64,000 nt of DNA from Phaeobacter porticola (lineage in GTDB: Bacteria > Pseudomonadota > Alphaproteobacteria > Rhodobacterales > Rhodobacteraceae): the NCBI RefSeq assembly GCF_001888185.1, contig NZ_CP016364.1:62001-126000 (forward strand), read 5' to 3'. Positions 1 to 64,000 of the stretch are shown here, in pieces; the stretch's first letter is position 1, and every line of letters begins with the position of its first letter. The position numbers and the translations under genes are program-made. The notes below the pieces were generated by a model. That model was not told where the DNA came from. It made no database searches and saw nothing but the letters and a program-made list of their open reading frames with translations.

Positions 1-63
1 CACACCAAGCGTGGCCAGCGCTTCGGGCGTGAGAAAGCCGCTATTCAGACTCCGGCGCGCCAT
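1..63 (-). CDS. Partial acyltransferase, probably hexapeptide-repeat family (N-terminus only)
   Basis: Only the first 21 codons lie in the window: an ATG at 63 reading leftwards, 18 bases after the stop of the DegT aminotransferase gene, so the two are probably cotranscribed. The peptide contains the segment FLTPEALATLGV. That resembles the short helix that precedes the left-handed beta helix in WbbJ-type sugar O-acetyltransferases, which often begin with a similar F-x-x-x-E-L-x-x-L-G stretch. No hexapeptide repeats are visible because the gene leaves the window. The family call is an inference from this short motif and from the aminotransferase neighbour; another surface-polysaccharide gene is possible. 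Confidence 0.4.
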   Translation of the reverse strand, partial: MARRSLNSGFLTPEALATLGV

Positions 64-81
64 GGCGATGAGACCTTGTGT

Positions 82-1191
82 TTAGACGCATTGCGTAATG
101 CACAGGCGTGTTTTCTCCATCAGATCGGATCGTTCCTCGGGCGTCAACCAGGACCGGACTGGCAGAACGATCACCCGCTCAGACAGGTTCTGCGCATTCT
201 CACAGGTGCCAACCCGCGCCATGCCACCGCAACGCCCAAGGCTCGGCTGATAGTAACGCCGGATTTCAACGCCCAATCCCTGCATCTTCTCAGAAAATTG
301 CAGAACGCGGCTCTCATCGGGCAAAAGGATAGGGAACACCTGCCATGGCGCTTTGGCAAGCTCGGTGTTGAAGATATGACACCCCGTGTCGCCCAACGCA
401 GTGATCCACTCGCGGGCCATGGCCTGCCGCAGCGCGACGCGCGCGCCCATATCTTCTGACACCGCCATGCCAATCGCAGCCATGACCTCTGACAGTTTGC
501 CGTTGATGCCCCAGCGCGGTGTGGCGTCATGGCCGGCGCCGGTATGGGTCTGTAGGCCGAAATTGATGGCCGAGCGGATGGCCCCGTCTAGGCCGGGGGC
601 TGCAAATATCGCGCCGCCTTCGCCAATGCCAAACGGTTTGGTTGCATGTAGCGAAAACACTTCGCTGACATGGTTGCCATAGGGCACCGGAGACAGCCCG
701 CGCCGGTCGACTCCCAATCCGGCGGCGTTGTCGATAATCAGTATGGCGCCTCGCTTGGCGCAAATCTCCGCATGGGTCGCGAAGTCGGTCTGGATCCCAT
801 AAGGGGCCAGAACGATGGCCGCTTTGGCTCCGGTTTCAATCAGGGCCTGCTGTAGACACTCTGGCGACACAACGCCATTGGTCGGGTCCACATCAATGAT
901 AACCGGCGTACAAGCCGCCCCCAGAATCGCGCAGGCCGTCGCCTGAAAGGTGAAGGCAGGGCACAAAACAGGCCCCGAAATACCATTTGCGATCAAACAG
1001 GCCGACAGGCCGGCAGTTGCGCTGGAGGTTGCGATAACGGTTTCGTCCGCATGGCCGTACAGCGCATGCAGCTTTTGCTCAAATCGTTTGGACGTCGGCC
1101 CAAAGTTGGTGTGCCAATTCGCAGCCGTTGCCTCCTCCGTATAAGGAAGCCATCTGTCTGCTGCGGGGATTTCTGGCCAAACTGATCTCAC
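82..1191 (-). CDS. DegT/DnrJ/EryC1/StrS-family PLP-dependent sugar aminotransferase
   Basis: A fold-type I PLP enzyme of 369 residues, the usual family length. Such enzymes transfer an amino group to a keto nucleotide-sugar during O-antigen or capsule synthesis. Visible features are the N-terminal YTNFGP-like segment (HTNFGP near residue 28), the cofactor region IIDNAAGLG (152-160) and the Schiff-base lysine in LHATKPFGIGEGG (K185). The start is a GTG with only a weak upstream AGGA; no better in-frame start is present. The partial acyltransferase follows directly, which fits N-acylation of the aminated sugar. Substrate cannot be told from sequence. The 163 bases upstream (1192-1354) hold no gene, only short weak hairpins, and presumably the promoter. 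Confidence 0.85.
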   Translation of the reverse strand: MRSVWPEIPAADRWLPYTEEATAANWHTNFGPTSKRFEQKLHALYGHADETVIATSSATAGLSACLIANGISGPVLCPAFTFQATACAILGAACTPVIIDVDPTNGVVSPECLQQALIETGAKAAIVLAPYGIQTDFATHAEICAKRGAILIIDNAAGLGVDRRGLSPVPYGNHVSEVFSLHATKPFGIGEGGAIFAAPGLDGAIRSAINFGLQTHTGAGHDATPRWGINGKLSEVMAAIGMAVSEDMGARVALRQAMAREWITALGDTGCHIFNTELAKAPWQVFPILLPDESRVLQFSEKMQGLGVEIRRYYQPSLGRCGGMARVGTCENAQNLSERVIVLPVRSWLTPEERSDLMEKTRLCITQCV

Positions 1192-1354
1192 GGTGGTCTG
1201 CGTCCTGATTCTCTGCGTGTTTCGCGCGGTCGCTGACGGTGGCGCTGGGCATGGCCAATCGTCGGGTGCCGCATTCCACTAGATTTCTAGTTGATCCCGA
1301 CGGGATGGCCTATAGCCAAAATTTGATCAGCCGTGGTGACGATCTCTGAACGGT

Positions 1355-2269
1355 CTACCGCAGTGGTAGATGGCCGAGATGATCTTCGCCGCGCTGACGA
1401 GCAAGTTTCATTTGTTTCTGGCGCTCGCGGAATCGGGCTTTGTCGGCGTCAGAGGTTTCGTCGATGCACAGATGGCAAGACACGCCCAGCTCATAGGCCG
1501 GATGCTTTTTGTCGTTTGGCAGGATCGGGCGACGGCAGCCATTGCACAGCTCATGCGGACCTTCCTGCAACCCGTGCCCAACCGATACCCGGCTGTCAAA
1601 GACAAAACACTCGCCGTTCCAAGTGCTGTTTTCCTGTGGCATTTCCTCAAGATAGCGCAGGATCCCCCCCTTGAGGTGATAGACGTCCTCAACCCCTTGG
1701 CCAATCAGGAAATTGGTGGATTTCTCGCAGCGGATGCCACCAGTGCAGAACATCGCAACCCGTTTGTTGTGAAACCGGTCTTTGTTCTGCTCCCACCAAG
1801 CGGGAAATTCGCGGAAACTCTCGGTCTTGGGGTCCACGGCACCCTCAAAGGTGCCGATGGCCACCTCGTAGCCGTTGCGGGTGTCGATCACCACAACATC
1901 CTCGGCGCGGATCAGGTCGTTCCAGTCTTCAGGATCCACGTAATGCCCGACATGGGCGCGCGGATCGATATTCGGCTGGCCCATGGTCACGATCTCTTTC
2001 TTCAGCCGCACCTTCATCTTGCCAAAGGGGGGCTTGTCGCTGGTGGCTTCCTTCCATTCAAGGTCGGCGCAACCGGGCAGGGCGCGGATATGGGCCAGTA
2101 CCGCGTCAATGCCAGCGCGGGGGCCGGCAATTGTGCCGTTGACACCTTCGTGGGCCAGCAGCAGCGACCCCTTGACCGCCTGCGCCTCGCAGAGCGTCAG
2201 CAACGCCGGTTTGATGGCAGCAGGATCGTCGAAACGGGTGAAGTGATAGAGAGCAGCAATCGTATACAT
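1355..2269 (-). CDS. trhO: tRNA uridine(34) hydroxylase / rhodanese-domain protein TrhO (YceA)
   Basis: The protein has 304 residues and the TrhO architecture: an N-terminal ferredoxin-like domain (about 1-95), a rhodanese domain (about 115-215) and a C-terminal cysteine-rich segment with CNGC and CHLC pairs. The rhodanese loop reads CTGGIRCEKS, with C175 as the catalytic position and C181 beside it; C-T/G-G-I-R-C-E is diagnostic. TrhO carries out the oxygen-dependent first step of 5-(carboxy)methoxyuridine formation at the wobble position of tRNAs. It diverges from pncA across 121 bases. A small hairpin (TCTACC/GGTAGA, 1354-1370) overlaps the stop codon and has no T-run, so it is only a weak terminator candidate. 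Confidence 0.93.
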   Translation of the reverse strand: MYTIAALYHFTRFDDPAAIKPALLTLCEAQAVKGSLLLAHEGVNGTIAGPRAGIDAVLAHIRALPGCADLEWKEATSDKPPFGKMKVRLKKEIVTMGQPNIDPRAHVGHYVDPEDWNDLIRAEDVVVIDTRNGYEVAIGTFEGAVDPKTESFREFPAWWEQNKDRFHNKRVAMFCTGGIRCEKSTNFLIGQGVEDVYHLKGGILRYLEEMPQENSTWNGECFVFDSRVSVGHGLQEGPHELCNGCRRPILPNDKKHPAYELGVSCHLCIDETSDADKARFRERQKQMKLARQRGEDHLGHLPLR

Positions 2270-2390
2270 GGCGCCGCTCTACACCAAGCAGGCAACGCCC
2301 TGCAAGGTCGTGGAATGCCGCAGTGGCGCAGCTTTGTTGACGGGTGGGATTGCGACGCGTACCCCTGTTACCAAAGATGCGGAGACCCTG

Positions 2391-2996
2391 ATGACCAAAG
2401 CTTTGATCGTGATTGACGTTCAGATGGATTTTTGCCCCGGTGGCGCTCTGGCGGTGCCGGGCGGGGATCAGGTTGTGGCCCCGATCAATGCGATGATGGC
2501 GCAATATGATGCGGTTCTGATGACCCAGGATTGGCATCCCGGCGACCACAGCTCCTTTGCCTCGCAACATCGCGATGCCGCCGAATATGATATGATCGAG
2601 ATGCCCTATGGCCCACAGGTTCTGTGGCCGGATCACTGTGTGATCGACAGTGCAGGCGCACAATTCCACCCGGATCTGCACCTGCGCGGGGACCTCATTT
2701 TGCGCAAAGGCTACCGCCGTGAGATCGACAGCTATTCGGCGTTTTTTGAAAATGACCAGACAACCACAACCGGATTGCACGGTTACCTGCGGGATCGCGG
2801 GATCACCGAATTGACGCTGGTTGGTCTGGCGACAGATTTCTGCGTGGCCTATTCGGCGCTGGATGCCGCGCGATTGGGATATGATGCGACGGTTGATCTG
2901 ACGGCCTGTCGGGCCATTGACCTTGACGGTTCGCTAGACGTCGCCCTGACCAACATGCAAAAGGCGGGTGTGCATTTGCTGGGCGGGCAGGGGTAA
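2391..2996 (+). CDS. pncA: Nicotinamidase PncA
   Basis: Hydrolyses nicotinamide to nicotinate and ammonia, the first step of NAD salvage through the Preiss-Handler route. The protein has 201 residues. The catalytic triad is visible as D9 (in VIDVQMDF), K106 (in ILRKGY) and C151 (in ATDFCVAYS). Metal ligands are D47 and H49 (in TQDWHPGDH) and H82 (in WPDHC). I chose the ATG at 2391 because GGAG at 2381 gives a good ribosome site and homology begins there; an open frame continues upstream but lacks family sequence. pncB, the next enzyme in the pathway, lies downstream beyond a hybrid kinase. Confidence 0.95.
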   Translation: MTKALIVIDVQMDFCPGGALAVPGGDQVVAPINAMMAQYDAVLMTQDWHPGDHSSFASQHRDAAEYDMIEMPYGPQVLWPDHCVIDSAGAQFHPDLHLRGDLILRKGYRREIDSYSAFFENDQTTTTGLHGYLRDRGITELTLVGLATDFCVAYSALDAARLGYDATVDLTACRAIDLDGSLDVALTNMQKAGVHLLGGQG

Positions 2997-3054
2997 GATG
3001 TTAAGAAATCGACGATAGACTGAGATTTATCGTTAGCAGGGACCGTGCAAGCCG

Positions 3055-5319
3055 ATGCCGCAGGCCGAAGCGCTCAACAATGGGCCTTTAGAAACCTATC
3101 ATAAGCGATACAGTCGCCGTGGGTTGCTCAACCGCTATGCGGATGGGCGGGCCCGGTTCTTTGTCTATCGGCAACTGACGATGCTTGGTCTTGCGGGCCT
3201 GATTGGCATGTTGTTGTCGCCGCTGGTTGGCTTGGCGGCCTTCGTGGTTGTGGTTCTTGGTGATCTTATCGACACCAGCTACCTCAGATATGTCACCCCT
3301 GTGCGAGACGGGGTCTCGGTCAGATGGGTGCTGGTGATCAGCACCTTCACAGCGGCCGTACAGGCGATATCCTTGGCCTTTCTAGCCTGCGCACCAAGCC
3401 TGTTCGCTGAGCCAGCAGATCACATGCATCAGGCCCACGCCACGCCGCTGTTCACTATGGGCATCCTGGTCGGCGCGGCGATCAATGCCACTGTGGTTCT
3501 CCCCTATCAGGTGTCTGCGGGCATTGTTCGGTTGATGATCTATGCGCTGACGCCATTGGCTGCCATTGTGGTCAGTTCCCTTGGGGAACACGGTGGCCAC
3601 ATTGGCGACGTCCAGATGTTCCAAATCGCTGGCCTGGCAGTGCTGTACCTCAGCGTTTTCTTCTTCGTCAGCTTTATTGCCGGTCGCTATCATCGCAGTC
3701 GCAAGAATACACTGGCAATGGCGCTCCAGCACAAGCAACTGGCACAGATCAATACCAAGCTGCAAGCTCAACAGCTGCAATCGCAACGCCTTGCGTTGGT
3801 TGCCGAAAATGCCAATGACAGTGTCTTTCTCATGGACAAGGACGGGCGCATCACTTGGGTGAACGACGCCTTCACGCGCATAACTGGATATGGTTACAAT
3901 GAGGCCATCGGTCAGTTTCCCGGCGATCTTCTGAACGCTGACAACACTGATATGGCGGTCGTGCGGGCGTTGGAACAGGGGCGTGCGACTGGAAAACCCT
4001 TCCGGCTTGAGATCTGCAATCGTCGCAAGGACGGGCAGCTGCTGTGGCTGGAGACCAATCAGGTTCCAATGCTGCGCGAGGACGGAACGGTGGAAACCAT
4101 CATTGCCGTGGAACGCGATGTGACGGCATCCAAACAATATGAACAGCAGCTGAAAGATGCCCGGATTGCCGCAGAGGAAGGCGCGCGGGTGAAATCGGAA
4201 TTCCTGGCCACCATGAGCCATGAGATCCGCACCCCGATGAATGGCGTCATTGGCATGGCGCAGATGCTGGAGCGCACCGATCTCAGCGAGGATCAAAAGC
4301 TTTACGCCGATACGATTCTCGGCTCAGCGCGCACATTGCTGTCGCTGATCAATGATATTCTGGACCTCTCTAAGATGGATGCTGACGAGGTCATCCTCAG
4401 CGAAGTCGATTTCGATCTGTCCGCTTGTTTCCACCAGACGTTGCAATTGTTTGAACCGCAAGCGCAGGAAAAAGGCATCACGCTGACTCTTGATGTCGCG
4501 CCTGATGTGCCACAGATGGTAAATGGGGATGACCGTCGTCTGCGCCAAATACTGCTGAACCTTGTTGGCAATGCGGTGAAGTTCACCGAAACCGGTGGCG
4601 TCCGCGTCGAACTTTCCACCGCTCGTGCGGGTGACCGGCTGCGATTGCGCTTTGCCGTCAGCGATACCGGAATTGGCATCGCGCATGACAAGCTGGACCA
4701 TGTTTTCGAACGGTTTTCACAGGCCGATGCGGCAATCACGCGGCGCTTTGGCGGAACTGGCCTTGGACTTACCATTTCGCGGTTGCTGTGTGAGGCAATG
4801 GGCGGCGAAATATCCGTGACCTCTGAATTGGGAAAAGGGGCCTGTTTCTCGGTGCATCTGCGGATGCAAGCGGCGCTTGGCACCGCCACACCTGAGGCGG
4901 CCGATAATGTGCGCTACGACGGGCGCTCGTTGCGGGGAATGCGTATTCTTGTGGCCGAGGACAACAAGATCAATCGCCTGCTGATGCAGAAGTACCTACA
5001 GGATGAACCGGTAGAGCTGGCTTTTGCCGTCGACGGTGCCGAAGCGATGGAAAAGACGCTGGATTTCGATCCGGATTTGATCTTGATGGATATGTCGATG
5101 CCGGTAATGAACGGGCTGGATGCCACCCGTAATATTCGCGATATGGATATCCGCCAACCGGTGATCGCCGCATTGACGGCCAACGCTTTTGATTCAGACC
5201 GCGAGGCCTGTTTGGCGGCCGGCATGGATGATTTCCTAAGCAAACCAGTCAACCGCGACGACCTGTTGATGGTGCTGCGCAAGCACAGCCAGCCCCCACG
5301 GGACTGCGCGGCGGTCTGA
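3055..5319 (+). CDS. Membrane-bound hybrid sensor histidine kinase (TM-PAS-HisKA-HATPase-REC)
   Basis: A 754-residue hybrid kinase. The first ~225 residues hold about five or six hydrophobic segments, followed by a short coiled linker and a PAS domain (about 250-360, with FTRITGYGYNEAIGQ). The HisKA box FLATMSHEIRTPMNG places the phosphorylated histidine at H389. The HATPase domain shows NLVGNAVKFTETG, DTGIGI and GGTGLGLTIS. A receiver follows (RILVAEDNKINR to the C-terminus) with phospho-acceptor D679 in LILMDMSMPVMNG. No Hpt domain or output regulator is encoded nearby, so phosphotransfer partners must be elsewhere. It sits between pncA and pncB on the same strand, 58 bases after pncA; a link to NAD metabolism is inference from position only. 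The ribosome site is weak. Confidence 0.92.
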   Translation: MPQAEALNNGPLETYHKRYSRRGLLNRYADGRARFFVYRQLTMLGLAGLIGMLLSPLVGLAAFVVVVLGDLIDTSYLRYVTPVRDGVSVRWVLVISTFTAAVQAISLAFLACAPSLFAEPADHMHQAHATPLFTMGILVGAAINATVVLPYQVSAGIVRLMIYALTPLAAIVVSSLGEHGGHIGDVQMFQIAGLAVLYLSVFFFVSFIAGRYHRSRKNTLAMALQHKQLAQINTKLQAQQLQSQRLALVAENANDSVFLMDKDGRITWVNDAFTRITGYGYNEAIGQFPGDLLNADNTDMAVVRALEQGRATGKPFRLEICNRRKDGQLLWLETNQVPMLREDGTVETIIAVERDVTASKQYEQQLKDARIAAEEGARVKSEFLATMSHEIRTPMNGVIGMAQMLERTDLSEDQKLYADTILGSARTLLSLINDILDLSKMDADEVILSEVDFDLSACFHQTLQLFEPQAQEKGITLTLDVAPDVPQMVNGDDRRLRQILLNLVGNAVKFTETGGVRVELSTARAGDRLRLRFAVSDTGIGIAHDKLDHVFERFSQADAAITRRFGGTGLGLTISRLLCEAMGGEISVTSELGKGACFSVHLRMQAALGTATPEAADNVRYDGRSLRGMRILVAEDNKINRLLMQKYLQDEPVELAFAVDGAEAMEKTLDFDPDLILMDMSMPVMNGLDATRNIRDMDIRQPVIAALTANAFDSDREACLAAGMDDFLSKPVNRDDLLMVLRKHSQPPRDCAAV

Positions 5320-5334
5320 TTTCCTTTGCCCCCG

Positions 5335-5346
5335 ACAGCCGGCTGT
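5335..5346. repeat. 12-bp perfect palindrome ahead of pncB
   Basis: ACAGCCGGCTGT is a perfect palindrome followed by TTTTA, in the 52-bp gap between the hybrid kinase and pncB. With no loop it cannot form a standard terminator hairpin unless the central pairs open. It could be a weak attenuator or an operator half-site pair. No known NAD-regulator box (NrtR, NiaR, NadQ) is recognisable. Confidence 0.3.
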
Positions 5347-5371
5347 TTTATCAACCATTGAAACACGATGG

Positions 5372-6673
5372 ATGAGGCCGCCTGTGGACATTGCAACCCG
5401 CGTCTATAACCACAAGTGGAAGATCGATCCGATCGTTCGGTCCCTGATCGACACGGATTTCTACAAACTGCTGATGTGCCAGTCGGTGTTTCGCAACCGT
5501 CGCGACACCGATGTGCGGTTTTCGCTGATCAACCGGTCCAAACATATCCCCCTGGCCGATCTGATTGACGAGGGTGAGCTGCGCGAGCAGTTGGATCACA
5601 TCCGTTCCCTGTCGCTGTCACGCGGCGAGAGTACCTGGCTGCGGGGCAACACCTTTTACGGCAAGCGTCAGATGTTCCGCTCTGATTTCATGGAGTGGTT
5701 CGAGGGGTTGCAGCTGCCGCCTTACCATCTGGAACGCAAGGGCGATCAATACGAACTGACGTTTGAGGGCAAATGGCCAGAGGTCATGCTCTGGGAAATC
5801 CCTGCTCTCTCTGTACTGATGGAGCTGCGCAGCCGGGCGGTGCTGGACCGTATGGGACGGTTCGAACTCCAGGTGCTCTACGCCCGCGCGATGACCCGCG
5901 TCTGGGAAAAGATTGAGCAGCTGCGTGATATCGACGGACTCAGCATTGCGGATTTCGGCACCCGCCGCCGTCATGGGTTTCTCTGGCAGGACTGGTGCGT
6001 ACAGGCCATGAGAGAGGGGCTGGGCAACAAGTTTACCGGCACCTCCAACTGCTTGATCGCCATGCGCCGCGAGGTCGAGGCCATCGGCACCAACGCGCAT
6101 GAATTGCCGATGGTCTATTCTGCCCTGGCCGCAGATGATGCGGCACTGGCCCGCGCGCCTTACGATGTTCTCTCGGATTGGCACGACGAACACGAAGGAA
6201 ACCTGCGCATCATTCTGCCCGACACCTACGGCACCGAAGGCTTCCTGAATGCCGCGCCGGATTGGTTGGCCGGTTGGACCGGTATCCGCATTGACAGTGG
6301 TGATCCTGCCACCGGCGCGGAAACTGCAATCCGCTGGTGGCAGAACCGGGGTGAGGATCCAAGAGACAAGCGGGTCATCTTTTCCGACGGTCTTGATGTC
6401 GAGAAGATCAAGCAACTTCACACGCAATTCTCCGGCCGGACCAAGGTCTCCTTTGGGTGGGGAACGCTGTTGACCAATGATTTCCGTGGGCTGGTGCCGG
6501 GGGACGCGCTGGCGCCTTTTTCACTGGTTTGCAAAGCGGTTTCGGCCAATGGCCGACCGACTGTGAAACTGTCGGACAACCCGGAAAAAGCGATGGGACC
6601 CAAGGACGAAATTGCGCGCTACAAGCGGGTGTTTGGTGTTGGCGAGCAGGACAGCCAGGCGGTAATCGTCTAG
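5372..6673 (+). CDS. pncB: Nicotinate phosphoribosyltransferase PncB
   Basis: Converts nicotinate and PRPP to nicotinate mononucleotide with ATP hydrolysis, directly following the PncA reaction. The 433-residue length is typical of bacterial NAPRTase. Family motifs include the N-terminal LIDTDFYKLLM, FGTRRRHG (195-202), GTSNCLIA (223-230), GTNAHE (239-244, whose H243 aligns with the autophosphorylated histidine) and IRIDSGD. Two starts are possible: ATG at 5372, which has no clear ribosome site, or an in-frame GTG at 5384 preceded by GAGG with six bases of spacing. The GTG gives an N-terminus VDIATRVYNHKWK that looks more like relatives, so it may be the true start. The 16-bp hairpin downstream probably ends transcription. 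Confidence 0.95.
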   Translation: MRPPVDIATRVYNHKWKIDPIVRSLIDTDFYKLLMCQSVFRNRRDTDVRFSLINRSKHIPLADLIDEGELREQLDHIRSLSLSRGESTWLRGNTFYGKRQMFRSDFMEWFEGLQLPPYHLERKGDQYELTFEGKWPEVMLWEIPALSVLMELRSRAVLDRMGRFELQVLYARAMTRVWEKIEQLRDIDGLSIADFGTRRRHGFLWQDWCVQAMREGLGNKFTGTSNCLIAMRREVEAIGTNAHELPMVYSALAADDAALARAPYDVLSDWHDEHEGNLRIILPDTYGTEGFLNAAPDWLAGWTGIRIDSGDPATGAETAIRWWQNRGEDPRDKRVIFSDGLDVEKIKQLHTQFSGRTKVSFGWGTLLTNDFRGLVPGDALAPFSLVCKAVSANGRPTVKLSDNPEKAMGPKDEIARYKRVFGVGEQDSQAVIV

Positions 6674-6734
6674 CAATACTTCGCCCATCTTGGGGTGACT
6701 TCGTGCAGTTTCCCAACAAGTTGCGGCAAAAGAT

Positions 6735-6770
6735 CTGCCCCATTGTTTCGCACGCGAAACAATGGGGCAG
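6735..6770. terminator. Bidirectional hairpin between convergent pncB and aldehyde dehydrogenase
   Basis: A perfect 16-bp inverted repeat (arms 6735-6750 and 6755-6770, arm sequence CTGCCCCATTGTTTCG) with a four-base CACG loop. It lies midway between two convergent genes. T-runs are poor: the minus direction continues ATCTTTTG, and the plus direction has none. It is unusually long and perfect for a terminator, so it may also act as an mRNA 3'-end stabiliser. Confidence 0.6.
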
Positions 6771-6805
6771 CCAGCCTGACCTACCGCGCCACACCTTCTG
6801 TATGC

Positions 6806-8263
6806 TTAGCCGTGATAGGCCGCGATGGTTTTCAACTGCGAAAACCCGTATAGCGCCTCGAATCCTTTTTCACGGCCATGGCCGGATTTTCCAGTGCCGC
6901 CGAACGGCAGCTCAACCCCACCGCCAGCACCGTAGTTGTTCACAAACACCTGCCCGGCACGCAACCGCTTGGCCAGCCGCATCTGACGCGCGCCATCACG
7001 GGTCCACAGCCCTGCGACCAAACCATAGTCCGTGCCATTGGCGATCGCGACGGCTTGATCTTCGCTGTCGAAAGGGATCAAAACCTGCACCGGGCCAAAG
7101 ATCTCTTCCTGCGCCAGAGGGTGATCAGGCGCAACATCGGCAAACAGGGTTGGGCACACATAGGCCCCGCGATCTGTCGCCTCTTCTGCCAGATAGCCCT
7201 GTGCGGCGATGGTCAGATCCTGACCTTTGGCCAGATACCCCTCGATGATCTCTTTTTGTCGCATAGAGATCAGCGGCCCCAACCGCATATCGGCCATTGC
7301 CGGTCCGACACTCAGCTGTTTGTAAGCCGCTGCCATGGCGTCGCGCACCTGATTGTAAACGCCCCGTTGTACCAGAATACGAGAGGCGGCAGAGCAGGTC
7401 TGCCCAGCATTCTGAATGCCTGAATTCACCAGAAACGGCAGTGCCGCCTGCAGATCCGCATCGTTAAACACCAACTGCGGGGATTTTCCACCCAGCTCCA
7501 ACGTCACCGGCACAACATTGCGGCCTGCCGCCTGCTGAACCAGGGCTCCCGTTGCAACGGATCCGGTGAAGGAAATATGATCAACACCCGGATGCCCAGC
7601 CAATGCCGCGCCTGCCTCGGCACCTATGCCGGGCACCACGTTCAACGCGCCTGCGGGCAATCCGGCCTCCACCGCGATCTGGGCAAAGGCGAGCGCGGTC
7701 AGGCAGGCTTCGTCGGCGGGTTTCAATACGCAGGCGTTGCCCATGGCCAAGGCCGCCCCGACAGAGCGGCCAATGATCTGCATTGGATAGTTCCAAGGCA
7801 CGATATGCCCCGTCACCCCATGCGGCTCGCGCAGGCTGTAGACTGTGTAGCCGGACTGATAAGGAATCGTTTCGCCATGCAGTTTATCCGCCGCGCCACC
7901 GTAGAATTCCAGATACCGCGCCAGCGCCACCGCATCGGCGCGCGCCTGAGTCAGCGGTTTGCCGACATCCATCGCCTCTAGCTGGGCAAGGGTGTCGCAG
8001 CGGGCCAGCACCAATTCGCCCATGCGGCTTAGCAATCGCCCGCGCTCCGTTGCCGTCATTGCGCCCCATGGCCCATCCAACGCAGTCCGGGCGGCTGTGA
8101 CGGCGGCGTCGATGTCTGCGGCATCGCCGCGCGCGATATTGCACAGGGCGCTGCCGTCAGAGGGATTCACCAGTGAAAGGGTCTGGCCCTTGGACGCTGG
8201 GCGCCACTCTTCCCCGATCAGGCAGAGCGCGGGATCAAACCAGAGCGGCGCGGCGTCAGTCAT
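6806..8263 (-). CDS. NAD(P)-dependent aldehyde dehydrogenase
   Basis: A 485-residue member of the ALDH superfamily, which oxidises an aldehyde to the acid using NAD(P). Catalytic residues are in place: N158 (PWNYP), K181 (VLKPAD), general base E256 (ELGGKSPQ) and nucleophile C290 (NAGQTCSAASR). The start at 8263 is chosen for GGAG eight bases upstream and because homology begins there. The gene overlaps the GNAT gene by eight bases and is the last gene of the peptide-type ABC operon, so it probably oxidises an aldehyde derived from the imported substrate. The betaine-, gamma-aminobutyraldehyde- and generic ALDH groups all look alike at this level; the substrate is unknown. Confidence 0.92.
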   Translation of the reverse strand: MTDAAPLWFDPALCLIGEEWRPASKGQTLSLVNPSDGSALCNIARGDAADIDAAVTAARTALDGPWGAMTATERGRLLSRMGELVLARCDTLAQLEAMDVGKPLTQARADAVALARYLEFYGGAADKLHGETIPYQSGYTVYSLREPHGVTGHIVPWNYPMQIIGRSVGAALAMGNACVLKPADEACLTALAFAQIAVEAGLPAGALNVVPGIGAEAGAALAGHPGVDHISFTGSVATGALVQQAAGRNVVPVTLELGGKSPQLVFNDADLQAALPFLVNSGIQNAGQTCSAASRILVQRGVYNQVRDAMAAAYKQLSVGPAMADMRLGPLISMRQKEIIEGYLAKGQDLTIAAQGYLAEEATDRGAYVCPTLFADVAPDHPLAQEEIFGPVQVLIPFDSEDQAVAIANGTDYGLVAGLWTRDGARQMRLAKRLRAGQVFVNNYGAGGGVELPFGGTGKSGHGREKGFEALYGFSQLKTIAAYHG

Positions 8264-8729
8264 TATGATCTCCTGCAATATGGAAGCTGTAACTCTTGAT
8301 CTGATGTTCGGTGAAGGGGGCCCCGTCGCGCAGCTGTTCCACCCCGCGCAACGCGCTGAGACAGGTGCCCCAAAAGGCAACCGCACTGGGGGATTGGCCC
8401 GATATTCCCATACGCCAGAAGCCGGGGAATTCCGCAAAGATCAGGCTGGCAGCGGCATGGCCATAGCCCTGCCTGCGGCTGGCCTGATCAATATAGAATT
8501 CGGACAATTCGCGCCGGTCATCGGGCAGGTTCAGCACAATGGCAAAGCCGATGCGGACATCATCCTGCCGGATCCAAAAGGCGGTGACATCCTTGCGATG
8601 CAGCATCCGCCCGGCGCGTTCGCTTGGATCAATGGCCAGGGCCGGGGCGATTTCGGAGTAGTAATTGGCCAATGCGGCGGCCAATCTGGCCCGTTCGCGG
8701 GGCAGGATCAGGGTCAGGCTGATACTCAT
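8256..8729 (-). CDS. GNAT-family N-acetyltransferase
   Basis: A 157-residue protein with the GNAT fold signature: an acceptor-side N-terminal half, strand beta-4 around RRELSEFYIDQASR (near 92-105) and the acetyl-CoA loop RRQGYGHAAASLIF, matching the R-x-x-G-x-G/A consensus. It would acetylate a small amine or peptide with acetyl-CoA. It is coupled on both sides: its start overlaps the ABC ATPase stop by four bases, and its end overlaps the aldehyde dehydrogenase start by eight. That places it firmly in the importer operon. Specificity cannot be told. Confidence 0.85.
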   Translation of the reverse strand: MSISLTLILPRERARLAAALANYYSEIAPALAIDPSERAGRMLHRKDVTAFWIRQDDVRIGFAIVLNLPDDRRELSEFYIDQASRRQGYGHAAASLIFAEFPGFWRMGISGQSPSAVAFWGTCLSALRGVEQLRDGAPFTEHQIKSYSFHIAGDHND

Positions 8730-10339
8730 CCGCGCGCCGCCTCATGGCCGATGTTTGGCAAGACCGGCGCTGCCGCGATGAGGGACTGCGTGTAGGGGTG
8801 CTGCGGGGTGCTGAACAGAGCCTCGGTTCTGCCCTCCTCGACGATCTGCCCGCGGCGCATCACCAGACAGCGATCGGTCATATTGCGCACCACGCTCAGG
8901 TCGTGGCTGATGAACAGATAGCTGAGCCCGTAGCTGCCGCAGAGATCAGCGAGCAGATCCAGAATTTGTGCCCGGACCGAAACATCAAGCGCGGACACCG
9001 CCTCGTCAAAGAGGATCAGTTCGGGGCGGGTGATCAGAGCCCGCGCGATGGCGATGCGCTGACGTTGACCTCCGGAAAACTGGTGGATGTAGCGACCTGC
9101 ATCCTCCGGTGACAGGCCAACTGCATGCAGCGCCTCGGCAATCTGTTCCACGCGATCTTGCCCTTTGGGTGCGTCTGCCATGCCGTGAAAGGGTTCGGTG
9201 ATCAGCCGGTCGACCCGGTGTCGGGGATTAAAGCTGCCAAACGGATCCTGAAACACCACCTGCATCTTGCGCCGTTGATCTGCGGCCAGACCCGTTCTGG
9301 CAAGCGGCGTCCCATCCAGCAGAATTTCACCGCTTTGCAGCGGTTCCAGCCCCAGAATTGCCCGTGTCAGGGTTGATTTCCCACAGCCGGATTCCCCGAC
9401 CAGCCCCAGCCGTTCGCCCCGGTGCAGGGTGAAACTGACGTGATCCACCGCCCGCATATGCTGGGCCGGCCCAAACAGGCGTTTGCGCGCCACCGGGTAA
9501 TCCCGCACCGCATCGCGAACCTCTAGCAGCGGCACCGGGTGTGGCGGGGTCGCAGATGCGGGCGGCAGGGCTACCTTGTGACTGGAGGCCGCAAAGAGTT
9601 TCTGCGTGTAAGGATGGTGCATATTGGCCAATAGCCACTGGGTAGAGCCTGTTTCCACCACTTCGCCCTTGCGCATGACCACGATGTGATCGGCCATGTC
9701 CGCGACCACGGCCAGATCATGGGTGATGATCACCATGCCCATCCCATAGTCGCGCACCAGATCACGCAGTAGGGTTAGAATTTGTGCCTGTGTTGTCACA
9801 TCCAGCGCGGTTGTCGGCTCATCCGCGATGAGCAGCGCTGGGCGCAGGGCGATGGCCATGGCAATCACCACGCGCTGGCGCTGCCCCCCGGACAGTTCAT
9901 GCGGAAACCGGCTGAGCGGAAACCGATCAGCTGGCAGGCCGACGCGATCCAGCAACGTGCGCGCCTCTTTCTCGGCTTCGGCGCGGGGGCAGCCACGGTG
10001 CAGCAGAATTGTTTCCATCACCTGATCCCCGATGGTCTGCACCGGGTTCAGCGCAGTCATTGGCTCTTGGAACACCATCCCTACCTTTTGGCCGCGTAGC
10101 GCACACATTTCTGTTTCGCTCTGGGCAAGGATGTCGGTGCCATCCAGACTAAGATGGCCACGCAGGGTGGTGCAATTCGGCAGCAGACGCAGAATTGCCA
10201 GTGCGGTCATGGATTTGCCGGACCCGCTCTCACCAGTGATGGCCAGGATCTCGCCCGGCTCAACCGACAAAGAAATGCCTCGCAGAATCGGGTAGGCTCC
10301 GATGGAGAGCGACAGGTTGGTGATCTCAAGAAGGCTCAT
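8726..10339 (-). CDS. Dipeptide/oligopeptide-type ABC transporter, fused double ATPase
   Basis: Two complete ABC ATPase domains in one 537-residue chain, as in YejF and GsiA. The first has Walker A GESGSGKS (about 36-43), signature LSGGQRQR and Walker B LLIADEPTTALD. The second has Walker A GESGCGKST, signature FSGGQRQR and Walker B LILFDEAVSALD. The conserved oligopeptide-transporter segments at the end of each domain (HPYTQKL and HPYTQSL) are present. It powers import through the two permeases encoded just upstream. The start overlaps the permease stop by four bases (10336-10339), so translation is coupled. Confidence 0.95.
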   Translation of the reverse strand: MSLLEITNLSLSIGAYPILRGISLSVEPGEILAITGESGSGKSMTALAILRLLPNCTTLRGHLSLDGTDILAQSETEMCALRGQKVGMVFQEPMTALNPVQTIGDQVMETILLHRGCPRAEAEKEARTLLDRVGLPADRFPLSRFPHELSGGQRQRVVIAMAIALRPALLIADEPTTALDVTTQAQILTLLRDLVRDYGMGMVIITHDLAVVADMADHIVVMRKGEVVETGSTQWLLANMHHPYTQKLFAASSHKVALPPASATPPHPVPLLEVRDAVRDYPVARKRLFGPAQHMRAVDHVSFTLHRGERLGLVGESGCGKSTLTRAILGLEPLQSGEILLDGTPLARTGLAADQRRKMQVVFQDPFGSFNPRHRVDRLITEPFHGMADAPKGQDRVEQIAEALHAVGLSPEDAGRYIHQFSGGQRQRIAIARALITRPELILFDEAVSALDVSVRAQILDLLADLCGSYGLSYLFISHDLSVVRNMTDRCLVMRRGQIVEEGRTEALFSTPQHPYTQSLIAAAPVLPNIGHEAARG

Positions 10340-11151
10340 GTGCGGCCCTCGCGTAGCTTTGGATCCAACCAGTCGCGCAAGCCGTCCCCCATCAGGTTGA
10401 GGCCCAGAACGGTGAGGATGATCGCACAGCCCGGCACCAGCGCCATATGCGGTGCGAGGCTGACCATGGTCTGCGCATCTGCCAGCATCCGCCCCCAGCT
10501 GGGCACGGGTGGCTGTGCGCCAAGGCCCACATAGCTGAGACCGGCTTCGGCCAGAATGCCGAGCGAGAACTGGATGGTGCCTTGCACGATCAGCAGGTTG
10601 GCGACATTGGGCAGGATATGCTCGACTGAAATTCTGGCGGATCCTTTGCCAGCGACACGGGCGGCCAGAATGAACTCCCGCTGCCAGAGCGACAGCACCG
10701 CCCCACGGGTGACGCGGGCAAAGACCGGGATGTTGAAAATACCGATGGCGATGATTGCATTGACCGCACCAGCGCCGAGGATGGCGGTGATCAGGATGGC
10801 AATCACCAGCGAGGGGAAGGCAAAGACCAGATCATTGGCCCGCATGATGCCTTCGTCCAGCCAGGAGCCACGTTTGGCTGCAGCGGCCAGGCCCAAGGGC
10901 ACACCAAGCCCCATGCCGATCCCCACCGCCACCAGCGCAACCGCAATCGAGGTGCGCGCGCCGACCATGATCATCGACAGGATATCGCGGCCAAAGTGGT
11001 CGGTGCCAAGCCAGTGTTCCGCGTTTGGGGCCTGCAGCTTGGCGGGGATGTTCAGGGCGGTGTGGTCGTAAGGCGTCCAAATGAAGGACAAGAGTGCGGC
11101 CAGCAGCACCAGCGCGGAGAGGACTCCACCAAGGATGAGGCTACGGGTCAT
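10336..11151 (-). CDS. Dipeptide-type ABC transporter permease (DppC-like)
   Basis: A 271-residue inner-membrane permease of the BPD_transp_1 type. It has a short N-terminal segment and a first membrane helix, then the DppC/OppC hallmark HWLGTDHFGRDILS, five more hydrophobic segments and the EAA loop around ILAARVAGKGSARISVEHI. I take the ATG at 11151 as the start, since the open frame upstream (to 11310) is translated from a structured spacer and does not look like protein. The ribosome site is weak (AGGCCCCCG). It pairs with the DppB-like permease upstream. Confidence 0.93.
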   Translation of the reverse strand: MTRSLILGGVLSALVLLAALLSFIWTPYDHTALNIPAKLQAPNAEHWLGTDHFGRDILSMIMVGARTSIAVALVAVGIGMGLGVPLGLAAAAKRGSWLDEGIMRANDLVFAFPSLVIAILITAILGAGAVNAIIAIGIFNIPVFARVTRGAVLSLWQREFILAARVAGKGSARISVEHILPNVANLLIVQGTIQFSLGILAEAGLSYVGLGAQPPVPSWGRMLADAQTMVSLAPHMALVPGCAIILTVLGLNLMGDGLRDWLDPKLREGRT

Positions 11152-11205
11152 CGGGGGCCTCGCGTGTCGCGGAGTGGCTTGCGTCCGACCCTGGGTGGGT
11201 GCAAA

Positions 11206-11252
11206 GCGCCCTCCCGGGGGGAGGGTCGGGCGCTGCCCGGCTGTGCCGGGCA
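11206..11252. repeat. Structured GC-rich spacer with two inverted repeats inside the ABC operon
   Basis: The 121-bp gap between the two permease genes (11152-11272) contains two nested or adjacent hairpins. One has arms GCGCCCTCCC (11206-11215) and GGGAG...GGCGC (11219-11233) with an internal loop. The other is TGCCCGG-CTGTG-CCGGGCA (11234-11252). There is no T-run. Intergenic elements of this GC-rich, thrice-inverted look are common in roseobacter genomes, though I cannot count copies here. Lying within an operon, the element could tune the expression ratio of the two permeases or stabilise mRNA. Confidence 0.5.
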
Positions 11253-11272
11253 TATGTGAGCCATGTGGTTTG

Positions 11273-12220
11273 TCATCCGCGCCCCCGCAGCCTGGGATCG
11301 ACCAGTGCATAGGTCAGATCGACCAGGAAATTCACCATGATGACGGCAAAAACCAAGAGCATTACGACGCTTTCCACCACGATCAGATCACGGGCGGAAA
11401 TGGCCTGAAACACCAGCCGCCCTAGACCGGGCAGGTAAAACACCTGCTCAATGATGATCGCGCCTGCGAGGAGGAAGGAAAACTGCAACCCGATGATGGT
11501 TAGCACCGGGATCAGCGCATTGCGCAGCCCGTGCCGCCAGAGCGCCTGCCGCTGGCTCAGCCCTTTGGCGCGGGCGGTGCGGATAAAATCTTCGCCCAGA
11601 ATATCCAAGAGAGCCGAGCGCATGACGCGGGCCAGAATGGCCGCCTGTGGCAGGGCAAGCGCGATGGCGGGCAGTGTAAGGGAGTGCAGCGCGGCCAGCG
11701 GCCCGGCCTCCCAGCCGACAAAGCCCCCGGCGCTGAACCAGCGCAGATTGATGGCAAAGACCAGAACCAGCATCATCGCAAACCAGAAGTTCGGGACGGC
11801 GACGCCCAGCTGGGTTGCGCCCATCACCGCGATATCGCCGGTTTTGCCGCGGCGGGAGGCGGCGTAAATCCCAGCGGGCAGGGCAATCAGCGTCGATAGC
11901 GTCAGGGCGTAGATCGCCAGCGGCAACGAGACCCAGAGCCGATCCGCAACCATCTGCGCAACCGGCGTGCGATAGGTGTAGGAGGTGCCGAAATCGCCCT
12001 GCAACATACCTGTGAACCAGCTGATGTAGCGGCTGAATTTCCCCTCATCCAATCCCAGCTCACTGCGCAGGGCAGCGATGGTATCAGGTTGCGCGTTGAT
12101 CCCCAGCATGAAGGACGCAGGATCCCCCGGCGCGATCTCAATCACGAAGAAGATCACCCAAGAGGCAATCACAAGGCTGACGATCAGCGACAGCAGGCGT
12201 TTGGCGAAGTAGCGTCCCAT
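11273..12220 (-). CDS. Dipeptide-type ABC transporter permease (DppB-like)
   Basis: A 315-residue permease with the DppB/OppB layout: the N-terminal helix MGRYFAKRLLSLIVSL, a periplasmic region with LGLDEGKFSRYISW and GDFGTSY, then five further membrane helices. The EAA motif region reads DFIRTARAKGLSQRQALWRHGLRN (split here for clarity into DFIRTARAKGLS and RQALWRHGLRN), and the C-terminus ends DPRLRGRG. It forms the heterodimeric channel with the DppC-like protein. It is the first gene of the minus-strand transporter segment; the substrate-binding protein lies further upstream beyond an inverted gene. The start ATG and the N-terminus match family length. Confidence 0.94.
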   Translation of the reverse strand: MGRYFAKRLLSLIVSLVIASWVIFFVIEIAPGDPASFMLGINAQPDTIAALRSELGLDEGKFSRYISWFTGMLQGDFGTSYTYRTPVAQMVADRLWVSLPLAIYALTLSTLIALPAGIYAASRRGKTGDIAVMGATQLGVAVPNFWFAMMLVLVFAINLRWFSAGGFVGWEAGPLAALHSLTLPAIALALPQAAILARVMRSALLDILGEDFIRTARAKGLSQRQALWRHGLRNALIPVLTIIGLQFSFLLAGAIIIEQVFYLPGLGRLVFQAISARDLIVVESVVMLLVFAVIMVNFLVDLTYALVDPRLRGRG

Positions 12221-12416
12221 TGGCGGCAGGTTAGGCGCGCGCTGGGCGCGGGTCCAGAGCGGCCAGGCCCTGACCCGGAGAAAACGGCAAAAACATTTAT
12301 TTCACAGCGCCCTAGCATGACCGTAAAAGGCGAAGCTGTGCGGCTATCGCGCGGCTGTTGCTGCTGTTGGATCTGCGGGGTTTGGCGCAGCACTGTTCCG
12401 CGCTATCTCTGGGCGC

Positions 12417-13601
12417 ATGACACAATTCACTGCTGCTCCCACTCGGCTTGCCGTCACTGATACCGCCAGCCCCTCCGGCCCGCTGGAGGCGCCGGTTTTT
12501 ATCGGCTCGGAGATCTATCGCGGGTCCAGCTATGGGCGGATGCATCCGCTTCGGGTACCGCGCGTATCGACGGTGATGGACCTGTCGCGGGCGTTGGGCT
12601 GGTTGCCGTCGGCGCAGTATCAGACCTCGCCTCGGGCGAAACCGGCGGCGCTGGAACGCTGGCACAGCCCGGAATACATCGCGGCGCTGCAAGCGGCGGA
12701 GCGGGCGCAGGCGGTAAGCGATGAGGTGAAGGCGCGGCATCATATCGGGACGATCTCCAACCCGGTGTTCCCGGAGATCTATCGCAGGCCCGCCACGGCG
12801 GCGGGTGGGTCGATCCTCGCGGGGGAGCGGTTGGCGGCAGGGGGCGTGATCTACAACCCGGCGGGGGGCACGCACCACGGGATGCCGGATCGGGCCAATG
12901 GGTTCTGCTACCTCAATGATCCGGTGCTGGCGATGCTGTCCTTGCGCCACCATGGCGCGCAGCGGATTGCCTATGTCGATATCGATGCCCATCACGCAGA
13001 TGGGGTCGAGCATGGCTTTGCCGGTGACCCGGATGTGCTGATGATTTCCATCCATGAAGAAAATCTATGGCCCAAGACCGGTAAGCTGGCCGATGATGCC
13101 GGGGGCAGTGCGCTGAACCTGCCGGTGCCGCGCAGCTTCAACGATAGCGAGATGGCCTATATCCTTGAGGAGCTGATCCTGCCTGCGGTGGCGGATTTTG
13201 CGCCGGATGCGGTGGTCCTGCAATGCGGGGCGGATGCGGTTACCGAGGATCCGCTGGCGCATCTGGATCTGTCGAACACTGCGCATTGGTCGGTTGTTGC
13301 GGCGCTGCGAACGCTTGCGCCGCGTTATCTGGTGCTGGGCGGCGGCGGATATAACCCCTGGTCCGTCGGGCGACTGTGGACCGGGGTTTGGGCAACCCTG
13401 AACGGGCATGAGATCCCCGATCGTCTGCCACCAGCGGCAGAGCAAGTCCTGCGCGGGCTGGAGTTCAAGGGGCATCGTCTGGGGCGCAATCCGCCAGAGC
13501 ATTGGTTCACAACCTTGCGGGATACACCGCGCCCCGGTCCCGTGCGCGATCAGATCCGCGAGTCGGTGGCACAGCTGCGTCGGCGTCGTGGGCTTGGCTG
13601 A
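12417..13601 (+). CDS. Class-I histone-deacetylase-family amidohydrolase (AcuC-like)
   Basis: A zinc-dependent deacetylase of 394 residues. The HDAC active site is complete: the HH pair H153-H154 in NPAGGTHHGMPD, zinc ligands D190 and H192 in DIDAHHADG, D273 in CGADAVTEDPL, and Y312 in GGGGYNPW. Bacterial members remove acetyl groups from acetyl-CoA synthetase lysines (AcuC), acetylpolyamines or other acetylamides. The text around GADAVTEDPLAHLDLSN is closest to AcuC. It lies in opposite orientation between the substrate-binding protein gene and the permease genes of the same importer. That suggests a role in processing the imported substrate, but this is inference. A strong terminator follows it. 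Confidence 0.9.
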   Translation: MTQFTAAPTRLAVTDTASPSGPLEAPVFIGSEIYRGSSYGRMHPLRVPRVSTVMDLSRALGWLPSAQYQTSPRAKPAALERWHSPEYIAALQAAERAQAVSDEVKARHHIGTISNPVFPEIYRRPATAAGGSILAGERLAAGGVIYNPAGGTHHGMPDRANGFCYLNDPVLAMLSLRHHGAQRIAYVDIDAHHADGVEHGFAGDPDVLMISIHEENLWPKTGKLADDAGGSALNLPVPRSFNDSEMAYILEELILPAVADFAPDAVVLQCGADAVTEDPLAHLDLSNTAHWSVVAALRTLAPRYLVLGGGGYNPWSVGRLWTGVWATLNGHEIPDRLPPAAEQVLRGLEFKGHRLGRNPPEHWFTTLRDTPRPGPVRDQIRESVAQLRRRRGLG

Positions 13602-13616
13602 AAGGTCGCCAATAGA

Positions 13617-13648
13617 CAACAGCGCCCGATCAGAGGCGCTGTTGTTTC
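13617..13648 (+). terminator. Rho-independent terminator after the deacetylase gene
   Basis: A perfect 10-bp stem (CAACAGCGCC at 13617-13626, GGCGCTGTTG at 13635-13644) with an eight-base loop, followed by TTTC. It starts 15 bases after the deacetylase stop. It also lies just past the end of the convergent substrate-binding protein gene and may serve both. Confidence 0.8.
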
Positions 13649-13672
13649 GGCTCTAATGCAGGGCATTCCGGC

Positions 13673-15151
13673 CTATTTTGCCCAGCTGACCGCTGTCAGA
13701 TCGGTGGCTTGTGTCGGTGCGTTGGCCCAGAGCCCTTGCAGATCCGCCTTGGCCACGCTGAGTGCGGCGAGCTGGAACAGGAAGCCGTTCACATAGTCCT
13801 GCGCGATGATCTCCTGCGCCTGTTGCAGCATCTTGGTGCGGGCGTCGGGATCGGTGGTGCCGGTCAGCTCTGCCATCAAATCCTGAAAGGCCGAGTTGTC
13901 ATACTGGAAGTAGTAATCGGGCCGGGCGTAGATACCGATATCCATCGGTTCTGTATGACTGACGATGGACAGGCCAAAATTCTTGCCCCGGAACACGGTT
14001 TCCAGCCACTGCGCCCATTCGACGTTGATGATCTCGGCGGTGATGCCGACCTCGGCCAGTTGCGCGGCGATGATCTCTCCACCACGGCGCGCGTAAGAGG
14101 GCGGCGGCAGGTGCAGCGTTGTGGTAAAGCCATCGGTCAGACCGGCCTCGGCCAGCAGGGCGCGGGCCTTCTCCGGGTCATGGGCGCTGGTGCCGGTCAG
14201 ATCGACATAGGCCGGGTTGTGGGGCGCAAAATGGGTGCCGATTGGGGTGCCGTAGCCAAACATCGCACCATCAATGATCGCCTGTCGGTCGATCGCATGG
14301 GCCACAGCCGCGCGGACCTTGGGGTCGTCGAAGGGCGGCTGTTTGTTGTTGATCGACAGGATCGTTTCCCCCTCGGTCGAGCCGATGAGCACCTGGAACC
14401 TTGGGTCGGCCTCAAACTGCGGCAGGTTCTCAGGCGCGGGGAAGGCGGAGAAGGCATCGACATCCTCGGCCATCATTGCAGCAAAGGCGGCGGTAGGGTC
14501 GGAGATAAACTTGAACGTGGCCGCATCCAGCATGGCGGGGGTGCCCCAATAATCGGGGTTGCGGGCCAGATCGATGCGGTCGCCCTGCACCCAGCCATCA
14601 AAGGTAAAGGCACCGGTGCCCACGGGCATGGTCTTGATCGTCTCGATGCTTTCGGGGGCGACGATGACCGCATCGCCCCAGGCGAGGTTGAACAGCATCA
14701 TACCATTGGGTTGGGCCAGGGTGATCTGAACCGTGGTCGGATCCACCACTTGGACGTTGGCGATATCGGCAAACAGTGCCTTTTGGGCGTTTGTGCTGTC
14801 TTCGGCGCGGGCACGATCGAGACTGAATTTCACATCCTCGGCGTCCATGCCGGTGCCATCGTGAAAGCGCACGTCGGAGTGCAGTTGAAACGTATAGGTC
14901 AGCCCGTCGTCCGAGATGTCCCAGCTTTTGGCGAGGCCGGGCACCACGGATCCATCGCTGGTAAATCGGGTCAGACCTTCAAAGACATTGGAATAGAGCA
15001 CCTGGTCAATGGCTCCGGCCGCGGCGCTGGTTGGGTCCAAATGCGGCGGCTCCAGCTGTAATCCGATTGTGACGCTGTCACGCGCTGCGGCGGCTCCGGC
15101 CAGAATTGCCAGCGCCGAACTGGCGGCAAACAGGAATGAAAGTCGTGGCAT
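13673..15151 (-). CDS. ABC transporter substrate-binding protein, dipeptide/oligopeptide type (SBP_bac_5)
   Basis: A periplasmic binding protein of 492 residues. The N-terminal signal peptide (MPRLSFLFAASSALAILAG, cleavage near AAA-RD) is followed by the family 5 features: LEPPHLDPTSAAAGAIDQVL, the GLAKSWDISDDGLTYTF segment and VRFHDGTGMDAEDVKFS, split across domain I. Homologues bind peptides, nickel, opines or other small compounds, so the ligand is not fixed. The start at 15151 has GGGAG at good spacing; the frame upstream is not signal-like. It is the promoter-proximal gene of the importer but is separated from the permeases by the inverted deacetylase gene, so the importer needs at least two transcripts. 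Confidence 0.93.
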   Translation of the reverse strand: MPRLSFLFAASSALAILAGAAAARDSVTIGLQLEPPHLDPTSAAAGAIDQVLYSNVFEGLTRFTSDGSVVPGLAKSWDISDDGLTYTFQLHSDVRFHDGTGMDAEDVKFSLDRARAEDSTNAQKALFADIANVQVVDPTTVQITLAQPNGMMLFNLAWGDAVIVAPESIETIKTMPVGTGAFTFDGWVQGDRIDLARNPDYWGTPAMLDAATFKFISDPTAAFAAMMAEDVDAFSAFPAPENLPQFEADPRFQVLIGSTEGETILSINNKQPPFDDPKVRAAVAHAIDRQAIIDGAMFGYGTPIGTHFAPHNPAYVDLTGTSAHDPEKARALLAEAGLTDGFTTTLHLPPPSYARRGGEIIAAQLAEVGITAEIINVEWAQWLETVFRGKNFGLSIVSHTEPMDIGIYARPDYYFQYDNSAFQDLMAELTGTTDPDARTKMLQQAQEIIAQDYVNGFLFQLAALSVAKADLQGLWANAPTQATDLTAVSWAK

Positions 15152-15313
15152 CGGTGGTCTCTCCCTCTGGGTGACAGCCGCTGTAGCGGGGCTTTGGGGT
15201 GAAGTGTTCCGCATTTTCCCTTAGGTAATCAAGGGCGGCGGGACATTTCGCCCCCTAGAAGCGCGCAGCGTAAATTGCTAGCGGTGCGCAATGCGAACGG
15301 AGAGGACAGCATC
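15152..15313. promoter_or_regulatory. Divergent intergenic region between the substrate-binding protein gene and panBC
   Basis: This 162-bp gap must hold promoters for both directions. A GGAGAGG ribosome site precedes panB, and GGGAGAG precedes the binding protein. An AT-richer patch (TAAATT near 15271) could be a -10 element for panB, but no matching -35 is convincing. Confidence 0.4.
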
Positions 15314-16177
15314 ATGAGTGCAACAGCCCGCAAGACGGCACCCAATGCCGAGGATATCCGCGCCCGCAAAGGCGGCACTCCGCTGGTGAGCCTGACGGCC
15401 TATACCACACCGATGGCGCAGCTGATGGACGATCATTGCGATTTTGTGCTGGTGGGCGACAGTGTCGGAATGGTGCTGCATGGTTTGCCCTCAACCCTGG
15501 GCGTCACCATGGAGATGATGATCCTGCACGGGCAGGCGGTGGCGCGTGGGCTGACGCAGGCGATGATGGTGATCGACATGCCTTTTGCCAGCTACGAGGA
15601 AGGCCCGCAGCAGGCGTTTCGCAATGCCGCCCGGCTGATGGCGGAAACCGGTGCAGGCGCGGTCAAGCTGGAGGGCGGTGTTGAGATGGCGGAGACGATC
15701 CGCTTCCTTGTCAAACGCGGCATCCCGGTGATGGCGCATATCGGCCTGACGCCGCAGTCGATCAACACGCTTGGCGGCTACAAGGTACAGGGCCGGGATG
15801 CACAGGCGGAGGCGGTTCTGGCCGATGCCCATGCGGTGGCGGAGGCTGGCGCGTTTTCGGTGGTGCTGGAGAAGGTGCCGCAGGGGCTGGCCGATCGGAT
15901 CACAGCAGAGGTCGCCATTCCCACCATCGGCATTGGTGCCAGCGTGGGCTGTGATGGCCAGATTCTGGTTGTGGATGACATGCTGGGCTTTTTTTCCGCC
16001 TTTAAACCGAAGTTCGTGAAACGCTATGCCGACCTCGGCCCCTTGGCAGAGGCGGCGATTTCCGAGTATGCAGCCGAGGTGCGCGCGCGTAGCTTCCCCG
16101 CGCCCGAGCATGTGTTTGCAGATCAGGCCCCGGCTGCCGCCAAGACGGCCGCGCCCAAGGCCCCGCAAAAGGACTGA
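15314..16177 (+). CDS. panB: 3-methyl-2-oxobutanoate hydroxymethyltransferase PanB
   Basis: Transfers a hydroxymethyl group from 5,10-methylenetetrahydrofolate to alpha-ketoisovalerate, giving ketopantoate: the first committed step of pantothenate and CoA synthesis. The 287-residue protein has the TIM-barrel landmarks [15 protein letters not shown], the metal site [36 protein letters not shown], and [11 protein letters not shown]. The Ala/Pro/Lys-rich tail ([14 protein letters not shown]) is a dispensable-looking extension. The ATG at 15314 follows a strong GGAGAGG. panC begins seven bases after the stop. Confidence 0.97.
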
Positions 16178-16184
16178 TCCCATC

Positions 16185-17042
16185 ATGACTGCCCCGATTC
16201 TGCGCCGCCTGAGCGATCTGCGCGCGCTGCATTCCGATTGGCGCCGCGAGGGTGCCCGTATTGGTCTGGTGCCCACCATGGGTGCGCTGCACGAGGGGCA
16301 TCTGTCGCTGGTCGCTGCGGCCAAGGCCGCCTGCGACCGGGTCATCGTCACGATTTTTGTGAACCCCAAGCAGTTCAACAATGCCGAGGACCTGGCGAAA
16401 TACCCCCGCACGGAACTGGCGGATGCGGAAAAACTGGCCCCCTACGGTGTCGATGCGATATATGTGCCGGATCCGGATCAGATCTACCCGGAGGGCTATG
16501 CGACCACTGTGTCGGTGGCGGGGCTGACCGATGTGCTGGAGGGCGAGTTTCGCCCCGGCCATTTCGACGGGGTGGCAACAGTGGTGGCCAAGCTGTTCCT
16601 GCAATGCGGTGCAGATGCGGCGTTTTTCGGCGAGAAGGACTATCAGCAGCTGATGGTGGTCACCCGTATGGCGCGGGATCTGGACATTCCGATCACTGTG
16701 CAGGGCTGCGCCACCGTGCGCGAGGCCTCTGGCCTGGCCATGTCGTCGCGCAATTTGCGGCTCTCGCCTGAGGCGCTGGGCAAGGCCGGGCAGCTCTATC
16801 CGGTGTTGCAGGATCTGGCGAACCAGCTGCGCGGCGGTGCGGATTTCGGGGATATTGTTGCGGGCGCGCGCGCGACGCTTGCGACGGCGGGATTTGGCGA
16901 GATCGAGTATCTGGACCTGCGGTGCGCCGAAACGCTGGAGCCTTTGTCGCGCCCTGATCGTCCGGCCCGTCTGCTGGTCGCGGCATGGCTGGGTGGCATC
17001 AGGTTGATCGACAATATCGCGGTTGATCAACTAAATGATTAG
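16185..17042 (+). CDS. panC: Pantothenate synthetase PanC
   Basis: Ligates pantoate and beta-alanine with ATP (via pantoyl-adenylate) to make pantothenate. The 285-residue protein shows the nucleotidyltransferase signature PTMGALHEGHLSL, with HxGH reading HEGH. It also has FVNPKQFNNAEDLAKYPR, the GEKDYQQL segment that binds the beta-alanine side, and the KMSKS-equivalent SGLAMSSRN. It is seven bases behind panB in the same operon, the usual roseobacter pair. The start at 16185 is set by this spacing and by homology; an earlier in-frame start would lie inside panB and is unlikely. panE and panD are not nearby. Confidence 0.97.
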   Translation: MTAPILRRLSDLRALHSDWRREGARIGLVPTMGALHEGHLSLVAAAKAACDRVIVTIFVNPKQFNNAEDLAKYPRTELADAEKLAPYGVDAIYVPDPDQIYPEGYATTVSVAGLTDVLEGEFRPGHFDGVATVVAKLFLQCGADAAFFGEKDYQQLMVVTRMARDLDIPITVQGCATVREASGLAMSSRNLRLSPEALGKAGQLYPVLQDLANQLRGGADFGDIVAGARATLATAGFGEIEYLDLRCAETLEPLSRPDRPARLLVAAWLGGIRLIDNIAVDQLND

Positions 17043-17109
17043 TAGGGGCTGGTAGCGATAGCACTTTTGCGTCTAATCTCTGCCCCAAACGACCCAGGGG
17101 AGGGGCAAG

Positions 17110-18594
17110 ATGACGTATATTCTGGCGATAGATCAGGGCACAACCTCGACCAGAGCGATCCTGTTTGATGACAGGATGCAGGCGCAGGGCTCGGCTCAGC
17201 AGGAGTTTACCCAGCATTTTCCGCAGGCGGGCTGGGTGGAGCATGACCCGGAAGACCTCTGGTCCACAACGCTGGATGTCTGCCGCAAGGTGATGGCAGA
17301 GCAGGGCGTTACGGCGGCGGATATTGCCGGGATCGGCATCACCAACCAGCGCGAAACCACGGTGGTCTGGGATCGTCACAGCGGCAAGCCGATCCACAAT
17401 GCGATTGTCTGGCAGGACCGCCGCACCAGCGCCATCTGCGAAGAGATGCGGGCGGCAGGACATGAGGACAGCGTGCGGCAGAAAACCGGGCTGCTGCTGG
17501 ATCCCTATTTCTCGGGCACCAAGTTGAAATGGATTCTGGACACCGTGCCGGATGCACGCGCGCAGGCTGAGGCCGGGGATCTGCTGTTTGGCACTGTCGA
17601 CAGTTTCCTGATCTGGCGCCTTACGGGTGGTGCGTCGCATGTGACCGATGCCACCAATGCTGCGCGGACGCTGATGTATGACATTCGCAAGGGTCGTTGG
17701 AGCAGCGAGATCTGTGGTTTCCTTGGCGTGCCGCGCGGAATGCTGCCCGAGGTGAAGGATTGCGCCGCCGATTTTGGCACCACCAAAGGTGAATTTCTTG
17801 GTGGTGAAATTGCCATTCTGGGCGTTGCTGGCGATCAGCAGGCGGCCACCATCGGACAGGCCTGTTTCCAGCCGGGTATGATGAAATCGACCTATGGCAC
17901 GGGCTGTTTCGCGCTGCTGAACACCGGTGATACGCCGGTTGTGTCCCAAAACCGGATGCTGACCACCATCGCCTATCAGCTGGACGGCGCGCCGACCTAT
18001 GCGCTGGAGGGCTCGATCTTTATCGCCGGTGCGGCGGTGCAATGGCTGCGGGACGGCTTGGGCATTATCGGCTCAGCCCAGGAAAGCGGTGCCCTGGCGC
18101 GCAATGCGGATCCCGGTCAGGACGTTATTCTGGTGCCGGCCTTTACCGGTCTTGGTGCGCCTTATTGGAAACCCGATTGCCGGGGCGGCATGTTTGGCCT
18201 GACCCGCAGTTCTGGACCGGCGGAATTTGCACGCGCAGCACTGCAAAGCGTGGCCTATCAGACCCGTGACCTGTGGGAGGCGATGCGGGCGGATTGGCAA
18301 GGCGAGAGTCTGGTCACCCTGCGGGTGGATGGCGGCATGAGTGCCAGCAATTGGACCATGCAGAGCCTGGCGGATCTCCTTGGGGCGGCAGTGGATCGTC
18401 CGGTGATGCAGGAAACCACCGCGTTGGGTGCGGCCTGGCTGGCGGGGATGCGGGCGGGGGTCTACCCGGATCAGGCGGGCTTTGCCGCGACCTGGGCGCT
18501 GGACCAGCAGTTCACCCCGGAGATGGACGAAGACCGACGCAGCGCCGCCTATGCGCGCTGGAAGCGTGCGGTAGACGCGGTGATCGGGGGCTGA
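17110..18594 (+). CDS. glpK: Glycerol kinase GlpK
   Basis: Phosphorylates glycerol to sn-glycerol 3-phosphate with ATP. The 494-residue FGGY-family kinase has the ATP-binding start [17 protein letters not shown], the substrate segment [18 protein letters not shown], and the FGGY signatures [10 protein letters not shown] and [26 protein letters not shown] ribosome site precedes the ATG. No glpD, glpF or glycerol transporter is adjacent, which is unusual since these genes often cluster. It follows panC by 67 bases and could be read from the same transcript or from its own promoter. A textbook terminator lies downstream. Confidence 0.96.
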
Positions 18595-18603
18595 GGCGTG
18601 GCC

Positions 18604-18647
18604 GCAGGCGGGCGCTCCCGCCTGCTCCGTCACAGTCGTGGACTGTG
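18604..18647. repeat. Two hairpins just after glpK
   Basis: Two small perfect inverted repeats precede the main terminator. One is GCAGGCGGG-CGCT-CCCGCCTGC at 18604-18625. The other is CACAGTC-GTG-GACTGTG at 18631-18647. Neither is followed by a T-run. They probably shape the 3' end of the glpK mRNA. Confidence 0.5.
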
Positions 18648-18666
18648 CCTGCACAGTTGGGGGTGG

Positions 18667-18694
18667 CGCCGCGCGATGCGCGGCGTTTTCTTTT
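18667..18694 (+). terminator. Strong rho-independent terminator of glpK
   Basis: An 8-bp all-GC stem (CGCCGCGC, loop GAT, GCGCGGCG) at 18667-18685 followed by TTTTCTTTT. It lies about 70 bases after the glpK stop. Confidence 0.88.
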
Positions 18695-18705
18695 GCTGAG
18701 AAGCG

Positions 18706-18731
18706 GTTTGCGGGCAGGCCTGCCCGCAAAC
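18706..18731. repeat. 26-bp perfect palindrome between glpK and the monooxygenase gene
   Basis: A 13+13 perfect palindrome without a central spacer; each half reads GTTTGCGGGCAGG in its own direction. It lies after the glpK terminator and downstream of the convergent monooxygenase gene. Its function is unknown. The possibilities are a protein-binding site (dimeric regulator or nucleoid protein) or a cruciform/3'-end element. A further short hairpin (GGCGGC-TGT-GCCGCC, 18793-18807) lies just after it. Confidence 0.6.
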
Positions 18732-18836
18732 GCGCCATATCGATGGTGATGGCGCCGATCCGCGCCTCAAGGGTGACCCGTGCCTGTGGCACGGCGGCTG
18801 TGCCGCCCTTGACCCACGGCGCGGCGCCCGGTCGCC

Positions 18837-20093
18837 TCAGTTGATGCGGGTGCCTGCTGGTATGGTGCGGGGGCGGGCGTTCAGCTCCTCGATCGAGAAA
18901 CCGGCGATGGATTTGTATTTTGCCGCATGGGCCGCAAGGTCCGCCTGCGGGATTACGTCGCCGATATTGCTGAAATCACCACCACAGAGGTCTTCGACCT
19001 GTTGCAGCACGCCGTCCGGACCACCGCCTGCGCGATTGGCCAGAGCGACGGCTGTTGTCACCGGGCGGACAGCCGCCTCATAGGCGTTGAGGGCCTGGGG
19101 GGGGATGCCATGGGCCAGCATCTGCGCGCCAATGATGCGGGCGTCGACAATGGCTTGGCTGGCGCCGTTGGAGCCGACGGGATAGGTTGGATGGGCGGCG
19201 TCCCCCATCAGGCTGACAGGCCCATCCTGCCAGCGGGGCAGAGGATCGCGGTCCACCATCGGGTATTCATAGACGGTTTCGGCCCCTTTGATCAGCGCGG
19301 GGACATCAATCCAGTCGAAATGCCAATTGGCAAAATCCGGCAGGAAGTTACTGATGTCCGCCGCTCGGTTCCAGCTTTCGCGTTTCCAGGGGGCGGATGG
19401 GTCGAATAGTTTTTCCGCAATCCAGTTGATTGTGGCGCTGCCATCGGCCTCCGGCGTGCTGATGGGATAGGCGACGAGGCGCAGTTGGTCGTGACCGATC
19501 ATCGCCATCGCCGCGCCCCCATGAAAGGCAGGCGCGCGAGTGGTGGCGCGCCACAGGATGCGCCCATTCCAGATCGGTGCGCCCTCATCCGGATACATCT
19601 GGGCGCGGATGGCGGAATGGATCCCATCAGCGGCGATCAGCAGATCACCACGGGCGGTGCGGCTATTCTCCAGATGCAGGCAGACGCCCTGATCCGAGGT
19701 GTCGTAGCCGGTGGCGCGCGCGCCGGTGGTCAGGACGCTGCTGCCTGCGCGCTGGAGGAGCGCGTGGTAGAGCATCATCTGCAACGCGCCGCGATGGACG
19801 GAAAACTGTGGCCAACGGTAGCCTGCAGCCTCACCGCGCGGCTCCTCCCAGATGGTCTTGCCGAGCTTGGAGTAAAAGCCCAGTTGCCGGGTGCGCACAC
19901 CGATGGCGGAGAGTTCGGCCTCAAGCCCCAGATCAAAGAGTTCGCGCACCGCATTGGGTTGCAGATTGATGCCGACACCCATCGGCTTCAGCGTCTCGGT
20001 GGCCTCATAGATGTGAAACGGCACGCCCAATTCGTGCAGGGTGAGGCCAAGCGTCAGCCCGGCGATCCCTGCGCCTGCAATCATCACCGTCAT
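18837..20093 (-). CDS. FAD-dependent aromatic-ring-type monooxygenase (flavin-dependent oxidoreductase)
   Basis: A 418-residue class A flavoprotein monooxygenase of the salicylate/3-hydroxybenzoate hydroxylase or PhzS type. The N-terminal dinucleotide fold reads MIAGAGIAGLTLGLTLHELG, followed by the acidic ribose-binding residue in YEATE. The DG motif is in AADGIHSAIR, and the second FAD motif in SLMGDAAHPTYPVGSNGAS. Such enzymes hydroxylate aromatic or heteroaromatic substrates with NAD(P)H and oxygen. The gene stands alone, with no ring-cleavage or regulator genes adjacent, so the substrate cannot be inferred. The 100-bp region upstream separates it from idi and shows no clear structure. 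Confidence 0.87.
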   Translation of the reverse strand: MTVMIAGAGIAGLTLGLTLHELGVPFHIYEATETLKPMGVGINLQPNAVRELFDLGLEAELSAIGVRTRQLGFYSKLGKTIWEEPRGEAAGYRWPQFSVHRGALQMMLYHALLQRAGSSVLTTGARATGYDTSDQGVCLHLENSRTARGDLLIAADGIHSAIRAQMYPDEGAPIWNGRILWRATTRAPAFHGGAAMAMIGHDQLRLVAYPISTPEADGSATINWIAEKLFDPSAPWKRESWNRAADISNFLPDFANWHFDWIDVPALIKGAETVYEYPMVDRDPLPRWQDGPVSLMGDAAHPTYPVGSNGASQAIVDARIIGAQMLAHGIPPQALNAYEAAVRPVTTAVALANRAGGGPDGVLQQVEDLCGGDFSNIGDVIPQADLAAHAAKYKSIAGFSIEELNARPRTIPAGTRIN

Positions 20094-20193
20094 CTGGCTC
20101 TCCCACTTCCTGCGCGCTTTGCGGCATTAGAACCATGGCGCGAGAGGCAGAACAAGATGGGTAAATGCCGCGGTTAGAGCCGAATACGCGCGG

Positions 20194-20742
20194 CTATCCA
20201 TCCTCGCTGCTGCCGAGGCTGAGGTCAGGACCAAAGATCACGTCGGAGTAGCTGTTGAGATAGATCTTGAGCCAGGGGGTAAAGCGATCCGGGTGGCGCT
20301 GCACCTCGGCCAGAAGGTCGTGATAGTCGACCCAGCGGGTCTCCATCACCTCTTCCGGGTTGGGCGCGAGATCCGGCACGCGGTGCGCATGGGCGAGAAA
20401 GACATCCACCACCTCGTGTTCGATCAGCCCGTTGCCGACATCGGCGCGGTATTCCAGATGGTGGCGGAACTCAGGATAAAGCCCGGTGATGCCGAGTTCC
20501 TCTTCCATGCGACGGACCGCGCAGGCCGAGGAGGCCTCGTCCCATTGCGGGTGGGTGCAGCAGGTGTTCGCCCAGAGCCCGGGGGTGTGATATTTGCCAA
20601 GCGCGCGGCGTTGCATCAGGATTTCGCCGCCTTTCACCACAAAGACCGAGACGGCCTTGTGCTTCAGCCCCTGTTCATGGGCGGCCAGCTTATCAACCGG
20701 CGTCAGGGTGCCATTCACCCAAGCGGGAATCTTGTGGGTCAT
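20194..20742 (-). CDS. idi: Isopentenyl-diphosphate delta-isomerase, type I
   Basis: Interconverts IPP and DMAPP for carotenoid, quinone and bacteriochlorophyll side-chain synthesis. The 182-residue length fits bacterial type I Idi. The active-site cysteine lies in WANTCCTHPQW, the Nudix-like helix reads AVRRMEEELGI, and the second conserved acidic site is NPEEVMETRW. The ATG at 20742 begins the conserved MTHKIPAWVNG region; an upstream in-frame extension to 20784 lacks family sequence. No other isoprenoid gene is adjacent. The 258-bp space upstream (20743-21000) contains the cytochrome terminator and otherwise no gene that I can see. Confidence 0.95.
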   Translation of the reverse strand: MTHKIPAWVNGTLTPVDKLAAHEQGLKHKAVSVFVVKGGEILMQRRALGKYHTPGLWANTCCTHPQWDEASSACAVRRMEEELGITGLYPEFRHHLEYRADVGNGLIEHEVVDVFLAHAHRVPDLAPNPEEVMETRWVDYHDLLAEVQRHPDRFTPWLKIYLNSYSDVIFGPDLSLGSSEDG

Positions 20743-20946
20743 TGCAGGAACTCGCAAGGATTGAGCAAGGGGGCGGGCGGCCAAGCCACTGGGCCGGGCG
20801 CACTGGATCGGGCAGATATGGTGGTCATCAGGTGGAGATCAATCCCACAAATGAGGCTGCCCGGATCGGCGGGTGAGTGGATGCAGGGGCAAAAGGCCTG
20901 CGCGGGACGGTCAATATCGTAGAGACATATGAAAATCAATTGTGCG

Positions 20947-20976
20947 AAAAGCCGCGGCCGGGGGCGCGCGGCTTTT
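20947..20976 (-). terminator. Terminator downstream of the cytochrome c gene
   Basis: Arms AAAAGCCGCG (20947-20956) and CGCGGCTTTT (20967-20976) form a perfect 10-bp stem with a 10-base GC-rich loop. The T-run is part of the stem in both directions, so it can act bidirectionally. It lies 24 bases past the cytochrome stop codon. Confidence 0.8.
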
Positions 20977-21000
20977 GCCAGTTTGTCTGCCGACCAAGGA

Positions 21001-21465
21001 TCAGTTGGTTGCGGTCTCTTCCGTGGTGGCTTCGGCTTCTGCTTCGGCGGCATCCGCAGGGCCATGCATTGCAAGGAACGCGTAGATATCTTCCGCGCCT
21101 TTCTTCAGGCGGAAGGACATTTTGGACTTGGCTTTCTTGTCGCCGAGATAGTCGCGCAAGAAGGCTTTGGGGTCGGCGGTATAGGCGGTGAAGGAGGCTT
21201 CGTCCCAGGCCAGGCCTGCTTCGCCCGCGGCGACCATGTCCTTGCCGTATTTGTAGCCCTCATAGGTGCCGGCAGTGCGGCCGACGACGCCCCAGAGGTT
21301 CGGGCCGGTCTTGCCACCCTTGATGATCACATCACCGCTGTCGGAGACAACCATGTGGCAGGATTTGCATTTGTTGAAGCCCTTTTCGCCCTTGTCGGCA
21401 TCGCCTTCGGCAAAGGCAGGGGCCGCAATCAGGCCCAGGGCTGCTACAGCAGTCAGAAGTTTCAT
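21001..21465 (-). CDS. Periplasmic class-I cytochrome c (c550/c2-like)
   Basis: A 154-residue soluble cytochrome. A signal peptide (about 1-19, ending APAFA) is followed by the mature protein with the heme c site CKSCH (33-37). The axial histidine is H37 and the sixth ligand is M116 in KSKMSF. The loop TGPNLWGVVGR and the -YKYGKDM- region are typical of the c2/c550 group that carries electrons from the bc1 complex to oxidases or reductases. The last ~20 residues are an Ala/Glu/Thr-rich acidic tail, like the one on Paracoccus cytochrome c550. The upstream 153 bp (21466-21618) hold no gene; a TACAAT on the minus strand at 21576-21581 could be the -10 box. Confidence 0.93.
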   Translation of the reverse strand: MKLLTAVAALGLIAAPAFAEGDADKGEKGFNKCKSCHMVVSDSGDVIIKGGKTGPNLWGVVGRTAGTYEGYKYGKDMVAAGEAGLAWDEASFTAYTADPKAFLRDYLGDKKAKSKMSFRLKKGAEDIYAFLAMHGPADAAEAEAEATTEETATN

Positions 21466-21618
21466 TTCGCTTGCTCCAATATTGAGTTGGCTTGGTCAAT
21501 ACGCGCGTGATGCGGCGCAGAGTCAAACGGGCGTTTTGCCGCGTCCGCTGTCTGTTATGCGCTCAGCCCGACCAATTGTATCTGATCTGCTTCAAGTCAA
21601 GGTGGTGGCACCGAGGGG

Positions 21619-22656
21619 TCAACTTTTCTGCCAGCAAGGCAGCAGGTCGCCCGGTTCGGGACAGGCCAGGGCGGCGGCGCGGGCGATGGCGCGGCTGAGG
21701 CAGAGGGCCGCAGCGTGGCCGATTTCGCCAAGATCAGCGCCGAGTTCGCCACCTGTGGTGGCCGCACCCGGATCGCCGGTGCTGACGGCAAAGACGAGAT
21801 CGCCGTCGCCGGGGGAATGGGCCGGAACGATCGCCCGCCCGATCCCGTCATGGGCGGCAATGGCAAGACGCTGGCATTGTGATTTCGTCAAAGGCGCATC
21901 GGTGGCGACAATGGCGATGGTGGTGTTGCTGCCCTCAGCCGGGATCGCGGCATCAGCGGCCAGTTTCTGCATTGAGGCGAGTTTCAGGCTGGGGGCGGGG
22001 GTGGTGAACCCTGAGGCCGGGTCCACACCCGCACCGCCAAATTCGCCGTTGATCTCAAAAGGGGCGGCCCAGAAATGACGATCCCCCGGCGTGGTGACAG
22101 AGCCAAGCGGATTGGCCGCCACCAGGGCGCCCACCGTGGTGCCATCCGGCAGCACAAAGGAGGCCGACCCAAGCCCGCCCTTCACCCGCGCGGCGAGGGC
22201 GCCGGTGCCCGCCCCGGCAGTGCCGAGGGCGAACTGGCGGTCTGCGGCCATATAGGCGGCGCGGCCGAGGGCAGAATAAGGGTTTTCTGCCCAAGCCTTG
22301 TCACCGCCGTTCAGGAGATCAAAGAGGATGGCGCCCGGCACGATAGGCACACGGGCTGGTCCCACTGCAAAGCCGCGCCCGGCGGCGTGCAATCCGGCCA
22401 CAACGCCGGAGCAGGCGTCAAGCCCGAAGGCCGAACCGCCAGACAACACCAGCGCATCAATCTGGGCGACGGATTTGTCCGGTGCCAGCAAATCGGTTTC
22501 GCGTGTCCCCGGCGCGCCGCCCATGACATGTACCCCGGCGGTGAAGGGCTGATCTGCAGTCAGCACGGTGGTGCCGGATTTCAGCTGCCGGTCCTCGGCG
22601 TTGCCGACCTTGAGGCCGGGCACATCGGTGATCAGGTTCAGGGGGCCGGGGTGCAT
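21619..22656 (-). CDS. P1 (DmpA/S58) family peptidase
   Basis: A self-processing N-terminal-nucleophile-like peptidase of 345 residues. The family's cleavage site is visible as EGSNTTIAIVATDAP, so autoproteolysis would occur between G242 and S243 and free S243 as the nucleophile. Other motifs are LITDVPGLKVGNAED at the N-terminus, VLSGGSAFGLDACSGV (70-85) and GGLGSAS. Relatives include L-aminopeptidase/D-amidase DmpA and beta-peptidyl aminopeptidases. There is no signal peptide, so it should act in the cytoplasm. The gene stands alone; its natural peptide substrate is unknown. Confidence 0.92.
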   Translation of the reverse strand: MHPGPLNLITDVPGLKVGNAEDRQLKSGTTVLTADQPFTAGVHVMGGAPGTRETDLLAPDKSVAQIDALVLSGGSAFGLDACSGVVAGLHAAGRGFAVGPARVPIVPGAILFDLLNGGDKAWAENPYSALGRAAYMAADRQFALGTAGAGTGALAARVKGGLGSASFVLPDGTTVGALVAANPLGSVTTPGDRHFWAAPFEINGEFGGAGVDPASGFTTPAPSLKLASMQKLAADAAIPAEGSNTTIAIVATDAPLTKSQCQRLAIAAHDGIGRAIVPAHSPGDGDLVFAVSTGDPGAATTGGELGADLGEIGHAAALCLSRAIARAAALACPEPGDLLPCWQKS

Positions 22657-22717
22657 GGGGTGTGTCCTTTGTCGTTGGCTCTGTGAGGGCCTGTAGCAGG
22701 GGCGCGCTGGCGCGCGC

Positions 22718-22750
22718 GGCCTCTGGCGGGAGTATTTGGGGAAAGATGAC
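22718..22750. repeat. Candidate roseobacter intergenic repeat unit
   Basis: The stretch contains GGCGGGAGTATTTGGGG and AAAGATGA. From general familiarity, very similar strings (…GGAGTATTT…GAAAGATGA…) recur at gene ends in many Rhodobacteraceae genomes. Only this copy is evident here, so the call rests on recall rather than on repeats in the window. Confidence 0.35.
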
Positions 22751-22778
22751 GGGCCGGCCGGACGCCACAGGGAGGCCG

Positions 22779-23540
22779 TCAGATGCAGCGGCCGCCGTCA
22801 ACCTCAAGCGCGACGCCGGTGACCATGCTGGCCTCATCCGAACAGAGATAGCAGGCGGCATTTCCCATATCTTCGGGCGTGGAGAAGCGACCGATAGGGA
22901 TGGTGGAGAGGAATTTCGCACGGGTTTCCGGCGTATCCTCCCCCATGAAGGTTTTCAGCAACGGGGTTTCGCCCGCCACCGGATTGATCGCATTGACGCG
23001 CACCCCTGCGGGGGCGAGTTCCACTGCCATGGTGCGGGTGGCGGTGATCATCCAGCCCTTGGAGGCATTGTACCAGTTGAGGTTCGGACGCGGCGATATC
23101 CCGGCTGTGGACGCCACATTGAGGATCGCGCCGGACTGGCAGGATTTCATATGCGGCACCAGCGCGCGGGCGGTCAGGTAGACAGATTTCATATTCACCG
23201 CAAAGACCCGGTCGAAGTCCTCCTCGCTCACATCTTCGAGCGGGGTGGGCAGATGGCTGACGCCGGCGTTGTTCACCAGAATATCCACCTGACCAAAGTG
23301 ATTGAGTGCGGCCTGCGCCATTTGATCGACCGAGGCGCGGTCAGAGACATCGACGGTCTGGGCGATGGCCCGGTCGGATCCATAGGTTTCGCAGGCCCCG
23401 GACGCAGCTGCAGCAGCGGCGTCGCCGTTGATATCCGCGATCATTACCCGCGCGCCTTCCGTCAGGAATTTGGTGACGATCCCGGCGCCAAAGCCCGAGG
23501 CCCCGCCGGTAATAATGGCGCATTTCCCTGCCAGCCGCAT
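22779..23540 (-). CDS. SDR-family NAD(P)-dependent oxidoreductase
   Basis: A classical short-chain dehydrogenase of 253 residues. The cofactor site TGGASGFG (11-18) with an acidic residue at the end of beta-2 (IADING, D36) favours NAD(H). The NNAG motif is at 90-93. The catalytic residues are S144, Y157 and K161 (YNASK). The ending PEDMGNAACYLCSDEASMVTGVALEVDGGRCI (shown by its parts PEDMGNAACYL and GVALEVDGG) is typical of 3-oxoacyl-ACP reductase- or glucose-dehydrogenase-like SDRs. No pathway partner lies alongside, so the substrate is undetermined. Confidence 0.9.
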   Translation of the reverse strand: MRLAGKCAIITGGASGFGAGIVTKFLTEGARVMIADINGDAAAAAASGACETYGSDRAIAQTVDVSDRASVDQMAQAALNHFGQVDILVNNAGVSHLPTPLEDVSEEDFDRVFAVNMKSVYLTARALVPHMKSCQSGAILNVASTAGISPRPNLNWYNASKGWMITATRTMAVELAPAGVRVNAINPVAGETPLLKTFMGEDTPETRAKFLSTIPIGRFSTPEDMGNAACYLCSDEASMVTGVALEVDGGRCI

Positions 23541-23606
23541 ATGCTCTCTCCCCGATTGACTTTGCGGCAGCTTGGCCGAGAGCGGGGGTCAGTGCAATCG
23601 CCTGTC

Positions 23607-24026
23607 TTAATCTGGGTCGATCTTACCGCGCGTCGCTTTGACATCACTGCGCTGGCGTTTGGCATCAAGGCGGCGACGCACTGAACCGCGTGTGGGCTTG
23701 GTGGCGATGCGGCGTTTGGGGACAACCAGAGCCTGGCGGATCAGCTCGGCCAGCCGGTCGCGCACCAGCTCGCGGTTGCGCTGCTGCGAGCGGGTTTCGT
23801 CACATTGCAGGATGATCGCACCGTCCTTGGTCCAGCGACGGCCGGCCAATCGCTTGAGCCGGGATTTTACGGCCGGAGTCAGGGCGGGCGAGCGTGCTGC
23901 CTCGAATCGCAGTTCAACGGCTGAGGATACTTTGTTGACGTTCTGCCCTCCGGGCCCGGAGGCGCGCATGAAGCTTTCGGTCAATTCCCAATCCTGAAGG
24001 GCAATGGTGTCGGTGATACGCAACAT
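23607..24026 (-). CDS. arfB: Alternative ribosome-rescue factor ArfB (class-I release-factor-like peptidyl-tRNA hydrolase)
   Basis: ArfB (YaeJ) frees ribosomes stalled on mRNAs without a stop codon by hydrolysing the peptidyl-tRNA. The 139-residue protein keeps the GGQ loop (ASGPGGQNVNKV, G26-G27-Q28) and lacks the codon-recognition domains of RF1 and RF2. It ends in the basic tail (RRRLDAKRQRSDVKATRGK) that enters the empty mRNA channel. I chose the ATG at 24026, which gives the conserved MLRITDTIAL start; a Met four codons upstream is also possible. A compact transcript-like unit with its own terminator lies just upstream (24106-24290). Confidence 0.93.
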   Translation of the reverse strand: MLRITDTIALQDWELTESFMRASGPGGQNVNKVSSAVELRFEAARSPALTPAVKSRLKRLAGRRWTKDGAIILQCDETRSQQRNRELVRDRLAELIRQALVVPKRRIATKPTRGSVRRRLDAKRQRSDVKATRGKIDPD

Positions 24027-24105
24027 GGGGCGGACCATACTGCGGGGATTGGCCAAGGTCCAAGCGAAAGCCGGGGTCGGGCTGGGCACTGTGGACTGCG
24101 TGTCA

Positions 24106-24140
24106 CGCAAAAAGGGCCGCCCCTAGCGAGGCGGCCCTTT
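24106..24140 (-). terminator. Rho-independent terminator of a short unit upstream of arfB
   Basis: An 11-bp perfect stem (AAAGGGCCGCC at 24111-24121, its complement at 24130-24140) with an eight-base loop. Read on the minus strand, the stem ends in CCCTTTTTGCG. It lies 85 bases ahead of the arfB start and so would end a transcript that begins further upstream. Confidence 0.8.
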
Positions 24141-24167
24141 CCGAAAGTTTGTAAGAGCAAAGGCAGG

Positions 24168-24248
24168 TTAGGGTCCGAGACCCAGCCGGATGGCTGCTGC
24201 CAGAGAGGGCTGCCTCAGAGGCCCGCCGCTCCGGTTGTTGCTACGCAT
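24168..24248 (-). CDS. Candidate 26-residue small ORF
   Basis: An ATG frame encoding 26 residues (begins MRSNNRSGGP, ends IRLGLGP), rich in Arg, Leu, Gly and Pro. GGAG lies only two bases before the ATG, which is too close. It overlaps, in another frame, an 18-codon GTG frame (24215-24271) that has the ideal ribosome site, so re-initiation or coupling is possible. A GGGTC-TCG-GACCC hairpin covers its last codons, and a terminator follows 27 bases later. I recognise no family. It may be a leader peptide, a small protein or simply part of an sRNA. Confidence 0.3.
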   Translation of the reverse strand: MRSNNRSGGPLRQPSLAAAIRLGLGP

Positions 24249-24271
24249 TGCTCCAATACCTTTCTGGACAC
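24215..24271 (-). CDS. Candidate 18-residue small ORF with a perfect extended Shine-Dalgarno
   Basis: A GTG start at 24271, seven bases after AGGAGG, encodes MSRKVLEQCVATTGAAGL. The ribosome site is extraordinary: the 12 bases AGGAGGTGATCC (24284-24273) are fully complementary to the 3' end of 16S rRNA. No homologue is known to me. The stop falls inside the 26-codon frame above. The unit lies between the transporter stop (24356) and the terminator at 24106-24140; the remainder of the 329-bp gap upstream of arfB contains nothing else that I can identify. Confidence 0.35.
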   Translation of the reverse strand: MSRKVLEQCVATTGAAGL

Positions 24272-24355
24272 TGGATCACCTCCTTTTCTCTTTGTTTCCG
24301 TTACTCAGGATGGTGGCACGGAACGGAAGGATCTCCAAATAAAAAAAGCAAAGTG

Positions 24356-24988
24356 TCAGTTTGCGGTAGCCTTGGCGCGTGTCAAACGGGCCACAATCAG
24401 GCGGAAGGGGATCAGGGCCAGGAGTGCCAGACCGACCTTAACGCCCCAATCCGCAACGGCGAGCGAGACCCAGAGCGGGGCCACGGGACCGGTGCCAAGG
24501 ATCGGCAGCATCTCACCGGCCCAGCTGACGTCATTGCTGGGTTCCAGCCAGACCAGAGCGCCGGAAAACGCGATGCTGAAGAACAGCGCGGTATCGACGG
24601 AGGCACCAATCAGGGTGGAGGCCAGCGGCGCGCGCCACCAGGCGCCATTGCGCAGGGCGGCAAAGATCGAGACATCCAGCAGCTGTGCGGTGAGAAACGC
24701 GAGACCGGACGCAACGGCGATCCGCAGGGTCACGAGCGGGCCGAATTCGCCCATGATCTGCGTGCCGATCAGCGAGCAGATGACGCCGACGACAAAACCG
24801 GCCAGAACCACCCGGCGGGCGGGGCCGGTGCCATAGACGCGGTTGGTCACGTCAGTGACGAGAAAGGCGATGGGGTAGGTGAAGGCACCCCAGGTCAGCC
24901 ATTGGCCGAACAGAAATTGCACCAGGATGTTGGAGGCCACGACAATGGCGGCCATGGCAAGAATGCCAGGTAGATAAGAGCGTGTCAT
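24356..24988 (-). CDS. Queuosine precursor transporter (VUT family, YhhQ-like, COG1738)
   Basis: A 210-residue inner-membrane protein with about six hydrophobic segments. The family landmarks are LTWGAFTYPIAFLVTDVTN (near 31-49), the region after VYGTGPARRVV and LIGASVDTALFF. Members import preQ0/preQ1, bases used to build queuosine in tRNA. The ATG at 24988 has a weak ribosome site (CGGAC, seven bases upstream), and that site overlaps the 3' strand of a predicted preQ1-I pseudoknot (24996-25027). Ligand-controlled translation is therefore expected. No queuosine synthesis genes (queCDEF) are in the window. Confidence 0.93.
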   Translation of the reverse strand: MTRSYLPGILAMAAIVVASNILVQFLFGQWLTWGAFTYPIAFLVTDVTNRVYGTGPARRVVLAGFVVGVICSLIGTQIMGEFGPLVTLRIAVASGLAFLTAQLLDVSIFAALRNGAWWRAPLASTLIGASVDTALFFSIAFSGALVWLEPSNDVSWAGEMLPILGTGPVAPLWVSLAVADWGVKVGLALLALIPFRLIVARLTRAKATAN

Positions 24989-24995
24989 TTTGCAG

Positions 24996-25027
24996 TCCGT
25001 TTTTTAGACAAGGTCGCGGAGACTTGT
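24996..25027 (-). promoter_or_regulatory. Candidate preQ1-I riboswitch upstream of the queuosine precursor transporter
   Basis: Read on the minus strand, a hairpin with stem ACAAG (25027-25023) and CTTGT (25012-25008) encloses the loop TCTCCGCGAC. It is followed by the A-rich tail CTAAAAAA and then CGGA (24999-24996). The tail's CGGA is complementary to TCCG in the loop (25020-25017), giving the H-type pseudoknot of the preQ1-I class: short P1, A-rich L3, short P2. The GGA of P2 is also the only Shine-Dalgarno for the ATG at 24988. Ligand binding would therefore hide it. PreQ1-I switches are known upstream of COG1738 genes. Covariance has not been tested. Confidence 0.72.
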
Positions 25028-25051
25028 TTCGCCAATGCGAAAGATCAGGCC

Positions 25052-25080
25052 CAATAGCGGAAAAGCTGCGGTTTGGGCAA
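25052..25080 (-). promoter_or_regulatory. Candidate sigma-70 promoter of the preQ1-regulated transporter
   Basis: On the minus strand TTGCCC (25080-25075) and CTATTG (25057-25052) are separated by exactly 17 bases. A start near 25045 would place the riboswitch about 20 nucleotides into the leader. The -10 box is a modest match. Confidence 0.4.
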
Positions 25081-25106
25081 GGGGTTTGTCAGGGCGCGCG
25101 CCTGTG

Positions 25107-25142
25107 CTGGTACCTGTTCTGGTGCCTGTTCTGGTGCCGGTG
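25107..25142. repeat. Three tandem 12-bp imperfect repeats
   Basis: Units CTGGTACCTGTT, CTGGTGCCTGTT and CTGGTGCCGGTG run head to tail in the gap between the phytase-like gene and the transporter promoter. Two differ by one base. The likely origin is slippage; no function is evident. Confidence 0.55.
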
Positions 25143-25158
25143 CGCGGCGTGTGAGGAC

Positions 25159-26088
25159 CTAGTCGGGCAGCCGGTATTCCACCAGTTCGGTGCGTTGCAG
25201 CGATTTGAAATTGTCGTCGGAGACCATGGTGGCACGCAGCGCGCCGCTTTGATCACGCCAGATCGACACGCCTTCCAGATTGTCGTGCAGCCCAAGGCCG
25301 GTTTCCAGCAAGGTAACCTCACCGCTGATGCCATCCGGTGTGAGATCCCAACGCCGCAGACGGCTGCGAAACCCGATCAGGCCGAAGTTGCGTTCCAAGA
25401 GGTAGAACCGGCCATCGGGACCGAAATCCGCCCCCACGGGCAGGAAGTTACCCCGGCTGGGCAGCACGAAAGGGCGATCCCAGCGGGTCCCGTTCCAGCG
25501 CCAGACCGGAATATCACCCGCCGCAGTCAGCGCGCGTTCCGGCAGGGTGTAGAGGTGGCCTTCGCTGTCGATGGCCAGCGCCTCAAGCGCCTTGTTCAGG
25601 GGCAGGCGGCGGAAGGCCTTGGGACGGGGCAGGACCTCGGCGCGGCTGTCACCCCGGCGGTGGCGGGCCACGCGCGAGACCCCTTCGAAGGAGATGAAGA
25701 GGGTGCCGTCCCGCGCTATGGCGAGACCTTCTGCATCGACGATGCGCCCGCGCAGGATCGCACCGTCTGAGGCGCGCAGCTTATGAGCCTCGGTCGGGGT
25801 CACCGCCTTGATCGGCTGCATCGCCTCCGGGCTGCGCTCAATCCGGGCGGTGACGATGGTGGCGCGGTCGCTGACCACGGTCATCTGCCGCCCGTCCGGT
25901 GACAGCGAGAGCGCGGAGAACCCACCAAACCACTTGGCCGGGTGGGTCCAGCGATAGGCTGCGATGAACTGCGCCCCGCCGGGCTGGGCGGCGGAGGCGA
26001 CAGGGCGATAGGCCACCAGCGCGGTCAGAGCGAGGCCAAGAGCGGTTACAACGCCGAGGCTCAGTTTGATTGCAGAACGGCGGCGCAT
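25159..26088 (-). CDS. Esterase-like activity of phytase family protein (secreted beta-propeller)
   Basis: A 309-residue protein with an N-terminal signal/anchor ([19 protein letters not shown] and a following hydrophobic stretch to about 34). The body shows the phytase-like pattern [21 protein letters not shown], then [19 protein letters not shown] and [15 protein letters not shown], repeats of a beta-propeller with Asp/Glu-rich turns. These proteins are generally listed as esterase-like; true phytase activity is unproven. The ATG at 26088 lies inside the end of mepA (28-base overlap, different frame), so the two are likely cotranscribed. Cellular role is unknown, but coupling to mepA suggests a place in the envelope. 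Confidence 0.85.
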
Positions 26089-26984
26089 TGCTGAGGCAGA
26101 TCCGATAGAGTGTGCTCGCGCCGAGGCTTGGGCTTGGGCGCATTGGGGTCGCGGGGTTTCGGTGGCGGCGGGCTTAGGATGTCCTTGACCCATTGGCGGG
26201 CATCGTCGCAGCCATCACCGCGGGGCGGTGGATCCTGATTGACGCAGCCACGCGTACCATCGGGGCATTTCAGCCGCACATGGAAGTGATAGTGGTGGAG
26301 GTACCAGGGCCGGATTTTACGCAGCCAGTCCCGGTTGCCTTTCTCGTCGTTGCACATCTGCACCTTGGCCCCCGGGAAGACAAAGATCCGGGCGACGCGA
26401 TCATCCTTCGCGGCGGCGCGTAGGATGGCGTGATGCTGAGGGGTCCAGTTGGAATTGGTATAGGCGCCCTTGGCCCGGCGCAGAGAGATCGACGAGATCT
26501 TCTCGCGTTCGGCCACAGACAGATCGAGACGCTTGGCCGGCAGCATCCAGATATCGGCATCCAGCCCCATCTGATGGCTGCGGTGACCCGACAGCATCGG
26601 CCCGCCGCGCGGCTGGCTGATATCGCCGACATAAAGCCCGTTCCAGCCGTTTTGACGGGCGGCAATACGGCTCAGATCCTTGATGAAATCGATGGTTTCG
26701 GGATGGCCCCAATTGCGATTGCGCGACAGGCGCATGGCTTGCCAGGTGGGGCCAGTCTGGGGCAGCTGTTCCGCGCCGGCAACGCAGCCCTTGGCGTAGG
26801 AGCCATGTGGTGCAGGTTTCTGGGCAGAGCCGTTGCGCTTGGCCCCGAACAGCTGTTTGGCGGGCACGCCGGTGTCGGCAGAGCGGCTGACCACCTGCTT
26901 TACGGTGGGCGAGCGGCTGTCTGCGGCGGGGCCGCAGGCGGTTAACAGGAGGGCGGTGAGGGTGATGTATCGACTGAACTTCAA
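26061..26984 (-). CDS. mepA: Penicillin-insensitive murein DD-endopeptidase MepA
   Basis: Cleaves the D-Ala-meso-DAP cross-links between peptidoglycan stems. The 307-residue protein belongs to the LAS metallopeptidase group. Zinc-site motifs are [14 protein letters not shown] (first His and Asp) and HHYHFHVRL near the C-terminal third. A lipobox LLTAC (C17) after a short hydrophobic signal suggests an outer-membrane lipoprotein rather than the soluble periplasmic form of E. coli. The start overlaps the stop of the MFS gene by four bases, and its 3' end overlaps the phytase-like gene, making a three-gene unit. Proline-rich [13 protein letters not shown] near the end is probably disordered. Confidence 0.94.
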
Positions 26985-28345
26985 CTCTGGTCTCCTTCTG
27001 CATTGACCCAGCGCAGGACGATGAGTCCGATAATGAACAGGAAAATGACCGGTGCAATCCCAAGGCGGGCACTGCCGGTCAGGGTGGTGGCGATGCCGAT
27101 CAATGCGGGGGCAAGAAAGGCAGTTGCGCGCCCCGAAAGACCATAGAGGCCAAACGCCTCGGTGGCGTTTTCGGGGGTGGTGTGGCGTACCATCAGGCTG
27201 CGGCTGGCGGCTTGCAGTATGCCACCAAAGCCGCCGATCAGCACGCCGCAGGCGAAGAAAACCGTGTCAGGCAGGCCGGAACCTGCCGCGAGGGTCACGC
27301 CAAAGAACTGGTCGCGCGACATGTTCACGACCAGAAAACACACAGCCGTCAGGATCAGGATCGACAGGGTGATAACGGGTTTTGGGCCAAACCGGCGATC
27401 TGCGAGGCCACCTAGCCAGCTGAACAGCGCCGAGGAGATCACCGCGATGATACCGAAGATGCCAATGAGGGTGATTTCCCAGCCCAGGACCAGCCGCGCG
27501 TAGATCCCGCCAAAGGCATAAAGCCCGTTCAGGGCATCACGGTAGAGCATCGAAGAAATCAGATAGCCGGTCAGGCTGGCGCGATGGCGCAGATTGGCGA
27601 TGGCGCGCCCGACCGAGCGGATGGCATCGCCGAACCGGCCCCGTGCGCCGGTGATGGCATCGTCGTGGACCCAGCGGAAATAGGGGATGATGAACACGGC
27701 AAACCAGATTGCGGTCAGCGGACCCGCAGCGCGGGTGCCTTCGCGCAGCGCCGCATCCAGCCCCAAAATGGGGTCAATCCCGATCAGCGTCTTGCCGTCA
27801 CCCTGTTCAACAAACAGCGCCAACATCAGAAACAGCGCGATTACCCCGCCAAGGTATCCGATGGCAAAACCAGTGCCGGAGATGGTGCCCACGTCTTCTT
27901 TGTTGCCAAGCGAGGGCAGCTGCGCATTGACGAAGATCAGCGCAAATTCCGCACCGATAAAGCCAAAGCCAAAGCTGATAAGCATCCACCACAGGTTCGA
28001 GCCGCCCGGATCCATGAACCACAGCCCCCAGGCGCCGGTGATATACATCAGCGAAAAGACCATAATCCACGGAAGCTTGCGCCCGGAAATATCGGCGAGC
28101 GCGCCCAAGAATGGCCCGCCAAGGCCGATCATCAGGCCGGTGATGGTCAGGCACATCGACCAGACGGTCTGCGCCTGTGCCTTTGCCGCCTCATCCGCGA
28201 GCCCTTGGGTTAGGTAATAATCGGCGGCAACCGCAGCAAAGAAGGGCGCAAAGACAAAGGTCACCAGCAGGGTGTGATAGGGCTGACTGGCCCAATCAAA
28301 GGCCCACCAGCCCCAGATGCGCTTGCGCATGGAAATCTGCGTCAT
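26981..28345 (-). CDS. UMF1-type MFS transporter
   Basis: A 454-residue, roughly 12-helix membrane protein. The start MRKRIWGWWAFDWASQPYH matches the UMF1/Atg22-like branch of the major facilitator superfamily. The A-motif-like loop GALADISGRKLPW and the second-half equivalent GGLADRRFGPKPV are visible. Members have been suggested to export small solutes or amino acids, but no substrate is established. It is the first gene of the unit MFS-mepA-phytase-like protein. A 23-bp imperfect palindrome lies 39-61 bases ahead of its start and may be an operator. Confidence 0.9.
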   Translation of the reverse strand: MTQISMRKRIWGWWAFDWASQPYHTLLVTFVFAPFFAAVAADYYLTQGLADEAAKAQAQTVWSMCLTITGLMIGLGGPFLGALADISGRKLPWIMVFSLMYITGAWGLWFMDPGGSNLWWMLISFGFGFIGAEFALIFVNAQLPSLGNKEDVGTISGTGFAIGYLGGVIALFLMLALFVEQGDGKTLIGIDPILGLDAALREGTRAAGPLTAIWFAVFIIPYFRWVHDDAITGARGRFGDAIRSVGRAIANLRHRASLTGYLISSMLYRDALNGLYAFGGIYARLVLGWEITLIGIFGIIAVISSALFSWLGGLADRRFGPKPVITLSILILTAVCFLVVNMSRDQFFGVTLAAGSGLPDTVFFACGVLIGGFGGILQAASRSLMVRHTTPENATEAFGLYGLSGRATAFLAPALIGIATTLTGSARLGIAPVIFLFIIGLIVLRWVNAEGDQS

Positions 28346-28383
28346 GCCTCGTCTTCCCTCGCCCGATGCCTGTCGTGGTCTTT

Positions 28384-28406
28384 TGTCATTACCTTTCGGT
28401 ATGACA
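28384..28406. promoter_or_regulatory. Imperfect palindrome upstream of the MFS gene
   Basis: Arms TGTCAT (28384-28389) and ATGACA (28401-28406) enclose inner arms ACC and GGT around TTTC, with one bulged T. The 23-bp symmetry resembles a TetR/GntR-type operator. No regulator gene is next to it. It could also be a hairpin ending the upstream thioesterase transcript, but there is no T-run on that side. Confidence 0.35.
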
Positions 28407-28419
28407 GGCCGGTGTGGGG

Positions 28420-29007
28420 TTAGGCAAGCGTGTCCTGAGCAGCGGATGCATCAGGAGCCACTGTTTCTGTCGGCATCATCGGCGGCCAGGGGCGGCCTGC
28501 GTCGGCCTCGCACCAGGCCTTGATCCAATCGGGCATCTGTGGCGCGGCGCTGTCGGTGCGGCCGATGGTTTTCAGCACCTCCTGCGGCGAGACGATCCCC
28601 TTGGCGTCGGTGATCGCGGTGCGCAGCATTACGTGGCTGGCGCAGTCGCCGTTGGATTTCCACATGGATTGTTCGAGGTAGATGAAGCGATCGTCCCAGG
28701 CCACCGCGCGGCTGCGCATCTCAAACCGTTCAAACCCGCGAATACGGCGACGGAACCGCACGGTGGTGCCCGCAACGGTCATGCCCCAGCGACGGCTGCG
28801 CAAAGCGCCGATCAGGCCGACACGCTGCGCCAGCATGGTGCGGCCCAGATCATACAGCGTCATGGCGCGGCCGTTGTTCAGCTCCATCCAGATGTCCAGA
28901 TCCCAGGGCCAGCAAATGTGGCGCGAGACATGGGTTTCGGTCAGATCCAGCGGCGGCATCCGGCGGGCAACCAGCAGATCCTTGATCAGGCGGACGATGG
29001 GAAACAT
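28420..29007 (-). CDS. Hotdog-fold acyl-CoA thioesterase family protein
   Basis: A 195-residue protein resembling the THEM6/YbgC-like hotdog thioesterases. Conserved elements include the N-terminal DLDIWMELNNGRAMTLYDLG, which supplies the active-site Asp/Asn region on the hotdog helix, and the strand pairs TVRFRRRIRGFERFEMRSR. The C-terminal 40 residues are Pro- and acidic-rich. Such enzymes hydrolyse acyl-CoA thioesters; chain length is unknown. The stop lies 74 bases upstream of the MFS start on the same strand, and the gene diverges from yggT across 134 bases. Confidence 0.8.
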   Translation of the reverse strand: MFPIVRLIKDLLVARRMPPLDLTETHVSRHICWPWDLDIWMELNNGRAMTLYDLGRTMLAQRVGLIGALRSRRWGMTVAGTTVRFRRRIRGFERFEMRSRAVAWDDRFIYLEQSMWKSNGDCASHVMLRTAITDAKGIVSPQEVLKTIGRTDSAAPQMPDWIKAWCEADAGRPWPPMMPTETVAPDASAAQDTLA

Positions 29008-29141
29008 GGGCGCGCTCTCCTGTGTGATGTGCCCGTGTTGCCATGTGTTTACAGCACGTCAACCGCAACCTCGCGGCAGTCTTGCGATTTTGCGCGGGCG
29101 CGCTTACCTGTGAACAAGCTCCAAAAAGGGAAAATCAAGAG

Positions 29142-29429
29142 ATGCTGTCGCTGTTTCAAATTCTGATGCTGATCCTAGACATCGTCTGGTTCTTTATCAT
29201 CGCCCATGTGATCATGAGCTGGTTGATCAATTTCCAGGTTCTGAACCTCAATCAACAGTTTGTGTCACAGGTTTGGTACGGCCTGAACCGCTTGTTAGAG
29301 CCGCTTTATGCGCCGGTTCGTCGCATTCTTCCCAATATGCAGGGGCTGGATCTGGCGCCGTTGGTGGTGCTGATCGCGGTTTACGCGTTGCGGATCATTC
29401 TGGCCAACAATATCGCGATGTTCTACTGA
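29142..29429 (+). CDS. YggT family membrane protein
   Basis: A 95-residue inner-membrane protein with two hydrophobic segments (about 4-24 and 68-92) and the family core LNRLLEPLYAPVRRILPNMQGLDLAPLVV (landmarks LEPLYAPVRR and GLDLAPLV). YggT proteins are widespread; roles in osmotic tolerance and cell-envelope or division functions have been suggested. The ATG at 29142 begins the conserved MLSLFQIL region; the frame upstream is not conserved-looking. A strong terminator lies 29 bases after the stop. Confidence 0.9.
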   Translation: MLSLFQILMLILDIVWFFIIAHVIMSWLINFQVLNLNQQFVSQVWYGLNRLLEPLYAPVRRILPNMQGLDLAPLVVLIAVYALRIILANNIAMFY

Positions 29430-29457
29430 TTGCAGGATGGCTTCTGCCGTTTTGATT

Positions 29458-29491
29458 GACCGCCGGGGCCATGGCTTGCGGCGGTCTTTTT
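29458..29491 (+). terminator. Rho-independent terminator of yggT
   Basis: An 8-bp stem (GACCGCCG and CGGCGGTC) with a ~13-base loop, followed directly by TTTTT. The rest of the gap to recQ (to 29600) contains no gene. Confidence 0.85.
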
Positions 29492-29600
29492 CTACGCGCT
29501 ACCCCATTGCGAGGGGCGCTGACCCTTGCCGCCTGAATCCGGTTGTGGGATTGTGATTGCCAAGACGAGCAGATCACCAAAAACGAGGCCCACCGCCCCC

Positions 29601-31700
29601 ATGTCCGCAGTTTCGCCGGAAATGACCGCCCCCAGTGGTGCGACGTCACCTGCTGCGTCCGCAACCGGTGCAACACCGCTGTTGCGCGAGATCTTCGGCT
29701 TTGACGGGTTTCGACCCGGTCAGGAAGAGATCGTTGATGCGGTGACAGCTGGCGAGAATGTTCTGGCGATCATGCCAACCGGCGGCGGCAAATCCCTGTG
29801 TTTCCAACTGCCCGCGCTGCTGCGCGAAGGGATTACAGTGGTAATCTCGCCATTGATTGCGCTGATGCGGGATCAGGTGCGGGCGTTGCAGGAGGTCGGC
29901 GTGACTGCCGGGGCGCTGACCTCCGGCAATACCGACGAAGAAACCGAAGCGGTCTGGCAGTCGATTGAGGAGGGGCGGCTGAAGCTACTGTATATGGCGC
30001 CGGAGCGTCTGGCCTCGGGTGCGGCGATGGGCATGCTGCGGCGGATTGGTGTCAGTCTCATTGCCGTAGATGAAGCGCATTGCGTCAGCCAGTGGGGCCA
30101 TGATTTCCGCCCGGATTACCTGCGCATCGGTGAGTTGCGGCGGGCATTGGACGTGCCTCTGGCGGCCTTTACCGCGACAGCAGATCAGGAAACCCGCGAA
30201 GAGATTGTCGAGAAGCTGTTTGATGGCGAGGCGCCGCGCAGTTTTCTGCGGGGCTTTGACCGTCCCAATATCCATCTTGCCTTTGCCACCAAAGACAGCC
30301 CGCGCCGCCAGATTCTGGAATTTGCTGCCGCTCGCAAGGGGCAATCCGGCATCGTCTATTGCGGCACTCGTGCCAAGACCGAGGCATTGGCGGCGGGGCT
30401 GCGCGAGGCGGGCCACGCGGCCTGTTATTACCATGGCGGCATGGACGCCGAAGATCGGCGCGGGGTGGAAACACGGTTTGCCCGTGAGGACGGGCTGATT
30501 GTTGTGGCGACAGTGGCCTTTGGCATGGGCATCGACAAGCCCGACATTCGCTGGGTCGCCCATGCAGATCTGCCCAAATCCATCGAAGCCTATTATCAGG
30601 AAATTGGCCGTGGTGGCCGCGATGGCGCGCCTGCTGAGACACTGACCCTGTTCGGGCCGGAGGATATTCGCCTGCGCCGCAGTCAGATTGACGAAGGGCT
30701 GGCGCCTGCGGAGCGGCGTGGCGCGGATCATGCGCGGCTGAATGCGCTGTTGGGGCTGGCTGAGGCGCTGAAATGTCGGCGGCAAACCCTGCTGGCCTAT
30801 TTCGGTGAGGCGGCTGAGCCCTGCGGCAACTGTGATCTCTGTGATCAGCCCGTGGATGTGTTCGACGGCACCACTGCGGTGCGCAAGGCGTTGTCGGCGA
30901 TCTTGCGGACGAATGAGACTTATGGATCAGGACATCTGATCGACATTCTGGTGGGCAATATCACCGACCGGGTGCGCGACAAGCGGCATGACGACCTGTC
31001 GGTTTTCGCCTGTGGCAAGGAATACGGCAAACGGCAGTGGCAGGCGGTGTTCCGGCAGATGATGGGCCATGATCTGGTGCGCCCGGATCCCGAACGCCAT
31101 GGCGCTTTGCGGATGACCGAGGCGGCGCTGCCGGTTCTGCGCGGCGAACAGGACATTGCCCTGCGTCGCGACACCATCAGCTCAGCCAAGCGCAGCCCCG
31201 CCGTGAAGGCGCTGGTGTCGGATGAGGACGCGCCGCTGCTGTCGGCACTGAAAGCCAAGCGGCGCGCGCTGGCGGAGGCGCAGAAAGTACCGGCCTATGT
31301 CATTTTCCCGGATCGAACCCTGATCGAGATGGCCGAAACCCGCCCCAGCTCGCTGGACCAGATGGCGCGGATTGGTGGGGTCGGGGCGAAGAAGCTGGAA
31401 CGCTATGGCAGCGCATTCCTGTCGGTGATCACTGGCGAGAGTGAGGCGTTGCACCCTATGCGGCGCAAATTGGCCGGGCGTTATGCCGGGTCGCTTTATG
31501 ATGCGCTGTTGGAAACGCAAACCCAATTGGCGCGCGGCAGCGATGGCACAGAAAAGCCACTAAGTTGTTCTGCGGCACAATTGGCCAAGCTGGCGCAGAT
31601 GCGCCCGCAGGACGAAATGGCGATCACAAGACTGTTAGGGGAGCGCCGCGCGGAACGTTTTGCGGCGGCGTTTCTGGACGTCTTGCGCGGCGCGGGCTAG
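29601..31700 (+). CDS. recQ: ATP-dependent DNA helicase RecQ
   Basis: A 3'-5' superfamily 2 helicase used in RecF-pathway repair and replication restart. The 699-residue protein has all helicase motifs: F-x-x-F-R-P-G-Q-E (GFDGFRPGQEE), Walker A PTGGGKS (K64), DEAH (157-160, VDEAHCVSQWGHDFRPDY), TATAD, the motif VI QEIGRGGRDG, then the RecQ zinc cysteines (CRRQ, CGNCDLC), the winged-helix RQC region and an HRDC domain (about 520-600). I take ATG 29601; ATG 29622 is an alternative. Neither has an ideal ribosome site, and the first ~20 residues are low-complexity Ala/Ser/Thr. yaaA follows 30 bases later. Confidence 0.95.
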   Translation: MSAVSPEMTAPSGATSPAASATGATPLLREIFGFDGFRPGQEEIVDAVTAGENVLAIMPTGGGKSLCFQLPALLREGITVVISPLIALMRDQVRALQEVGVTAGALTSGNTDEETEAVWQSIEEGRLKLLYMAPERLASGAAMGMLRRIGVSLIAVDEAHCVSQWGHDFRPDYLRIGELRRALDVPLAAFTATADQETREEIVEKLFDGEAPRSFLRGFDRPNIHLAFATKDSPRRQILEFAAARKGQSGIVYCGTRAKTEALAAGLREAGHAACYYHGGMDAEDRRGVETRFAREDGLIVVATVAFGMGIDKPDIRWVAHADLPKSIEAYYQEIGRGGRDGAPAETLTLFGPEDIRLRRSQIDEGLAPAERRGADHARLNALLGLAEALKCRRQTLLAYFGEAAEPCGNCDLCDQPVDVFDGTTAVRKALSAILRTNETYGSGHLIDILVGNITDRVRDKRHDDLSVFACGKEYGKRQWQAVFRQMMGHDLVRPDPERHGALRMTEAALPVLRGEQDIALRRDTISSAKRSPAVKALVSDEDAPLLSALKAKRRALAEAQKVPAYVIFPDRTLIEMAETRPSSLDQMARIGGVGAKKLERYGSAFLSVITGESEALHPMRRKLAGRYAGSLYDALLETQTQLARGSDGTEKPLSCSAAQLAKLAQMRPQDEMAITRLLGERRAERFAAAFLDVLRGAG

Positions 31701-31730
31701 GTCTTGCCAAGAACCAAACGGGGGCAGAGT

Positions 31731-32495
31731 ATGCTGGTAGTGACTTCTCCGGCCAAAAAGCTGGACTGGAGCGAGCGCGACGTTGAGATGACATGGCCCG
31801 CCATGCATGACGCCGCGACGGAATTGGCATCAGTGGCACGCGATCTGTCGGTCGCCGATCTGATGAAGCTGATGCATATCAGCGAGGATCTGGCCAGGCT
31901 GAACCACGAGCGGTTTCAGAATTTCGCGGCTGATCCGGGCAGCGATGATATACGTCCCGCCGCACTGGCCTTTGCGGGTGATACCTATCAGGGGTTGGAA
32001 GCGGGTTCGCTGGACGCGGATGAGATGAGTTGGGCCCAAGATCATTTCCGCATTCTGTCGGGCCTATACGGGTCGTTGCGCCCGCTGGATGCGATGCAGG
32101 CCTATCGGCTGGAAATGGGATCGAGGCTGAAGACGCCACGCGGTAAGTCGCTGTATGAATTCTGGGGTCGTGAGATTTCTGATGCATTGAATGCTCAGGC
32201 TGACGTCGTGGATGCAAAGGTTCTCGTAAATTGTGCGAGCCAGGAGTATTTTGGCGCGGTAGACCAGACCGCGTTGAAGCTGCGGGTGGTGACGCCGGTG
32301 TTTATGGAAGACAAAAACGGCACACCGAAGGTGGTGAGCTTTTATGCCAAACGGGCACGGGGGGCGATGACCCGCTATATCATCCAGAACCGCTTAAACG
32401 ATCCGGCTGCGTTAGAGATGTTTGACAGCGGTGGGTATCACCATATGCCGGAGCTGTCGAAGCCGGACCAGCCGGTGTTTCTGCGCGCGGGCTGA
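31731..32495 (+). CDS. yaaA: Peroxide stress protein YaaA
   Basis: A 254-residue member of the DUF328/UPF0246 family. The E. coli protein lowers intracellular free iron during hydrogen peroxide stress, protecting DNA from Fenton damage. The landmarks are the N-terminal SPAKKLD, ALAFAGDTYQGLEA, FRILSGLYGSLRPLDAMQAYRLEMG, split at LSGLYGSLRPLD, and VVSFYAKRARGAM near the C-terminus. The ATG at 31731 follows GGGGCAG. Its position just after recQ makes a small genome-protection operon plausible. It converges on the next histidine kinase with only 15 bp between stop codons. Confidence 0.94.
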   Translation: MLVVTSPAKKLDWSERDVEMTWPAMHDAATELASVARDLSVADLMKLMHISEDLARLNHERFQNFAADPGSDDIRPAALAFAGDTYQGLEAGSLDADEMSWAQDHFRILSGLYGSLRPLDAMQAYRLEMGSRLKTPRGKSLYEFWGREISDALNAQADVVDAKVLVNCASQEYFGAVDQTALKLRVVTPVFMEDKNGTPKVVSFYAKRARGAMTRYIIQNRLNDPAALEMFDSGGYHHMPELSKPDQPVFLRAG

Positions 32496-32510
32496 CCGGT
32501 GGCAAAAAGA

Positions 32511-34778
32511 TCAGGCTGCGCCTGTCTGGTTCAGATCTTCGGGGACGAGCGGCGCGGCCTCTGCGGGCAAATAGGCATGCAGGCGTTCAAGGATCAGCGC
32601 CTTGCGCAGCGGTTTGGTCAGATAATGATCGAGCCCTGCGGCCAGAATGCCTTCTGAATCGCCCGTCATGGCGTGGGCCGTCAGCGCGACAATGGGCACA
32701 TAGGTGCCGGTTCCATGTTCCAGGGCACGGATTTTCTGTGTCGCTTCTTTGCCATCCATCAGTGGCATGGAGATGTCCATGAAGATCAGGTCAGGCTGGA
32801 AAGACTGATAGGACTCCACTGCCTCGATACCGTTGTTGGCAAATTGAAGGTCGATATTGAGATCCTTCACCATCTTGCGAAAGACAAGCTGGTTGGTGCG
32901 ATTGTCTTCGGCCGCCAGCACACGCATCAATCGCTGGACGGGGACAGTGGTGACCGGCGGCAGAGAAACAGCCGTTATCGTCGCTGTCGCTGTCTGGGCG
33001 GGTTCTGGAGTTTGCGGTTCCGCGGGCATGGGCGGGCTGGATACAGCACCGCCAATTGGCAGGTCCATCAGCCGTTGGAACAACTCGTCTCTCTGGATCG
33101 GTTTTAGCAAAACGCTGTCGGTGACCGATTGCACATCTGAATTTCTTGGTGCGGTTGGGTCGTTGCTGAGCATCAGGATTGGCACCTTGGCGAAGGGGCC
33201 AGAACGTAGTTTCTTCGCCAGTTGCACCCCCTCTTGATCAGGCAATTTTTCGTCACAAACCACCAGATCGACATCGCCGGGCATGCCTGCAATCGCGGCC
33301 GCACCGCTGTCAAACACGGTGACTTCTAGCCCAAGCGTTGCCAGCTGCTTGCTCAGGACATCGCGCATCACAGATTGGGAATCAATCACCACAACCTGAC
33401 ATAGCCCTTTGGGCAGCGCTGGAATGCTGGTTGCTGCCCCTTGCGCCACCGGGAGTTCTACACGGAAGCCGAAGCAGGAGCCTTTGCCCTCTTGGCTTTC
33501 GACCCAGATTTCGCCGCCCATCAGTTCAATCAGGCGTTTGGAGATCGCAAGGCCAAGCCCGGTGCCCTCGAACTGGCGATTGCGCTCGTCTTCGACCTGA
33601 TTGAATTCGCCAAAGATGTCTTGGGCTTTGTCTTCGGGGATGCCGATGCCGGTATCCTCGATCGTGACATGGATCGAGCAGATCTTGGTATCGGCATTCG
33701 AAATGCCGGTGATTTGCAGCGCCACATGACCGGAAGAGGTGAATTTCACCGCGTTGCCCACCAGATTGGTCAGGACCTGGCGAATGCGCCCCGGATCGCC
33801 GACAAAACTGGTGGGAAGGAACAGGTCATAATCCAAGAGCAGGGTCAGCCCCTTGTCACGCGCGGTGGGTTGAAGCAGCATCAGCACCTCATGGACGCTG
33901 CGCTCCAGATCAAAGGGCTGGGTATGCAGCTCCAGTTTCTGCGCCTCGATTTTCGAATAATCCAAAACGTCATTGATGATGACCAGCAAGGCCTCGCCAG
34001 AGTTTTTGATCGTGTTTGCATACAGCTGCTGTTCTTCGCTGAGATTGGTATCGCTGAGCAGCTCGGCCATGCCGACCACGCCATTCATCGGCGTGCGGAT
34101 TTCGTGGGACATATTTGCCAGGAAGGCAGATTTTGCACGGTTCGCGGCCTCGGCGCGTTCACGGGCGGCTTGCAGCTCTTCCTCGTATTGCACGGTAGAC
34201 GTGATATCGAGCGCAAGGCTGACCATATCGCCGCCATGCCCGCGCTGGTCGAGCAGCCGCAGATAGCGATCATCCCACATGCGCACCACCACCGGTTCGG
34301 GCGAAGGCGAGAGCCAGCGGTCGGCCATCTGGGCACGCCAGTGGTCGGGATCTTGTTCTTCGGTATTGACCAGCCCTTCGTCGGTGAGCACCTGGAGCAT
34401 CCGCACATAGGATACGCCGGGCGTGATTTCATCCAAGCCGTCGAAGAGGTTCAGATAGGCGGTGTTGGCGCCGATCAGCTTGCTGTCAGCATCAAAGAAC
34501 GCAAACCCATCCTGAAACGCCTGGATCGAGTGCCAGAGGCGACGCTCAGCCCTTTCGACCTTTTCATTGGCGGTAGAGAGATCTGATTTTACCTTGGCGT
34601 TTTCGTCGCGAACGGTTGCGACCTCGGCCTGGGTGACACCGATCTGGCGGGTCAGGGCCAGCGCGTGGCGCCCGAGTTTGCGGTTGGCTGCCGAAAGCTC
34701 CGCCTGCTTTAACTCAAGCAGGCGCTCCGCCGCGAGACGCGCACGTCGTTCTTCCGTTAATTTGTCAGCAAGGTTCAT
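32511..34778 (-). CDS. Soluble hybrid histidine kinase (coiled coil-PAS-HisKA-HATPase-REC-REC)
   Basis: A 755-residue cytoplasmic hybrid kinase with no membrane segment. Residues 1-90 form a charged coiled coil (EERRARLAAERLLELKQAEL and on), followed by a PAS-like sensor (about 90-195). The HisKA box has H225 in MSHEIRTPMNG, and the HATPase shows NLVGNAVKF, DTGIGIPEDKAQ and GTGLGLAIS. Two receivers follow: the first (about 460-575) keeps an acidic site (D509 in VVCDEKLPD) but is divergent; the second has canonical D668 in LIFMDISMP. The ATG at 34778 is preferred over a GTG at 34793 because GGAG lies nine bases ahead of it. It diverges from the macroglobulin gene. Confidence 0.92.
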   Translation of the reverse strand: MNLADKLTEERRARLAAERLLELKQAELSAANRKLGRHALALTRQIGVTQAEVATVRDENAKVKSDLSTANEKVERAERRLWHSIQAFQDGFAFFDADSKLIGANTAYLNLFDGLDEITPGVSYVRMLQVLTDEGLVNTEEQDPDHWRAQMADRWLSPSPEPVVVRMWDDRYLRLLDQRGHGGDMVSLALDITSTVQYEEELQAARERAEAANRAKSAFLANMSHEIRTPMNGVVGMAELLSDTNLSEEQQLYANTIKNSGEALLVIINDVLDYSKIEAQKLELHTQPFDLERSVHEVLMLLQPTARDKGLTLLLDYDLFLPTSFVGDPGRIRQVLTNLVGNAVKFTSSGHVALQITGISNADTKICSIHVTIEDTGIGIPEDKAQDIFGEFNQVEDERNRQFEGTGLGLAISKRLIELMGGEIWVESQEGKGSCFGFRVELPVAQGAATSIPALPKGLCQVVVIDSQSVMRDVLSKQLATLGLEVTVFDSGAAAIAGMPGDVDLVVCDEKLPDQEGVQLAKKLRSGPFAKVPILMLSNDPTAPRNSDVQSVTDSVLLKPIQRDELFQRLMDLPIGGAVSSPPMPAEPQTPEPAQTATATITAVSLPPVTTVPVQRLMRVLAAEDNRTNQLVFRKMVKDLNIDLQFANNGIEAVESYQSFQPDLIFMDISMPLMDGKEATQKIRALEHGTGTYVPIVALTAHAMTGDSEGILAAGLDHYLTKPLRKALILERLHAYLPAEAAPLVPEDLNQTGAA

Positions 34779-34930
34779 CCCTGCGAACTCCACATAAAAA
34801 CCAACACAAACAGCTTGCCCCAGCTTGGGGGGCAGAGATTAAATTGAGATTAGCTCATCTGTTACGGTGCGATACCTTGCTATGGCGTTAACCCCGTGCC
34901 AGCCTCAACGCAGTTTTGGAGGGTTCCCCA

Positions 34931-37900
34931 GTGCGTGTGCTTATTTCATTTGTTGTACTTCTCTGTGGCTTTGCATTTCAACCCCTAGTTGTTTCAGCAG
35001 AGTCCATTCTTCCCGATATCCGGTATATTGTTCGCCGCGATACCGATCATTTTGGTGCTGATCTTGGCCCGCTGTTCGATACCGACATGCGCAGTTGCGC
35101 ACGGGCCTGTTCGGCGCAGTCGGATTGCGTTGGCTTTGCCTTCAACAGCCGGTCTAACGCCTGTTTTCCAAAATCGGCAATGGATCAGCCATCGCCCTAT
35201 GAAGGCGCATTTTCAGCTCTGAAACTGGATGCCAGCGCTAGACTGCAGCAGGGCGCTGATCAACGCGCCGCACAGTTGCAGGGACTGCAAGAGGCAGATC
35301 TGACAGCCGCTGTCAAACAGGCGGAAAACCTTGGGCTGCGCTTTCCCACCGGTGAAGCCAGTGTCGGGGATCTGACCGCAGCGGCCCAGAATAGCACACC
35401 CACTGCGGCTCTGCGCTGGTTGGCGGAGGCGGTTGTCTTGAGCGACCGAGCTGATCTTTGGTTGGACTATGCCCGCGCCCTGCTGCGTCAGGAGGCCAAT
35501 GGTTTGGCGCAGCGGCGGTATCACGAAGAGGCCCTCGCCGCCGCCCTTAACAGCTATGTGCGCAGCCCGGCGGCGGAGGGGCAAGCGGATGCGCTTGTTA
35601 CGGCCGCAGGCGCGCTGGAACAATTGGGCCGGGGGCGGGCTTCGCTGACCCTGTTACGGTTGGCTGCTGACCGTGCAAATACTCCGAAGATTGTACAGCG
35701 GCTGGACCGTGCAATTGACAAATACGGATTTCGGATCACCGGGAGCCGGGTTGAGAGCGACAGCGATGCGCCACGTATTTGTGTCGAATTTTCAGAAGAT
35801 TTGTCCCGCACCGGGGTCGAGTACAGCGATTTCGTGAAACTTGCCGACCCGAGACTGGTGGCTGAGTCGGCCGGGCGCGAACTGTGCGTGGAGGGGGTCG
35901 AACATGGGTCTCGTTATCGCCTGACGTTGCGCCGTGGACTGCCTGCGGGAAATGATGAGACATTGGCCAAGGATGTTACCTTGACCCACTATATTCGCGA
36001 CCGCAGCCCCAGCGTTCGCTTTTCGGGCCGGTCCTATGTTCTGCCCAAAGGTGATGAGGTGGCAGTGCCGGTAGAGACGGTGAATGCCACGACACTGGAT
36101 CTGCGGCTGCGTCGGGTCAGTGATCGCAACCTGCTGCGCACCTTGCAGGAAGACTACTTTGCACGCCCGCTGTCACAATGGCAGGACGAGCAGTTCGCCA
36201 CTGATATCGCAGAGGAGATCTGGACCGGCACCGCCGAGGTGTCACAGGATCTGAACCAGACAGTTACCACCCGGCTGCCGCTGCAAAAGGCGTTGGCGGA
36301 TCAACCGGTTGGTGTCTACGCGCTCAGCGCACAGGTGCCAGGGGCAGATCCCTATGACAATCCGGCGGCCACGCAGTGGTTTGTCCTGACCAATCTGGGC
36401 CTGAGCACGATGATGGGCAGCGATGGGTTGCATGTGCAGGTGCAGGGATTGTCGGATGCGCAGCCACGCGAGGGTGTGAAGGTTCAGCTGATTTCCAATG
36501 CCAATGCGGTGCTGGGGGCGGCGATCAGTGACGCTGATGGCTATGCCCGGTTCGACGCTGGTTTGACCCGAGGCCAGGGGGCTGCGGCTCCGGCTGTTGT
36601 GATGGCACAGACCGGCGCGAGCGATCCAGGCGCCGACGATTTTGCGTTTCTGTCGCTGCGGGATGCCGCGTTTGATCTGTCGGATCGAGGAGTCGAGGGC
36701 CGACAGGCTCCGGGGCCGATTGACGTTTTCCTGACAACGGATCGTGGCGCTTACCGTGTCGGAGAGGTGATCCACGCCACCGCGCTTGCCCGTGATCCTG
36801 CGGCGCAGGCATTGCCGGGTGTGCCGCTGATCGCAGTGCTGACCCGGCCTGATGGTGTGGAATATGCCCGGCTCGTGTCTGAACAAGACGCAGTTGGCGG
36901 TCACGTCTTTTCCCTGCCCATCAGTGGCACGGCCCCCCGTGGCACATGGCGGTTGTCGATCCTGTCAGATCCGAAAGCGCCGGCCTTGGCAAGCCAGCAG
37001 ATCCTGGTTGAAGATTTCCTGCCGGAGCGAATTGATTTCACACAGGCCTTGGCAAGTGGCTCGGTGCCGCAGCTGCGCCCCGGTGCCAGCGGCCTGCTCC
37101 AGATTGCAGCCCGGTATCTGTTTGGGGCTCCCGGTCGCGATCTGAGCATCGAAGGCGAGGTCACCCTGCGCCCGGCGGGGCAGATTGCCGGTTGGGAGGG
37201 CTACCGATTTGGTCGCCATGATGAGACTGTTGCGCCGCAGAGCCGTTCCTTCGGCGGTATACGCACCGATGACGCTGGCAAAGGCGAGATCTCGGTCCTG
37301 TTGCCGGACATTGACGCGCTGGGACAGCCGCTGGTGGCTGACATCACCACCCGCCTCGCCGATGGGGCCGCTCGCCCGGTGGAGCGACAAATTTCGGTGC
37401 CTTTGCTGCCGGATGGAGCAATGATCGGGATCAAGCCGCTGTTTGAGGATGTCGTGGCTGAAGGTGATGATGCGCGGTTCTCGGTGATTGCGCTGGCACC
37501 CGATGGCGCACAGCAGGAAATGCCGATCAGGTGGACATTGAACCGGGTGGAAACCCGCTATCAATGGTATCAGCTCTACGGCAACTGGAACTGGGAACCG
37601 ACAACCCGCCGTAGCCGTATTGCCACCGGCGAGGCGGTGCTGAACGCACAGGCGCCGCTAATGTTGGAACACCCTGTGCAATGGGGGCAGTACGAACTGG
37701 TGGTAGAACATCAGGGCACGCCTTATGCGGCGGCCTCGACCGATTTCTATGCAGGCTGGTATGTGCCTGATGCGGGTGCAGATACGCCGGACCAGTTGGA
37801 TGTTTTTCTCGATCGCGACAGTTATCAGCCGGGCGATACGGCGCGGCTGCGACTGGTGTCGCGGGCGGCAGGGACGGCGCTGGTGTCGGTTATGTCGAAC

Positions 37901-40396
37901 CAACTGATTGACCGGCAAATGGTCGAGGTGTCCGCAGGAGAAACCATTATCCCGTTGAGCGTTAGTGCCGATTGGGGCAGCGGTGCTTATGTCTCTGCCA
38001 TGGTGGTGCAGCCGCTGACGGGTAAGGCGGATCAGACACCAGCCCGCGCGCTTGGGCTGGCGCACGCCACCGTTACCCGACCGGGGCAAGAGCTGGAGGT
38101 GAGGCTGACTGTCCCTGAGGTGGCCCGCCCGCGTGCAACGCAGCTGGCTAAGATTATGGTGACCGGTGCCGCCCCCGGTGAGGATGTCTGGCTGACGCTG
38201 GCCGCTGTTGATCTGGGGATTATAAACCTAACCGGCTTTCAAAGCCCGGATCCGTCAGCACATTATTACGGTCAACGGCGTCTGGGGATGGAGCTGCGGG
38301 ATCTCTATGGTCGGTTGATCGAGACAGGCAACGGGGCGCTTGGCCGGGTTCGTTCGGGTGGGGACGCGGGGGCCGGGATGCGGTTGCAATCGCCACCACC
38401 GACGCAGGATCTGATGGCGGTGTTTTCCGGGCCGGTAAAGATTGGCTCCGACGGGCAGGCTGAATTGCCCATCGCAGTGCCGCCTATTAATGGCACGGTA
38501 CGTCTGATGGCGGTTGCCTGGTCGCAGAGCGCGGTTGGACAGGCCGAGCAAGATATGCTGGTGCGCGATCCCGTGGTGGTCAGCGCTAATGTGCCGCGTT
38601 TTCTGGCTCCGGGGGATACCAGCCGTGTGCAAATTGACATCACACATGCCGATGGTCCTGCCGGGCAGGTTGCCCTGTCTGCGCGGGTGCTGGGAGCGGG
38701 CCTGAACCTTGGGCAGTTGCCACAATCTGTGGAACTAACGGAGCAGGGTCGTCAGAGCCTGATCCTGCCGGTTGAGGCGCTGACCGTCGGTGATCCTGAG
38801 ATCGAGCTGACGTTGACCACGGCAGCAGGCGAGACGCTGGTACAGAGCCTGCGCCTGCCGGTGCGGGCCAATGATCCGATGGTTGCCACCACCCGGCGCT
38901 TTACGCTGGCGGCGGGAGACAGTTTTTTGTTCTCTTCTGATGTCTTTACAGGGCTGAACCCGGGGAGCGCCCGTGCGGTCATGTCCGCAGGTCCACTGGC
39001 GCGGTTTGACGTTCCTGGGCTGCTGAACAGTCTGGACCTTTATCCCTATGGCTGCACCGAACAGGTGACGTCGCGCGCCTTGCCATTGCTATATCTGTCA
39101 TCTGTGGCACAGGCGGCTGGGCTCGGCGATGGACCGCGTGTTGCGGCCAAGATCGACAGCGCCATTCAGCAGGTTCTGACACGACAGGCGAGCAATGGCG
39201 GCTTTGGTCTGTGGCGGGCCGAGAGCGGCGATTTCTGGCTGGATGCCTATGCCAGTGATTTCCTGAGCCGCGCACGCGCACAGGGCTACACGGTTCCGGA
39301 TGTCCGGTTCCGTCAGGCGTTGGACAATCTGCGTAATCGTGTGAACTACGCCCCCGATTTTGACAGCGGTGGTGAGGATATCGCCTATGCGTTATTAGTC
39401 CTGGCCCGTGAGGGTGAGGCCGCGATGGGCGACCTGCGGTATTATGCGGATGTGAAGGCGGAGGATTTTGCCACGCCTTTGGCGGTTGCCCAAATCGGAG
39501 CCGCTCTTGCGGCCTACGGAGACCAGCGGCGGGCTGATCAGTTGTTTACACGGGCCGGTGTGATGGTGCAGCAAGCGGATCCCAACCCCACCCTTTGGCG
39601 GGCTGACTATGGCAGTCTGCGGCGCGATCAGGCTGGTGTGCTTGCGCTTGCAAGCGAAGCCCGATCCGAAGCGGTAGACAGCCGCCAGCTGAGCGCGCGT
39701 TTGGCGGGTGATGGGCGGGCCTTGTCCACACAGGAAAGCGCGTGGACGCTAATGGCTGCACATGCATTGGTCGGACGTGCCGAAGAGTCGGGACTGCTGA
39801 TCAATGGTCAACCGTCGGAGGGGCCTGTGGTCGAGGTGCTGGAGGGTGATCAGGACAGTGCACCGCTAGCGTTGACGGCCGCGTCCGGCAGACAGGTGGA
39901 TATCACCCTGACCACGCTGGGTGTGCCGCTGGTGGCAGCCCCGGCAGGTGGGACTGGCTACAGCATCGAACGGAGCTACTACTCGATGGAGGGGACCGTA
40001 CTGCCATCGGATCAGTTTGCGGTGGGGGATCGTTTTGTCACCGTGCTGCGCGTTAAACCGTTTGAACCTAACGGTGCGCGGTTGATGATCAATGATCCGC
40101 TGCCCGCCGGTATAGAAATCGACAATCCAAACCTGTTGCGATCCGGTGATCTTCGCGGCTTGGACTGGTTGTCGCTGAGCGAGGCCCGTCATACAGAATT
40201 CCGCTCAGATCGGTTTCTGGCTGCGGTGGATCTGCGGCGTCGGGACGATGAGGAGACGGGCGGCGCCATCACCCTGGCCTATGTCGCCCGCGCGGTGACT
40301 CCAGGTCTGTTTCACCGTCCCGCCGCCTCGGTTGAGGATATGTATCGGCCTGACTATCGCGCCCGCACTGCCACGGGCCGTGTGCAGGTCCGGTGA
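34931..40396 (+). CDS. Alpha-2-macroglobulin family protein with N-terminal PAN/apple domain
   Basis: A 1,821-residue secreted or lipid-free envelope protein (signal peptide about 1-23, ending VVSAES). Next comes a short PAN/apple-like cysteine domain (about 24-90, with MRSCARACSAQSDCVGFAF), a helical region, many macroglobulin (MG) beta domains, the bait-region zone and the TED domain. The thioester motif reads GCTEQ (C1375-T-E-Q1378), so trapping of attacking proteases by covalent linkage is expected, as in YfhM/ECAM. The GTG at 34931 follows GGAGGG at seven bases. The last four bases overlap pbpC, the classic partner: PbpC is thought to repair peptidoglycan breaches that the macroglobulin guards. 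Confidence 0.93.
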   Translation: MRVLISFVVLLCGFAFQPLVVSAESILPDIRYIVRRDTDHFGADLGPLFDTDMRSCARACSAQSDCVGFAFNSRSNACFPKSAMDQPSPYEGAFSALKLDASARLQQGADQRAAQLQGLQEADLTAAVKQAENLGLRFPTGEASVGDLTAAAQNSTPTAALRWLAEAVVLSDRADLWLDYARALLRQEANGLAQRRYHEEALAAALNSYVRSPAAEGQADALVTAAGALEQLGRGRASLTLLRLAADRANTPKIVQRLDRAIDKYGFRITGSRVESDSDAPRICVEFSEDLSRTGVEYSDFVKLADPRLVAESAGRELCVEGVEHGSRYRLTLRRGLPAGNDETLAKDVTLTHYIRDRSPSVRFSGRSYVLPKGDEVAVPVETVNATTLDLRLRRVSDRNLLRTLQEDYFARPLSQWQDEQFATDIAEEIWTGTAEVSQDLNQTVTTRLPLQKALADQPVGVYALSAQVPGADPYDNPAATQWFVLTNLGLSTMMGSDGLHVQVQGLSDAQPREGVKVQLISNANAVLGAAISDADGYARFDAGLTRGQGAAAPAVVMAQTGASDPGADDFAFLSLRDAAFDLSDRGVEGRQAPGPIDVFLTTDRGAYRVGEVIHATALARDPAAQALPGVPLIAVLTRPDGVEYARLVSEQDAVGGHVFSLPISGTAPRGTWRLSILSDPKAPALASQQILVEDFLPERIDFTQALASGSVPQLRPGASGLLQIAARYLFGAPGRDLSIEGEVTLRPAGQIAGWEGYRFGRHDETVAPQSRSFGGIRTDDAGKGEISVLLPDIDALGQPLVADITTRLADGAARPVERQISVPLLPDGAMIGIKPLFEDVVAEGDDARFSVIALAPDGAQQEMPIRWTLNRVETRYQWYQLYGNWNWEPTTRRSRIATGEAVLNAQAPLMLEHPVQWGQYELVVEHQGTPYAAASTDFYAGWYVPDAGADTPDQLDVFLDRDSYQPGDTARLRLVSRAAGTALVSVMSNQLIDRQMVEVSAGETIIPLSVSADWGSGAYVSAMVVQPLTGKADQTPARALGLAHATVTRPGQELEVRLTVPEVARPRATQLAKIMVTGAAPGEDVWLTLAAVDLGIINLTGFQSPDPSAHYYGQRRLGMELRDLYGRLIETGNGALGRVRSGGDAGAGMRLQSPPPTQDLMAVFSGPVKIGSDGQAELPIAVPPINGTVRLMAVAWSQSAVGQAEQDMLVRDPVVVSANVPRFLAPGDTSRVQIDITHADGPAGQVALSARVLGAGLNLGQLPQSVELTEQGRQSLILPVEALTVGDPEIELTLTTAAGETLVQSLRLPVRANDPMVATTRRFTLAAGDSFLFSSDVFTGLNPGSARAVMSAGPLARFDVPGLLNSLDLYPYGCTEQVTSRALPLLYLSSVAQAAGLGDGPRVAAKIDSAIQQVLTRQASNGGFGLWRAESGDFWLDAYASDFLSRARAQGYTVPDVRFRQALDNLRNRVNYAPDFDSGGEDIAYALLVLAREGEAAMGDLRYYADVKAEDFATPLAVAQIGAALAAYGDQRRADQLFTRAGVMVQQADPNPTLWRADYGSLRRDQAGVLALASEARSEAVDSRQLSARLAGDGRALSTQESAWTLMAAHALVGRAEESGLLINGQPSEGPVVEVLEGDQDSAPLALTAASGRQVDITLTTLGVPLVAAPAGGTGYSIERSYYSMEGTVLPSDQFAVGDRFVTVLRVKPFEPNGARLMINDPLPAGIEIDNPNLLRSGDLRGLDWLSLSEARHTEFRSDRFLAAVDLRRRDDEETGGAITLAYVARAVTPGLFHRPAASVEDMYRPDYRARTATGRVQVR

Positions 40397-42504
40397 TCAC
40401 GGGGGCGACAGGTCAACCGCCCCCTCCGCCTGGCGCAAGACGGGCTTGGTGGCGGAAGGCCATGGTACTGACGGCTGCGGTCTGCGCGGCTGTTGTGGTC
40501 GCTGGCCTGGTGTTTGACGGCTGGGTTGCCCGTACGCCGATGCCGACCACGCTGGCAGAGACTGCAACCGAGGTGCGAGATCGCAATGGTCAGTTGCTAC
40601 GCGCCTATCCGGTTGGCGATGGGATCTGGCGCATGGCGATCACGGCGGGTCAGGTTGATTCGGGCTATCTGGCGATGTTGCTGCGCTATGAAGACAAGCG
40701 GTTTTACGACCATAGTGGCGTTGATCTTATCGCCCTGCTGCGGGCAGCGGGGCAGGCGTTGTTGTGGCGGCAGGTGGTTTCGGGTGGGTCCACGCTGACC
40801 ATGCAGGTTGCGCGATTGCTGGAAGACGGCAGTACCGGGCGCTGGGCGGGCAAGCTGCGGCAGATACGGTTGGCGCTTGCGCTGGAGCGTCGGCTGACCA
40901 AAGGGCAGATACTGGAGCTGTATCTGATCCATGCCCCGTATGGTGGGAATATCGAAGGTGTGCGGGCGGCCAGCTATGCCTGGTTTGGCAAGGAGCCATC
41001 ACGGCTGACCCCGGCGCAGGCGGCGCTGCTGGTGGCGCTCCCCCAAGCGCCAGAGGCCCGTCGCCCGGATCGCGCTGCAAGGCATGCGCGTGCGGCGCGT
41101 GACCGGGTTCTACGACGTATGGTCGATGCTGGCGTGCTGACTGCTGAGGACGGCGCAACTGCCCGCCACGCAGGGGTTCCCACGGAAATGCGGGCCTTTC
41201 CGCAGCTGGCACCGCATCTGGCGGATCAGGTGGCGGCTGAAACCCCGGAACAGGCGCTGATTGCCCTGACGGTGGAGGCCGGGCTGCAGCAAAGACTTTC
41301 GACGCTGGTGGCTGAAACCGCCGCGCGGCAGGACGCCCGATTGTCGGCTGCGGTCGTCGTGGCGGATCACCAGAATGGCGAAATCCTGGCATTGGTTGGG
41401 TCGGCTGGCTACCGGGATGATCTACGGCAGGGTTTCGTGGATATGACGCGGGCTGCGCGGTCGCCCGGTTCCACCCTGAAACCCCTGATCTATGGTCTGG
41501 CCTTTGATCAGGGAATGGCACATCCCGAAACCATGATCCACGACGGTCCGATAGATATAGATGGCTATGAGCCGCAGAATTTTGATGGCCGGTTTCGGGG
41601 CGATGTCCGTGTCGGACAAGCCCTGCAACTGTCGTTGAATATCCCCGTGGTGCGGCTGATGCAGGCATTGGGACCTGCCCGGTTGATGGCGGCATTACGT
41701 CGCGGCGGCGCGCAGCCGCAATTGCCTGGTGGCAAGGCAGGTCTGGCTGTGGCGCTCGGTGGGGTTGGCCTGTCGCTACGCGATCTGGTGCAGGTCTATG
41801 CAGGGCTGGCTGCCGGCGGGCAGGGACCACGTTTGCGGGTGCGTATGGACACCACAGAAGAGAGAATGCCGCGGCTGCTGTCCAAGGTCGCAGCCTGGCA
41901 GATCGCAGATATTCTGCGCGGGCTGTTCCCTCCTCCGGGGGCCCCGGCGGGGGTGCTCGCCTATAAGACCGGGACGTCCTACGGACACCGCGATACCTGG
42001 GCGATTGGCTGGGATGGTCGTCATGTGGTTGGGGTCTGGCTGGGGCGGGCGGATGGCACGCCGGTGCCGGGTGCCTTTGGCGCGGAACTGGCGGCACCGC
42101 TGTTGTTTGAGGTCTTTGGCCGACTGGGTACGGGGTTCGCCCCGCTGCCGCCCGCGCCTGCAGCAACACTGCGGGGTTCCACAGCTGATTTGCCGCTGCC
42201 ATTGCAACGATTTGACAGTCCGGGTGGGTATGGTAGCGGTCCGGGCGGCAACAGCTTACAACTGGCGTTTCCACCGGATGGTGCCATATTGATACTGGCA
42301 GACGACGGGCAGATTACCCTGCAGATCAAAGGCGGCGCGGCCCCGTTTCTGGTCCTTGTCAATCAACGACCGGTGGTGATGGGCGCGCGCCGTCGCAGTA
42401 TTGATGTTCCTGCCATGGAGGTGGGGTTCTCGACCCTTGCGGTGGTTGATCGCAATGGCATGTCCGACCAGGTCCAGATCCGCATTACCCGCCCCGGAGG
42501 ATAG
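40393..42504 (+). CDS. pbpC: Penicillin-binding protein 1C
   Basis: A bifunctional class A PBP of 703 residues: an N-terminal membrane anchor (about 22-45), the GT51 glycosyltransferase with catalytic E100 in RYEDKRFYDHSGVD, then the transpeptidase with S360-TLK (SPGSTLKP), SLN-type LSLNIP and K525-TG (YKTGTSYG). The C-terminal BiPBP_C domain (about 610-703) is typical of PBP1C. It polymerises and cross-links peptidoglycan. The GTG start overlaps the macroglobulin stop by four bases, so the pair is translationally coupled. The next gene converges 20 bases away. Confidence 0.95.
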   Translation: MITGATGQPPPPPGARRAWWRKAMVLTAAVCAAVVVAGLVFDGWVARTPMPTTLAETATEVRDRNGQLLRAYPVGDGIWRMAITAGQVDSGYLAMLLRYEDKRFYDHSGVDLIALLRAAGQALLWRQVVSGGSTLTMQVARLLEDGSTGRWAGKLRQIRLALALERRLTKGQILELYLIHAPYGGNIEGVRAASYAWFGKEPSRLTPAQAALLVALPQAPEARRPDRAARHARAARDRVLRRMVDAGVLTAEDGATARHAGVPTEMRAFPQLAPHLADQVAAETPEQALIALTVEAGLQQRLSTLVAETAARQDARLSAAVVVADHQNGEILALVGSAGYRDDLRQGFVDMTRAARSPGSTLKPLIYGLAFDQGMAHPETMIHDGPIDIDGYEPQNFDGRFRGDVRVGQALQLSLNIPVVRLMQALGPARLMAALRRGGAQPQLPGGKAGLAVALGGVGLSLRDLVQVYAGLAAGGQGPRLRVRMDTTEERMPRLLSKVAAWQIADILRGLFPPPGAPAGVLAYKTGTSYGHRDTWAIGWDGRHVVGVWLGRADGTPVPGAFGAELAAPLLFEVFGRLGTGFAPLPPAPAATLRGSTADLPLPLQRFDSPGGYGSGPGGNSLQLAFPPDGAILILADDGQITLQIKGGAAPFLVLVNQRPVVMGARRRSIDVPAMEVGFSTLAVVDRNGMSDQVQIRITRPGG

Positions 42505-42524
42505 CCCCCAATGTGAGGCGGTGA

Positions 42525-44585
42525 TCAACGACGTCCTTCGCGCAGCCATCCGGCTAGGATTGCAGCTGTGGCCATCAACAGCACCAGCCAGGCTGGAAGC
42601 AGAGGTGTCTGATTGACTGACACCGTACGATAGGCATCGCGCGGGGTCAGTCCGATCCATCCCCGCCCGGCTGCAACGCGTCCGGGACGCACGTCGCGCA
42701 GATCAGGCACGCCTTCGTGGAGCGCACGCACGCCGCCGCGGGTCTGGGCAACGGCCGCTGCCATCACATCGCCAGTGGCGATGGTTTGTTCGAACTCACG
42801 GGGGGCGGCTGGGCCAAGGCCAATGACCGTAGATTGCCTGCCCTCTTCCAAACGATAAAGACCAGGTTCCGGCCCCTCGTAACGTCCTTCCCAACGCCCG
42901 GGCGCGGTTTGTAACAGGGTGACACTGGCGGTGCTGCCGTCGGGATTGGTAAGTGTTACAGGCCCGACATCATCGCCAAGGCTGCGACGTTGAATGCGCA
43001 TCCGTTGACCCGTGGCCTCAGCGCTTAGGACCTCTTCTTCCAGTTCAGGCTCTTTCATCATCCAATGGGCCAGTCGGCGCAGCAGTTCCAACTGTGGCCC
43101 ACCGCCTTCGTAGCCACGACTCCAGAGCCAGGCATGATCCGAGGCCAAGAGTGCCACGCGTCCCTCGCCCACGCGATCGAGCACCAGCAGTGGGCGGGTG
43201 TCGACACCGCTCATCAAGACATGTCCCTGGGGCACGTTGACCTCAATCTGGCGCAGCCAGCGGCCCCAACTGTCAGAATCGGTCAAATCAGCGGTGACCG
43301 GGTGGCGTTGACCAAGATCGGTAATCTCGGGCCGATAGGCGCGTTCCAGCACGCGGGCAGAGGGGCTGGCGGGCAGGATGCTGGAGAGGGGAGAGCGATA
43401 GATGCTGTCGGCGCTGGCAAAATCTGGCCCTGCCGCCACCAGTACGGCCCCGCCGCGTTGAACATAGTCGGCAACGTTATCAAGGTAGATCGCAGGTAGA
43501 ATGCCGCGCCGTTTGTAGCGGTCAAAGATGATCAGGTCGAAATCGTTGATCTTCTCCAGAAACAGCTCACGGGTAGGAAAGGCAATCAGCGACAGTTCGT
43601 CCACTGGTACGCCATCCTGTTTCTCAGGTGGGCGCAGAATGGTGAAATGGACCAGATCCACAGCGCTGTCCGATTTCAACAGGTTGCGCCATGTGCGCCC
43701 GCCCGGATGAGGTTCGCCAGAGACGAGCAAGACTCGCAGCCGATCACGGACGCCGTTGATCTGGACAAGGGCGGAATTGTTGCGATTGGTCAACTCTCCA
43801 GCCGCAGTTGGGGTGGTGAATTGGATCACGTTGCGTCCGCCGTGCGGCAGGGTCAGCGGCAGGTCGAAATCAACCCCTACCGGCAGGTTGAAACGCTGAG
43901 GTTCGGCCCCGCCAATGGAGATGGCCAGCTCTGCAAGCCCATTTATGACAGGGGCTTCGCCCTGATCCTCGATCCGCAGCGTCAGGGTCACTGGTTCGCC
44001 AATGATGGCAAAGCTGGGTGCGTTCTTGACGATCAATCGTCGGTCCCAATCGCCGGGGCGACCGGTTAACAACAGATGCAGCGGTGCGGGCAGGGCGGGG
44101 GTCTGTTCGATGTCATGGATCTGTCCGTCGCTCAACGCGATCATCCCTGCAACCCGACCACGTGGCACATTGGCGAGCGCTTCGGCGAGCGCGTTCATCA
44201 ACAGGGTGCCGCTATTGTCGCTGGTGCCATCACGGGGCGGCTCGCTTTGTACGGGGATCCAGCGGATTTCGGTATTGGGACGTGCGGACAGCGCGGCCTC
44301 AAGATCAGCGCGGGCCTCAGCGGTCTGTACCCCTCGGTCAGACAACCGCTGGCTGGCGGTCTGATCCTCCAAGACCAGAACAATGTCGCTCAGTGGGGTG
44401 CGATCCTCAATCTGGTAAACAGGACCGCTGAGGGCACCAAGCAGGATCAAGGCGGCCAGCGCCCGCAGGGGCCAGCCTGCCAGACGGCGCCAGATCGCTA
44501 GGGCCAGCGCGGCCAACGAGATCGCACCGAGCACGCCAATCATGCTCCAGGGGATCAGCGGATCAAAGAGGATCGTCTGTGTCAT
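42525..44585 (-). CDS. Membrane protein of MoxR/DUF58 operon, glutamine-amidotransferase-like domain
   Basis: A 686-residue membrane protein: two helices at the N-terminus (about 15-55), a periplasmic-looking region with a vWA-like start (DIVLVLEDQTASQRLSDRG), then a class-I amidotransferase-like fold (VLLVSGEPHPGGRTW, LIIFDRYKRRG, GGAVLVAAGPD). It ends with a C-terminal helix (about 662-682). The amidotransferase cysteine-His-Glu triad is not apparent, so it is probably non-enzymatic. I chose the second of two adjacent starts. It is the last gene of the four-gene MoxR operon and should belong to the same complex, but its function is unknown. Confidence 0.8.
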   Translation of the reverse strand: MTQTILFDPLIPWSMIGVLGAISLAALALAIWRRLAGWPLRALAALILLGALSGPVYQIEDRTPLSDIVLVLEDQTASQRLSDRGVQTAEARADLEAALSARPNTEIRWIPVQSEPPRDGTSDNSGTLLMNALAEALANVPRGRVAGMIALSDGQIHDIEQTPALPAPLHLLLTGRPGDWDRRLIVKNAPSFAIIGEPVTLTLRIEDQGEAPVINGLAELAISIGGAEPQRFNLPVGVDFDLPLTLPHGGRNVIQFTTPTAAGELTNRNNSALVQINGVRDRLRVLLVSGEPHPGGRTWRNLLKSDSAVDLVHFTILRPPEKQDGVPVDELSLIAFPTRELFLEKINDFDLIIFDRYKRRGILPAIYLDNVADYVQRGGAVLVAAGPDFASADSIYRSPLSSILPASPSARVLERAYRPEITDLGQRHPVTADLTDSDSWGRWLRQIEVNVPQGHVLMSGVDTRPLLVLDRVGEGRVALLASDHAWLWSRGYEGGGPQLELLRRLAHWMMKEPELEEEVLSAEATGQRMRIQRRSLGDDVGPVTLTNPDGSTASVTLLQTAPGRWEGRYEGPEPGLYRLEEGRQSTVIGLGPAAPREFEQTIATGDVMAAAVAQTRGGVRALHEGVPDLRDVRPGRVAAGRGWIGLTPRDAYRTVSVNQTPLLPAWLVLLMATAAILAGWLREGRR

Positions 44586-44596
44586 CACCCTCTCTC

Positions 44597-47524
44597 CTAT
44601 TGTCCGAGTCGGTCAAGCAGGGCAGGCACATGGACCTGATCTGATTTATAGTTGCCGGTCAGCACATGCATCACCAGATTGACCCCAAAGCGATAGGCAA
44701 GTTCGCGCTGCCGTTCGCCGGCATAGCCACGCCCAACGGGCAGCAGGGGGCGGCCATTGTTATCGACGGCCCAGGCGGCGGCCCAATCATTGCCGCCAAT
44801 CACCACGGGGGTAACGCCATCGTTAAGATTGCGAAAGGGGATGCCCTCCACCTGTTTGGCATCGGCGGACGCCGCCTCGACCCAGACTGCGCCACGGCTG
44901 TGACGTCCTGGAAAGTCCTGCACCAGATAAAAGGTCCGCGTCAGAACGTGATCAGTGGGCAGCGGCTCTAGCGGTGGGACATCCAGCCGCAGCGCCAGCT
45001 GTTGCAAACGTCGGCCAGCTGGACTGCTGGCACCCGCGCGGGTCAGATCCGCGTCGCGGGTGTCAAAAAGGATCATGCCACCCGTGCGCAGATAGGTATT
45101 GAGCCGGTCATAAGCCTCGCCCGAGGGCATCGCCTGATTTGCAGTCACGGGCCAATAGAGCAGCGGGTAGAACGCCAGTTCATCGCGCTCCAGATCCACG
45201 CCAGCCGGGGGCGCGGGTTCGACCGAGGTGCGAAACCGCAGGGTATTGGAGAGACCCTGAAGACCATCGCTGGCCAGTTGGTCGACCTGTGGATTGCCGG
45301 TCAGCACATGGGCAAGCGTTAGTTCCGCAGCGCGCAGAGCCGCCAGCGCGTCTGCTTTGGGGGTGACCTGGGGATCGGCTGGGCGGCTGTTCTGGTCTGT
45401 AGGGTCGGCGAGGCCCTGCGCCCGCACGCGCAGATCATCGCCGACCCCGACACTCCAGGCGAAGATTGCTACGAGCATTACGGAGGACATGTTGCTGCCC
45501 GCTTTTCCGACCAAGTGACGCGTATTGCGGGACAGCATACCTGAGAGCGACAGTGACGCAACAACGTCCAAGGCCAGTAAGAGCAGCGCAAAGCTGAGCA
45601 ACAGGCCGCCCAGCGGGCGTTCCGGCGTCAAGCCATAACCGCTGAGCACAACACCTGCGGGCCATGTGGCAGCGGTCAGCGGTTCGCCCGTACGCAGGAC
45701 GTTGCGGGCGATACGGCGATCCCCATTCTGGTACAAACCAGGTTGCAGGGATGGCCCTGCCTCGGCGGCTATCAGATCTGGCCCCGCAACGCCCGGCAAC
45801 GCATCGGCGTCTTGCAATACACCAAAACCATCCAGCACCTGCAAAGGCGACCAGGTGGTGCCGTCCAGATCGGTCGCTTCGGGTGGTTTCGACGCAGAAG
45901 AGACGGCCAGTCGCTCCATCATCTGAACAAATAGGCCAGACAGTGGCAGGCTGCTCCATTCCGCGTTGGCGGTCACATGGAACAGGACAACGTGGCCATC
46001 TCCCATCGATTTACGGGTGACCAGCGGCGTACCATCCGACAGTTCTGCAATCACCCTGTCAGCCAGTGCGGGGTCCGGTTGGGCGACCACTTGGGACGTG
46101 ACTGTTACATCGGGTGGAATGGACAGGCCAGAGAACGGCGAACCTTCGGCGAAGGGTGCAAGTGTTTTGGGTTCGCCCCAGCTCATTGCGCCGCCGATAC
46201 TGCGCCCACCGCTGCGCAGGCGCACGGGCAGCAGGGGCTCTTCGTCTGTGCGGGCGGTGTCGCTGGAGGCCAGTCGCGGTCCCGCAAAGCGCAGCAGAAG
46301 CCCGCCTTGGTTCACCCAGTCGATAACGGCGGCTTCCTGATCCGGGGGCAGCCGGGCGGTATCCGCCAGTACAATCACATCTGGATTGGCCGGTAACAGA
46401 TCACTTAACCCGCCTTCCAACAGGTCCGCTGTTGGGGCCAGTGCTTTGCGCAGGTAGTGCAGCGGCGACAACAAGGCGAGACCTTCGTTGCCGCTTTGGG
46501 CTGAGATAAGCGCAATCTCGCGGCGGCGGAGGCTGTCATCTGTGAGTGAGATCGCCCCAGCACTGCGCTGGCCTTGGACCTCAAACATGCGAATACGCGC
46601 GCGCAGCTCCGCAGGGAGAGACAGGCGTGCGCTGGCGTTTTGCCCGTCCGCGGCAGTGCCGCTTGGGTCGGCAAAGTCTACGGTGACGGTCCCCAATGTG
46701 CGCAGAGTGCCGCCGGGATCAGGTCCTTTGGCCAACACCGTCACGGTCTGGCTGAGGCTGTCTGAGGGGCTGGCAATGCCAGATAGTCCGCCCGCTCTGT
46801 TGGTCGGTAGGCTGCGGGCTACGGTGACCTCCATCATGCCATCGACATAGGTCACCGGGCGCAAGGCAAGCGTGGCTGTCGGATGCTGGTAGATGGTCAG
46901 GTCGCCCTGCGATGTCAGCGCATCCAGCATCTCTGCGCGGCCGGGGTAGTCCAGCCCATCACTGAACCACAGGCTATCAAAACCGCCGTCAATCTCGTTG
47001 AGATGCGTCTGGGCCGTGGCCAGCTGATCGGGAGAAGGTTGCCAGGACTGTGGAGTCTCGCCAATGATCTGGCGGCGCCAGCTGGCTGCGCTTTGGAATT
47101 GCAGTGGCTGCGGCGCGGTCAGGCGCAGAACAGCAACAGGGCGGTTTGACCGACCAGCCTCGGCCAGCAGGCGGTCGATTTCTTTGTGCGTGTGGTCCCA
47201 CTCCGGGGCCCCGGCCCAGCTTCCGTCCAACACCACCAGAAGTGGCCCACGTCCGGTTGGTTCTATGGTCGGGTTCAGTACCGGTCCGGCAAGGCCGACG
47301 ATGGCGGCCGCCACGACGACAAGGCGCAGCAACAGCAACCACCAAGGGGTGCGATCCGAAAGGCTGTCGTCGTCGCGCAGGCCCAGCAAGAGGGTCACGG
47401 CAGGGAAAAATCGTTTGCGCGGCGCTGGCGGAACCGCCCGCAACAGCAGCCACAACAAAGGCAGCGCCAACAATGCCAGCAACAGCCAAGGCGCGGTAAA
47501 GCCGATGCCCGCAATTGTGGTCAT
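44597..47524 (-). CDS. DUF4159 domain-containing membrane protein (BatA-type N-terminus)
   Basis: A 975-residue protein. Two N-terminal helices flank PPAPRKRFFPAVTLLLGL, the BatA/aerotolerance-type start, followed by vWA-like segments and a large periplasmic region. Two further helices near 640-700 lead to a C-terminal DUF4159 domain (about 740-975). That domain contains LLYWPVTANQAMP, GGMILFDTRDAD and DHVLTRTFYLVQDFPGR. The ATG overlaps the DUF58 stop (ATGA, 47521-47524). Such proteins accompany MoxR ATPases and DUF58 proteins in alphaproteobacteria, and their role is undefined; envelope stress and protein-complex maturation are suggestions from relatives. Confidence 0.85.
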   Translation of the reverse strand: MTTIAGIGFTAPWLLLALLALPLLWLLLRAVPPAPRKRFFPAVTLLLGLRDDDSLSDRTPWWLLLLRLVVVAAAIVGLAGPVLNPTIEPTGRGPLLVVLDGSWAGAPEWDHTHKEIDRLLAEAGRSNRPVAVLRLTAPQPLQFQSAASWRRQIIGETPQSWQPSPDQLATAQTHLNEIDGGFDSLWFSDGLDYPGRAEMLDALTSQGDLTIYQHPTATLALRPVTYVDGMMEVTVARSLPTNRAGGLSGIASPSDSLSQTVTVLAKGPDPGGTLRTLGTVTVDFADPSGTAADGQNASARLSLPAELRARIRMFEVQGQRSAGAISLTDDSLRRREIALISAQSGNEGLALLSPLHYLRKALAPTADLLEGGLSDLLPANPDVIVLADTARLPPDQEAAVIDWVNQGGLLLRFAGPRLASSDTARTDEEPLLPVRLRSGGRSIGGAMSWGEPKTLAPFAEGSPFSGLSIPPDVTVTSQVVAQPDPALADRVIAELSDGTPLVTRKSMGDGHVVLFHVTANAEWSSLPLSGLFVQMMERLAVSSASKPPEATDLDGTTWSPLQVLDGFGVLQDADALPGVAGPDLIAAEAGPSLQPGLYQNGDRRIARNVLRTGEPLTAATWPAGVVLSGYGLTPERPLGGLLLSFALLLLALDVVASLSLSGMLSRNTRHLVGKAGSNMSSVMLVAIFAWSVGVGDDLRVRAQGLADPTDQNSRPADPQVTPKADALAALRAAELTLAHVLTGNPQVDQLASDGLQGLSNTLRFRTSVEPAPPAGVDLERDELAFYPLLYWPVTANQAMPSGEAYDRLNTYLRTGGMILFDTRDADLTRAGASSPAGRRLQQLALRLDVPPLEPLPTDHVLTRTFYLVQDFPGRHSRGAVWVEAASADAKQVEGIPFRNLNDGVTPVVIGGNDWAAAWAVDNNGRPLLPVGRGYAGERQRELAYRFGVNLVMHVLTGNYKSDQVHVPALLDRLGQ

Positions 47525-48444
47525 GGGCTGCTTCTTTCCATGGCATGAAACAACCACATCAAAGCTGCTTGTGCGCTATCGCCGGTGTGATGTGTGCCCA
47601 ATCGCCAGCCAGCTGCGCGGCAAAGCCGTTCCAATGCGTCGCGTCGCTCGGCCAGCCGGTCCAGATAACGTTGGCGCAACGCGTCGGCCTTGAGGGTTTC
47701 GTGGCGCAGACCACCGCCGACGCTTTGGAAAATAGTGCGGCCTTCGAAGGGAAACTGCTCTTCTGTAGGATCAAGAACCTGCATCAACACGCCACGTACG
47801 CCGCGGTCTGCGGCCTTGGCCAAGGACTGTTCCAATGGCGTGAACGGGCCAAGGAAATCGGACAGGAATAGCACCCGCGCATGGGGCAGCATGGCGCGGT
47901 CTTCCGGCGGAGTGTAGTCGCTTGTGCCGTCTTCGCTCAGGTATTCGGCAAGCCGCAGGATCTGGGCGGTGCCGCGCCTGGGCGGTAGGTGACCACCGGT
48001 CAGGCCCACGCGTTCACCCCCGCGCAGCATCAGGACAGAGGTCGCTAAGCCCAGAAGCCGCGCGCGGTCAATTTTCTGCGGCAATGCATCGGTTGAAGCA
48101 AAGCGCATAGAGGCGCCCTGATCGACCCAGAGATGCACCGTCTGGGCAATCTGCCATTCGCGCTCACGTACAAACTGCTGATCTCCCTTCGCAGAGCGGC
48201 GGTGGTCGATCATGCGCCGGCTGTCGCCTGTCTGCACCGGGCGGTACTGCCAGAAATCATCGCCCATGCCGGCGCGGCGGCGTCCATGTTCCCCCAGCAG
48301 AACAGAGCCTGCAAGCTGCTGTGCCTGTACCAGCAGTGGCGGGAACCTGCTGGCGGCGCTTTCAGCCCGGTGCCGCAGGTCGACAGCGCGCTGTGTTGCG
48401 GGGGCGGCGGCACCGGCCGGCTGGGGGGCAGCGGATGATGTCAC
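47521..48444 (-). CDS. DUF58 domain-containing protein
   Basis: A 307-residue protein of the DUF58 family, which pairs with MoxR-type AAA+ ATPases and resembles a vWA scaffold. The core motif is visible as YRPVQTGDSRRMIDHRRSAK (about 65-85), together with the downstream AQTVHLWVDQGASM segment that matches the DxSxSM MIDAS-like position. The GTG start overlaps the moxR stop by four bases, and the stop overlaps the DUF4159 start by four bases. The tight coupling implies fixed stoichiometry of the ATPase and its partners. Confidence 0.9.
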   Translation of the reverse strand: MTSSAAPQPAGAAAPATQRAVDLRHRAESAASRFPPLLVQAQQLAGSVLLGEHGRRRAGMGDDFWQYRPVQTGDSRRMIDHRRSAKGDQQFVREREWQIAQTVHLWVDQGASMRFASTDALPQKIDRARLLGLATSVLMLRGGERVGLTGGHLPPRRGTAQILRLAEYLSEDGTSDYTPPEDRAMLPHARVLFLSDFLGPFTPLEQSLAKAADRGVRGVLMQVLDPTEEQFPFEGRTIFQSVGGGLRHETLKADALRQRYLDRLAERRDALERLCRAAGWRLGTHHTGDSAQAALMWLFHAMERSSP

Positions 48445-49448
48445 GCAGCCGCTCCTGGGCGGGCCAGGGTTTCAGCAGTGTCGGCAATCAAGTCGCTCAG
48501 GCTTTCACCACGGGCGCGGGCGGCAAAGTTCAGCGCCATCCGGTGGCTTAGTACCGGTTGCGCCATATCCAGCACGTCGTCAGCGTTGGGCGCAAGCCGT
48601 CCCTGCAACAGGGCACGTGCCCGCACCGCCAGCATCAGCGCCTGTGCTGCGCGTGGACCAGGACCCCAGGCCACGGTTTGCTGCACACGCTCAGAGGCAC
48701 CGGGATCGTCGGGGCGGAATGCGCGCACCAGATCCAGGATCATTTCGACCACGCTGTCGCCCACGGGCATCCGGCGCAGCAGGGTCTGTGCGGCGATCAG
48801 CTCATCCGCGGTAAAGACCTGATGTGCGCTGCTCTCTTCGACCCCTGTCGTGGCCAATAGAATGTCCCGTTCGGTCTGGCGGGTTGGATAAGGTACGTCG
48901 ATCTGGAACAAAAAGCGATCCAACTGTGCCTCAGGCAGGGGGTAGGTGCCTTCCTGCTCAATCGGATTCTGGGTGGCGAGCACATGAAACGGGGTGCCAA
49001 GCGGCCGGTCGGCGCCTGCTACGGTGACCACGCGTTCCTGCATTGCCTGCAACAGCGCCGATTGGGTGCGGGGGCTGGCGCGGTTGATCTCATCCGCCAT
49101 CAGCAGCTGGCAGAACACAGGTCCCGGCACAAACCGAAAGGCGCGGCTGCCATCGCTGGCGGTATCCAGTACCTCGGAGCCCAGAATATCGGCAGGCATC
49201 AGGTCTGGCGTGAACTGCACGCGGTTGCCTGCAAGGCCCATCACCGTGGACAGCGTTTCCACCAGACGCGTTTTGCCCAGACCGGGCAGGCCGATCAACA
49301 GACCATGCCCCCCGCATAAAAGAGTACTGAGCGTTAGATCAACAACGCGTTTCTGACCGATAAAGCGCCGGGTGATAGAGGATCTGGCCTGTGTCAGCTT
49401 GTCTTCAAGCGCTTCAATCTCGGCCAGCAAATCGTCGGGTTCGGACAT
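48441..49448 (-). CDS. MoxR-family AAA+ ATPase
   Basis: A 335-residue AAA+ chaperone-like ATPase. Walker A is GLPGLGKT (K59), Walker B LLMADEINRA with sensor-1-type TQNPIEQEG, and the C-terminal lid holds a sensor-2 arginine. MoxR ATPases help activate or assemble other proteins, here presumably the vWA-bearing membrane partners downstream. The ATG at 49448 follows GAAGGGAAAG; an AT-rich stretch at 49469-49475 (TATATA on the minus strand) could be the operon's -10 box. The gene diverges from DUF1285, a standing arrangement in roseobacters. Confidence 0.95.
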   Translation of the reverse strand: MSEPDDLLAEIEALEDKLTQARSSITRRFIGQKRVVDLTLSTLLCGGHGLLIGLPGLGKTRLVETLSTVMGLAGNRVQFTPDLMPADILGSEVLDTASDGSRAFRFVPGPVFCQLLMADEINRASPRTQSALLQAMQERVVTVAGADRPLGTPFHVLATQNPIEQEGTYPLPEAQLDRFLFQIDVPYPTRQTERDILLATTGVEESSAHQVFTADELIAAQTLLRRMPVGDSVVEMILDLVRAFRPDDPGASERVQQTVAWGPGPRAAQALMLAVRARALLQGRLAPNADDVLDMAQPVLSHRMALNFAARARGESLSDLIADTAETLARPGAAA

Positions 49449-49500
49449 GACTTTCCCTTCACGGCGAATATATAGTGGTACTGTATCGCGTTGACAGAAA

Positions 49501-50136
49501 ATGGCAAAAGCAATGAGCGGACAAAATCCCGTGACCACCGGCAAAAATACTCCTGAAACAGGATCCGAGCCCCCCAGTGCCGAAGGGCTGGCAGCGGCTG
49601 CCAAAACCGCCGGCAAGAGTGGCCCGCCGCCGGTCCATCTGTGGAATCCGCCGTTCTGTGGCGATTTGGATATGCGGATCGCCCGTGATGGCACCTGGTT
49701 CTACCTCGGCACGCCGATTGGCCGGTTTGAGCTGGTGCGGCTGTTTTCGTCGATTCTGAAGCTGGAAGACGGCAAATACTATCTTGTCACACCAGTGGAA
49801 AAGGTAGGCATTACGGTGGATGATGCACCGTTTGTCGCGGTGGATTTCGAGGCAACGGGGGAGGCGGCTGAGCAAGATCTCTGTTTTGAGACCCATGTCG
49901 GCGACAAAATCGTGGCTGGTCCCGAACATCCGATTCGCGTTCTCAGAGACAGCGAGACTGGCGAGCCGTCGCCGTATGTGATGGTGCGTAGTGGGCTGGA
50001 GGCGCTTATTGATCGGAAAAGCTTTTACCGGTTGGTTGATCTGGGTGCGCATCAGGATGGTTGGTTCGGCCTGTGGTCCGGTGGTGCGTTCTTTGGTGTG
50101 ATCCCTTCGGCCGAGCTTGCTGACGCATCCACCTGA
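49501..50136 (+). CDS. DUF1285 domain-containing protein
   Basis: A 211-residue cytoplasmic protein with the DUF1285 core: HLWNPPFCGDLDMRIARDGTW (parts NPPFCGDLDM and GTWFYLGTPIGR), FSSILKLEDGKYYLVTPVEK and the end VRSGLEALIDRKSFYRLVD. The first ~40 residues are a low-complexity lead-in. Function is unknown. In roseobacters it commonly sits next to the MoxR operon, as here, divergently. A second ATG at 49513 is a possible alternative start; neither has an obvious ribosome site. Confidence 0.88.
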   Translation: MAKAMSGQNPVTTGKNTPETGSEPPSAEGLAAAAKTAGKSGPPPVHLWNPPFCGDLDMRIARDGTWFYLGTPIGRFELVRLFSSILKLEDGKYYLVTPVEKVGITVDDAPFVAVDFEATGEAAEQDLCFETHVGDKIVAGPEHPIRVLRDSETGEPSPYVMVRSGLEALIDRKSFYRLVDLGAHQDGWFGLWSGGAFFGVIPSAELADAST

Positions 50137-50445
50137 CGACAAGGCGTGAAAATCGAGAGGGCGCGCGGCATGAAAACGGTCACGGACCGGATGATCGGCA
50201 AGGCCTTGCCCGTGTGGTGCACAGTTGGCAGAAACCCGCTTTCCTGCGCAGTGTTGTCGTCAAATTGCCAAAAATTCGCATGAAATCCTGCTCAAAGTCG
50301 GCGCAGATCTGGGGCAGATTAGAGCTGTGCAGTAGGGGGCACATCGACGGGCGTCCAGCGGGGGCTGGCCCGGCCGTTTGGTGTAAGCGCTCTCTGGTGC
50401 CGCAGTTTGGCCGCCAATCGGGGGTGGCACCATAGGAGATTTCTG
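50137..50445. other. 309-bp intergenic region without a supported gene
   Basis: Between DUF1285 and the isomerase gene. It has a 7-bp inverted repeat TGGTGCC (50395-50401) and GGCACCA (50426-50432) directly ahead of the isomerase ribosome site AGGAG, which could shield it. A 37-codon ATG frame at 50170-50283 has no ribosome site or recognisable content. I see no tRNA or terminator. Confidence 0.5.
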
Positions 50446-51198
50446 ATGCCCAAGTTCGCGGCCAATATTTCGTTGCTGTTTGCTGAATTGCCTTATCTGG
50501 ACCGTTTTACAGCGGCGTCACGCGCGGGTTTTGAGGCTGTCGAAATCCTGTTCCCCTACGAGCTGGCCGCGAAAGAGACACAGCGGGCATTGCTTGCCAA
50601 TGGGTTGGAGCTGCTGCTGATCAACGCGCCGCCGCCAAATTACACCGGTGGTATGCCGGGGTATGCCGCGCTGCCGATGGGGTCAGATCGCTTTCAACGC
50701 GATATCCGTCGCGTGCTGCGCTACGCCGAGGTTCTGCGCCCGACGATGATCCACATCATGGCGGGCTATGCCAAAGGGGATGTGGCCAAAGAGACCCTGA
50801 TCCGTAATTTGCAGTGGGCTGCTGACTATGCGCCGGGCCAGCAGTTCACAATTGAGCCGCTGAACGCGGGGGATCAGCCGGGATATTTTCTGGACGACTA
50901 TAATCTTGCTGTTGAAGTGCTGGAGACGGTCGATCGGGAGAATGTAGGGTTGCAATATGATGCCTATCACGCACAGTTGATCCATGGCGACGCGGCAAAG
51001 GTCTGGGAGGCCTTTGGTGATCGGGCCGTCCACGTCCAAATCGGCGCCGCACCGGGGCGGTGCGAGCCAGGAACCGGGCCCGTGGATTTCGAGCAGCTGT
51101 TCGCGGCCATCGACGAAAGTGGGTATGATGGCTGGGTCAGTGCAGAATACACCCCGAGCACCAAGAGGACCGAGGACAGTCTGGCCTGGATGGGGTGA
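50446..51198 (+). CDS. Hydroxypyruvate isomerase family protein (Hyi/OtnI)
   Basis: A 250-residue TIM-barrel sugar isomerase of the AP-endonuclease-2 type. Hyi interconverts hydroxypyruvate and tartronate semialdehyde; OtnI converts 2-oxo-tetronates. Motifs are NISLLFAELPYLDRFTAA, the loop LINAPPPNYTGGMPG, metal/catalytic glutamate in FTIEPLN (E142) and the C-terminal WVSAEYTP (Glu near 240). The ATG at 50446 follows AGGAG. No glyoxylate, gcl, glxR or kinase gene is adjacent, so glyoxylate versus tetronate metabolism cannot be decided. Confidence 0.9.
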   Translation: MPKFAANISLLFAELPYLDRFTAASRAGFEAVEILFPYELAAKETQRALLANGLELLLINAPPPNYTGGMPGYAALPMGSDRFQRDIRRVLRYAEVLRPTMIHIMAGYAKGDVAKETLIRNLQWAADYAPGQQFTIEPLNAGDQPGYFLDDYNLAVEVLETVDRENVGLQYDAYHAQLIHGDAAKVWEAFGDRAVHVQIGAAPGRCEPGTGPVDFEQLFAAIDESGYDGWVSAEYTPSTKRTEDSLAWMG

Positions 51199-51331
51199 GT
51201 CTGTCTGCGATGATCTGAGGATTGCTGTTAAGCGGCCATATCCGCGCGGATTGACGGAAATACATTCGTGAATTGCAATGTGATGTGCCGCGGGGCATAA
51301 GTTCGCCAGACACTCATTCTTGGAGCGCGCA

Positions 51332-51574
51332 ATGCTGCCTGCACGATTTGCCCCAATTCTGTTCGGATTGATCCTGTCGGGGATCATGTCCTGTATTGTG
51401 ACCGGCGTTGCAACGCTCAAGGCCGTCGGTTTCAGTGCTGAGGCACCTGGACTGTGGATGGGGGCCTGGAGTTTTGGTTGGCCTGTGGCCTTTGCTGTGG
51501 TTCTGGTGGTGGCACCCGGGGTGCGCCGATTGGTGGCGATCTTGGTGAAATCACCACCCGCGCCGAACCGCTGA
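51332..51574 (+). CDS. DUF2798 domain-containing small membrane protein
   Basis: An 80-residue protein with two predicted helices (about 7-30 and 45-66) and the family core FGLILSGIMSCIVTGVATL and WSFGWPVAFAVVLVVAPGVRRLV (landmarks GIMSCIVTG and WPVAF). DUF2798 proteins are short inner-membrane proteins without a defined role. The ATG at 51332 has GGAG at six bases; the TTG-led extension upstream is unlikely. It stands alone and converges on polA across a GC hairpin. Confidence 0.87.
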   Translation: MLPARFAPILFGLILSGIMSCIVTGVATLKAVGFSAEAPGLWMGAWSFGWPVAFAVVLVVAPGVRRLVAILVKSPPAPNR

Positions 51575-51635
51575 ACAGGACGCGTTCCCGGCCGTCATCG
51601 CAGTATCAAAGATACTTCTCTGCCGGTTGGGCTTA

Positions 51636-51658
51636 GCGCCATGCCATAGGCATGGCGC
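51636..51658. terminator. Hairpin between the convergent DUF2798 gene and polA
   Basis: A perfect 10-bp stem GCGCCATGCC-ATA-GGCATGGCGC. There is no T-run in either direction, so it is a non-canonical or 3'-stabilising structure, although its place between convergent genes suits termination. Confidence 0.5.
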
Positions 51659-51680
51659 AGAGTTCGCTAGGTCTGGTGGA

Positions 51681-54494
51681 TCAGTGTGCTTCCGCCCAGT
51701 TGCGACCTTGGCCTGCATCAACGACAAGTTTGACGTCCAGATGGACAGCCGGATCTGCTGCGGTTTCCATCACGCGGCGCGCCGTTTCGATGGTGTCGTC
51801 GACTGAACCCTCCGGCACTTCGAACAGCAATTCATCGTGGACTTGTAACAGCATCCGGGCAGGTAGATGCGCGATGGCGTCAGGCATGCGGATCATCGCG
51901 CGGCGGATCACGTCGGCAGCGGTGCCTTGAATCGGGGCGTTTATGGCTGCGCGTTTGGCAAAGCCTGCGCGCGGCCCCTTGGCGGCGATTTCCGGTGTGT
52001 GGATCTTGCGCCCGAAGAGCGTCTGGACATGACCGTGTTCTTTTGCAAATGCGACAGTGTCGTCCATGTAGCGGCGGATGCCGGGGAAACGCTCAAAATA
52101 GCGGTCAATAAATCCCTGTGCCTCGGCACGAGGGATGCGGAGATTGCGGGCTAGACCAAAACCGGAGATTCCATAGATCACCCCAAAGTTGATAGCTTTG
52201 GCCTGACGGCGGATGTCTGGTGTCATTTCATCCAGCGGTACGTTGAACATCTCAGAGGCGGTCAATGCGTGGATGTCCTGACCTTCGGCAAAGGCCTGTT
52301 TCAGCGTATCTATTCCGGCGACATGGGCGAGGATGCGCAATTCGATCTGGCTGTAGTCCAGCGACAGCAGCACGTTGCCATCCTCGGGCACAAAAGCCTC
52401 GCGGATGCGGCGCCCTTCTTCTGAGCGGACAGGGATGTTTTGCAGGTTCGGATCGGTCGAGGCGAGCCGCCCGGTGTTCGCGCCGGTCTGTACATAAGAG
52501 GTATGAACACGCCCGGTTTCCGCATTGATATGGTCCTGCAAGGCATCTGTATAAGTCGATTTCAGCTTGCTCAGCTGGCGCCAATCCAACACCAGCCCCG
52601 GCAAGCTGTGTTCGGTCGCAAGATCTTCCAGAATGTCGGCGCCGGTGGCATAGGCCCCCGTCTTGCCTTTTTTGCCACCTTCAAGACCTAGTTTGTCGAA
52701 GAGGATCTCGCCAAGTTGCTTTGGCGAGCCAACATTGAAGGTCTGGCCTGCTTGTTCATGAATCTCGGCCTCAAGCCCCGCCATCTTTTGGGAAAAGGCG
52801 TTAGACATGCGTGAGAGTGTATCGCGGTCGACCTTGATGCCTTCGCGTTCCATCCGGGCGAGCACTGGTACAAGGGGGCGTTCCAACGTCTCATATACCG
52901 TGGTGACACCGGCCTGGTGCAGCTGCGGTTTGAAGAACTGCCAGAGACGCAGCGTGACATCGGCATCTTCTGCCGCGTAGGCGACGGCGTCGTCAATCGG
53001 AACACGGTCAAAGGTGATCGCAGATTTACCGGTGCCGAGGAGCGGTTTGATGGGAATCGGTGTGTGGTTCAGATAGCGCTCTGACAACGTGTCCATGCCA
53101 TGCCCGTGTTGGCCTGCGTGCATGGCGTAGGACATCAACATGGTGTCGTCGATCGGTGCCACGTCGATGCCCCGACGGGCAAAGATCTTGGCATCGTATT
53201 TCATGTTCTGCCCGATTTTGAGAATGCTGTCGTCTTCGAGCACTGGTTTCAACAAAGACAGCGCGTCATCAAGCGGCATCTGCCCCTCCGCCAGCTCGTC
53301 TGAACCAAACAGGTCATTGCTGCTGCCAGATTTGTGGGTCAGCGGAATATAGCATGCGGTGCCGGGTTCGACGCAAAGCGAGATACCGACAAGCTCGACG
53401 ACCATCTCATCAAAGCCCGTGGTTTCGGTATCCACGGCCACCCAACCGCGGTCGCGGATTTGGGCGATCCATTTGTTTAGCGCGGCAGCATCGCGGACGC
53501 ATTCGTAAGCGGTGCTGTCAAATGGCAAATCGACCACGGCAGGTGCGTTTGTAGTGGCAGCGGTGCCGACGGATGCCTCTGCGATTGCTGGGGCTTCTTT
53601 GCCAAACTGATCTGCAACCCTCTTTGACAGAGTGCGGAATTCCATCTCGGCCAAAAAGCCAAGCAACTGATCAGCCTGGGGTTCGCGCACGCCGAGATCA
53701 TCGAGGGTAAAGTTCAGATCCATATTGCAATCAAGCTGAACAAGCTGGCGTGACAGCTCAATCTGGTCTCGTTTTTCAATCAGGGTCTGGCGTCGTTTCG
53801 GCTGTTTGATTTCCTCGGCCCGGTCCAGCAGCTCATCTAGGCTGCCGTACTCGTTGATCAACAGGGCAGCGGTTTTGATCCCGATGCCGGGCGCGCCCGG
53901 AACGTTGTCGACGCTGTCGCCGGCCAGCGCCTGCACATCAACAACGCGGTCGGGACCGACACCGAATTTCTCATGCACGCCATCGCTATCAATACGCTTG
54001 TTCTTCATGGCGTCCAGCATTTCTACGCCGCCACCGACCAGCTGCATCAGATCCTTGTCAGACGAGATGATGGTGACGCGGCCCCCTGCCTCGCGGGCGC
54101 GGCAGGAAAGTGTGGCGATGATGTCATCTGCCTCAAACCCTTCTTGCTCTTTACAGGCGATATTGAACGCTTCGGTCGCGGTGCGGGTCAGTGGTATCTG
54201 CGGGCGCAGATCCTCGGGCATGGCTTCGCGATTGGCCTTGTACTGATCATAGAGATCGTTGCGGAAGGTGTGCGACCCTTTGTCGAAAATGACTGCGACA
54301 TGGGTCGGCGCGTCCGGGCCGGTATTGCCCTCGACATAGCGGTGCAGCATGTTGCAGAACCCGGCTACGGCCCCAATCGGCAATCCGTCGGATTTTCGCG
54401 TCAGCGGCGGTAGCGCATGATAGGCGCGAAAGATAAAGGCCGATCCGTCGATCAGATGCAGGTGGCAGCCGGTGCCAAATGGGGTGGTGGTCAT
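51681..54494 (-). CDS. polA: DNA polymerase I
   Basis: Fills gaps, removes RNA primers and completes excision repair. The 937-residue protein has three parts. The 5'-3' exonuclease domain (about 10-290) begins LIDGSAFIFRAYHALPP. The 3'-5' proofreading domain is intact, with VAVDTETTGFD giving its first acidic pair. The polymerase shows motif A DYSQIELRIL, motif B RRQAKAINFGVIYG and motif C VHDELLFEV. The ATG at 54494 has GGAG at eight bases; the upstream open extension to 54629 does not look like PolA. The 225-bp gap upstream (54495-54719) contains only the presumed promoter and, at its end, a short hairpin over the stop of the next gene. Confidence 0.97.
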   Translation of the reverse strand: MTTTPFGTGCHLHLIDGSAFIFRAYHALPPLTRKSDGLPIGAVAGFCNMLHRYVEGNTGPDAPTHVAVIFDKGSHTFRNDLYDQYKANREAMPEDLRPQIPLTRTATEAFNIACKEQEGFEADDIIATLSCRAREAGGRVTIISSDKDLMQLVGGGVEMLDAMKNKRIDSDGVHEKFGVGPDRVVDVQALAGDSVDNVPGAPGIGIKTAALLINEYGSLDELLDRAEEIKQPKRRQTLIEKRDQIELSRQLVQLDCNMDLNFTLDDLGVREPQADQLLGFLAEMEFRTLSKRVADQFGKEAPAIAEASVGTAATTNAPAVVDLPFDSTAYECVRDAAALNKWIAQIRDRGWVAVDTETTGFDEMVVELVGISLCVEPGTACYIPLTHKSGSSNDLFGSDELAEGQMPLDDALSLLKPVLEDDSILKIGQNMKYDAKIFARRGIDVAPIDDTMLMSYAMHAGQHGHGMDTLSERYLNHTPIPIKPLLGTGKSAITFDRVPIDDAVAYAAEDADVTLRLWQFFKPQLHQAGVTTVYETLERPLVPVLARMEREGIKVDRDTLSRMSNAFSQKMAGLEAEIHEQAGQTFNVGSPKQLGEILFDKLGLEGGKKGKTGAYATGADILEDLATEHSLPGLVLDWRQLSKLKSTYTDALQDHINAETGRVHTSYVQTGANTGRLASTDPNLQNIPVRSEEGRRIREAFVPEDGNVLLSLDYSQIELRILAHVAGIDTLKQAFAEGQDIHALTASEMFNVPLDEMTPDIRRQAKAINFGVIYGISGFGLARNLRIPRAEAQGFIDRYFERFPGIRRYMDDTVAFAKEHGHVQTLFGRKIHTPEIAAKGPRAGFAKRAAINAPIQGTAADVIRRAMIRMPDAIAHLPARMLLQVHDELLFEVPEGSVDDTIETARRVMETAADPAVHLDVKLVVDAGQGRNWAEAH

Positions 54495-54719
54495 GGCCGA
54501 TGCTCCGGGAGTTTCGCGTTGACCTCCGTTATCGGTGATCCCGCAAGCGAGAGCAATTGCCGTTTCACCCGCGTCTCGGCGCGGGCTGCCCGCTATGATC
54601 AGGCCACCGGCCGCTTGCAAGCCCTGCACGATCGCGGGCGATTGAAAGGGACAAGGGAAAAAATTGTATCAATGGTCAAACTCATGGAGCCGACTGTTGG
54701 GCACCAGCTGACAAAGGTG

Positions 54720-56783
54720 TCAGGCTGTCTTCTTCTCGGTCGGTTTGGCCTTTTTGCCTTGTACGAGGACGCGCATTTCGTCCCGCGACATTGGTTTGCC
54801 GAAGTAAAATCCCTGTACCGAGGCACAGTTTTCTAATCGCAGGAATTGTAGTTCATCCTCGACTTCGACACCTTCAGCGAGCACGGGGATGTCCAAGGCT
54901 GCACCAAGGAGGAGAGTCGAGCGGACAATCGCTGCACGCTGCGCATCCTTGTGCACGTTCTGGACGAAACTGCGGTCGATTTTGATCTTGTCGAACGGAA
55001 AGGTTTGTAGCATGGCCAGCGACGAATACCCGGTGCCGAAGTCATCCATTGCGATGCGCAGCCCCATGTTCTTGAGCTGTTGCATGACCTTCAGCGTGTG
55101 AACCTGATCGTCGATAATACTGGCTTCGGTAATTTCCAGTTCCAGCTGTTGTGCGGACAGACCCGTTTCCAGAAGAATGTCAGAGACATGTTCAACAAAT
55201 GATGGCTGCATCAGCTGCTGAGGTGCAACATTCACAGCGATATTATACTGACCGTGCCACGTGCTGGCCTCGTGGCAAGCGGTTCGCAGCACCCAGAGCC
55301 CTATCTGACGGATCAGACCGGTTTCTTCAGCGATTGGAATAAAGGTAGTCGGCGGTACGCGCCCTCTGGTCGGGTGGTTCCAGCGCAACAGGACCTCAAA
55401 CCCTACGGGTTCCAGCGACGTCAGGTCGTTTTGCAGTTGATACGCCAGTTCAAACTGATCTCCGGCTTTGCAGGCCTGCCGCAGATCGTTGACCAGTTCG
55501 AGACGTTCACGGCTGTGTTGCTCCATCTGAGCGTTGAACAAACAGATGTGGCGGTCTGCGTCGGCCTTGGCGCGATACATGGCGACATCGGATTTGTGCA
55601 GGAGATCGCGGATATCACGCCCGTCTTCTTGACTGGTGGCGACGCCGATTGCGACGCCGATGATTGCGGATGTATTGTCGAAATCAACCGGCTCCACGAT
55701 CAGCGCATGCAGGCGTTCAGCAAAGGCCATGACCTGATCAACCCTGCGGAACCCCCGCTTAAACGCAACAAATTCGTCGCCGCCGACGCGCGCAATGAAT
55801 TCGTCCTGCTCCACCGCAGCTGCAAGCCGGTCAGCGACAGTTCCAAGAACTATGTCCCCAGCCGCATGGCCGTAGAGGTCATTGATTTCTTTGAACAGAT
55901 TCAAATCCAATGTCAGCACCGCGACGCGCTCGGTTTCGTCGCGTTCCAGCAGCTCTGTCAGGCTGGCCATCTTGCGGGTCAGCGACATGCGATTCGGTAG
56001 GCCGGTTAGCGGATCATGCAGCGCGGCATGCTGCAGTTGGCCACGGGCCTCACTTTCCATATTGGTTTCAATGCTTAGCGCCGCGAAACCGATCATTAGG
56101 ATGATCGCCATTGCACCCAGGATGAGCAAGCTAAGCGTGGTGTCGGAAATCACTTCGGCTGGGACCGAATATAGCGGGCTCAGCTGTACAGTGATCGCGG
56201 ACATACCGGTGAAATGCATGGTGCAGATTGTCAGGCTCATCAGGGCCACGGAGACAAGCCAATGACGTCCTTCCGAAAACCGCGTGATATAACCGTAAGT
56301 CGCCATCCCGAACAGCGCTCCCAGTAGGATCGACGACACAAGTGGCGTCGTTTCCCAGACAATTTCACCTGGTAGTAGATAGCCCGTCATGCCGAGGTAG
56401 TGCATGGTCGAGACGCTAAGACCGAACATCGCGCCACTTGCCGCAACTCGGTAGCTGGTGGAGTGGGCGAGCGCATAAACCCCGTTGGTCATGACCATTC
56501 CCAAGACCGCAGCTCCAAGCGACAGTGCGGTTGTCAAGGGATCGTACCCATGGATGTACCCCGGATCAAAGGCCAGCATCGCAATGAAGTGAGTGGTCCA
56601 AACGGTGCCGCCGCTGATCAGGCTGGTCAGAGCCAACTGGACCAGTTTGCGGTTACCGACTGTGTGGCCAAGCCGTTGCGTCATCAGTACAGACAGACAG
56701 GACCCGATAACGCAGACAAGTGCTGCTACGGCCACAAGGCCAAGGTTGTGCTCCTGCGTGATGCATTGAACGACGCTGTACAT
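54720..56783 (-). CDS. MHYT-GGDEF-EAL bifunctional cyclic-di-GMP signalling protein
   Basis: A 687-residue membrane protein. The N-terminal MHYT sensor has seven helices and the repeats TTHFIAMLAF, TMHYLGMTG and TMHFTGMSA, thought to bind copper/gas ligands. A GGDEF diguanylate cyclase (about 245-410) has intact RVGGDEF. An EAL phosphodiesterase follows (about 420-670), with the first motif reading EVLLRW rather than EALLRW; the DDFGTGYSS loop and downstream KIDRSF are intact. Since all metal and catalytic positions around these are present, it may make and break c-di-GMP. The gene stands alone. Confidence 0.94.
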   Translation of the reverse strand: MYSVVQCITQEHNLGLVAVAALVCVIGSCLSVLMTQRLGHTVGNRKLVQLALTSLISGGTVWTTHFIAMLAFDPGYIHGYDPLTTALSLGAAVLGMVMTNGVYALAHSTSYRVAASGAMFGLSVSTMHYLGMTGYLLPGEIVWETTPLVSSILLGALFGMATYGYITRFSEGRHWLVSVALMSLTICTMHFTGMSAITVQLSPLYSVPAEVISDTTLSLLILGAMAIILMIGFAALSIETNMESEARGQLQHAALHDPLTGLPNRMSLTRKMASLTELLERDETERVAVLTLDLNLFKEINDLYGHAAGDIVLGTVADRLAAAVEQDEFIARVGGDEFVAFKRGFRRVDQVMAFAERLHALIVEPVDFDNTSAIIGVAIGVATSQEDGRDIRDLLHKSDVAMYRAKADADRHICLFNAQMEQHSRERLELVNDLRQACKAGDQFELAYQLQNDLTSLEPVGFEVLLRWNHPTRGRVPPTTFIPIAEETGLIRQIGLWVLRTACHEASTWHGQYNIAVNVAPQQLMQPSFVEHVSDILLETGLSAQQLELEITEASIIDDQVHTLKVMQQLKNMGLRIAMDDFGTGYSSLAMLQTFPFDKIKIDRSFVQNVHKDAQRAAIVRSTLLLGAALDIPVLAEGVEVEDELQFLRLENCASVQGFYFGKPMSRDEMRVLVQGKKAKPTEKKTA

Positions 56784-56924
56784 CTCAGTCTCCGGTGGCG
56801 ACAGAATTAACCTCTATGTCTTGCATGAGGATCGTAAATAAACCGCTACCACGGCCCACGTTTGCGGCCTCTAACGGCGTGCAATTGTGCTCAATTTGCG
56901 GTAAATTTCGGCTGAGCAGAACGC

Positions 56925-56953
56925 AAAAAACGCCACCATGACTGGCAGCGTTT
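56925..56953 (-). terminator. Probable terminator of the zinc-finger protein gene
   Basis: On the minus strand AACGC, a mismatched TG, CCA, the loop GTCA, TGG, TG and GCGTT are followed by TTTT. The outer and inner stems give eight pairs around an internal loop. It lies 25 bases beyond the stop of the zinc-finger gene. The rest of 56784-56977 holds no gene. Confidence 0.6.
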
Positions 56954-56977
56954 CTAGGAAGCAAAAATGTTAGATTG

Positions 56978-57160
56978 TTACGCTACAATGTCCGCAGCGT
57001 CTTTGTGTACATATCTGCAGTCGCAATAGGGGCATTCGACAAATCCGTCGGCTTCGGGGATTTGCAGGTAGACCCGTGGATGTCCCAGCGCACCTTCGCT
57101 GCCGTCGCAGGCAATGCGGTAGCTCTCCACGATCTTGGTTTCCGGCGCTTGGATGGTCAT
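56978..57160 (-). CDS. Small CHCC zinc-finger protein (NDUFS6-like)
   Basis: A 60-residue protein with one zinc site of the zf-CHCC type: C18 in [14 protein letters not shown]27, and C43/C46 in [11 protein letters not shown]. It is homologous to the C-terminal part of mitochondrial complex I subunit NDUFS6, and alphaproteobacterial versions are thought to be its ancestral form. The minus-strand ribosome site GAGGA precedes the ATG. It diverges from the ABC ATPase gene across 71 bp. A complex I role here is established-family knowledge, not shown by this sequence. Confidence 0.88.
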
Positions 57161-57231
57161 CGCTGGCGGTCCTCTTGGTTATCAGTTAGGGGCTTTTATG
57201 AGCCAAGGGAAAACCGGGGGCAAGGGCCGCG

Positions 57232-58164
57232 ATGACAGAGGACGCAATCCGTATTGAAGGTTTGCAAAAAACCTACAAGGGCAGCCGGGCGCAACCGGCG
57301 AAACAGGCACTTAACGGGATTGATCTGAGAATCCCGCGCGGGTCAGTTTTTGGCCTGCTGGGGCCGAACGGTGCTGGAAAATCCACGATGATCAATATCC
57401 TGGCTGGTCTGGTACTCAAGACCGCCGGCAAGGTCACGATCTGGGGATTTGATCAGGATGCAAATCCGCGCCAATCGCGTGCTTCAATCGGGGTTATGCC
57501 ACAAGAGCTGAATCTTGATCCATTTTTTAGTCCACGCGGCGCGCTGGAGGTGCAGGCTGGTCTATATGGCGTGCCGAAATCCGAACGGCGCAGCGATGAA
57601 ATCCTGCGCATGGTCGGGTTGGAGGGTAAGGCCCATGCCTATGCGCGGACGTTGTCGGGGGGGATGCAGCGGCGTCTGCTGCTGGGCAAGGCGCTGGTTC
57701 ATCATCCGAATATCCTGGTGCTAGATGAACCAACGGCAGGTGTGGATATCGAATTGCGGCAGATGCTGTGGGAAAACATTCGCAAGCTGAACGCCGAAGG
57801 GATGACCATTATCCTGACCACACACTACCTCGAAGAGGCTGAGGAAATGTGTGATGAAATCGCCATTATCAATGCTGGAAACCTGGTGGCACGCGACACC
57901 ACGGCAAACCTGCTGGGTCGGTTGGATGCCAAGGCGATGGTGGTGCATCCGGCGTCACCGGTGACCGAATTGCCAACCGGAGCAGGGATCACGTCGGACC
58001 TGCGCGGTGACGGCGCGGTGATCCTGCGATATCATGGCAATGCCACCAGTGCCGAAGAGGTGCTGTCAGCGGTCCGCGCGGCTGGCATCTCTATCCGTGA
58101 CGTGAAGACCGAGGAAGCCGATCTTGAAGACGTGTTCTTGGCGTTGACCAAATCGCGCGGCTAA
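57232..58164 (+). CDS. ABC-2-type transporter ATP-binding protein (no adjacent permease)
   Basis: A single ABC ATPase of 310 residues, resembling YadG and other ABC-2 exporters. Walker A is GLLGPNGAGKST (K near residue 52), signature TLSGGMQRRL, Walker B LVLDEPTAGVD and H-loop TTHYLEEAEE. A C-terminal ~85-residue domain follows. YadG-type proteins normally pair with a membrane partner (YadH-like), but the next genes are unrelated hypotheticals on the other strand. Its permease must lie elsewhere. A role in drug, lipid or polysaccharide export cannot be chosen. Confidence 0.92.
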   Translation: MTEDAIRIEGLQKTYKGSRAQPAKQALNGIDLRIPRGSVFGLLGPNGAGKSTMINILAGLVLKTAGKVTIWGFDQDANPRQSRASIGVMPQELNLDPFFSPRGALEVQAGLYGVPKSERRSDEILRMVGLEGKAHAYARTLSGGMQRRLLLGKALVHHPNILVLDEPTAGVDIELRQMLWENIRKLNAEGMTIILTTHYLEEAEEMCDEIAIINAGNLVARDTTANLLGRLDAKAMVVHPASPVTELPTGAGITSDLRGDGAVILRYHGNATSAEEVLSAVRAAGISIRDVKTEEADLEDVFLALTKSRG

Positions 58165-58216
58165 GCGCGGCAGCCGAGGAAACGTGCGAAATGGCCCGGA
58201 TCAGAGCCTATTCCAC

Positions 58217-58244
58217 CCGTCACTGGGTCTCGACACAGTGACGG
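58217..58244. repeat. 9-bp perfect inverted repeat at the end of the hypothetical gene
   Basis: Arms CCGTCACTG (58217-58225) and CAGTGACGG (58236-58244) with a 10-base loop. It covers the last codons and stop of the minus-strand gene and lies between convergent genes. No T-run; possibly a non-canonical terminator for both. Confidence 0.35.
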
Positions 58245-58597
58245 CGAAAGGCGCGTTTCAGCATGTCCAGTTCAGCGCGTAGCAGCTCTATCTCGACTCT
58301 GAGATCATCGCCTGTCAGTTCGCCGCAGACGAGGGTGAAATCGCCCAGTTTGGAATCGCTGGCTAGGTCGTAGATGACAAAGCTCTGGACGCCGTCTGCA
58401 ATAGCTTCTGTCGGGATAGGGATCTGTAAGGCCCATTCGCCGCTGGTTTCGCTCTCGACAATTGTCACGCCAGCAACTGGGCGATCCAGATGGCGGACGT
58501 CAATTGTTGGTGCTTGACCGGTGTTGCCTGTCCCTGCAATCTGCCCTTCCCACAGTGCGTCGCGAAAACGAGTTTTGGTCAATGTCAGTTGGCTCAT
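58220..58597 (-). CDS. Hypothetical protein (roseobacter-type)
   Basis: A 125-residue protein without signal peptide or membrane segment. The N-terminal part has a beta-rich, fibronectin-like look (LTKTRFRDALWEGQI, IVESETSGEWALQIPIPTEA), and the last 30 residues form a charged coiled-coil helix (VEIELLRAELDMLKRAF). I do not recognise a named family. It follows the DUF6478-like gene by 22 bases on the same strand, so the two probably work together. The ATG at 58597 is chosen for GAGG upstream and for the compact start; the ORF upstream is not protein-like. Confidence 0.75.
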   Translation of the reverse strand: MSQLTLTKTRFRDALWEGQIAGTGNTGQAPTIDVRHLDRPVAGVTIVESETSGEWALQIPIPTEAIADGVQSFVIYDLASDSKLGDFTLVCGELTGDDLRVEIELLRAELDMLKRAFRRHCVETQ

Positions 58598-58619
58598 ATC
58601 CGGGCCTCTCGAATGCAGG

Positions 58620-59381
58620 TTACAGGCTGGCGCGGCGGCTGCGCGACAGGGTGACATCGCGCAGGGTCACCTGGTTCATTTCAGGAGCTTCAAAGATCAG
58701 CTCAAGCCAGAGCCGTTCTACCCGCTTTTCGTTCAGCTCGGCGTAGGCGAGATCGTATTCAACATGGGTCCGTTTGCTGCCCATTGGCATCTCGCGCACC
58801 AGCTGTTCGGTGTTGGGGCCGTGTTTGATATTGAGTCGGGCAAAAATCTCGATCGGGTTTTCGGTTTCCAGCGTGCAATCGACCCGCAGCAGGTGGTCTC
58901 TGCTTAATCCATCAGTCACCTCCGCAGGGAGTTCGATGACCAGGGACAGGAAAGAACCGTCAAATCGAAACACATCCAGCCGAACGCCGTAAGGCGCGAG
59001 GTCTTCGTCACGGTTGTTTCGCAACTGACGCAGGGTCAGCTCTGAGACGGTGCAGTCGTGGAACAGCTGCACCTCGTCGCCCAAGCGCGTTTTACTGGAA
59101 ACAGAAGAGGCACCGGGAACGGGCAGGGGCCCGCGCCACAGTTCTGGTCGCCAGCCCCAATCGGTGCCATGCGGGCGTGGAAAGGCGTTGGACCCGATCT
59201 GAGGAAGCGCCAACCGCCCCTCGGCGATATGGATCAGCCGGTCCAGATGAAAGCGCAGCTTTCGGGCGCGGTTGCGCTGGTCCCGCAAACGGCTGAGCGG
59301 GGCTTTGTGGGCCTGCTGTGCAAGCCGGCGCCAACGTTCCAATACGCGCGCGAATAGCAGTTTTTCGACGATCCTGCCCAT
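58620..59381 (-). CDS. DUF6478-like protein of unknown function
   Basis: A 253-residue protein seen mainly in Rhodobacteraceae. The N-terminal ~60 residues are basic and helical (RVLERWRRLAQQAHKAPLS, RNRARKLRFHLDRL). The conserved core is LPQIGSNAFPRPHGTDWGWRP, split here as QIGSNAFPRPHGTDW and WRPELWRGPL, which is recognisable from other roseobacters. The remainder is beta-rich. I choose the ATG at 59381; the only earlier start is a TTG at 59486, in a low-conservation extension. It precedes the 125-residue hypothetical. No enzymatic motif is visible. Confidence 0.75.
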   Translation of the reverse strand: MGRIVEKLLFARVLERWRRLAQQAHKAPLSRLRDQRNRARKLRFHLDRLIHIAEGRLALPQIGSNAFPRPHGTDWGWRPELWRGPLPVPGASSVSSKTRLGDEVQLFHDCTVSELTLRQLRNNRDEDLAPYGVRLDVFRFDGSFLSLVIELPAEVTDGLSRDHLLRVDCTLETENPIEIFARLNIKHGPNTEQLVREMPMGSKRTHVEYDLAYAELNEKRVERLWLELIFEAPEMNQVTLRDVTLSRSRRASL

Positions 59382-59542
59382 GGGCTCAATATCCTTGGTG
59401 CGCGATACGATAACCGGCGTGAAACCGGGAACTCGTGGCGGCCTCTTTGTTTTCTTGACCCTACCCAATGCGCGGTCCGCTGACAAATCCTCTCACGAAT
59501 GTTCGGCTAGCCCATACGTGCGGACACCGGAGAGACGGGGTG

Positions 59543-60154
59543 TCAATTTTGTCCGTTCGGTGCGGCGTCAAGATCTGCGGTAACAGAGGCCTCAAGCGTT
59601 TTGGCGGTCAGCTCATCCAGCAGCCGTGCGCCGCGCCCGCCGAGATTCCGACTGCTGCTGGGCGCATATAGCGCTACGGCAACAAGCTGGTCATTCAGCA
59701 CAAAGGCCCCGCGCCAATGTACCGGGCTGGCGCCGCGTGCGCGGTGGTCTGGCATGTTCAGCTTTACCAACGGCAACATCAGGTCATTGCGCTCCGCCAG
59801 CAATCGCGCCCCGCGTGCATTCTCGTAGATCTGAGCGCTTGTCAAAGCGGCATCACCGGTTCCCGCAGGCCCGACGGCAACAGTGATCAGGGCGCGATTT
59901 CGGCTGGAGAGATCGGAGCCGGGACGCAGGCTGGCGCAAGGCACAATAATGGCAAAGCCACCATCGGCCCGGTGACCGGTCATGCGAGCGTCGATGCAGA
60001 AGCCTTTTGGTGGAACCAGATGAATGGTGCCGCTGGCGAAGCTCATCCGGGTGATATCGTCTGGGTATTCTTCGGTGGCGTTAGCGCCCGATGATGGCGC
60101 GGTTCCAGGGGCGCAGGCCGCCAGCAGCACTGCCAAGCCAGAGGCCATGACCAT
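59543..60154 (-). CDS. Hypothetical lipoprotein
   Basis: A 203-residue protein with a lipobox LAAC in VLLAACAPG near residue 14 of the chosen start, then a low-complexity linker and a ~165-residue domain with one Cys in KGFCID and another in PCASLR. The chosen ATG (60154) lacks the positive n-region normal for lipoproteins; a GTG at 60346 (with GGCGGA upstream) or 60250 would give a longer N-terminus carrying RQSIQR before the hydrophobic stretch, so the start is uncertain. I recognise no family. The gene is divergent from the ABC/CNB gene, with 383 bp between the chosen starts and no gene seen in it. Confidence 0.7.
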   Translation of the reverse strand: MVMASGLAVLLAACAPGTAPSSGANATEEYPDDITRMSFASGTIHLVPPKGFCIDARMTGHRADGGFAIIVPCASLRPGSDLSSRNRALITVAVGPAGTGDAALTSAQIYENARGARLLAERNDLMLPLVKLNMPDHRARGASPVHWRGAFVLNDQLVAVALYAPSSSRNLGGRGARLLDELTAKTLEASVTADLDAAPNGQN

Positions 60155-60537
60155 TCGCTGTATGCTCTGACGCAGATCCGCGCGCGGAATATGCTGTGCG
60201 CCAATGCAAACGCGCTGTGCAAGGGCGATAGAAATGCAACAGGTCCACACTCGATTTAGGGTTGCGGCCCACTCGTTTTTCGCGCGTTTACCTGACTGCT
60301 TTCTATCATGAATAGATGCGATTTTTCCGTTAGTTACGGTTGTCACGGTTGTTTCCGCCTGTCTTTGTCTTGCTCCCTGCCGGGATAGTTCGGGCCTTTG
60401 GTCGGGGCAAGCACCCGATGCAAAAGTCGACAGTGTGTTGCCTTGTAATGTCAGGGTGCAGTGATTAGGCTCTTTTCGCTGTGCAGGCAGCAGGCGGCCT
60501 CACACCGGCATTTTCCGACAGGCAAAAGGAGCAGGGG
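60155..60537. promoter_or_regulatory. Divergent region ahead of the ABC/CNB gene
   Basis: 383 bp between the lipoprotein start and the ABC/CNB start. It must hold promoters in both directions. TTGCCT at 60437-60442 and a poor -10 candidate lie upstream of the ABC/CNB gene, but I cannot assign boxes with confidence. The strong ribosome site AAAGGAGCAGGGG immediately precedes 60538. Confidence 0.35.
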
Positions 60538-63500
60538 ATGAAATCCACCCTGTTTTCATTCATCTGGACCTATTCACGGCGCCAGCAAATAGGTCTGTTG
60601 GCCCTGACGGTGGTCACATTTCCGTTTCTATTCGCCGCGTTGGAATTGCCAAAACGGATCATTAACGATGCGATCGGTGCCCCGATGGACCGCATCGTCG
60701 TCCTGGGGCAGGAAATCGGCCAGGTCGATTATCTCCTGCTTTTGTGTTGTGGGTTTCTTGCTGCCGTCATGATCAGTGGCCTGCTGAAAATGCGACTCAA
60801 CACGATGAAGGGTGTTGTTGCCGAGCGCCTATTGCGGCGTCTGCGCTATACGCTGATCAGCCGTATGATGCGCTTTCCGACCCCCTATTTCCGCACCACC
60901 AGTCAGGGTGAGATGGTGTCAATGATCACCTCTGAGTCTGAACCTATGGGGGGGCTGATGGGCGATGCCGTTGCGCAACCTGTATTTCAGGCCGGGCAGA
61001 TGCTGACGATTGTCACCTTCTTGTTCATGCAAAGCGTTTGGTTCGGCCTGGCCTCGGTTGCGCTGATCCCGCTTCAGGCGTGGTTGATCCCGATGCTGCA
61101 ACGTCAAATCAACTTGCTAAACAAGGATCGCATCCAAGAGGTCCGGGCATTGTCAGCCGAAATCGGTGAAACAGCGGCTGGCATTAGCGATCTGCGTATC
61201 AACGGCGGGCGCCGCTATCGGTTGGCGCAGATTTCCGCGCGTCTGGGGCGGTTGTTCGACATTCGGCGACGGATTTATTCCAAAAAATACTTCATGAAGT
61301 TCCTCAACAACATGATCGGCCACCTGACGCCCTTCGTGTTTTATTCGGCGGGTGGCGTATTGGCGATCCGGGGCGATATCACCGTGGGGGCGCTCGTGGC
61401 CGCGCTGGCAGCTTACAAGGATCTGTCTGCCCCCTGGCGCGAGCTTTTGACCTATTACAATCAGGTGCAGGACATGAGTCTGCGCTGGTCGATCATGACT
61501 GAGCGGTTTGCACCCAAAGGCATGATCGCGGAGGAGTTGATCGTCGGCACGCCTGCCGACATTCCGCATCTGCGCGGTGCGATCGAATTGCGCAATGTGT
61601 CAGTCAAGGATGCTGACGGCAACATGGTGCTGGAGGATCTGTCCCTGGCCATCCCTGCCGGTGGGCGCGTCGCGATCCAAAGCAGCAGCGAAGCCGAGCG
61701 CGCGGCATTTGCGGCCCTGTTGACGCGCGAGGTGTTGCCTGCCCGTGGGTCCGTGACGATAGCGGGCCATCGGCTAGATCAGTTGCATCAGGGCGTTATT
61801 GCAGCGCGCGTGGGCTATGCCTATTCGCGGCCGTATCTCTTTAACGGCTCGCTCGGGGATAATGTGTTAATGTCCTTGCGCGATCAGCCCCATATGCCGC
61901 CGGGTGCTGAAACAAGGGGGCAAAGCCGCACCATGACGGAAGCCTGTCGTGCGGGTAATAGTCCAGATTCGCTTGCGGCAGACTGGATCAACCCGGCTTT
62001 GGCTGGCTTGGGGTCGGAAAGCGAGCTGCGCGACTGGTGGTTCCAGCTGGTCGAGGCTATGGGCATCGACGAGCAATTGTTCCGCCGTACCTTGCACACG
62101 CGGTTCCAGATCGGCCCACATCTGGGGCTTGTGCAACAGATCGTATCGCTGCGTCCGAAAATTGCCGAGCGCCTGCAACAGGCTGGCCTTGCAGATGTGG
62201 TGAACCGGTTTGACCCGGATGTGTTTAATCCGGCGGTTCCCTTGGGGGGGAACATCCTGTTTGCCGCCCCAACCCGCGCCATTGCGCCCGAAGAACTGAT
62301 TGCCGCTGACGGGCCGATTGTCAGCGCATTGCGAAACAATGGGCTACAGGATGACGTGATCGCCTTTGGCCTGAGCGTGATGGAAACCTTGCAGCAGACC
62401 TTTGGCCGGGTTGATACGAACCACCCGTTGTTTAAGCGGCTTGGCCTTGATGAGGCACTATATCAGCGCATCGCCGAGGTCGCTGATCGGCAGGCCACCC
62501 TTGGCGTGGCAGGCTTGCGGGAGGATGAGCGGGTACTGTTGGCGTCGGTGCCGTTTCTGATCTCCGAAGAGCAGATCGGCACGCCTTTTCCCGAGCGTTT
62601 CAAGCGCCGCATTTTGGACATTCGGCGCGACAGTGGACCCGCTTTGCAGGCGCAATTGGGCGATCTCTTTATCCCGATTACACCGGATGCCTATTTTCCA
62701 CGGCTGACAGTGCTGGAAAACGTGCTTTATGGCCGTCTGTCGCTGATGGCAGGGGCCAAGGCCAAGCAGGTCGAAGATCTTGTTGCTGAGGTGCTAGAAG
62801 AGAATGGGTTGCGCAAGCGATTGGCGCTAATCCTCTATGACTTGCCCGCAGGCCTTGGCGGCACTGCGTTGGAACCGGTGTTTCAGGAGCGTGCCGCCTT
62901 TACCCGCGCGGCGATCAAGCGGCCTGATATCCTGATCCTGGATCGCGCGTTGGCAAGCCATGACAGCGCCAGCCGGTTGCAGTCGCGCGACCGGTTGGCC
63001 AAGCTGATGCCGCATGCCACAATGCTGTTTATCGAAGACCAGTTCAATCACCCGGACCGCTATGATCTTTTTGTGAAAATTAGCAACGGCCGTATTGACG
63101 GCGTGGAAGGCGAGCTGACCGAACCCACAGAGAAAATCGCGGGTAGCGATTTGGGCAAGCGGCTGGAATTGATTCAGAGCACCGAGCTGTTTGCACAGCT
63201 GGATGCCCGCAACCAGCGCCTGCTTGCTTTCTCGGCGCGTTGGCATGATGTGGTCAAGGGCGACTATGTGTTTCAGTCTGGAGAAAGCGCCGATGCCGTG
63301 TTTCTCTGCTTAAGCGGCAAAGCCGATTTGTTCTGGCCGGGTAGCGACCTAAACGCCAATCCGATTTCTCAGATTGAGCCGGGACGTCTGATTGGCGATC
63401 TTGCGGTAATTTTGCGTGACACAAGGCAGCTGGACTTATTTGCGGTGGAAGATTGTAGTTTTCTAAGGATCGGCGCTGAGGAATATCGTGCGGTGATCGA

Positions 63501-63666
63501 ATCTGACTCCGGTGTTGCGGTGCAGTTGCTTGAAACCGTTGCACGGCATTTGGTGCAGACCGCAGGGGTGGCGCGGGCCGCGAAACAGAACGTTGCGGAC
63601 AGTGACCGGCTTTCGATGGCCGCAGCCCTGCCAGATACAATGGAGCAGGCCGACAATGTCCACTGA
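60538..63666 (+). CDS. ABC exporter-like protein with degenerate ATPase and C-terminal cyclic-nucleotide-binding-like domain
   Basis: A 1,042-residue protein. Residues 1-330 form an ABC transporter type-1 membrane domain (six helices; ERLLRRLRYTLISRMMRFP coupling region). An NBD-like domain begins near 348, but Walker A reads GGRVAIQSSSEAERAA (376-391) with no GK[ST], and a ~270-residue insert (about 447-717) separates the Q-loop-like YSRPYLFNGSLGDNV from the rest. The signature is degenerate (EPVFQERAAFTRA), Walker B reads DILILDRALASHD with R803 where Glu is expected, and the H-loop is lost (TMLFIEDQFNH). Residues ~880-1010 resemble a cNMP domain (GDLAVILRDTRQ cassette). The ATG at 60538 follows a strong GGAG. 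Confidence 0.88.
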   Translation: MKSTLFSFIWTYSRRQQIGLLALTVVTFPFLFAALELPKRIINDAIGAPMDRIVVLGQEIGQVDYLLLLCCGFLAAVMISGLLKMRLNTMKGVVAERLLRRLRYTLISRMMRFPTPYFRTTSQGEMVSMITSESEPMGGLMGDAVAQPVFQAGQMLTIVTFLFMQSVWFGLASVALIPLQAWLIPMLQRQINLLNKDRIQEVRALSAEIGETAAGISDLRINGGRRYRLAQISARLGRLFDIRRRIYSKKYFMKFLNNMIGHLTPFVFYSAGGVLAIRGDITVGALVAALAAYKDLSAPWRELLTYYNQVQDMSLRWSIMTERFAPKGMIAEELIVGTPADIPHLRGAIELRNVSVKDADGNMVLEDLSLAIPAGGRVAIQSSSEAERAAFAALLTREVLPARGSVTIAGHRLDQLHQGVIAARVGYAYSRPYLFNGSLGDNVLMSLRDQPHMPPGAETRGQSRTMTEACRAGNSPDSLAADWINPALAGLGSESELRDWWFQLVEAMGIDEQLFRRTLHTRFQIGPHLGLVQQIVSLRPKIAERLQQAGLADVVNRFDPDVFNPAVPLGGNILFAAPTRAIAPEELIAADGPIVSALRNNGLQDDVIAFGLSVMETLQQTFGRVDTNHPLFKRLGLDEALYQRIAEVADRQATLGVAGLREDERVLLASVPFLISEEQIGTPFPERFKRRILDIRRDSGPALQAQLGDLFIPITPDAYFPRLTVLENVLYGRLSLMAGAKAKQVEDLVAEVLEENGLRKRLALILYDLPAGLGGTALEPVFQERAAFTRAAIKRPDILILDRALASHDSASRLQSRDRLAKLMPHATMLFIEDQFNHPDRYDLFVKISNGRIDGVEGELTEPTEKIAGSDLGKRLELIQSTELFAQLDARNQRLLAFSARWHDVVKGDYVFQSGESADAVFLCLSGKADLFWPGSDLNANPISQIEPGRLIGDLAVILRDTRQLDLFAVEDCSFLRIGAEEYRAVIESDSGVAVQLLETVARHLVQTAGVARAAKQNVADSDRLSMAAALPDTMEQADNVH

Positions 63667-64000
63667 CACCGCTTACGTTGCTCATGCACAATTGGTTGAG
63701 GCGGCGCGGCAAAGACCGCAGATATGGCGGCTTCTATTGGGGCTGCTTTTGGTCGTGGTGCTCAGCTATGCGGGCACCAATGTGACAGTGCGATTGCTGA
63801 TCGTTGCCTTCCCTGGCGATTGGATCGGCGATCTGCCTACAGGCAAAACGCCGATTGCGATGTTCGTCCTGCTTGGCAGCTTCCTGTTTGTGACTTGCGC
63901 GGTTGCCTTCGTTCTACCATTTTTGCACCGTCGCAGTCTTGCCAGTTTGATTGGCCCGTTCCATCTGGCCGTGTATCAGTTTCTGCGGACTGGCGCTGGC
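63656..64000 (+). CDS. CPBP-family (CAAX-type) intramembrane protease, partial
   Basis: The ATG at 63656 lies inside the end of the ABC/CNB gene (11-base overlap), and the frame stays open for 115 codons to the window end. It shows two hydrophobic helices (about 25-50 and 67-90) separated by a loop with GDWIGDLPTGKTP, and ends LIGPFHLAVYQFLRTGAG. The N-terminal layout, especially the segment ending IGPFHLAVYQFLR, resembles roseobacter CPBP membrane endopeptidases; the catalytic EExxxR and later FxxxH motifs lie beyond the window. The overlap implies translational coupling to the ABC/CNB protein. Confidence 0.6.
   Translation, partial: MSTDTAYVAHAQLVEAARQRPQIWRLLLGLLLVVVLSYAGTNVTVRLLIVAFPGDWIGDLPTGKTPIAMFVLLGSFLFVTCAVAFVLPFLHRRSLASLIGPFHLAVYQFLRTGAG

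Follow-up and report, generated by a model that had tools for sequence, protein, structure and literature searches.

A conserved ABC exporter-like protein of Phaeobacter porticola with degenerate ATP motifs and a C-terminal cNMP-type domain

Introduction

ABC exporters with a single dead ATP site are well known. In the sections of PMC7756269 that concern them, TM287/288, TmrAB, CFTR and TAP are described as having one degenerate site, in which the catalytic Glu and the H-loop His are lost, and as keeping one canonical site. A cNMP-type domain has likewise been described in an ABC exporter, HetC, where it is N-terminal, has ppGpp rather than cAMP as its ligand and is required in vivo, in a protein that has an active peptidase and depends on an ATPase residue (PMC10986499). 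For Sinorhizobium meliloti, the parts of PMC3687685 and PMC12239276 that deal with MsbA2 (SMb21191) place it in an operon with two glycosyltransferases and propose it as the exporter of an unidentified polysaccharide.

Here, we describe a gene, copy A, in a window of 64,000 nucleotides of the Phaeobacter porticola genome (NZ_CP016364.1, positions 62,001 to 126,000). Its product has the PF00664 membrane domain and the NBD fold in common with the type-I ABC exporters MsbA, ABCB10, TM287/288 and TmrAB, but differs from them in that the sole remnant of the ATP motifs is the Walker B Asp, found in most of the aligned rows, and in that it has an insert of ~255 residues and a fused cNMP domain. The catalytic Glu and the H-loop His are missing as in the degenerate sites above; unlike those exporters, which keep a canonical site, copy A and its paralogue B are both motif-less. 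Copy A resembles HetC in having a cNMP-type domain within an exporter, although at the opposite end of the chain.

Results

The gene is intact and under selection in every domain

The features of copy A and of the gene that follows it are listed below, all on the + strand.

60538..63666, +, complete copy A gene (protein of 1042 aa; start ATG)
60538..61542, +, type-I ABC exporter membrane domain, residues 1-335 (PF00664)
61567..61911, +, NBD first half, residues 344-458 (PF00005 match, motif columns, modelled fold)
61660-61707, +, dead Walker A, within the NBD first half
residues 425-449, +, first Q-loop-like element, within the NBD first half
61912..62670, +, insert, residues 459-711 (putative internal duplication; hhalign and model)
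62185-62268, +, second Q-loop-like element, about residues 550-577, inside the insert
62671..63117, +, NBD second half, residues 712-860 (motif columns, modelled fold), bearing the third Q-loop-like element
62872-62910, +, dead signature, within the NBD second half
62932-62952, +, Walker B retaining its Asp but lacking the Glu, within the NBD second half
63019-63051, +, H-loop without His, within the NBD second half
63142..63567, +, cNMP-type domain, residues 869-1010 (PF00027)
63391-63438, +, phosphate-binding cassette IGDLAVILRDTRQLDL, in the cNMP-type domain
63656..64000, leaving the window, +, Rce1/CPBP-type membrane protease gene (PF02517, E 1.9e-16)

The coordinates and frame given for the gene in the initial annotation were correct, with 0 internal stops. 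The membrane domain, described there as normal, indeed matches PF00664 (ABC_membrane) at residues 63-290 (E 6.7e-20; 72.3 bits against the Pfam cut-off of 28) and is the best conserved part of the protein, with a mean identity of 76% between relatives and the P. porticola copy. The clade of copy A is mainly Rhodobacteraceae, with a few gammaproteobacterial members, and the 83 A-type loci start with ATG (76), GTG (6) or TTG (1).

An unbroken ORF runs along the entire length in all 80 fetched relatives (the best 80 of 115). Over 15 close pairs, the median dN/dS was 0.026 in the membrane domain, 0.060 in the first NBD half (NBD-N), 0.056 in the insert and 0.034 in the cNMP domain, and it was 0.028 in the second NBD half (NBD-C; 14 close pairs). 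Copy A is thus under strong purifying selection in every domain, as expected for the maintained, nondecaying gene that had been proposed. Slow decay, in which a dispensable paralogue is being lost, would account for the variation of several motif columns between relatives, as unused residues would vary; the low dN/dS in all domains, the 80 unbroken frames and the retention of copies in Gammaproteobacteria speak against it, and this reading, already largely refuted, is hardly credible.

The ATP motifs are lost across the clade, while the NBD fold appears to be retained

We aligned 81 A-type rows: the P. porticola sequence, 78 relatives from the 80 that were fetched (best 80 of 115) and two more, with near-duplicates removed. 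Walker A, signature, Walker B Glu and H-loop are altered together in the window sequence, as first noted from the letters alone, and the loss is clade-wide and not local: orthologues with an intact GKS/T and LDE were sought, and none was found among these 81 rows. The Walker A Lys, the catalytic Glu, the Q-loop Gln and the H-loop His are each kept in 0 of 81 rows, the LSGG signature is absent from all 81, and the first P-loop Gly is gone in 80, whereas the Walker B Asp is present in 68. The Lys column holds R in 74 rows, A in 5, S in 1 and G in 1; the Glu column holds K (42), R (11), N (10), H (7), Q (6), T (4) or S (1).

PF00005 (ABC_tran) matched the first NBD half alone (residues 365-458), at 21.4 bits, under the Pfam cut-off of 25. 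In the structure that AlphaFold2 predicted for residues 344-862 (pLDDT 87.8, pTM 0.75), both NBD halves fold together, and this model aligned with the ComA NBD (3vx4_D) at Z 24.9 and an rmsd of 2.5 Å over 224 residues spread across the model. The full-length predicted model was poor (pLDDT 69, pTM 0.43). Foldseek with both models returned long alignments at low TM, chiefly to full-length exporters, and the best PDB sequence matches of copy A include ABCB10 (7y48_B) and TM288 (3qf4_B).

Copy B is equally motif-less and appears to start at AUA or AUC

The same genome encodes paralogue B, ~50% identical to copy A, which has Arg in the Walker A Lys column and lacks the catalytic Glu in 7 of 7 B rows. 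The proposal that copy A pairs with an active NBD elsewhere found no support: B is its sole close genomic relative, other exporters match weakly, although one of them might still be a partner, and B, the one candidate partner examined, would not supply a canonical ATP site. Since both copies are motif-less, neither homodimers nor an A:B pair could contain such a site. Among 149 genomes (Fisher, kinship ignored), both copies occurred in 22 (one of them with a divergent B), A only in 1 and B only in 4; hence, an A:B heterodimer is not obligatory in the latter four.

In all 25 copies of B examined, the apparent start codon is AUA or AUC, which makes B a rare candidate for conserved AUA/AUC initiation. 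Initiation at AUU has precedents in infC and pcnB.

A wider family keeps part of the motifs

Beyond A and B, we found a wider family of mainly alphaproteobacterial ABC proteins of ~900 aa, in which the motifs are partly kept. In the tree, A and B are sisters (0.998), followed by L100, L101 and L160 and then by the remainder. The family occurs in 130 of 385 sampled Alphaproteobacteria genomes, and in a phylum sample of 398 genomes the 30 with matches were all Alphaproteobacteria; Moritella and Granulosicoccus hold copies, so the phylum sample overlooked those groups. Members occur on many Rhizobium and Sinorhizobium plasmids, where they are, among the rows listed, annotated as some ABC transporter or left unannotated.

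In 60 wider-family rows, the Lys is kept in 32, the Glu in 26 and the signature Gln in 49. The survival of Lys and Glu there indicates that their loss arose on the way to the clade of copy A. The Walker B Asp is often replaced by Asn, and this goes together with an acid at the Walker A Ser/Thr: of 47 rows with the acid, 39 have lost the Asp and 8 have not, while the Ser/Thr cases keep it in 6 of 6 (57 rows, with L100, L101 and L103 excluded and 4 rows having neither acid nor Ser/Thr; Fisher p 0.0018, kinship ignored).

These partly kept motifs, the acid that goes with the loss of the Asp, and the Arg that fills the Lys column in 74 of 81 A rows and in all B rows could reflect an unorthodox ATPase that binds and turns over nucleotide at an altered site, with A and B as extreme forms of the family. 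The complete absence of the Q-loop Gln, LSGG, Glu and His in the A rows, together with the near-complete loss of the first P-loop Gly, argues against such an activity, which we regard as improbable.

The insert probably arose by internal duplication

An insert does split the NBD, as initially reported, with borders at about 459-711 rather than 447-717; the region of residues 461-716 has a length of 251-272 across 82 aligned rows. It had been said to match no recognised family, a view that we revise, as it looks like a second copy of the Q-loop/helical part of its own NBD. In 32 wider-family proteins, hhalign detected the repeat at E 2.9e-15, and the AlphaFold2 model of residues 344-862 repeats a strand-helix-strand unit. 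When the second and third elements were compared within single proteins (200 shuffles), 31 of the 32 wider-family proteins gave z values of 6.4-18.3; lower values were obtained for L102 of the wider family (3.1), the P. porticola copy A (4.7), L014 (1.0) and L002 (1.6). Within the A clade, the hhalign match had E 5.5e-4 and a probability of 30%, which is the second-ranked match, between the second and third elements, the top-ranked one being an overlap of the cut segments. The first element aligned with the other Q-loop-like elements only briefly or weakly (E 3e-4, probability 40%; E 4.5e-5, 69%). The repeat is faint inside A and B, so the evidence for duplication comes from the wider family, from the profiles and from the model. 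On this evidence, duplication of the NBD's own Q-loop/helical stretch is the best explanation for the insert. A foreign domain was considered as well and rejected: the region has no Pfam match, and solved structures gave three unconvincing matches (E 0.52-0.62).

The cNMP-type domain is shared with the wider family as a fused or adjacent partner

PF00027 (cNMP_binding) matched residues 906-990 (E 8.5e-11; 42.1 bits against the Pfam cut-off of 27.5). The phosphate-binding cassette of cNMP domains has the motif G-E...R-T/S-A. In the A rows (P. porticola and best 80 of 115 relatives), its G, D and R are each present in 81 of 81, which bears out the GD in place of GE first read from the letters, and RTA is absent; the cassette of A thus departs from the canonical motif. 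B has GE in 25 of 25 and R in 25 of 25. A cNMP-domain gene lies directly downstream of (22) or is fused to (3) the ABC gene in all 25 wider-family contexts examined, and the cassettes of these partners are near-canonical (G 25/25, E 23/25, R 25/25). The P. porticola genome has four above-cut-off matches to the class-III cyclase family PF00211.

The family co-occurs with a glycosyltransferase

One glycosyltransferase was present in 123 of 130 genomes with the family versus 3 of 255 without it in the class sample, and in 30 of 31 versus 5 of 118 in the family sample (raw counts in both, kinship ignored). It lies at most 8 kb from the ABC gene in 89 of 122 cases, and P. porticola retains the glycosyltransferase cluster, 18 kb from B. 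In five Rhodobacteraceae genomes, the glycosyltransferase is present but the ABC protein is not; conversely, of nine relatives' genomes reached via chosen loci, all nine carry an ABC copy and seven the glycosyltransferase (E<=1e-40), leaving two with the ABC protein alone. Copy A itself is not next to glycosyltransferases. Its neighbors include DUF6478, two genes that we take, by eye, to be accD and folC, and the Rce1-type protease gene, which, from its likely ATG at 63656, overlaps the end of the copy A frame and which comes next on the same strand in 55 of the 81 A loci that were usable.

This setting would also suit a regulatory scaffold or receptor that moves nothing, in which the cNMP domain senses a nucleotide and the protein holds or switches membrane-associated glycosyltransferases or the adjacent protease: all ATP motifs are lost, the cNMP partner is regular, the family is linked to a glycosyltransferase pathway, and the protease gene overlaps. 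However, constraint is strongest in the membrane domain and in NBD-C, which we would argue is more natural for a protein that passes or flips a substrate. We view a pure scaffold or receptor as possible, with some doubt.

Discussion

Every part that burns ATP has been lost from a gene that is conserved, and the machine may therefore work without ATP. A regulated device would be consistent with the regular cNMP partner and with the link to the glycosyltransferase. Judged from sequence, we give an even chance to the reading that copy A is a maintained, ATPase-dead membrane protein, controlled by a nucleotide sensor and serving a surface-glycan pathway.

The data support a course in which the Q-loop/helical segment would already have been duplicated in an ancestor whose cNMP-domain protein was encoded next to it, a form with the cNMP domain fused would have followed, and the paralogues A and B would then have lost the catalytic motifs while retaining the sequence and the modelled fold of the NBD. 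The association of the family with a glycosyltransferase whose cluster persists in P. porticola is statistical, and would place the protein in that pathway. There, A and B, assembled as an A:B pair or as homodimers, might provide a passage through the membrane, or a flippase-like body, for the cluster product or for an intermediate linked to lipid; the NBDs would serve as the frame of the dimer, and ligand at the cNMP domains, not ATP hydrolysis, would set the state. Least sure among these steps is that the protein itself would move the substrate, and not act as a scaffold or regulator of the pathway. In its full form, this proposal would have an ABC exporter converted into an ATP-independent, nucleotide-gated surface-glycan passage or flippase, with the ancestral NBD rebuilt by duplication of a helical segment and by a shift of Mg2+-site charges from Walker B to Walker A, and with the sister subunit rationed by its AUA/AUC start; we consider it unlikely as a whole.

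A keyword search of one open literature library found no conserved pair with the ATP motifs gone in both members, and no description of the B start codon, the A/B family or the wider ABC family. The pair would be a direct test of whether an ABC membrane fold can function when no ATP is hydrolysed, and the tie of the wider family to a cNMP-domain protein and a glycosyltransferase cluster offers a handle on a surface glycan.

We also considered msbA2 as the rhizobial orthologue and rejected it, as in the 930-955 kb region of pSymB, around the msbA2 operon, the only matching frames were one of 600 aa and one of 550 aa, both weak and outside the insert. On pSymB of strain ml46, the family is represented by what appears to be a different gene, about 900 codons long, with its own cNMP gene downstream.

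Loss of ATP motifs in a maintained gene

The gene under study, copy A, encodes a product in which Pfam recognised an ABC membrane domain and a cNMP-type domain, together with an ABC_tran match that was confined to the first half of the nucleotide-binding domain (NBD) and fell under its cut-off.

60538-63666, + strand: copy A, open reading frame of 1042 aa (translation)

The changes in the ATP-handling motifs that the initial annotation had named were confirmed in the copy A sequence. Scanning a single genome for each species, we obtained 115 relatives and retained the best 80, mostly named Rhodobacteraceae but also Moritella and Granulosicoccus; all 80 carried a full-length open reading frame without a break. 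In a motif table of the copy A clade (81 rows: the window protein, 78 of the 80 relatives and two more), Lys was found in 0/81 at the Walker A column (R in 74/81), Glu in 0/81 at the catalytic column, and His and Gln each in 0/81 at the H-loop and Q-loop columns; the Walker B Asp was kept in 68/81. Median dN/dS, computed on 15 close pairs independent of one another (14 for NBD-C), ranged from 0.026 to 0.060 across all five protein parts, the smallest values being those of the membrane domain and second NBD half. The intact frames and low ratios bear out the earlier view of a maintained rather than decayed gene, and the empty motif columns place the loss across the relatives rather than locally. 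Judged from these alignments, the motif loss is a fixed state of the clade and not decay. The copy A protein has its fold in common with type-I ABC exporters but, when tested, lacked their defining ATP motifs, and we therefore do not class it among working ABC transporters. In NCBIfam, no family exceeded its cut-off among the best 25 of 98 matches for the window protein, or among the best 25 of 142 for one member of the wider family described below.

A wider family with partly kept motifs

A profile of the insert, the segment that splits the copy A NBD, detected this segment in 130 of the 385 Alphaproteobacteria genomes searched, usually within one ~900-aa protein per genome. In a phylum sample it was found in 30 of 398 genomes, every one Alphaproteobacteria, despite gammaproteobacterial copies known from our other scans. 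A FastTree tree of 72 proteins made copy A and a second copy in the same genome, paralogue B, sisters (support 0.998), joined by the relatives L100, L101 and L160, while a separate clade (support 0.993) took in 30 of the 33 remaining wider-family proteins.

Across the 60 rows of the wider-family motif table, which include L100, L101 and the divergent B-like copy L103, the Walker A Lys was kept in 32, the catalytic Glu in 26, the H-loop His in 19 and the signature Gln in 49. The Walker A Ser/Thr was replaced by Glu or Asp in 47/60 and the Walker B Asp by Asn in 35/60. The Walker A acid was paired with a neutral Walker B residue in 39/47 rows, versus 8/47, and all 6 rows with a Walker A Ser/Thr kept the Walker B Asp (association over 57 rows, p 0.0018, with the kinship of rows ignored). 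This pairing looks like a charge moved at the Mg2+ site; the relatives L125, L158 and L137 are examples of the possible swap. Two unusual copies were also seen: L101:2851-6375 (−) has about 100 extra residues between membrane domain and NBD, and an extra Moritella copy (G887:C40:780366-781694, in the L079 genome) has an open frame of just 467 aa, comprising the membrane domain and first NBD half (profile positions 1-465).

The insert resembles the NBD

Three look-alike stretches were visible by eye in copy A, at approximately residues 430-449, 560-577 and 716-733; in each of them, hydrophobic residues come after a conserved Asn. Among 32 wider-family proteins, the second and third stretches aligned over 82 columns (E 2.9e-15, probability 98.5%), the first and third at E 4.5e-5 (69%), and the first and second at E 3e-4 (40%). 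The second-third match was weaker inside the copy A clade (E 5.5e-4, probability 30%), and the repeat was faint in single A and B proteins. An AlphaFold2 model of copy A residues 344-862 (pLDDT 87.8, pTM 0.75) contained a strand, short helix, strand unit thrice, at model positions 82-109, 212-235 and 368-391, and the remainder formed a complete NBD (Z 24.9, rmsd 2.5 Å, 224 residues). Given these alignments, the repeated unit and the complete NBD, we take the insert most plausibly to be a helical subdomain that was extended through internal duplication. The initial annotation had matched it to no family; it instead resembles the NBD itself.

Paralogue B and its start codon

Paralogue B is about 50% identical to copy A and likewise motif-less.

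C1:2999565-3002588 (own-genome contig), − strand: paralogue B (L002/L090)

Among 149 Rhodobacteraceae genomes, A and B occurred together in 22 (one with a divergent B), B alone in 4, A alone in 1 and only an earlier branch in 4, so that A:B heterodimers would be plausible, though not obligatory.

At the codon aligned with the A start, 25 B copies read ATA (16) or ATC (9), and 16 of the 25 had an open frame without an upstream in-frame ATG, GTG or TTG. Within B genes, ATA makes up just 37 of the 1350 Ile codons at internal positions, so an ordinary Ile codon would very rarely be ATA in 16/25 copies (P 1.6e-19, treating the copies as independent). Constraint seems to act on codons 2-16 (pN/pS 0.16), and a Shine-Dalgarno-like tetramer lies upstream in 20/25 copies, a raw count without a chance control. 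Start codons at 83 A loci were ATG, GTG or TTG, and L103 starts with ATG. B translation thus appears to start at AUA (16) or AUC (9) in all 25 copies, which would make it a conserved rare start codon. A reported precedent for IF3 repression of an odd start codon is sigR of Streptomyces (PMC5472188).

Glycosyltransferase and cNMP partners

Homologues of a neighbouring glycosyltransferase cluster were close by in 18 of 25 wider-family contexts (20 selected for spread from the insert-profile matches, three Rhodobacteraceae and two rhizobial plasmids). In our worked example, the cluster is made up of two GT4 genes, two GT28-like genes (one matching under cut-off) and a gene for a histidine phosphatase; a Methyltransf_17 gene lies towards the ABC gene. 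One GT4 enzyme, scored as present at E<=1e-60 in the 385 Alphaproteobacteria genomes, occurred in 123/130 genomes with the ABC family versus 3/255 without, and lay within 8 kb of the ABC-family gene in 89/122. The same enzyme was present in 30/31 Rhodobacteraceae genomes with the family versus 5/118 without; a second search of those five again found no member. It was also present in 7/9 genomes reached through loci; two of these, the genomes of L080 and L087 (Granulosicoccus), have an additional divergent ABC copy about 6 kb from it.

3.0195-3.0263 Mb, own-genome contig (L222:10516-17296): glycosyltransferase cluster whose genes match neighbours of wider-family members

An ABC-cNMP gene is absent beside this cluster, and paralogue B lies 18 kb away; the two are at most 42 kb apart on the same contig in 9 of 25 B-bearing Rhodobacteraceae genomes. 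Next to the cluster are a channel gene of the MscS type and an ABC importer of the oligopeptide type.

A separate downstream, same-strand cNMP gene was found in 22 of the 25 contexts (the open frames no more than 559 nt apart), and the domain was fused to the ABC protein in the other three. Of the rhizobial partners, one bears the annotation of a Crp/Fnr regulator and one that of a cyclic nucleotide-binding protein. The cassette is near-canonical in these contexts (GE 23/25, R 25/25), keeps GE and R in 25/25 copies of paralogue B, and reads GD and R in 81/81 copies of A. The class-III cyclase family has four matches in the P. porticola genome. A comparable domain in HetC binds ppGpp (PMC10986499), so the ligand here may be a nucleotide of another kind.

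These data support the loss of ATP motifs, a retained modelled fold, selection, a regular cNMP partner and a statistical pathway link. The dimeric membrane domain may still handle a glycan-pathway substrate, with the dead NBDs holding the dimer together and the cNMP domains setting its state. We give such transport-like action of the A/B proteins an about even chance. The main rival is the scaffold or receptor role of the initial annotation, which we regard as less likely.

Neighbourhood of copy A

Copy A is located away from the glycosyltransferase cluster, ahead of a gene that Pfam identifies as an Rce1-type protease and of genes recognisable by eye as accD and folC.

58620-59486, − strand: DUF6478 gene, divergent, upstream of copy A
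63656-64000: Rce1/CPBP-type protease gene, overlapping the copy A end

In 55 of the 81 usable A loci the protease gene comes directly after copy A, and DUF6478 relatives are near 61 of the 81.
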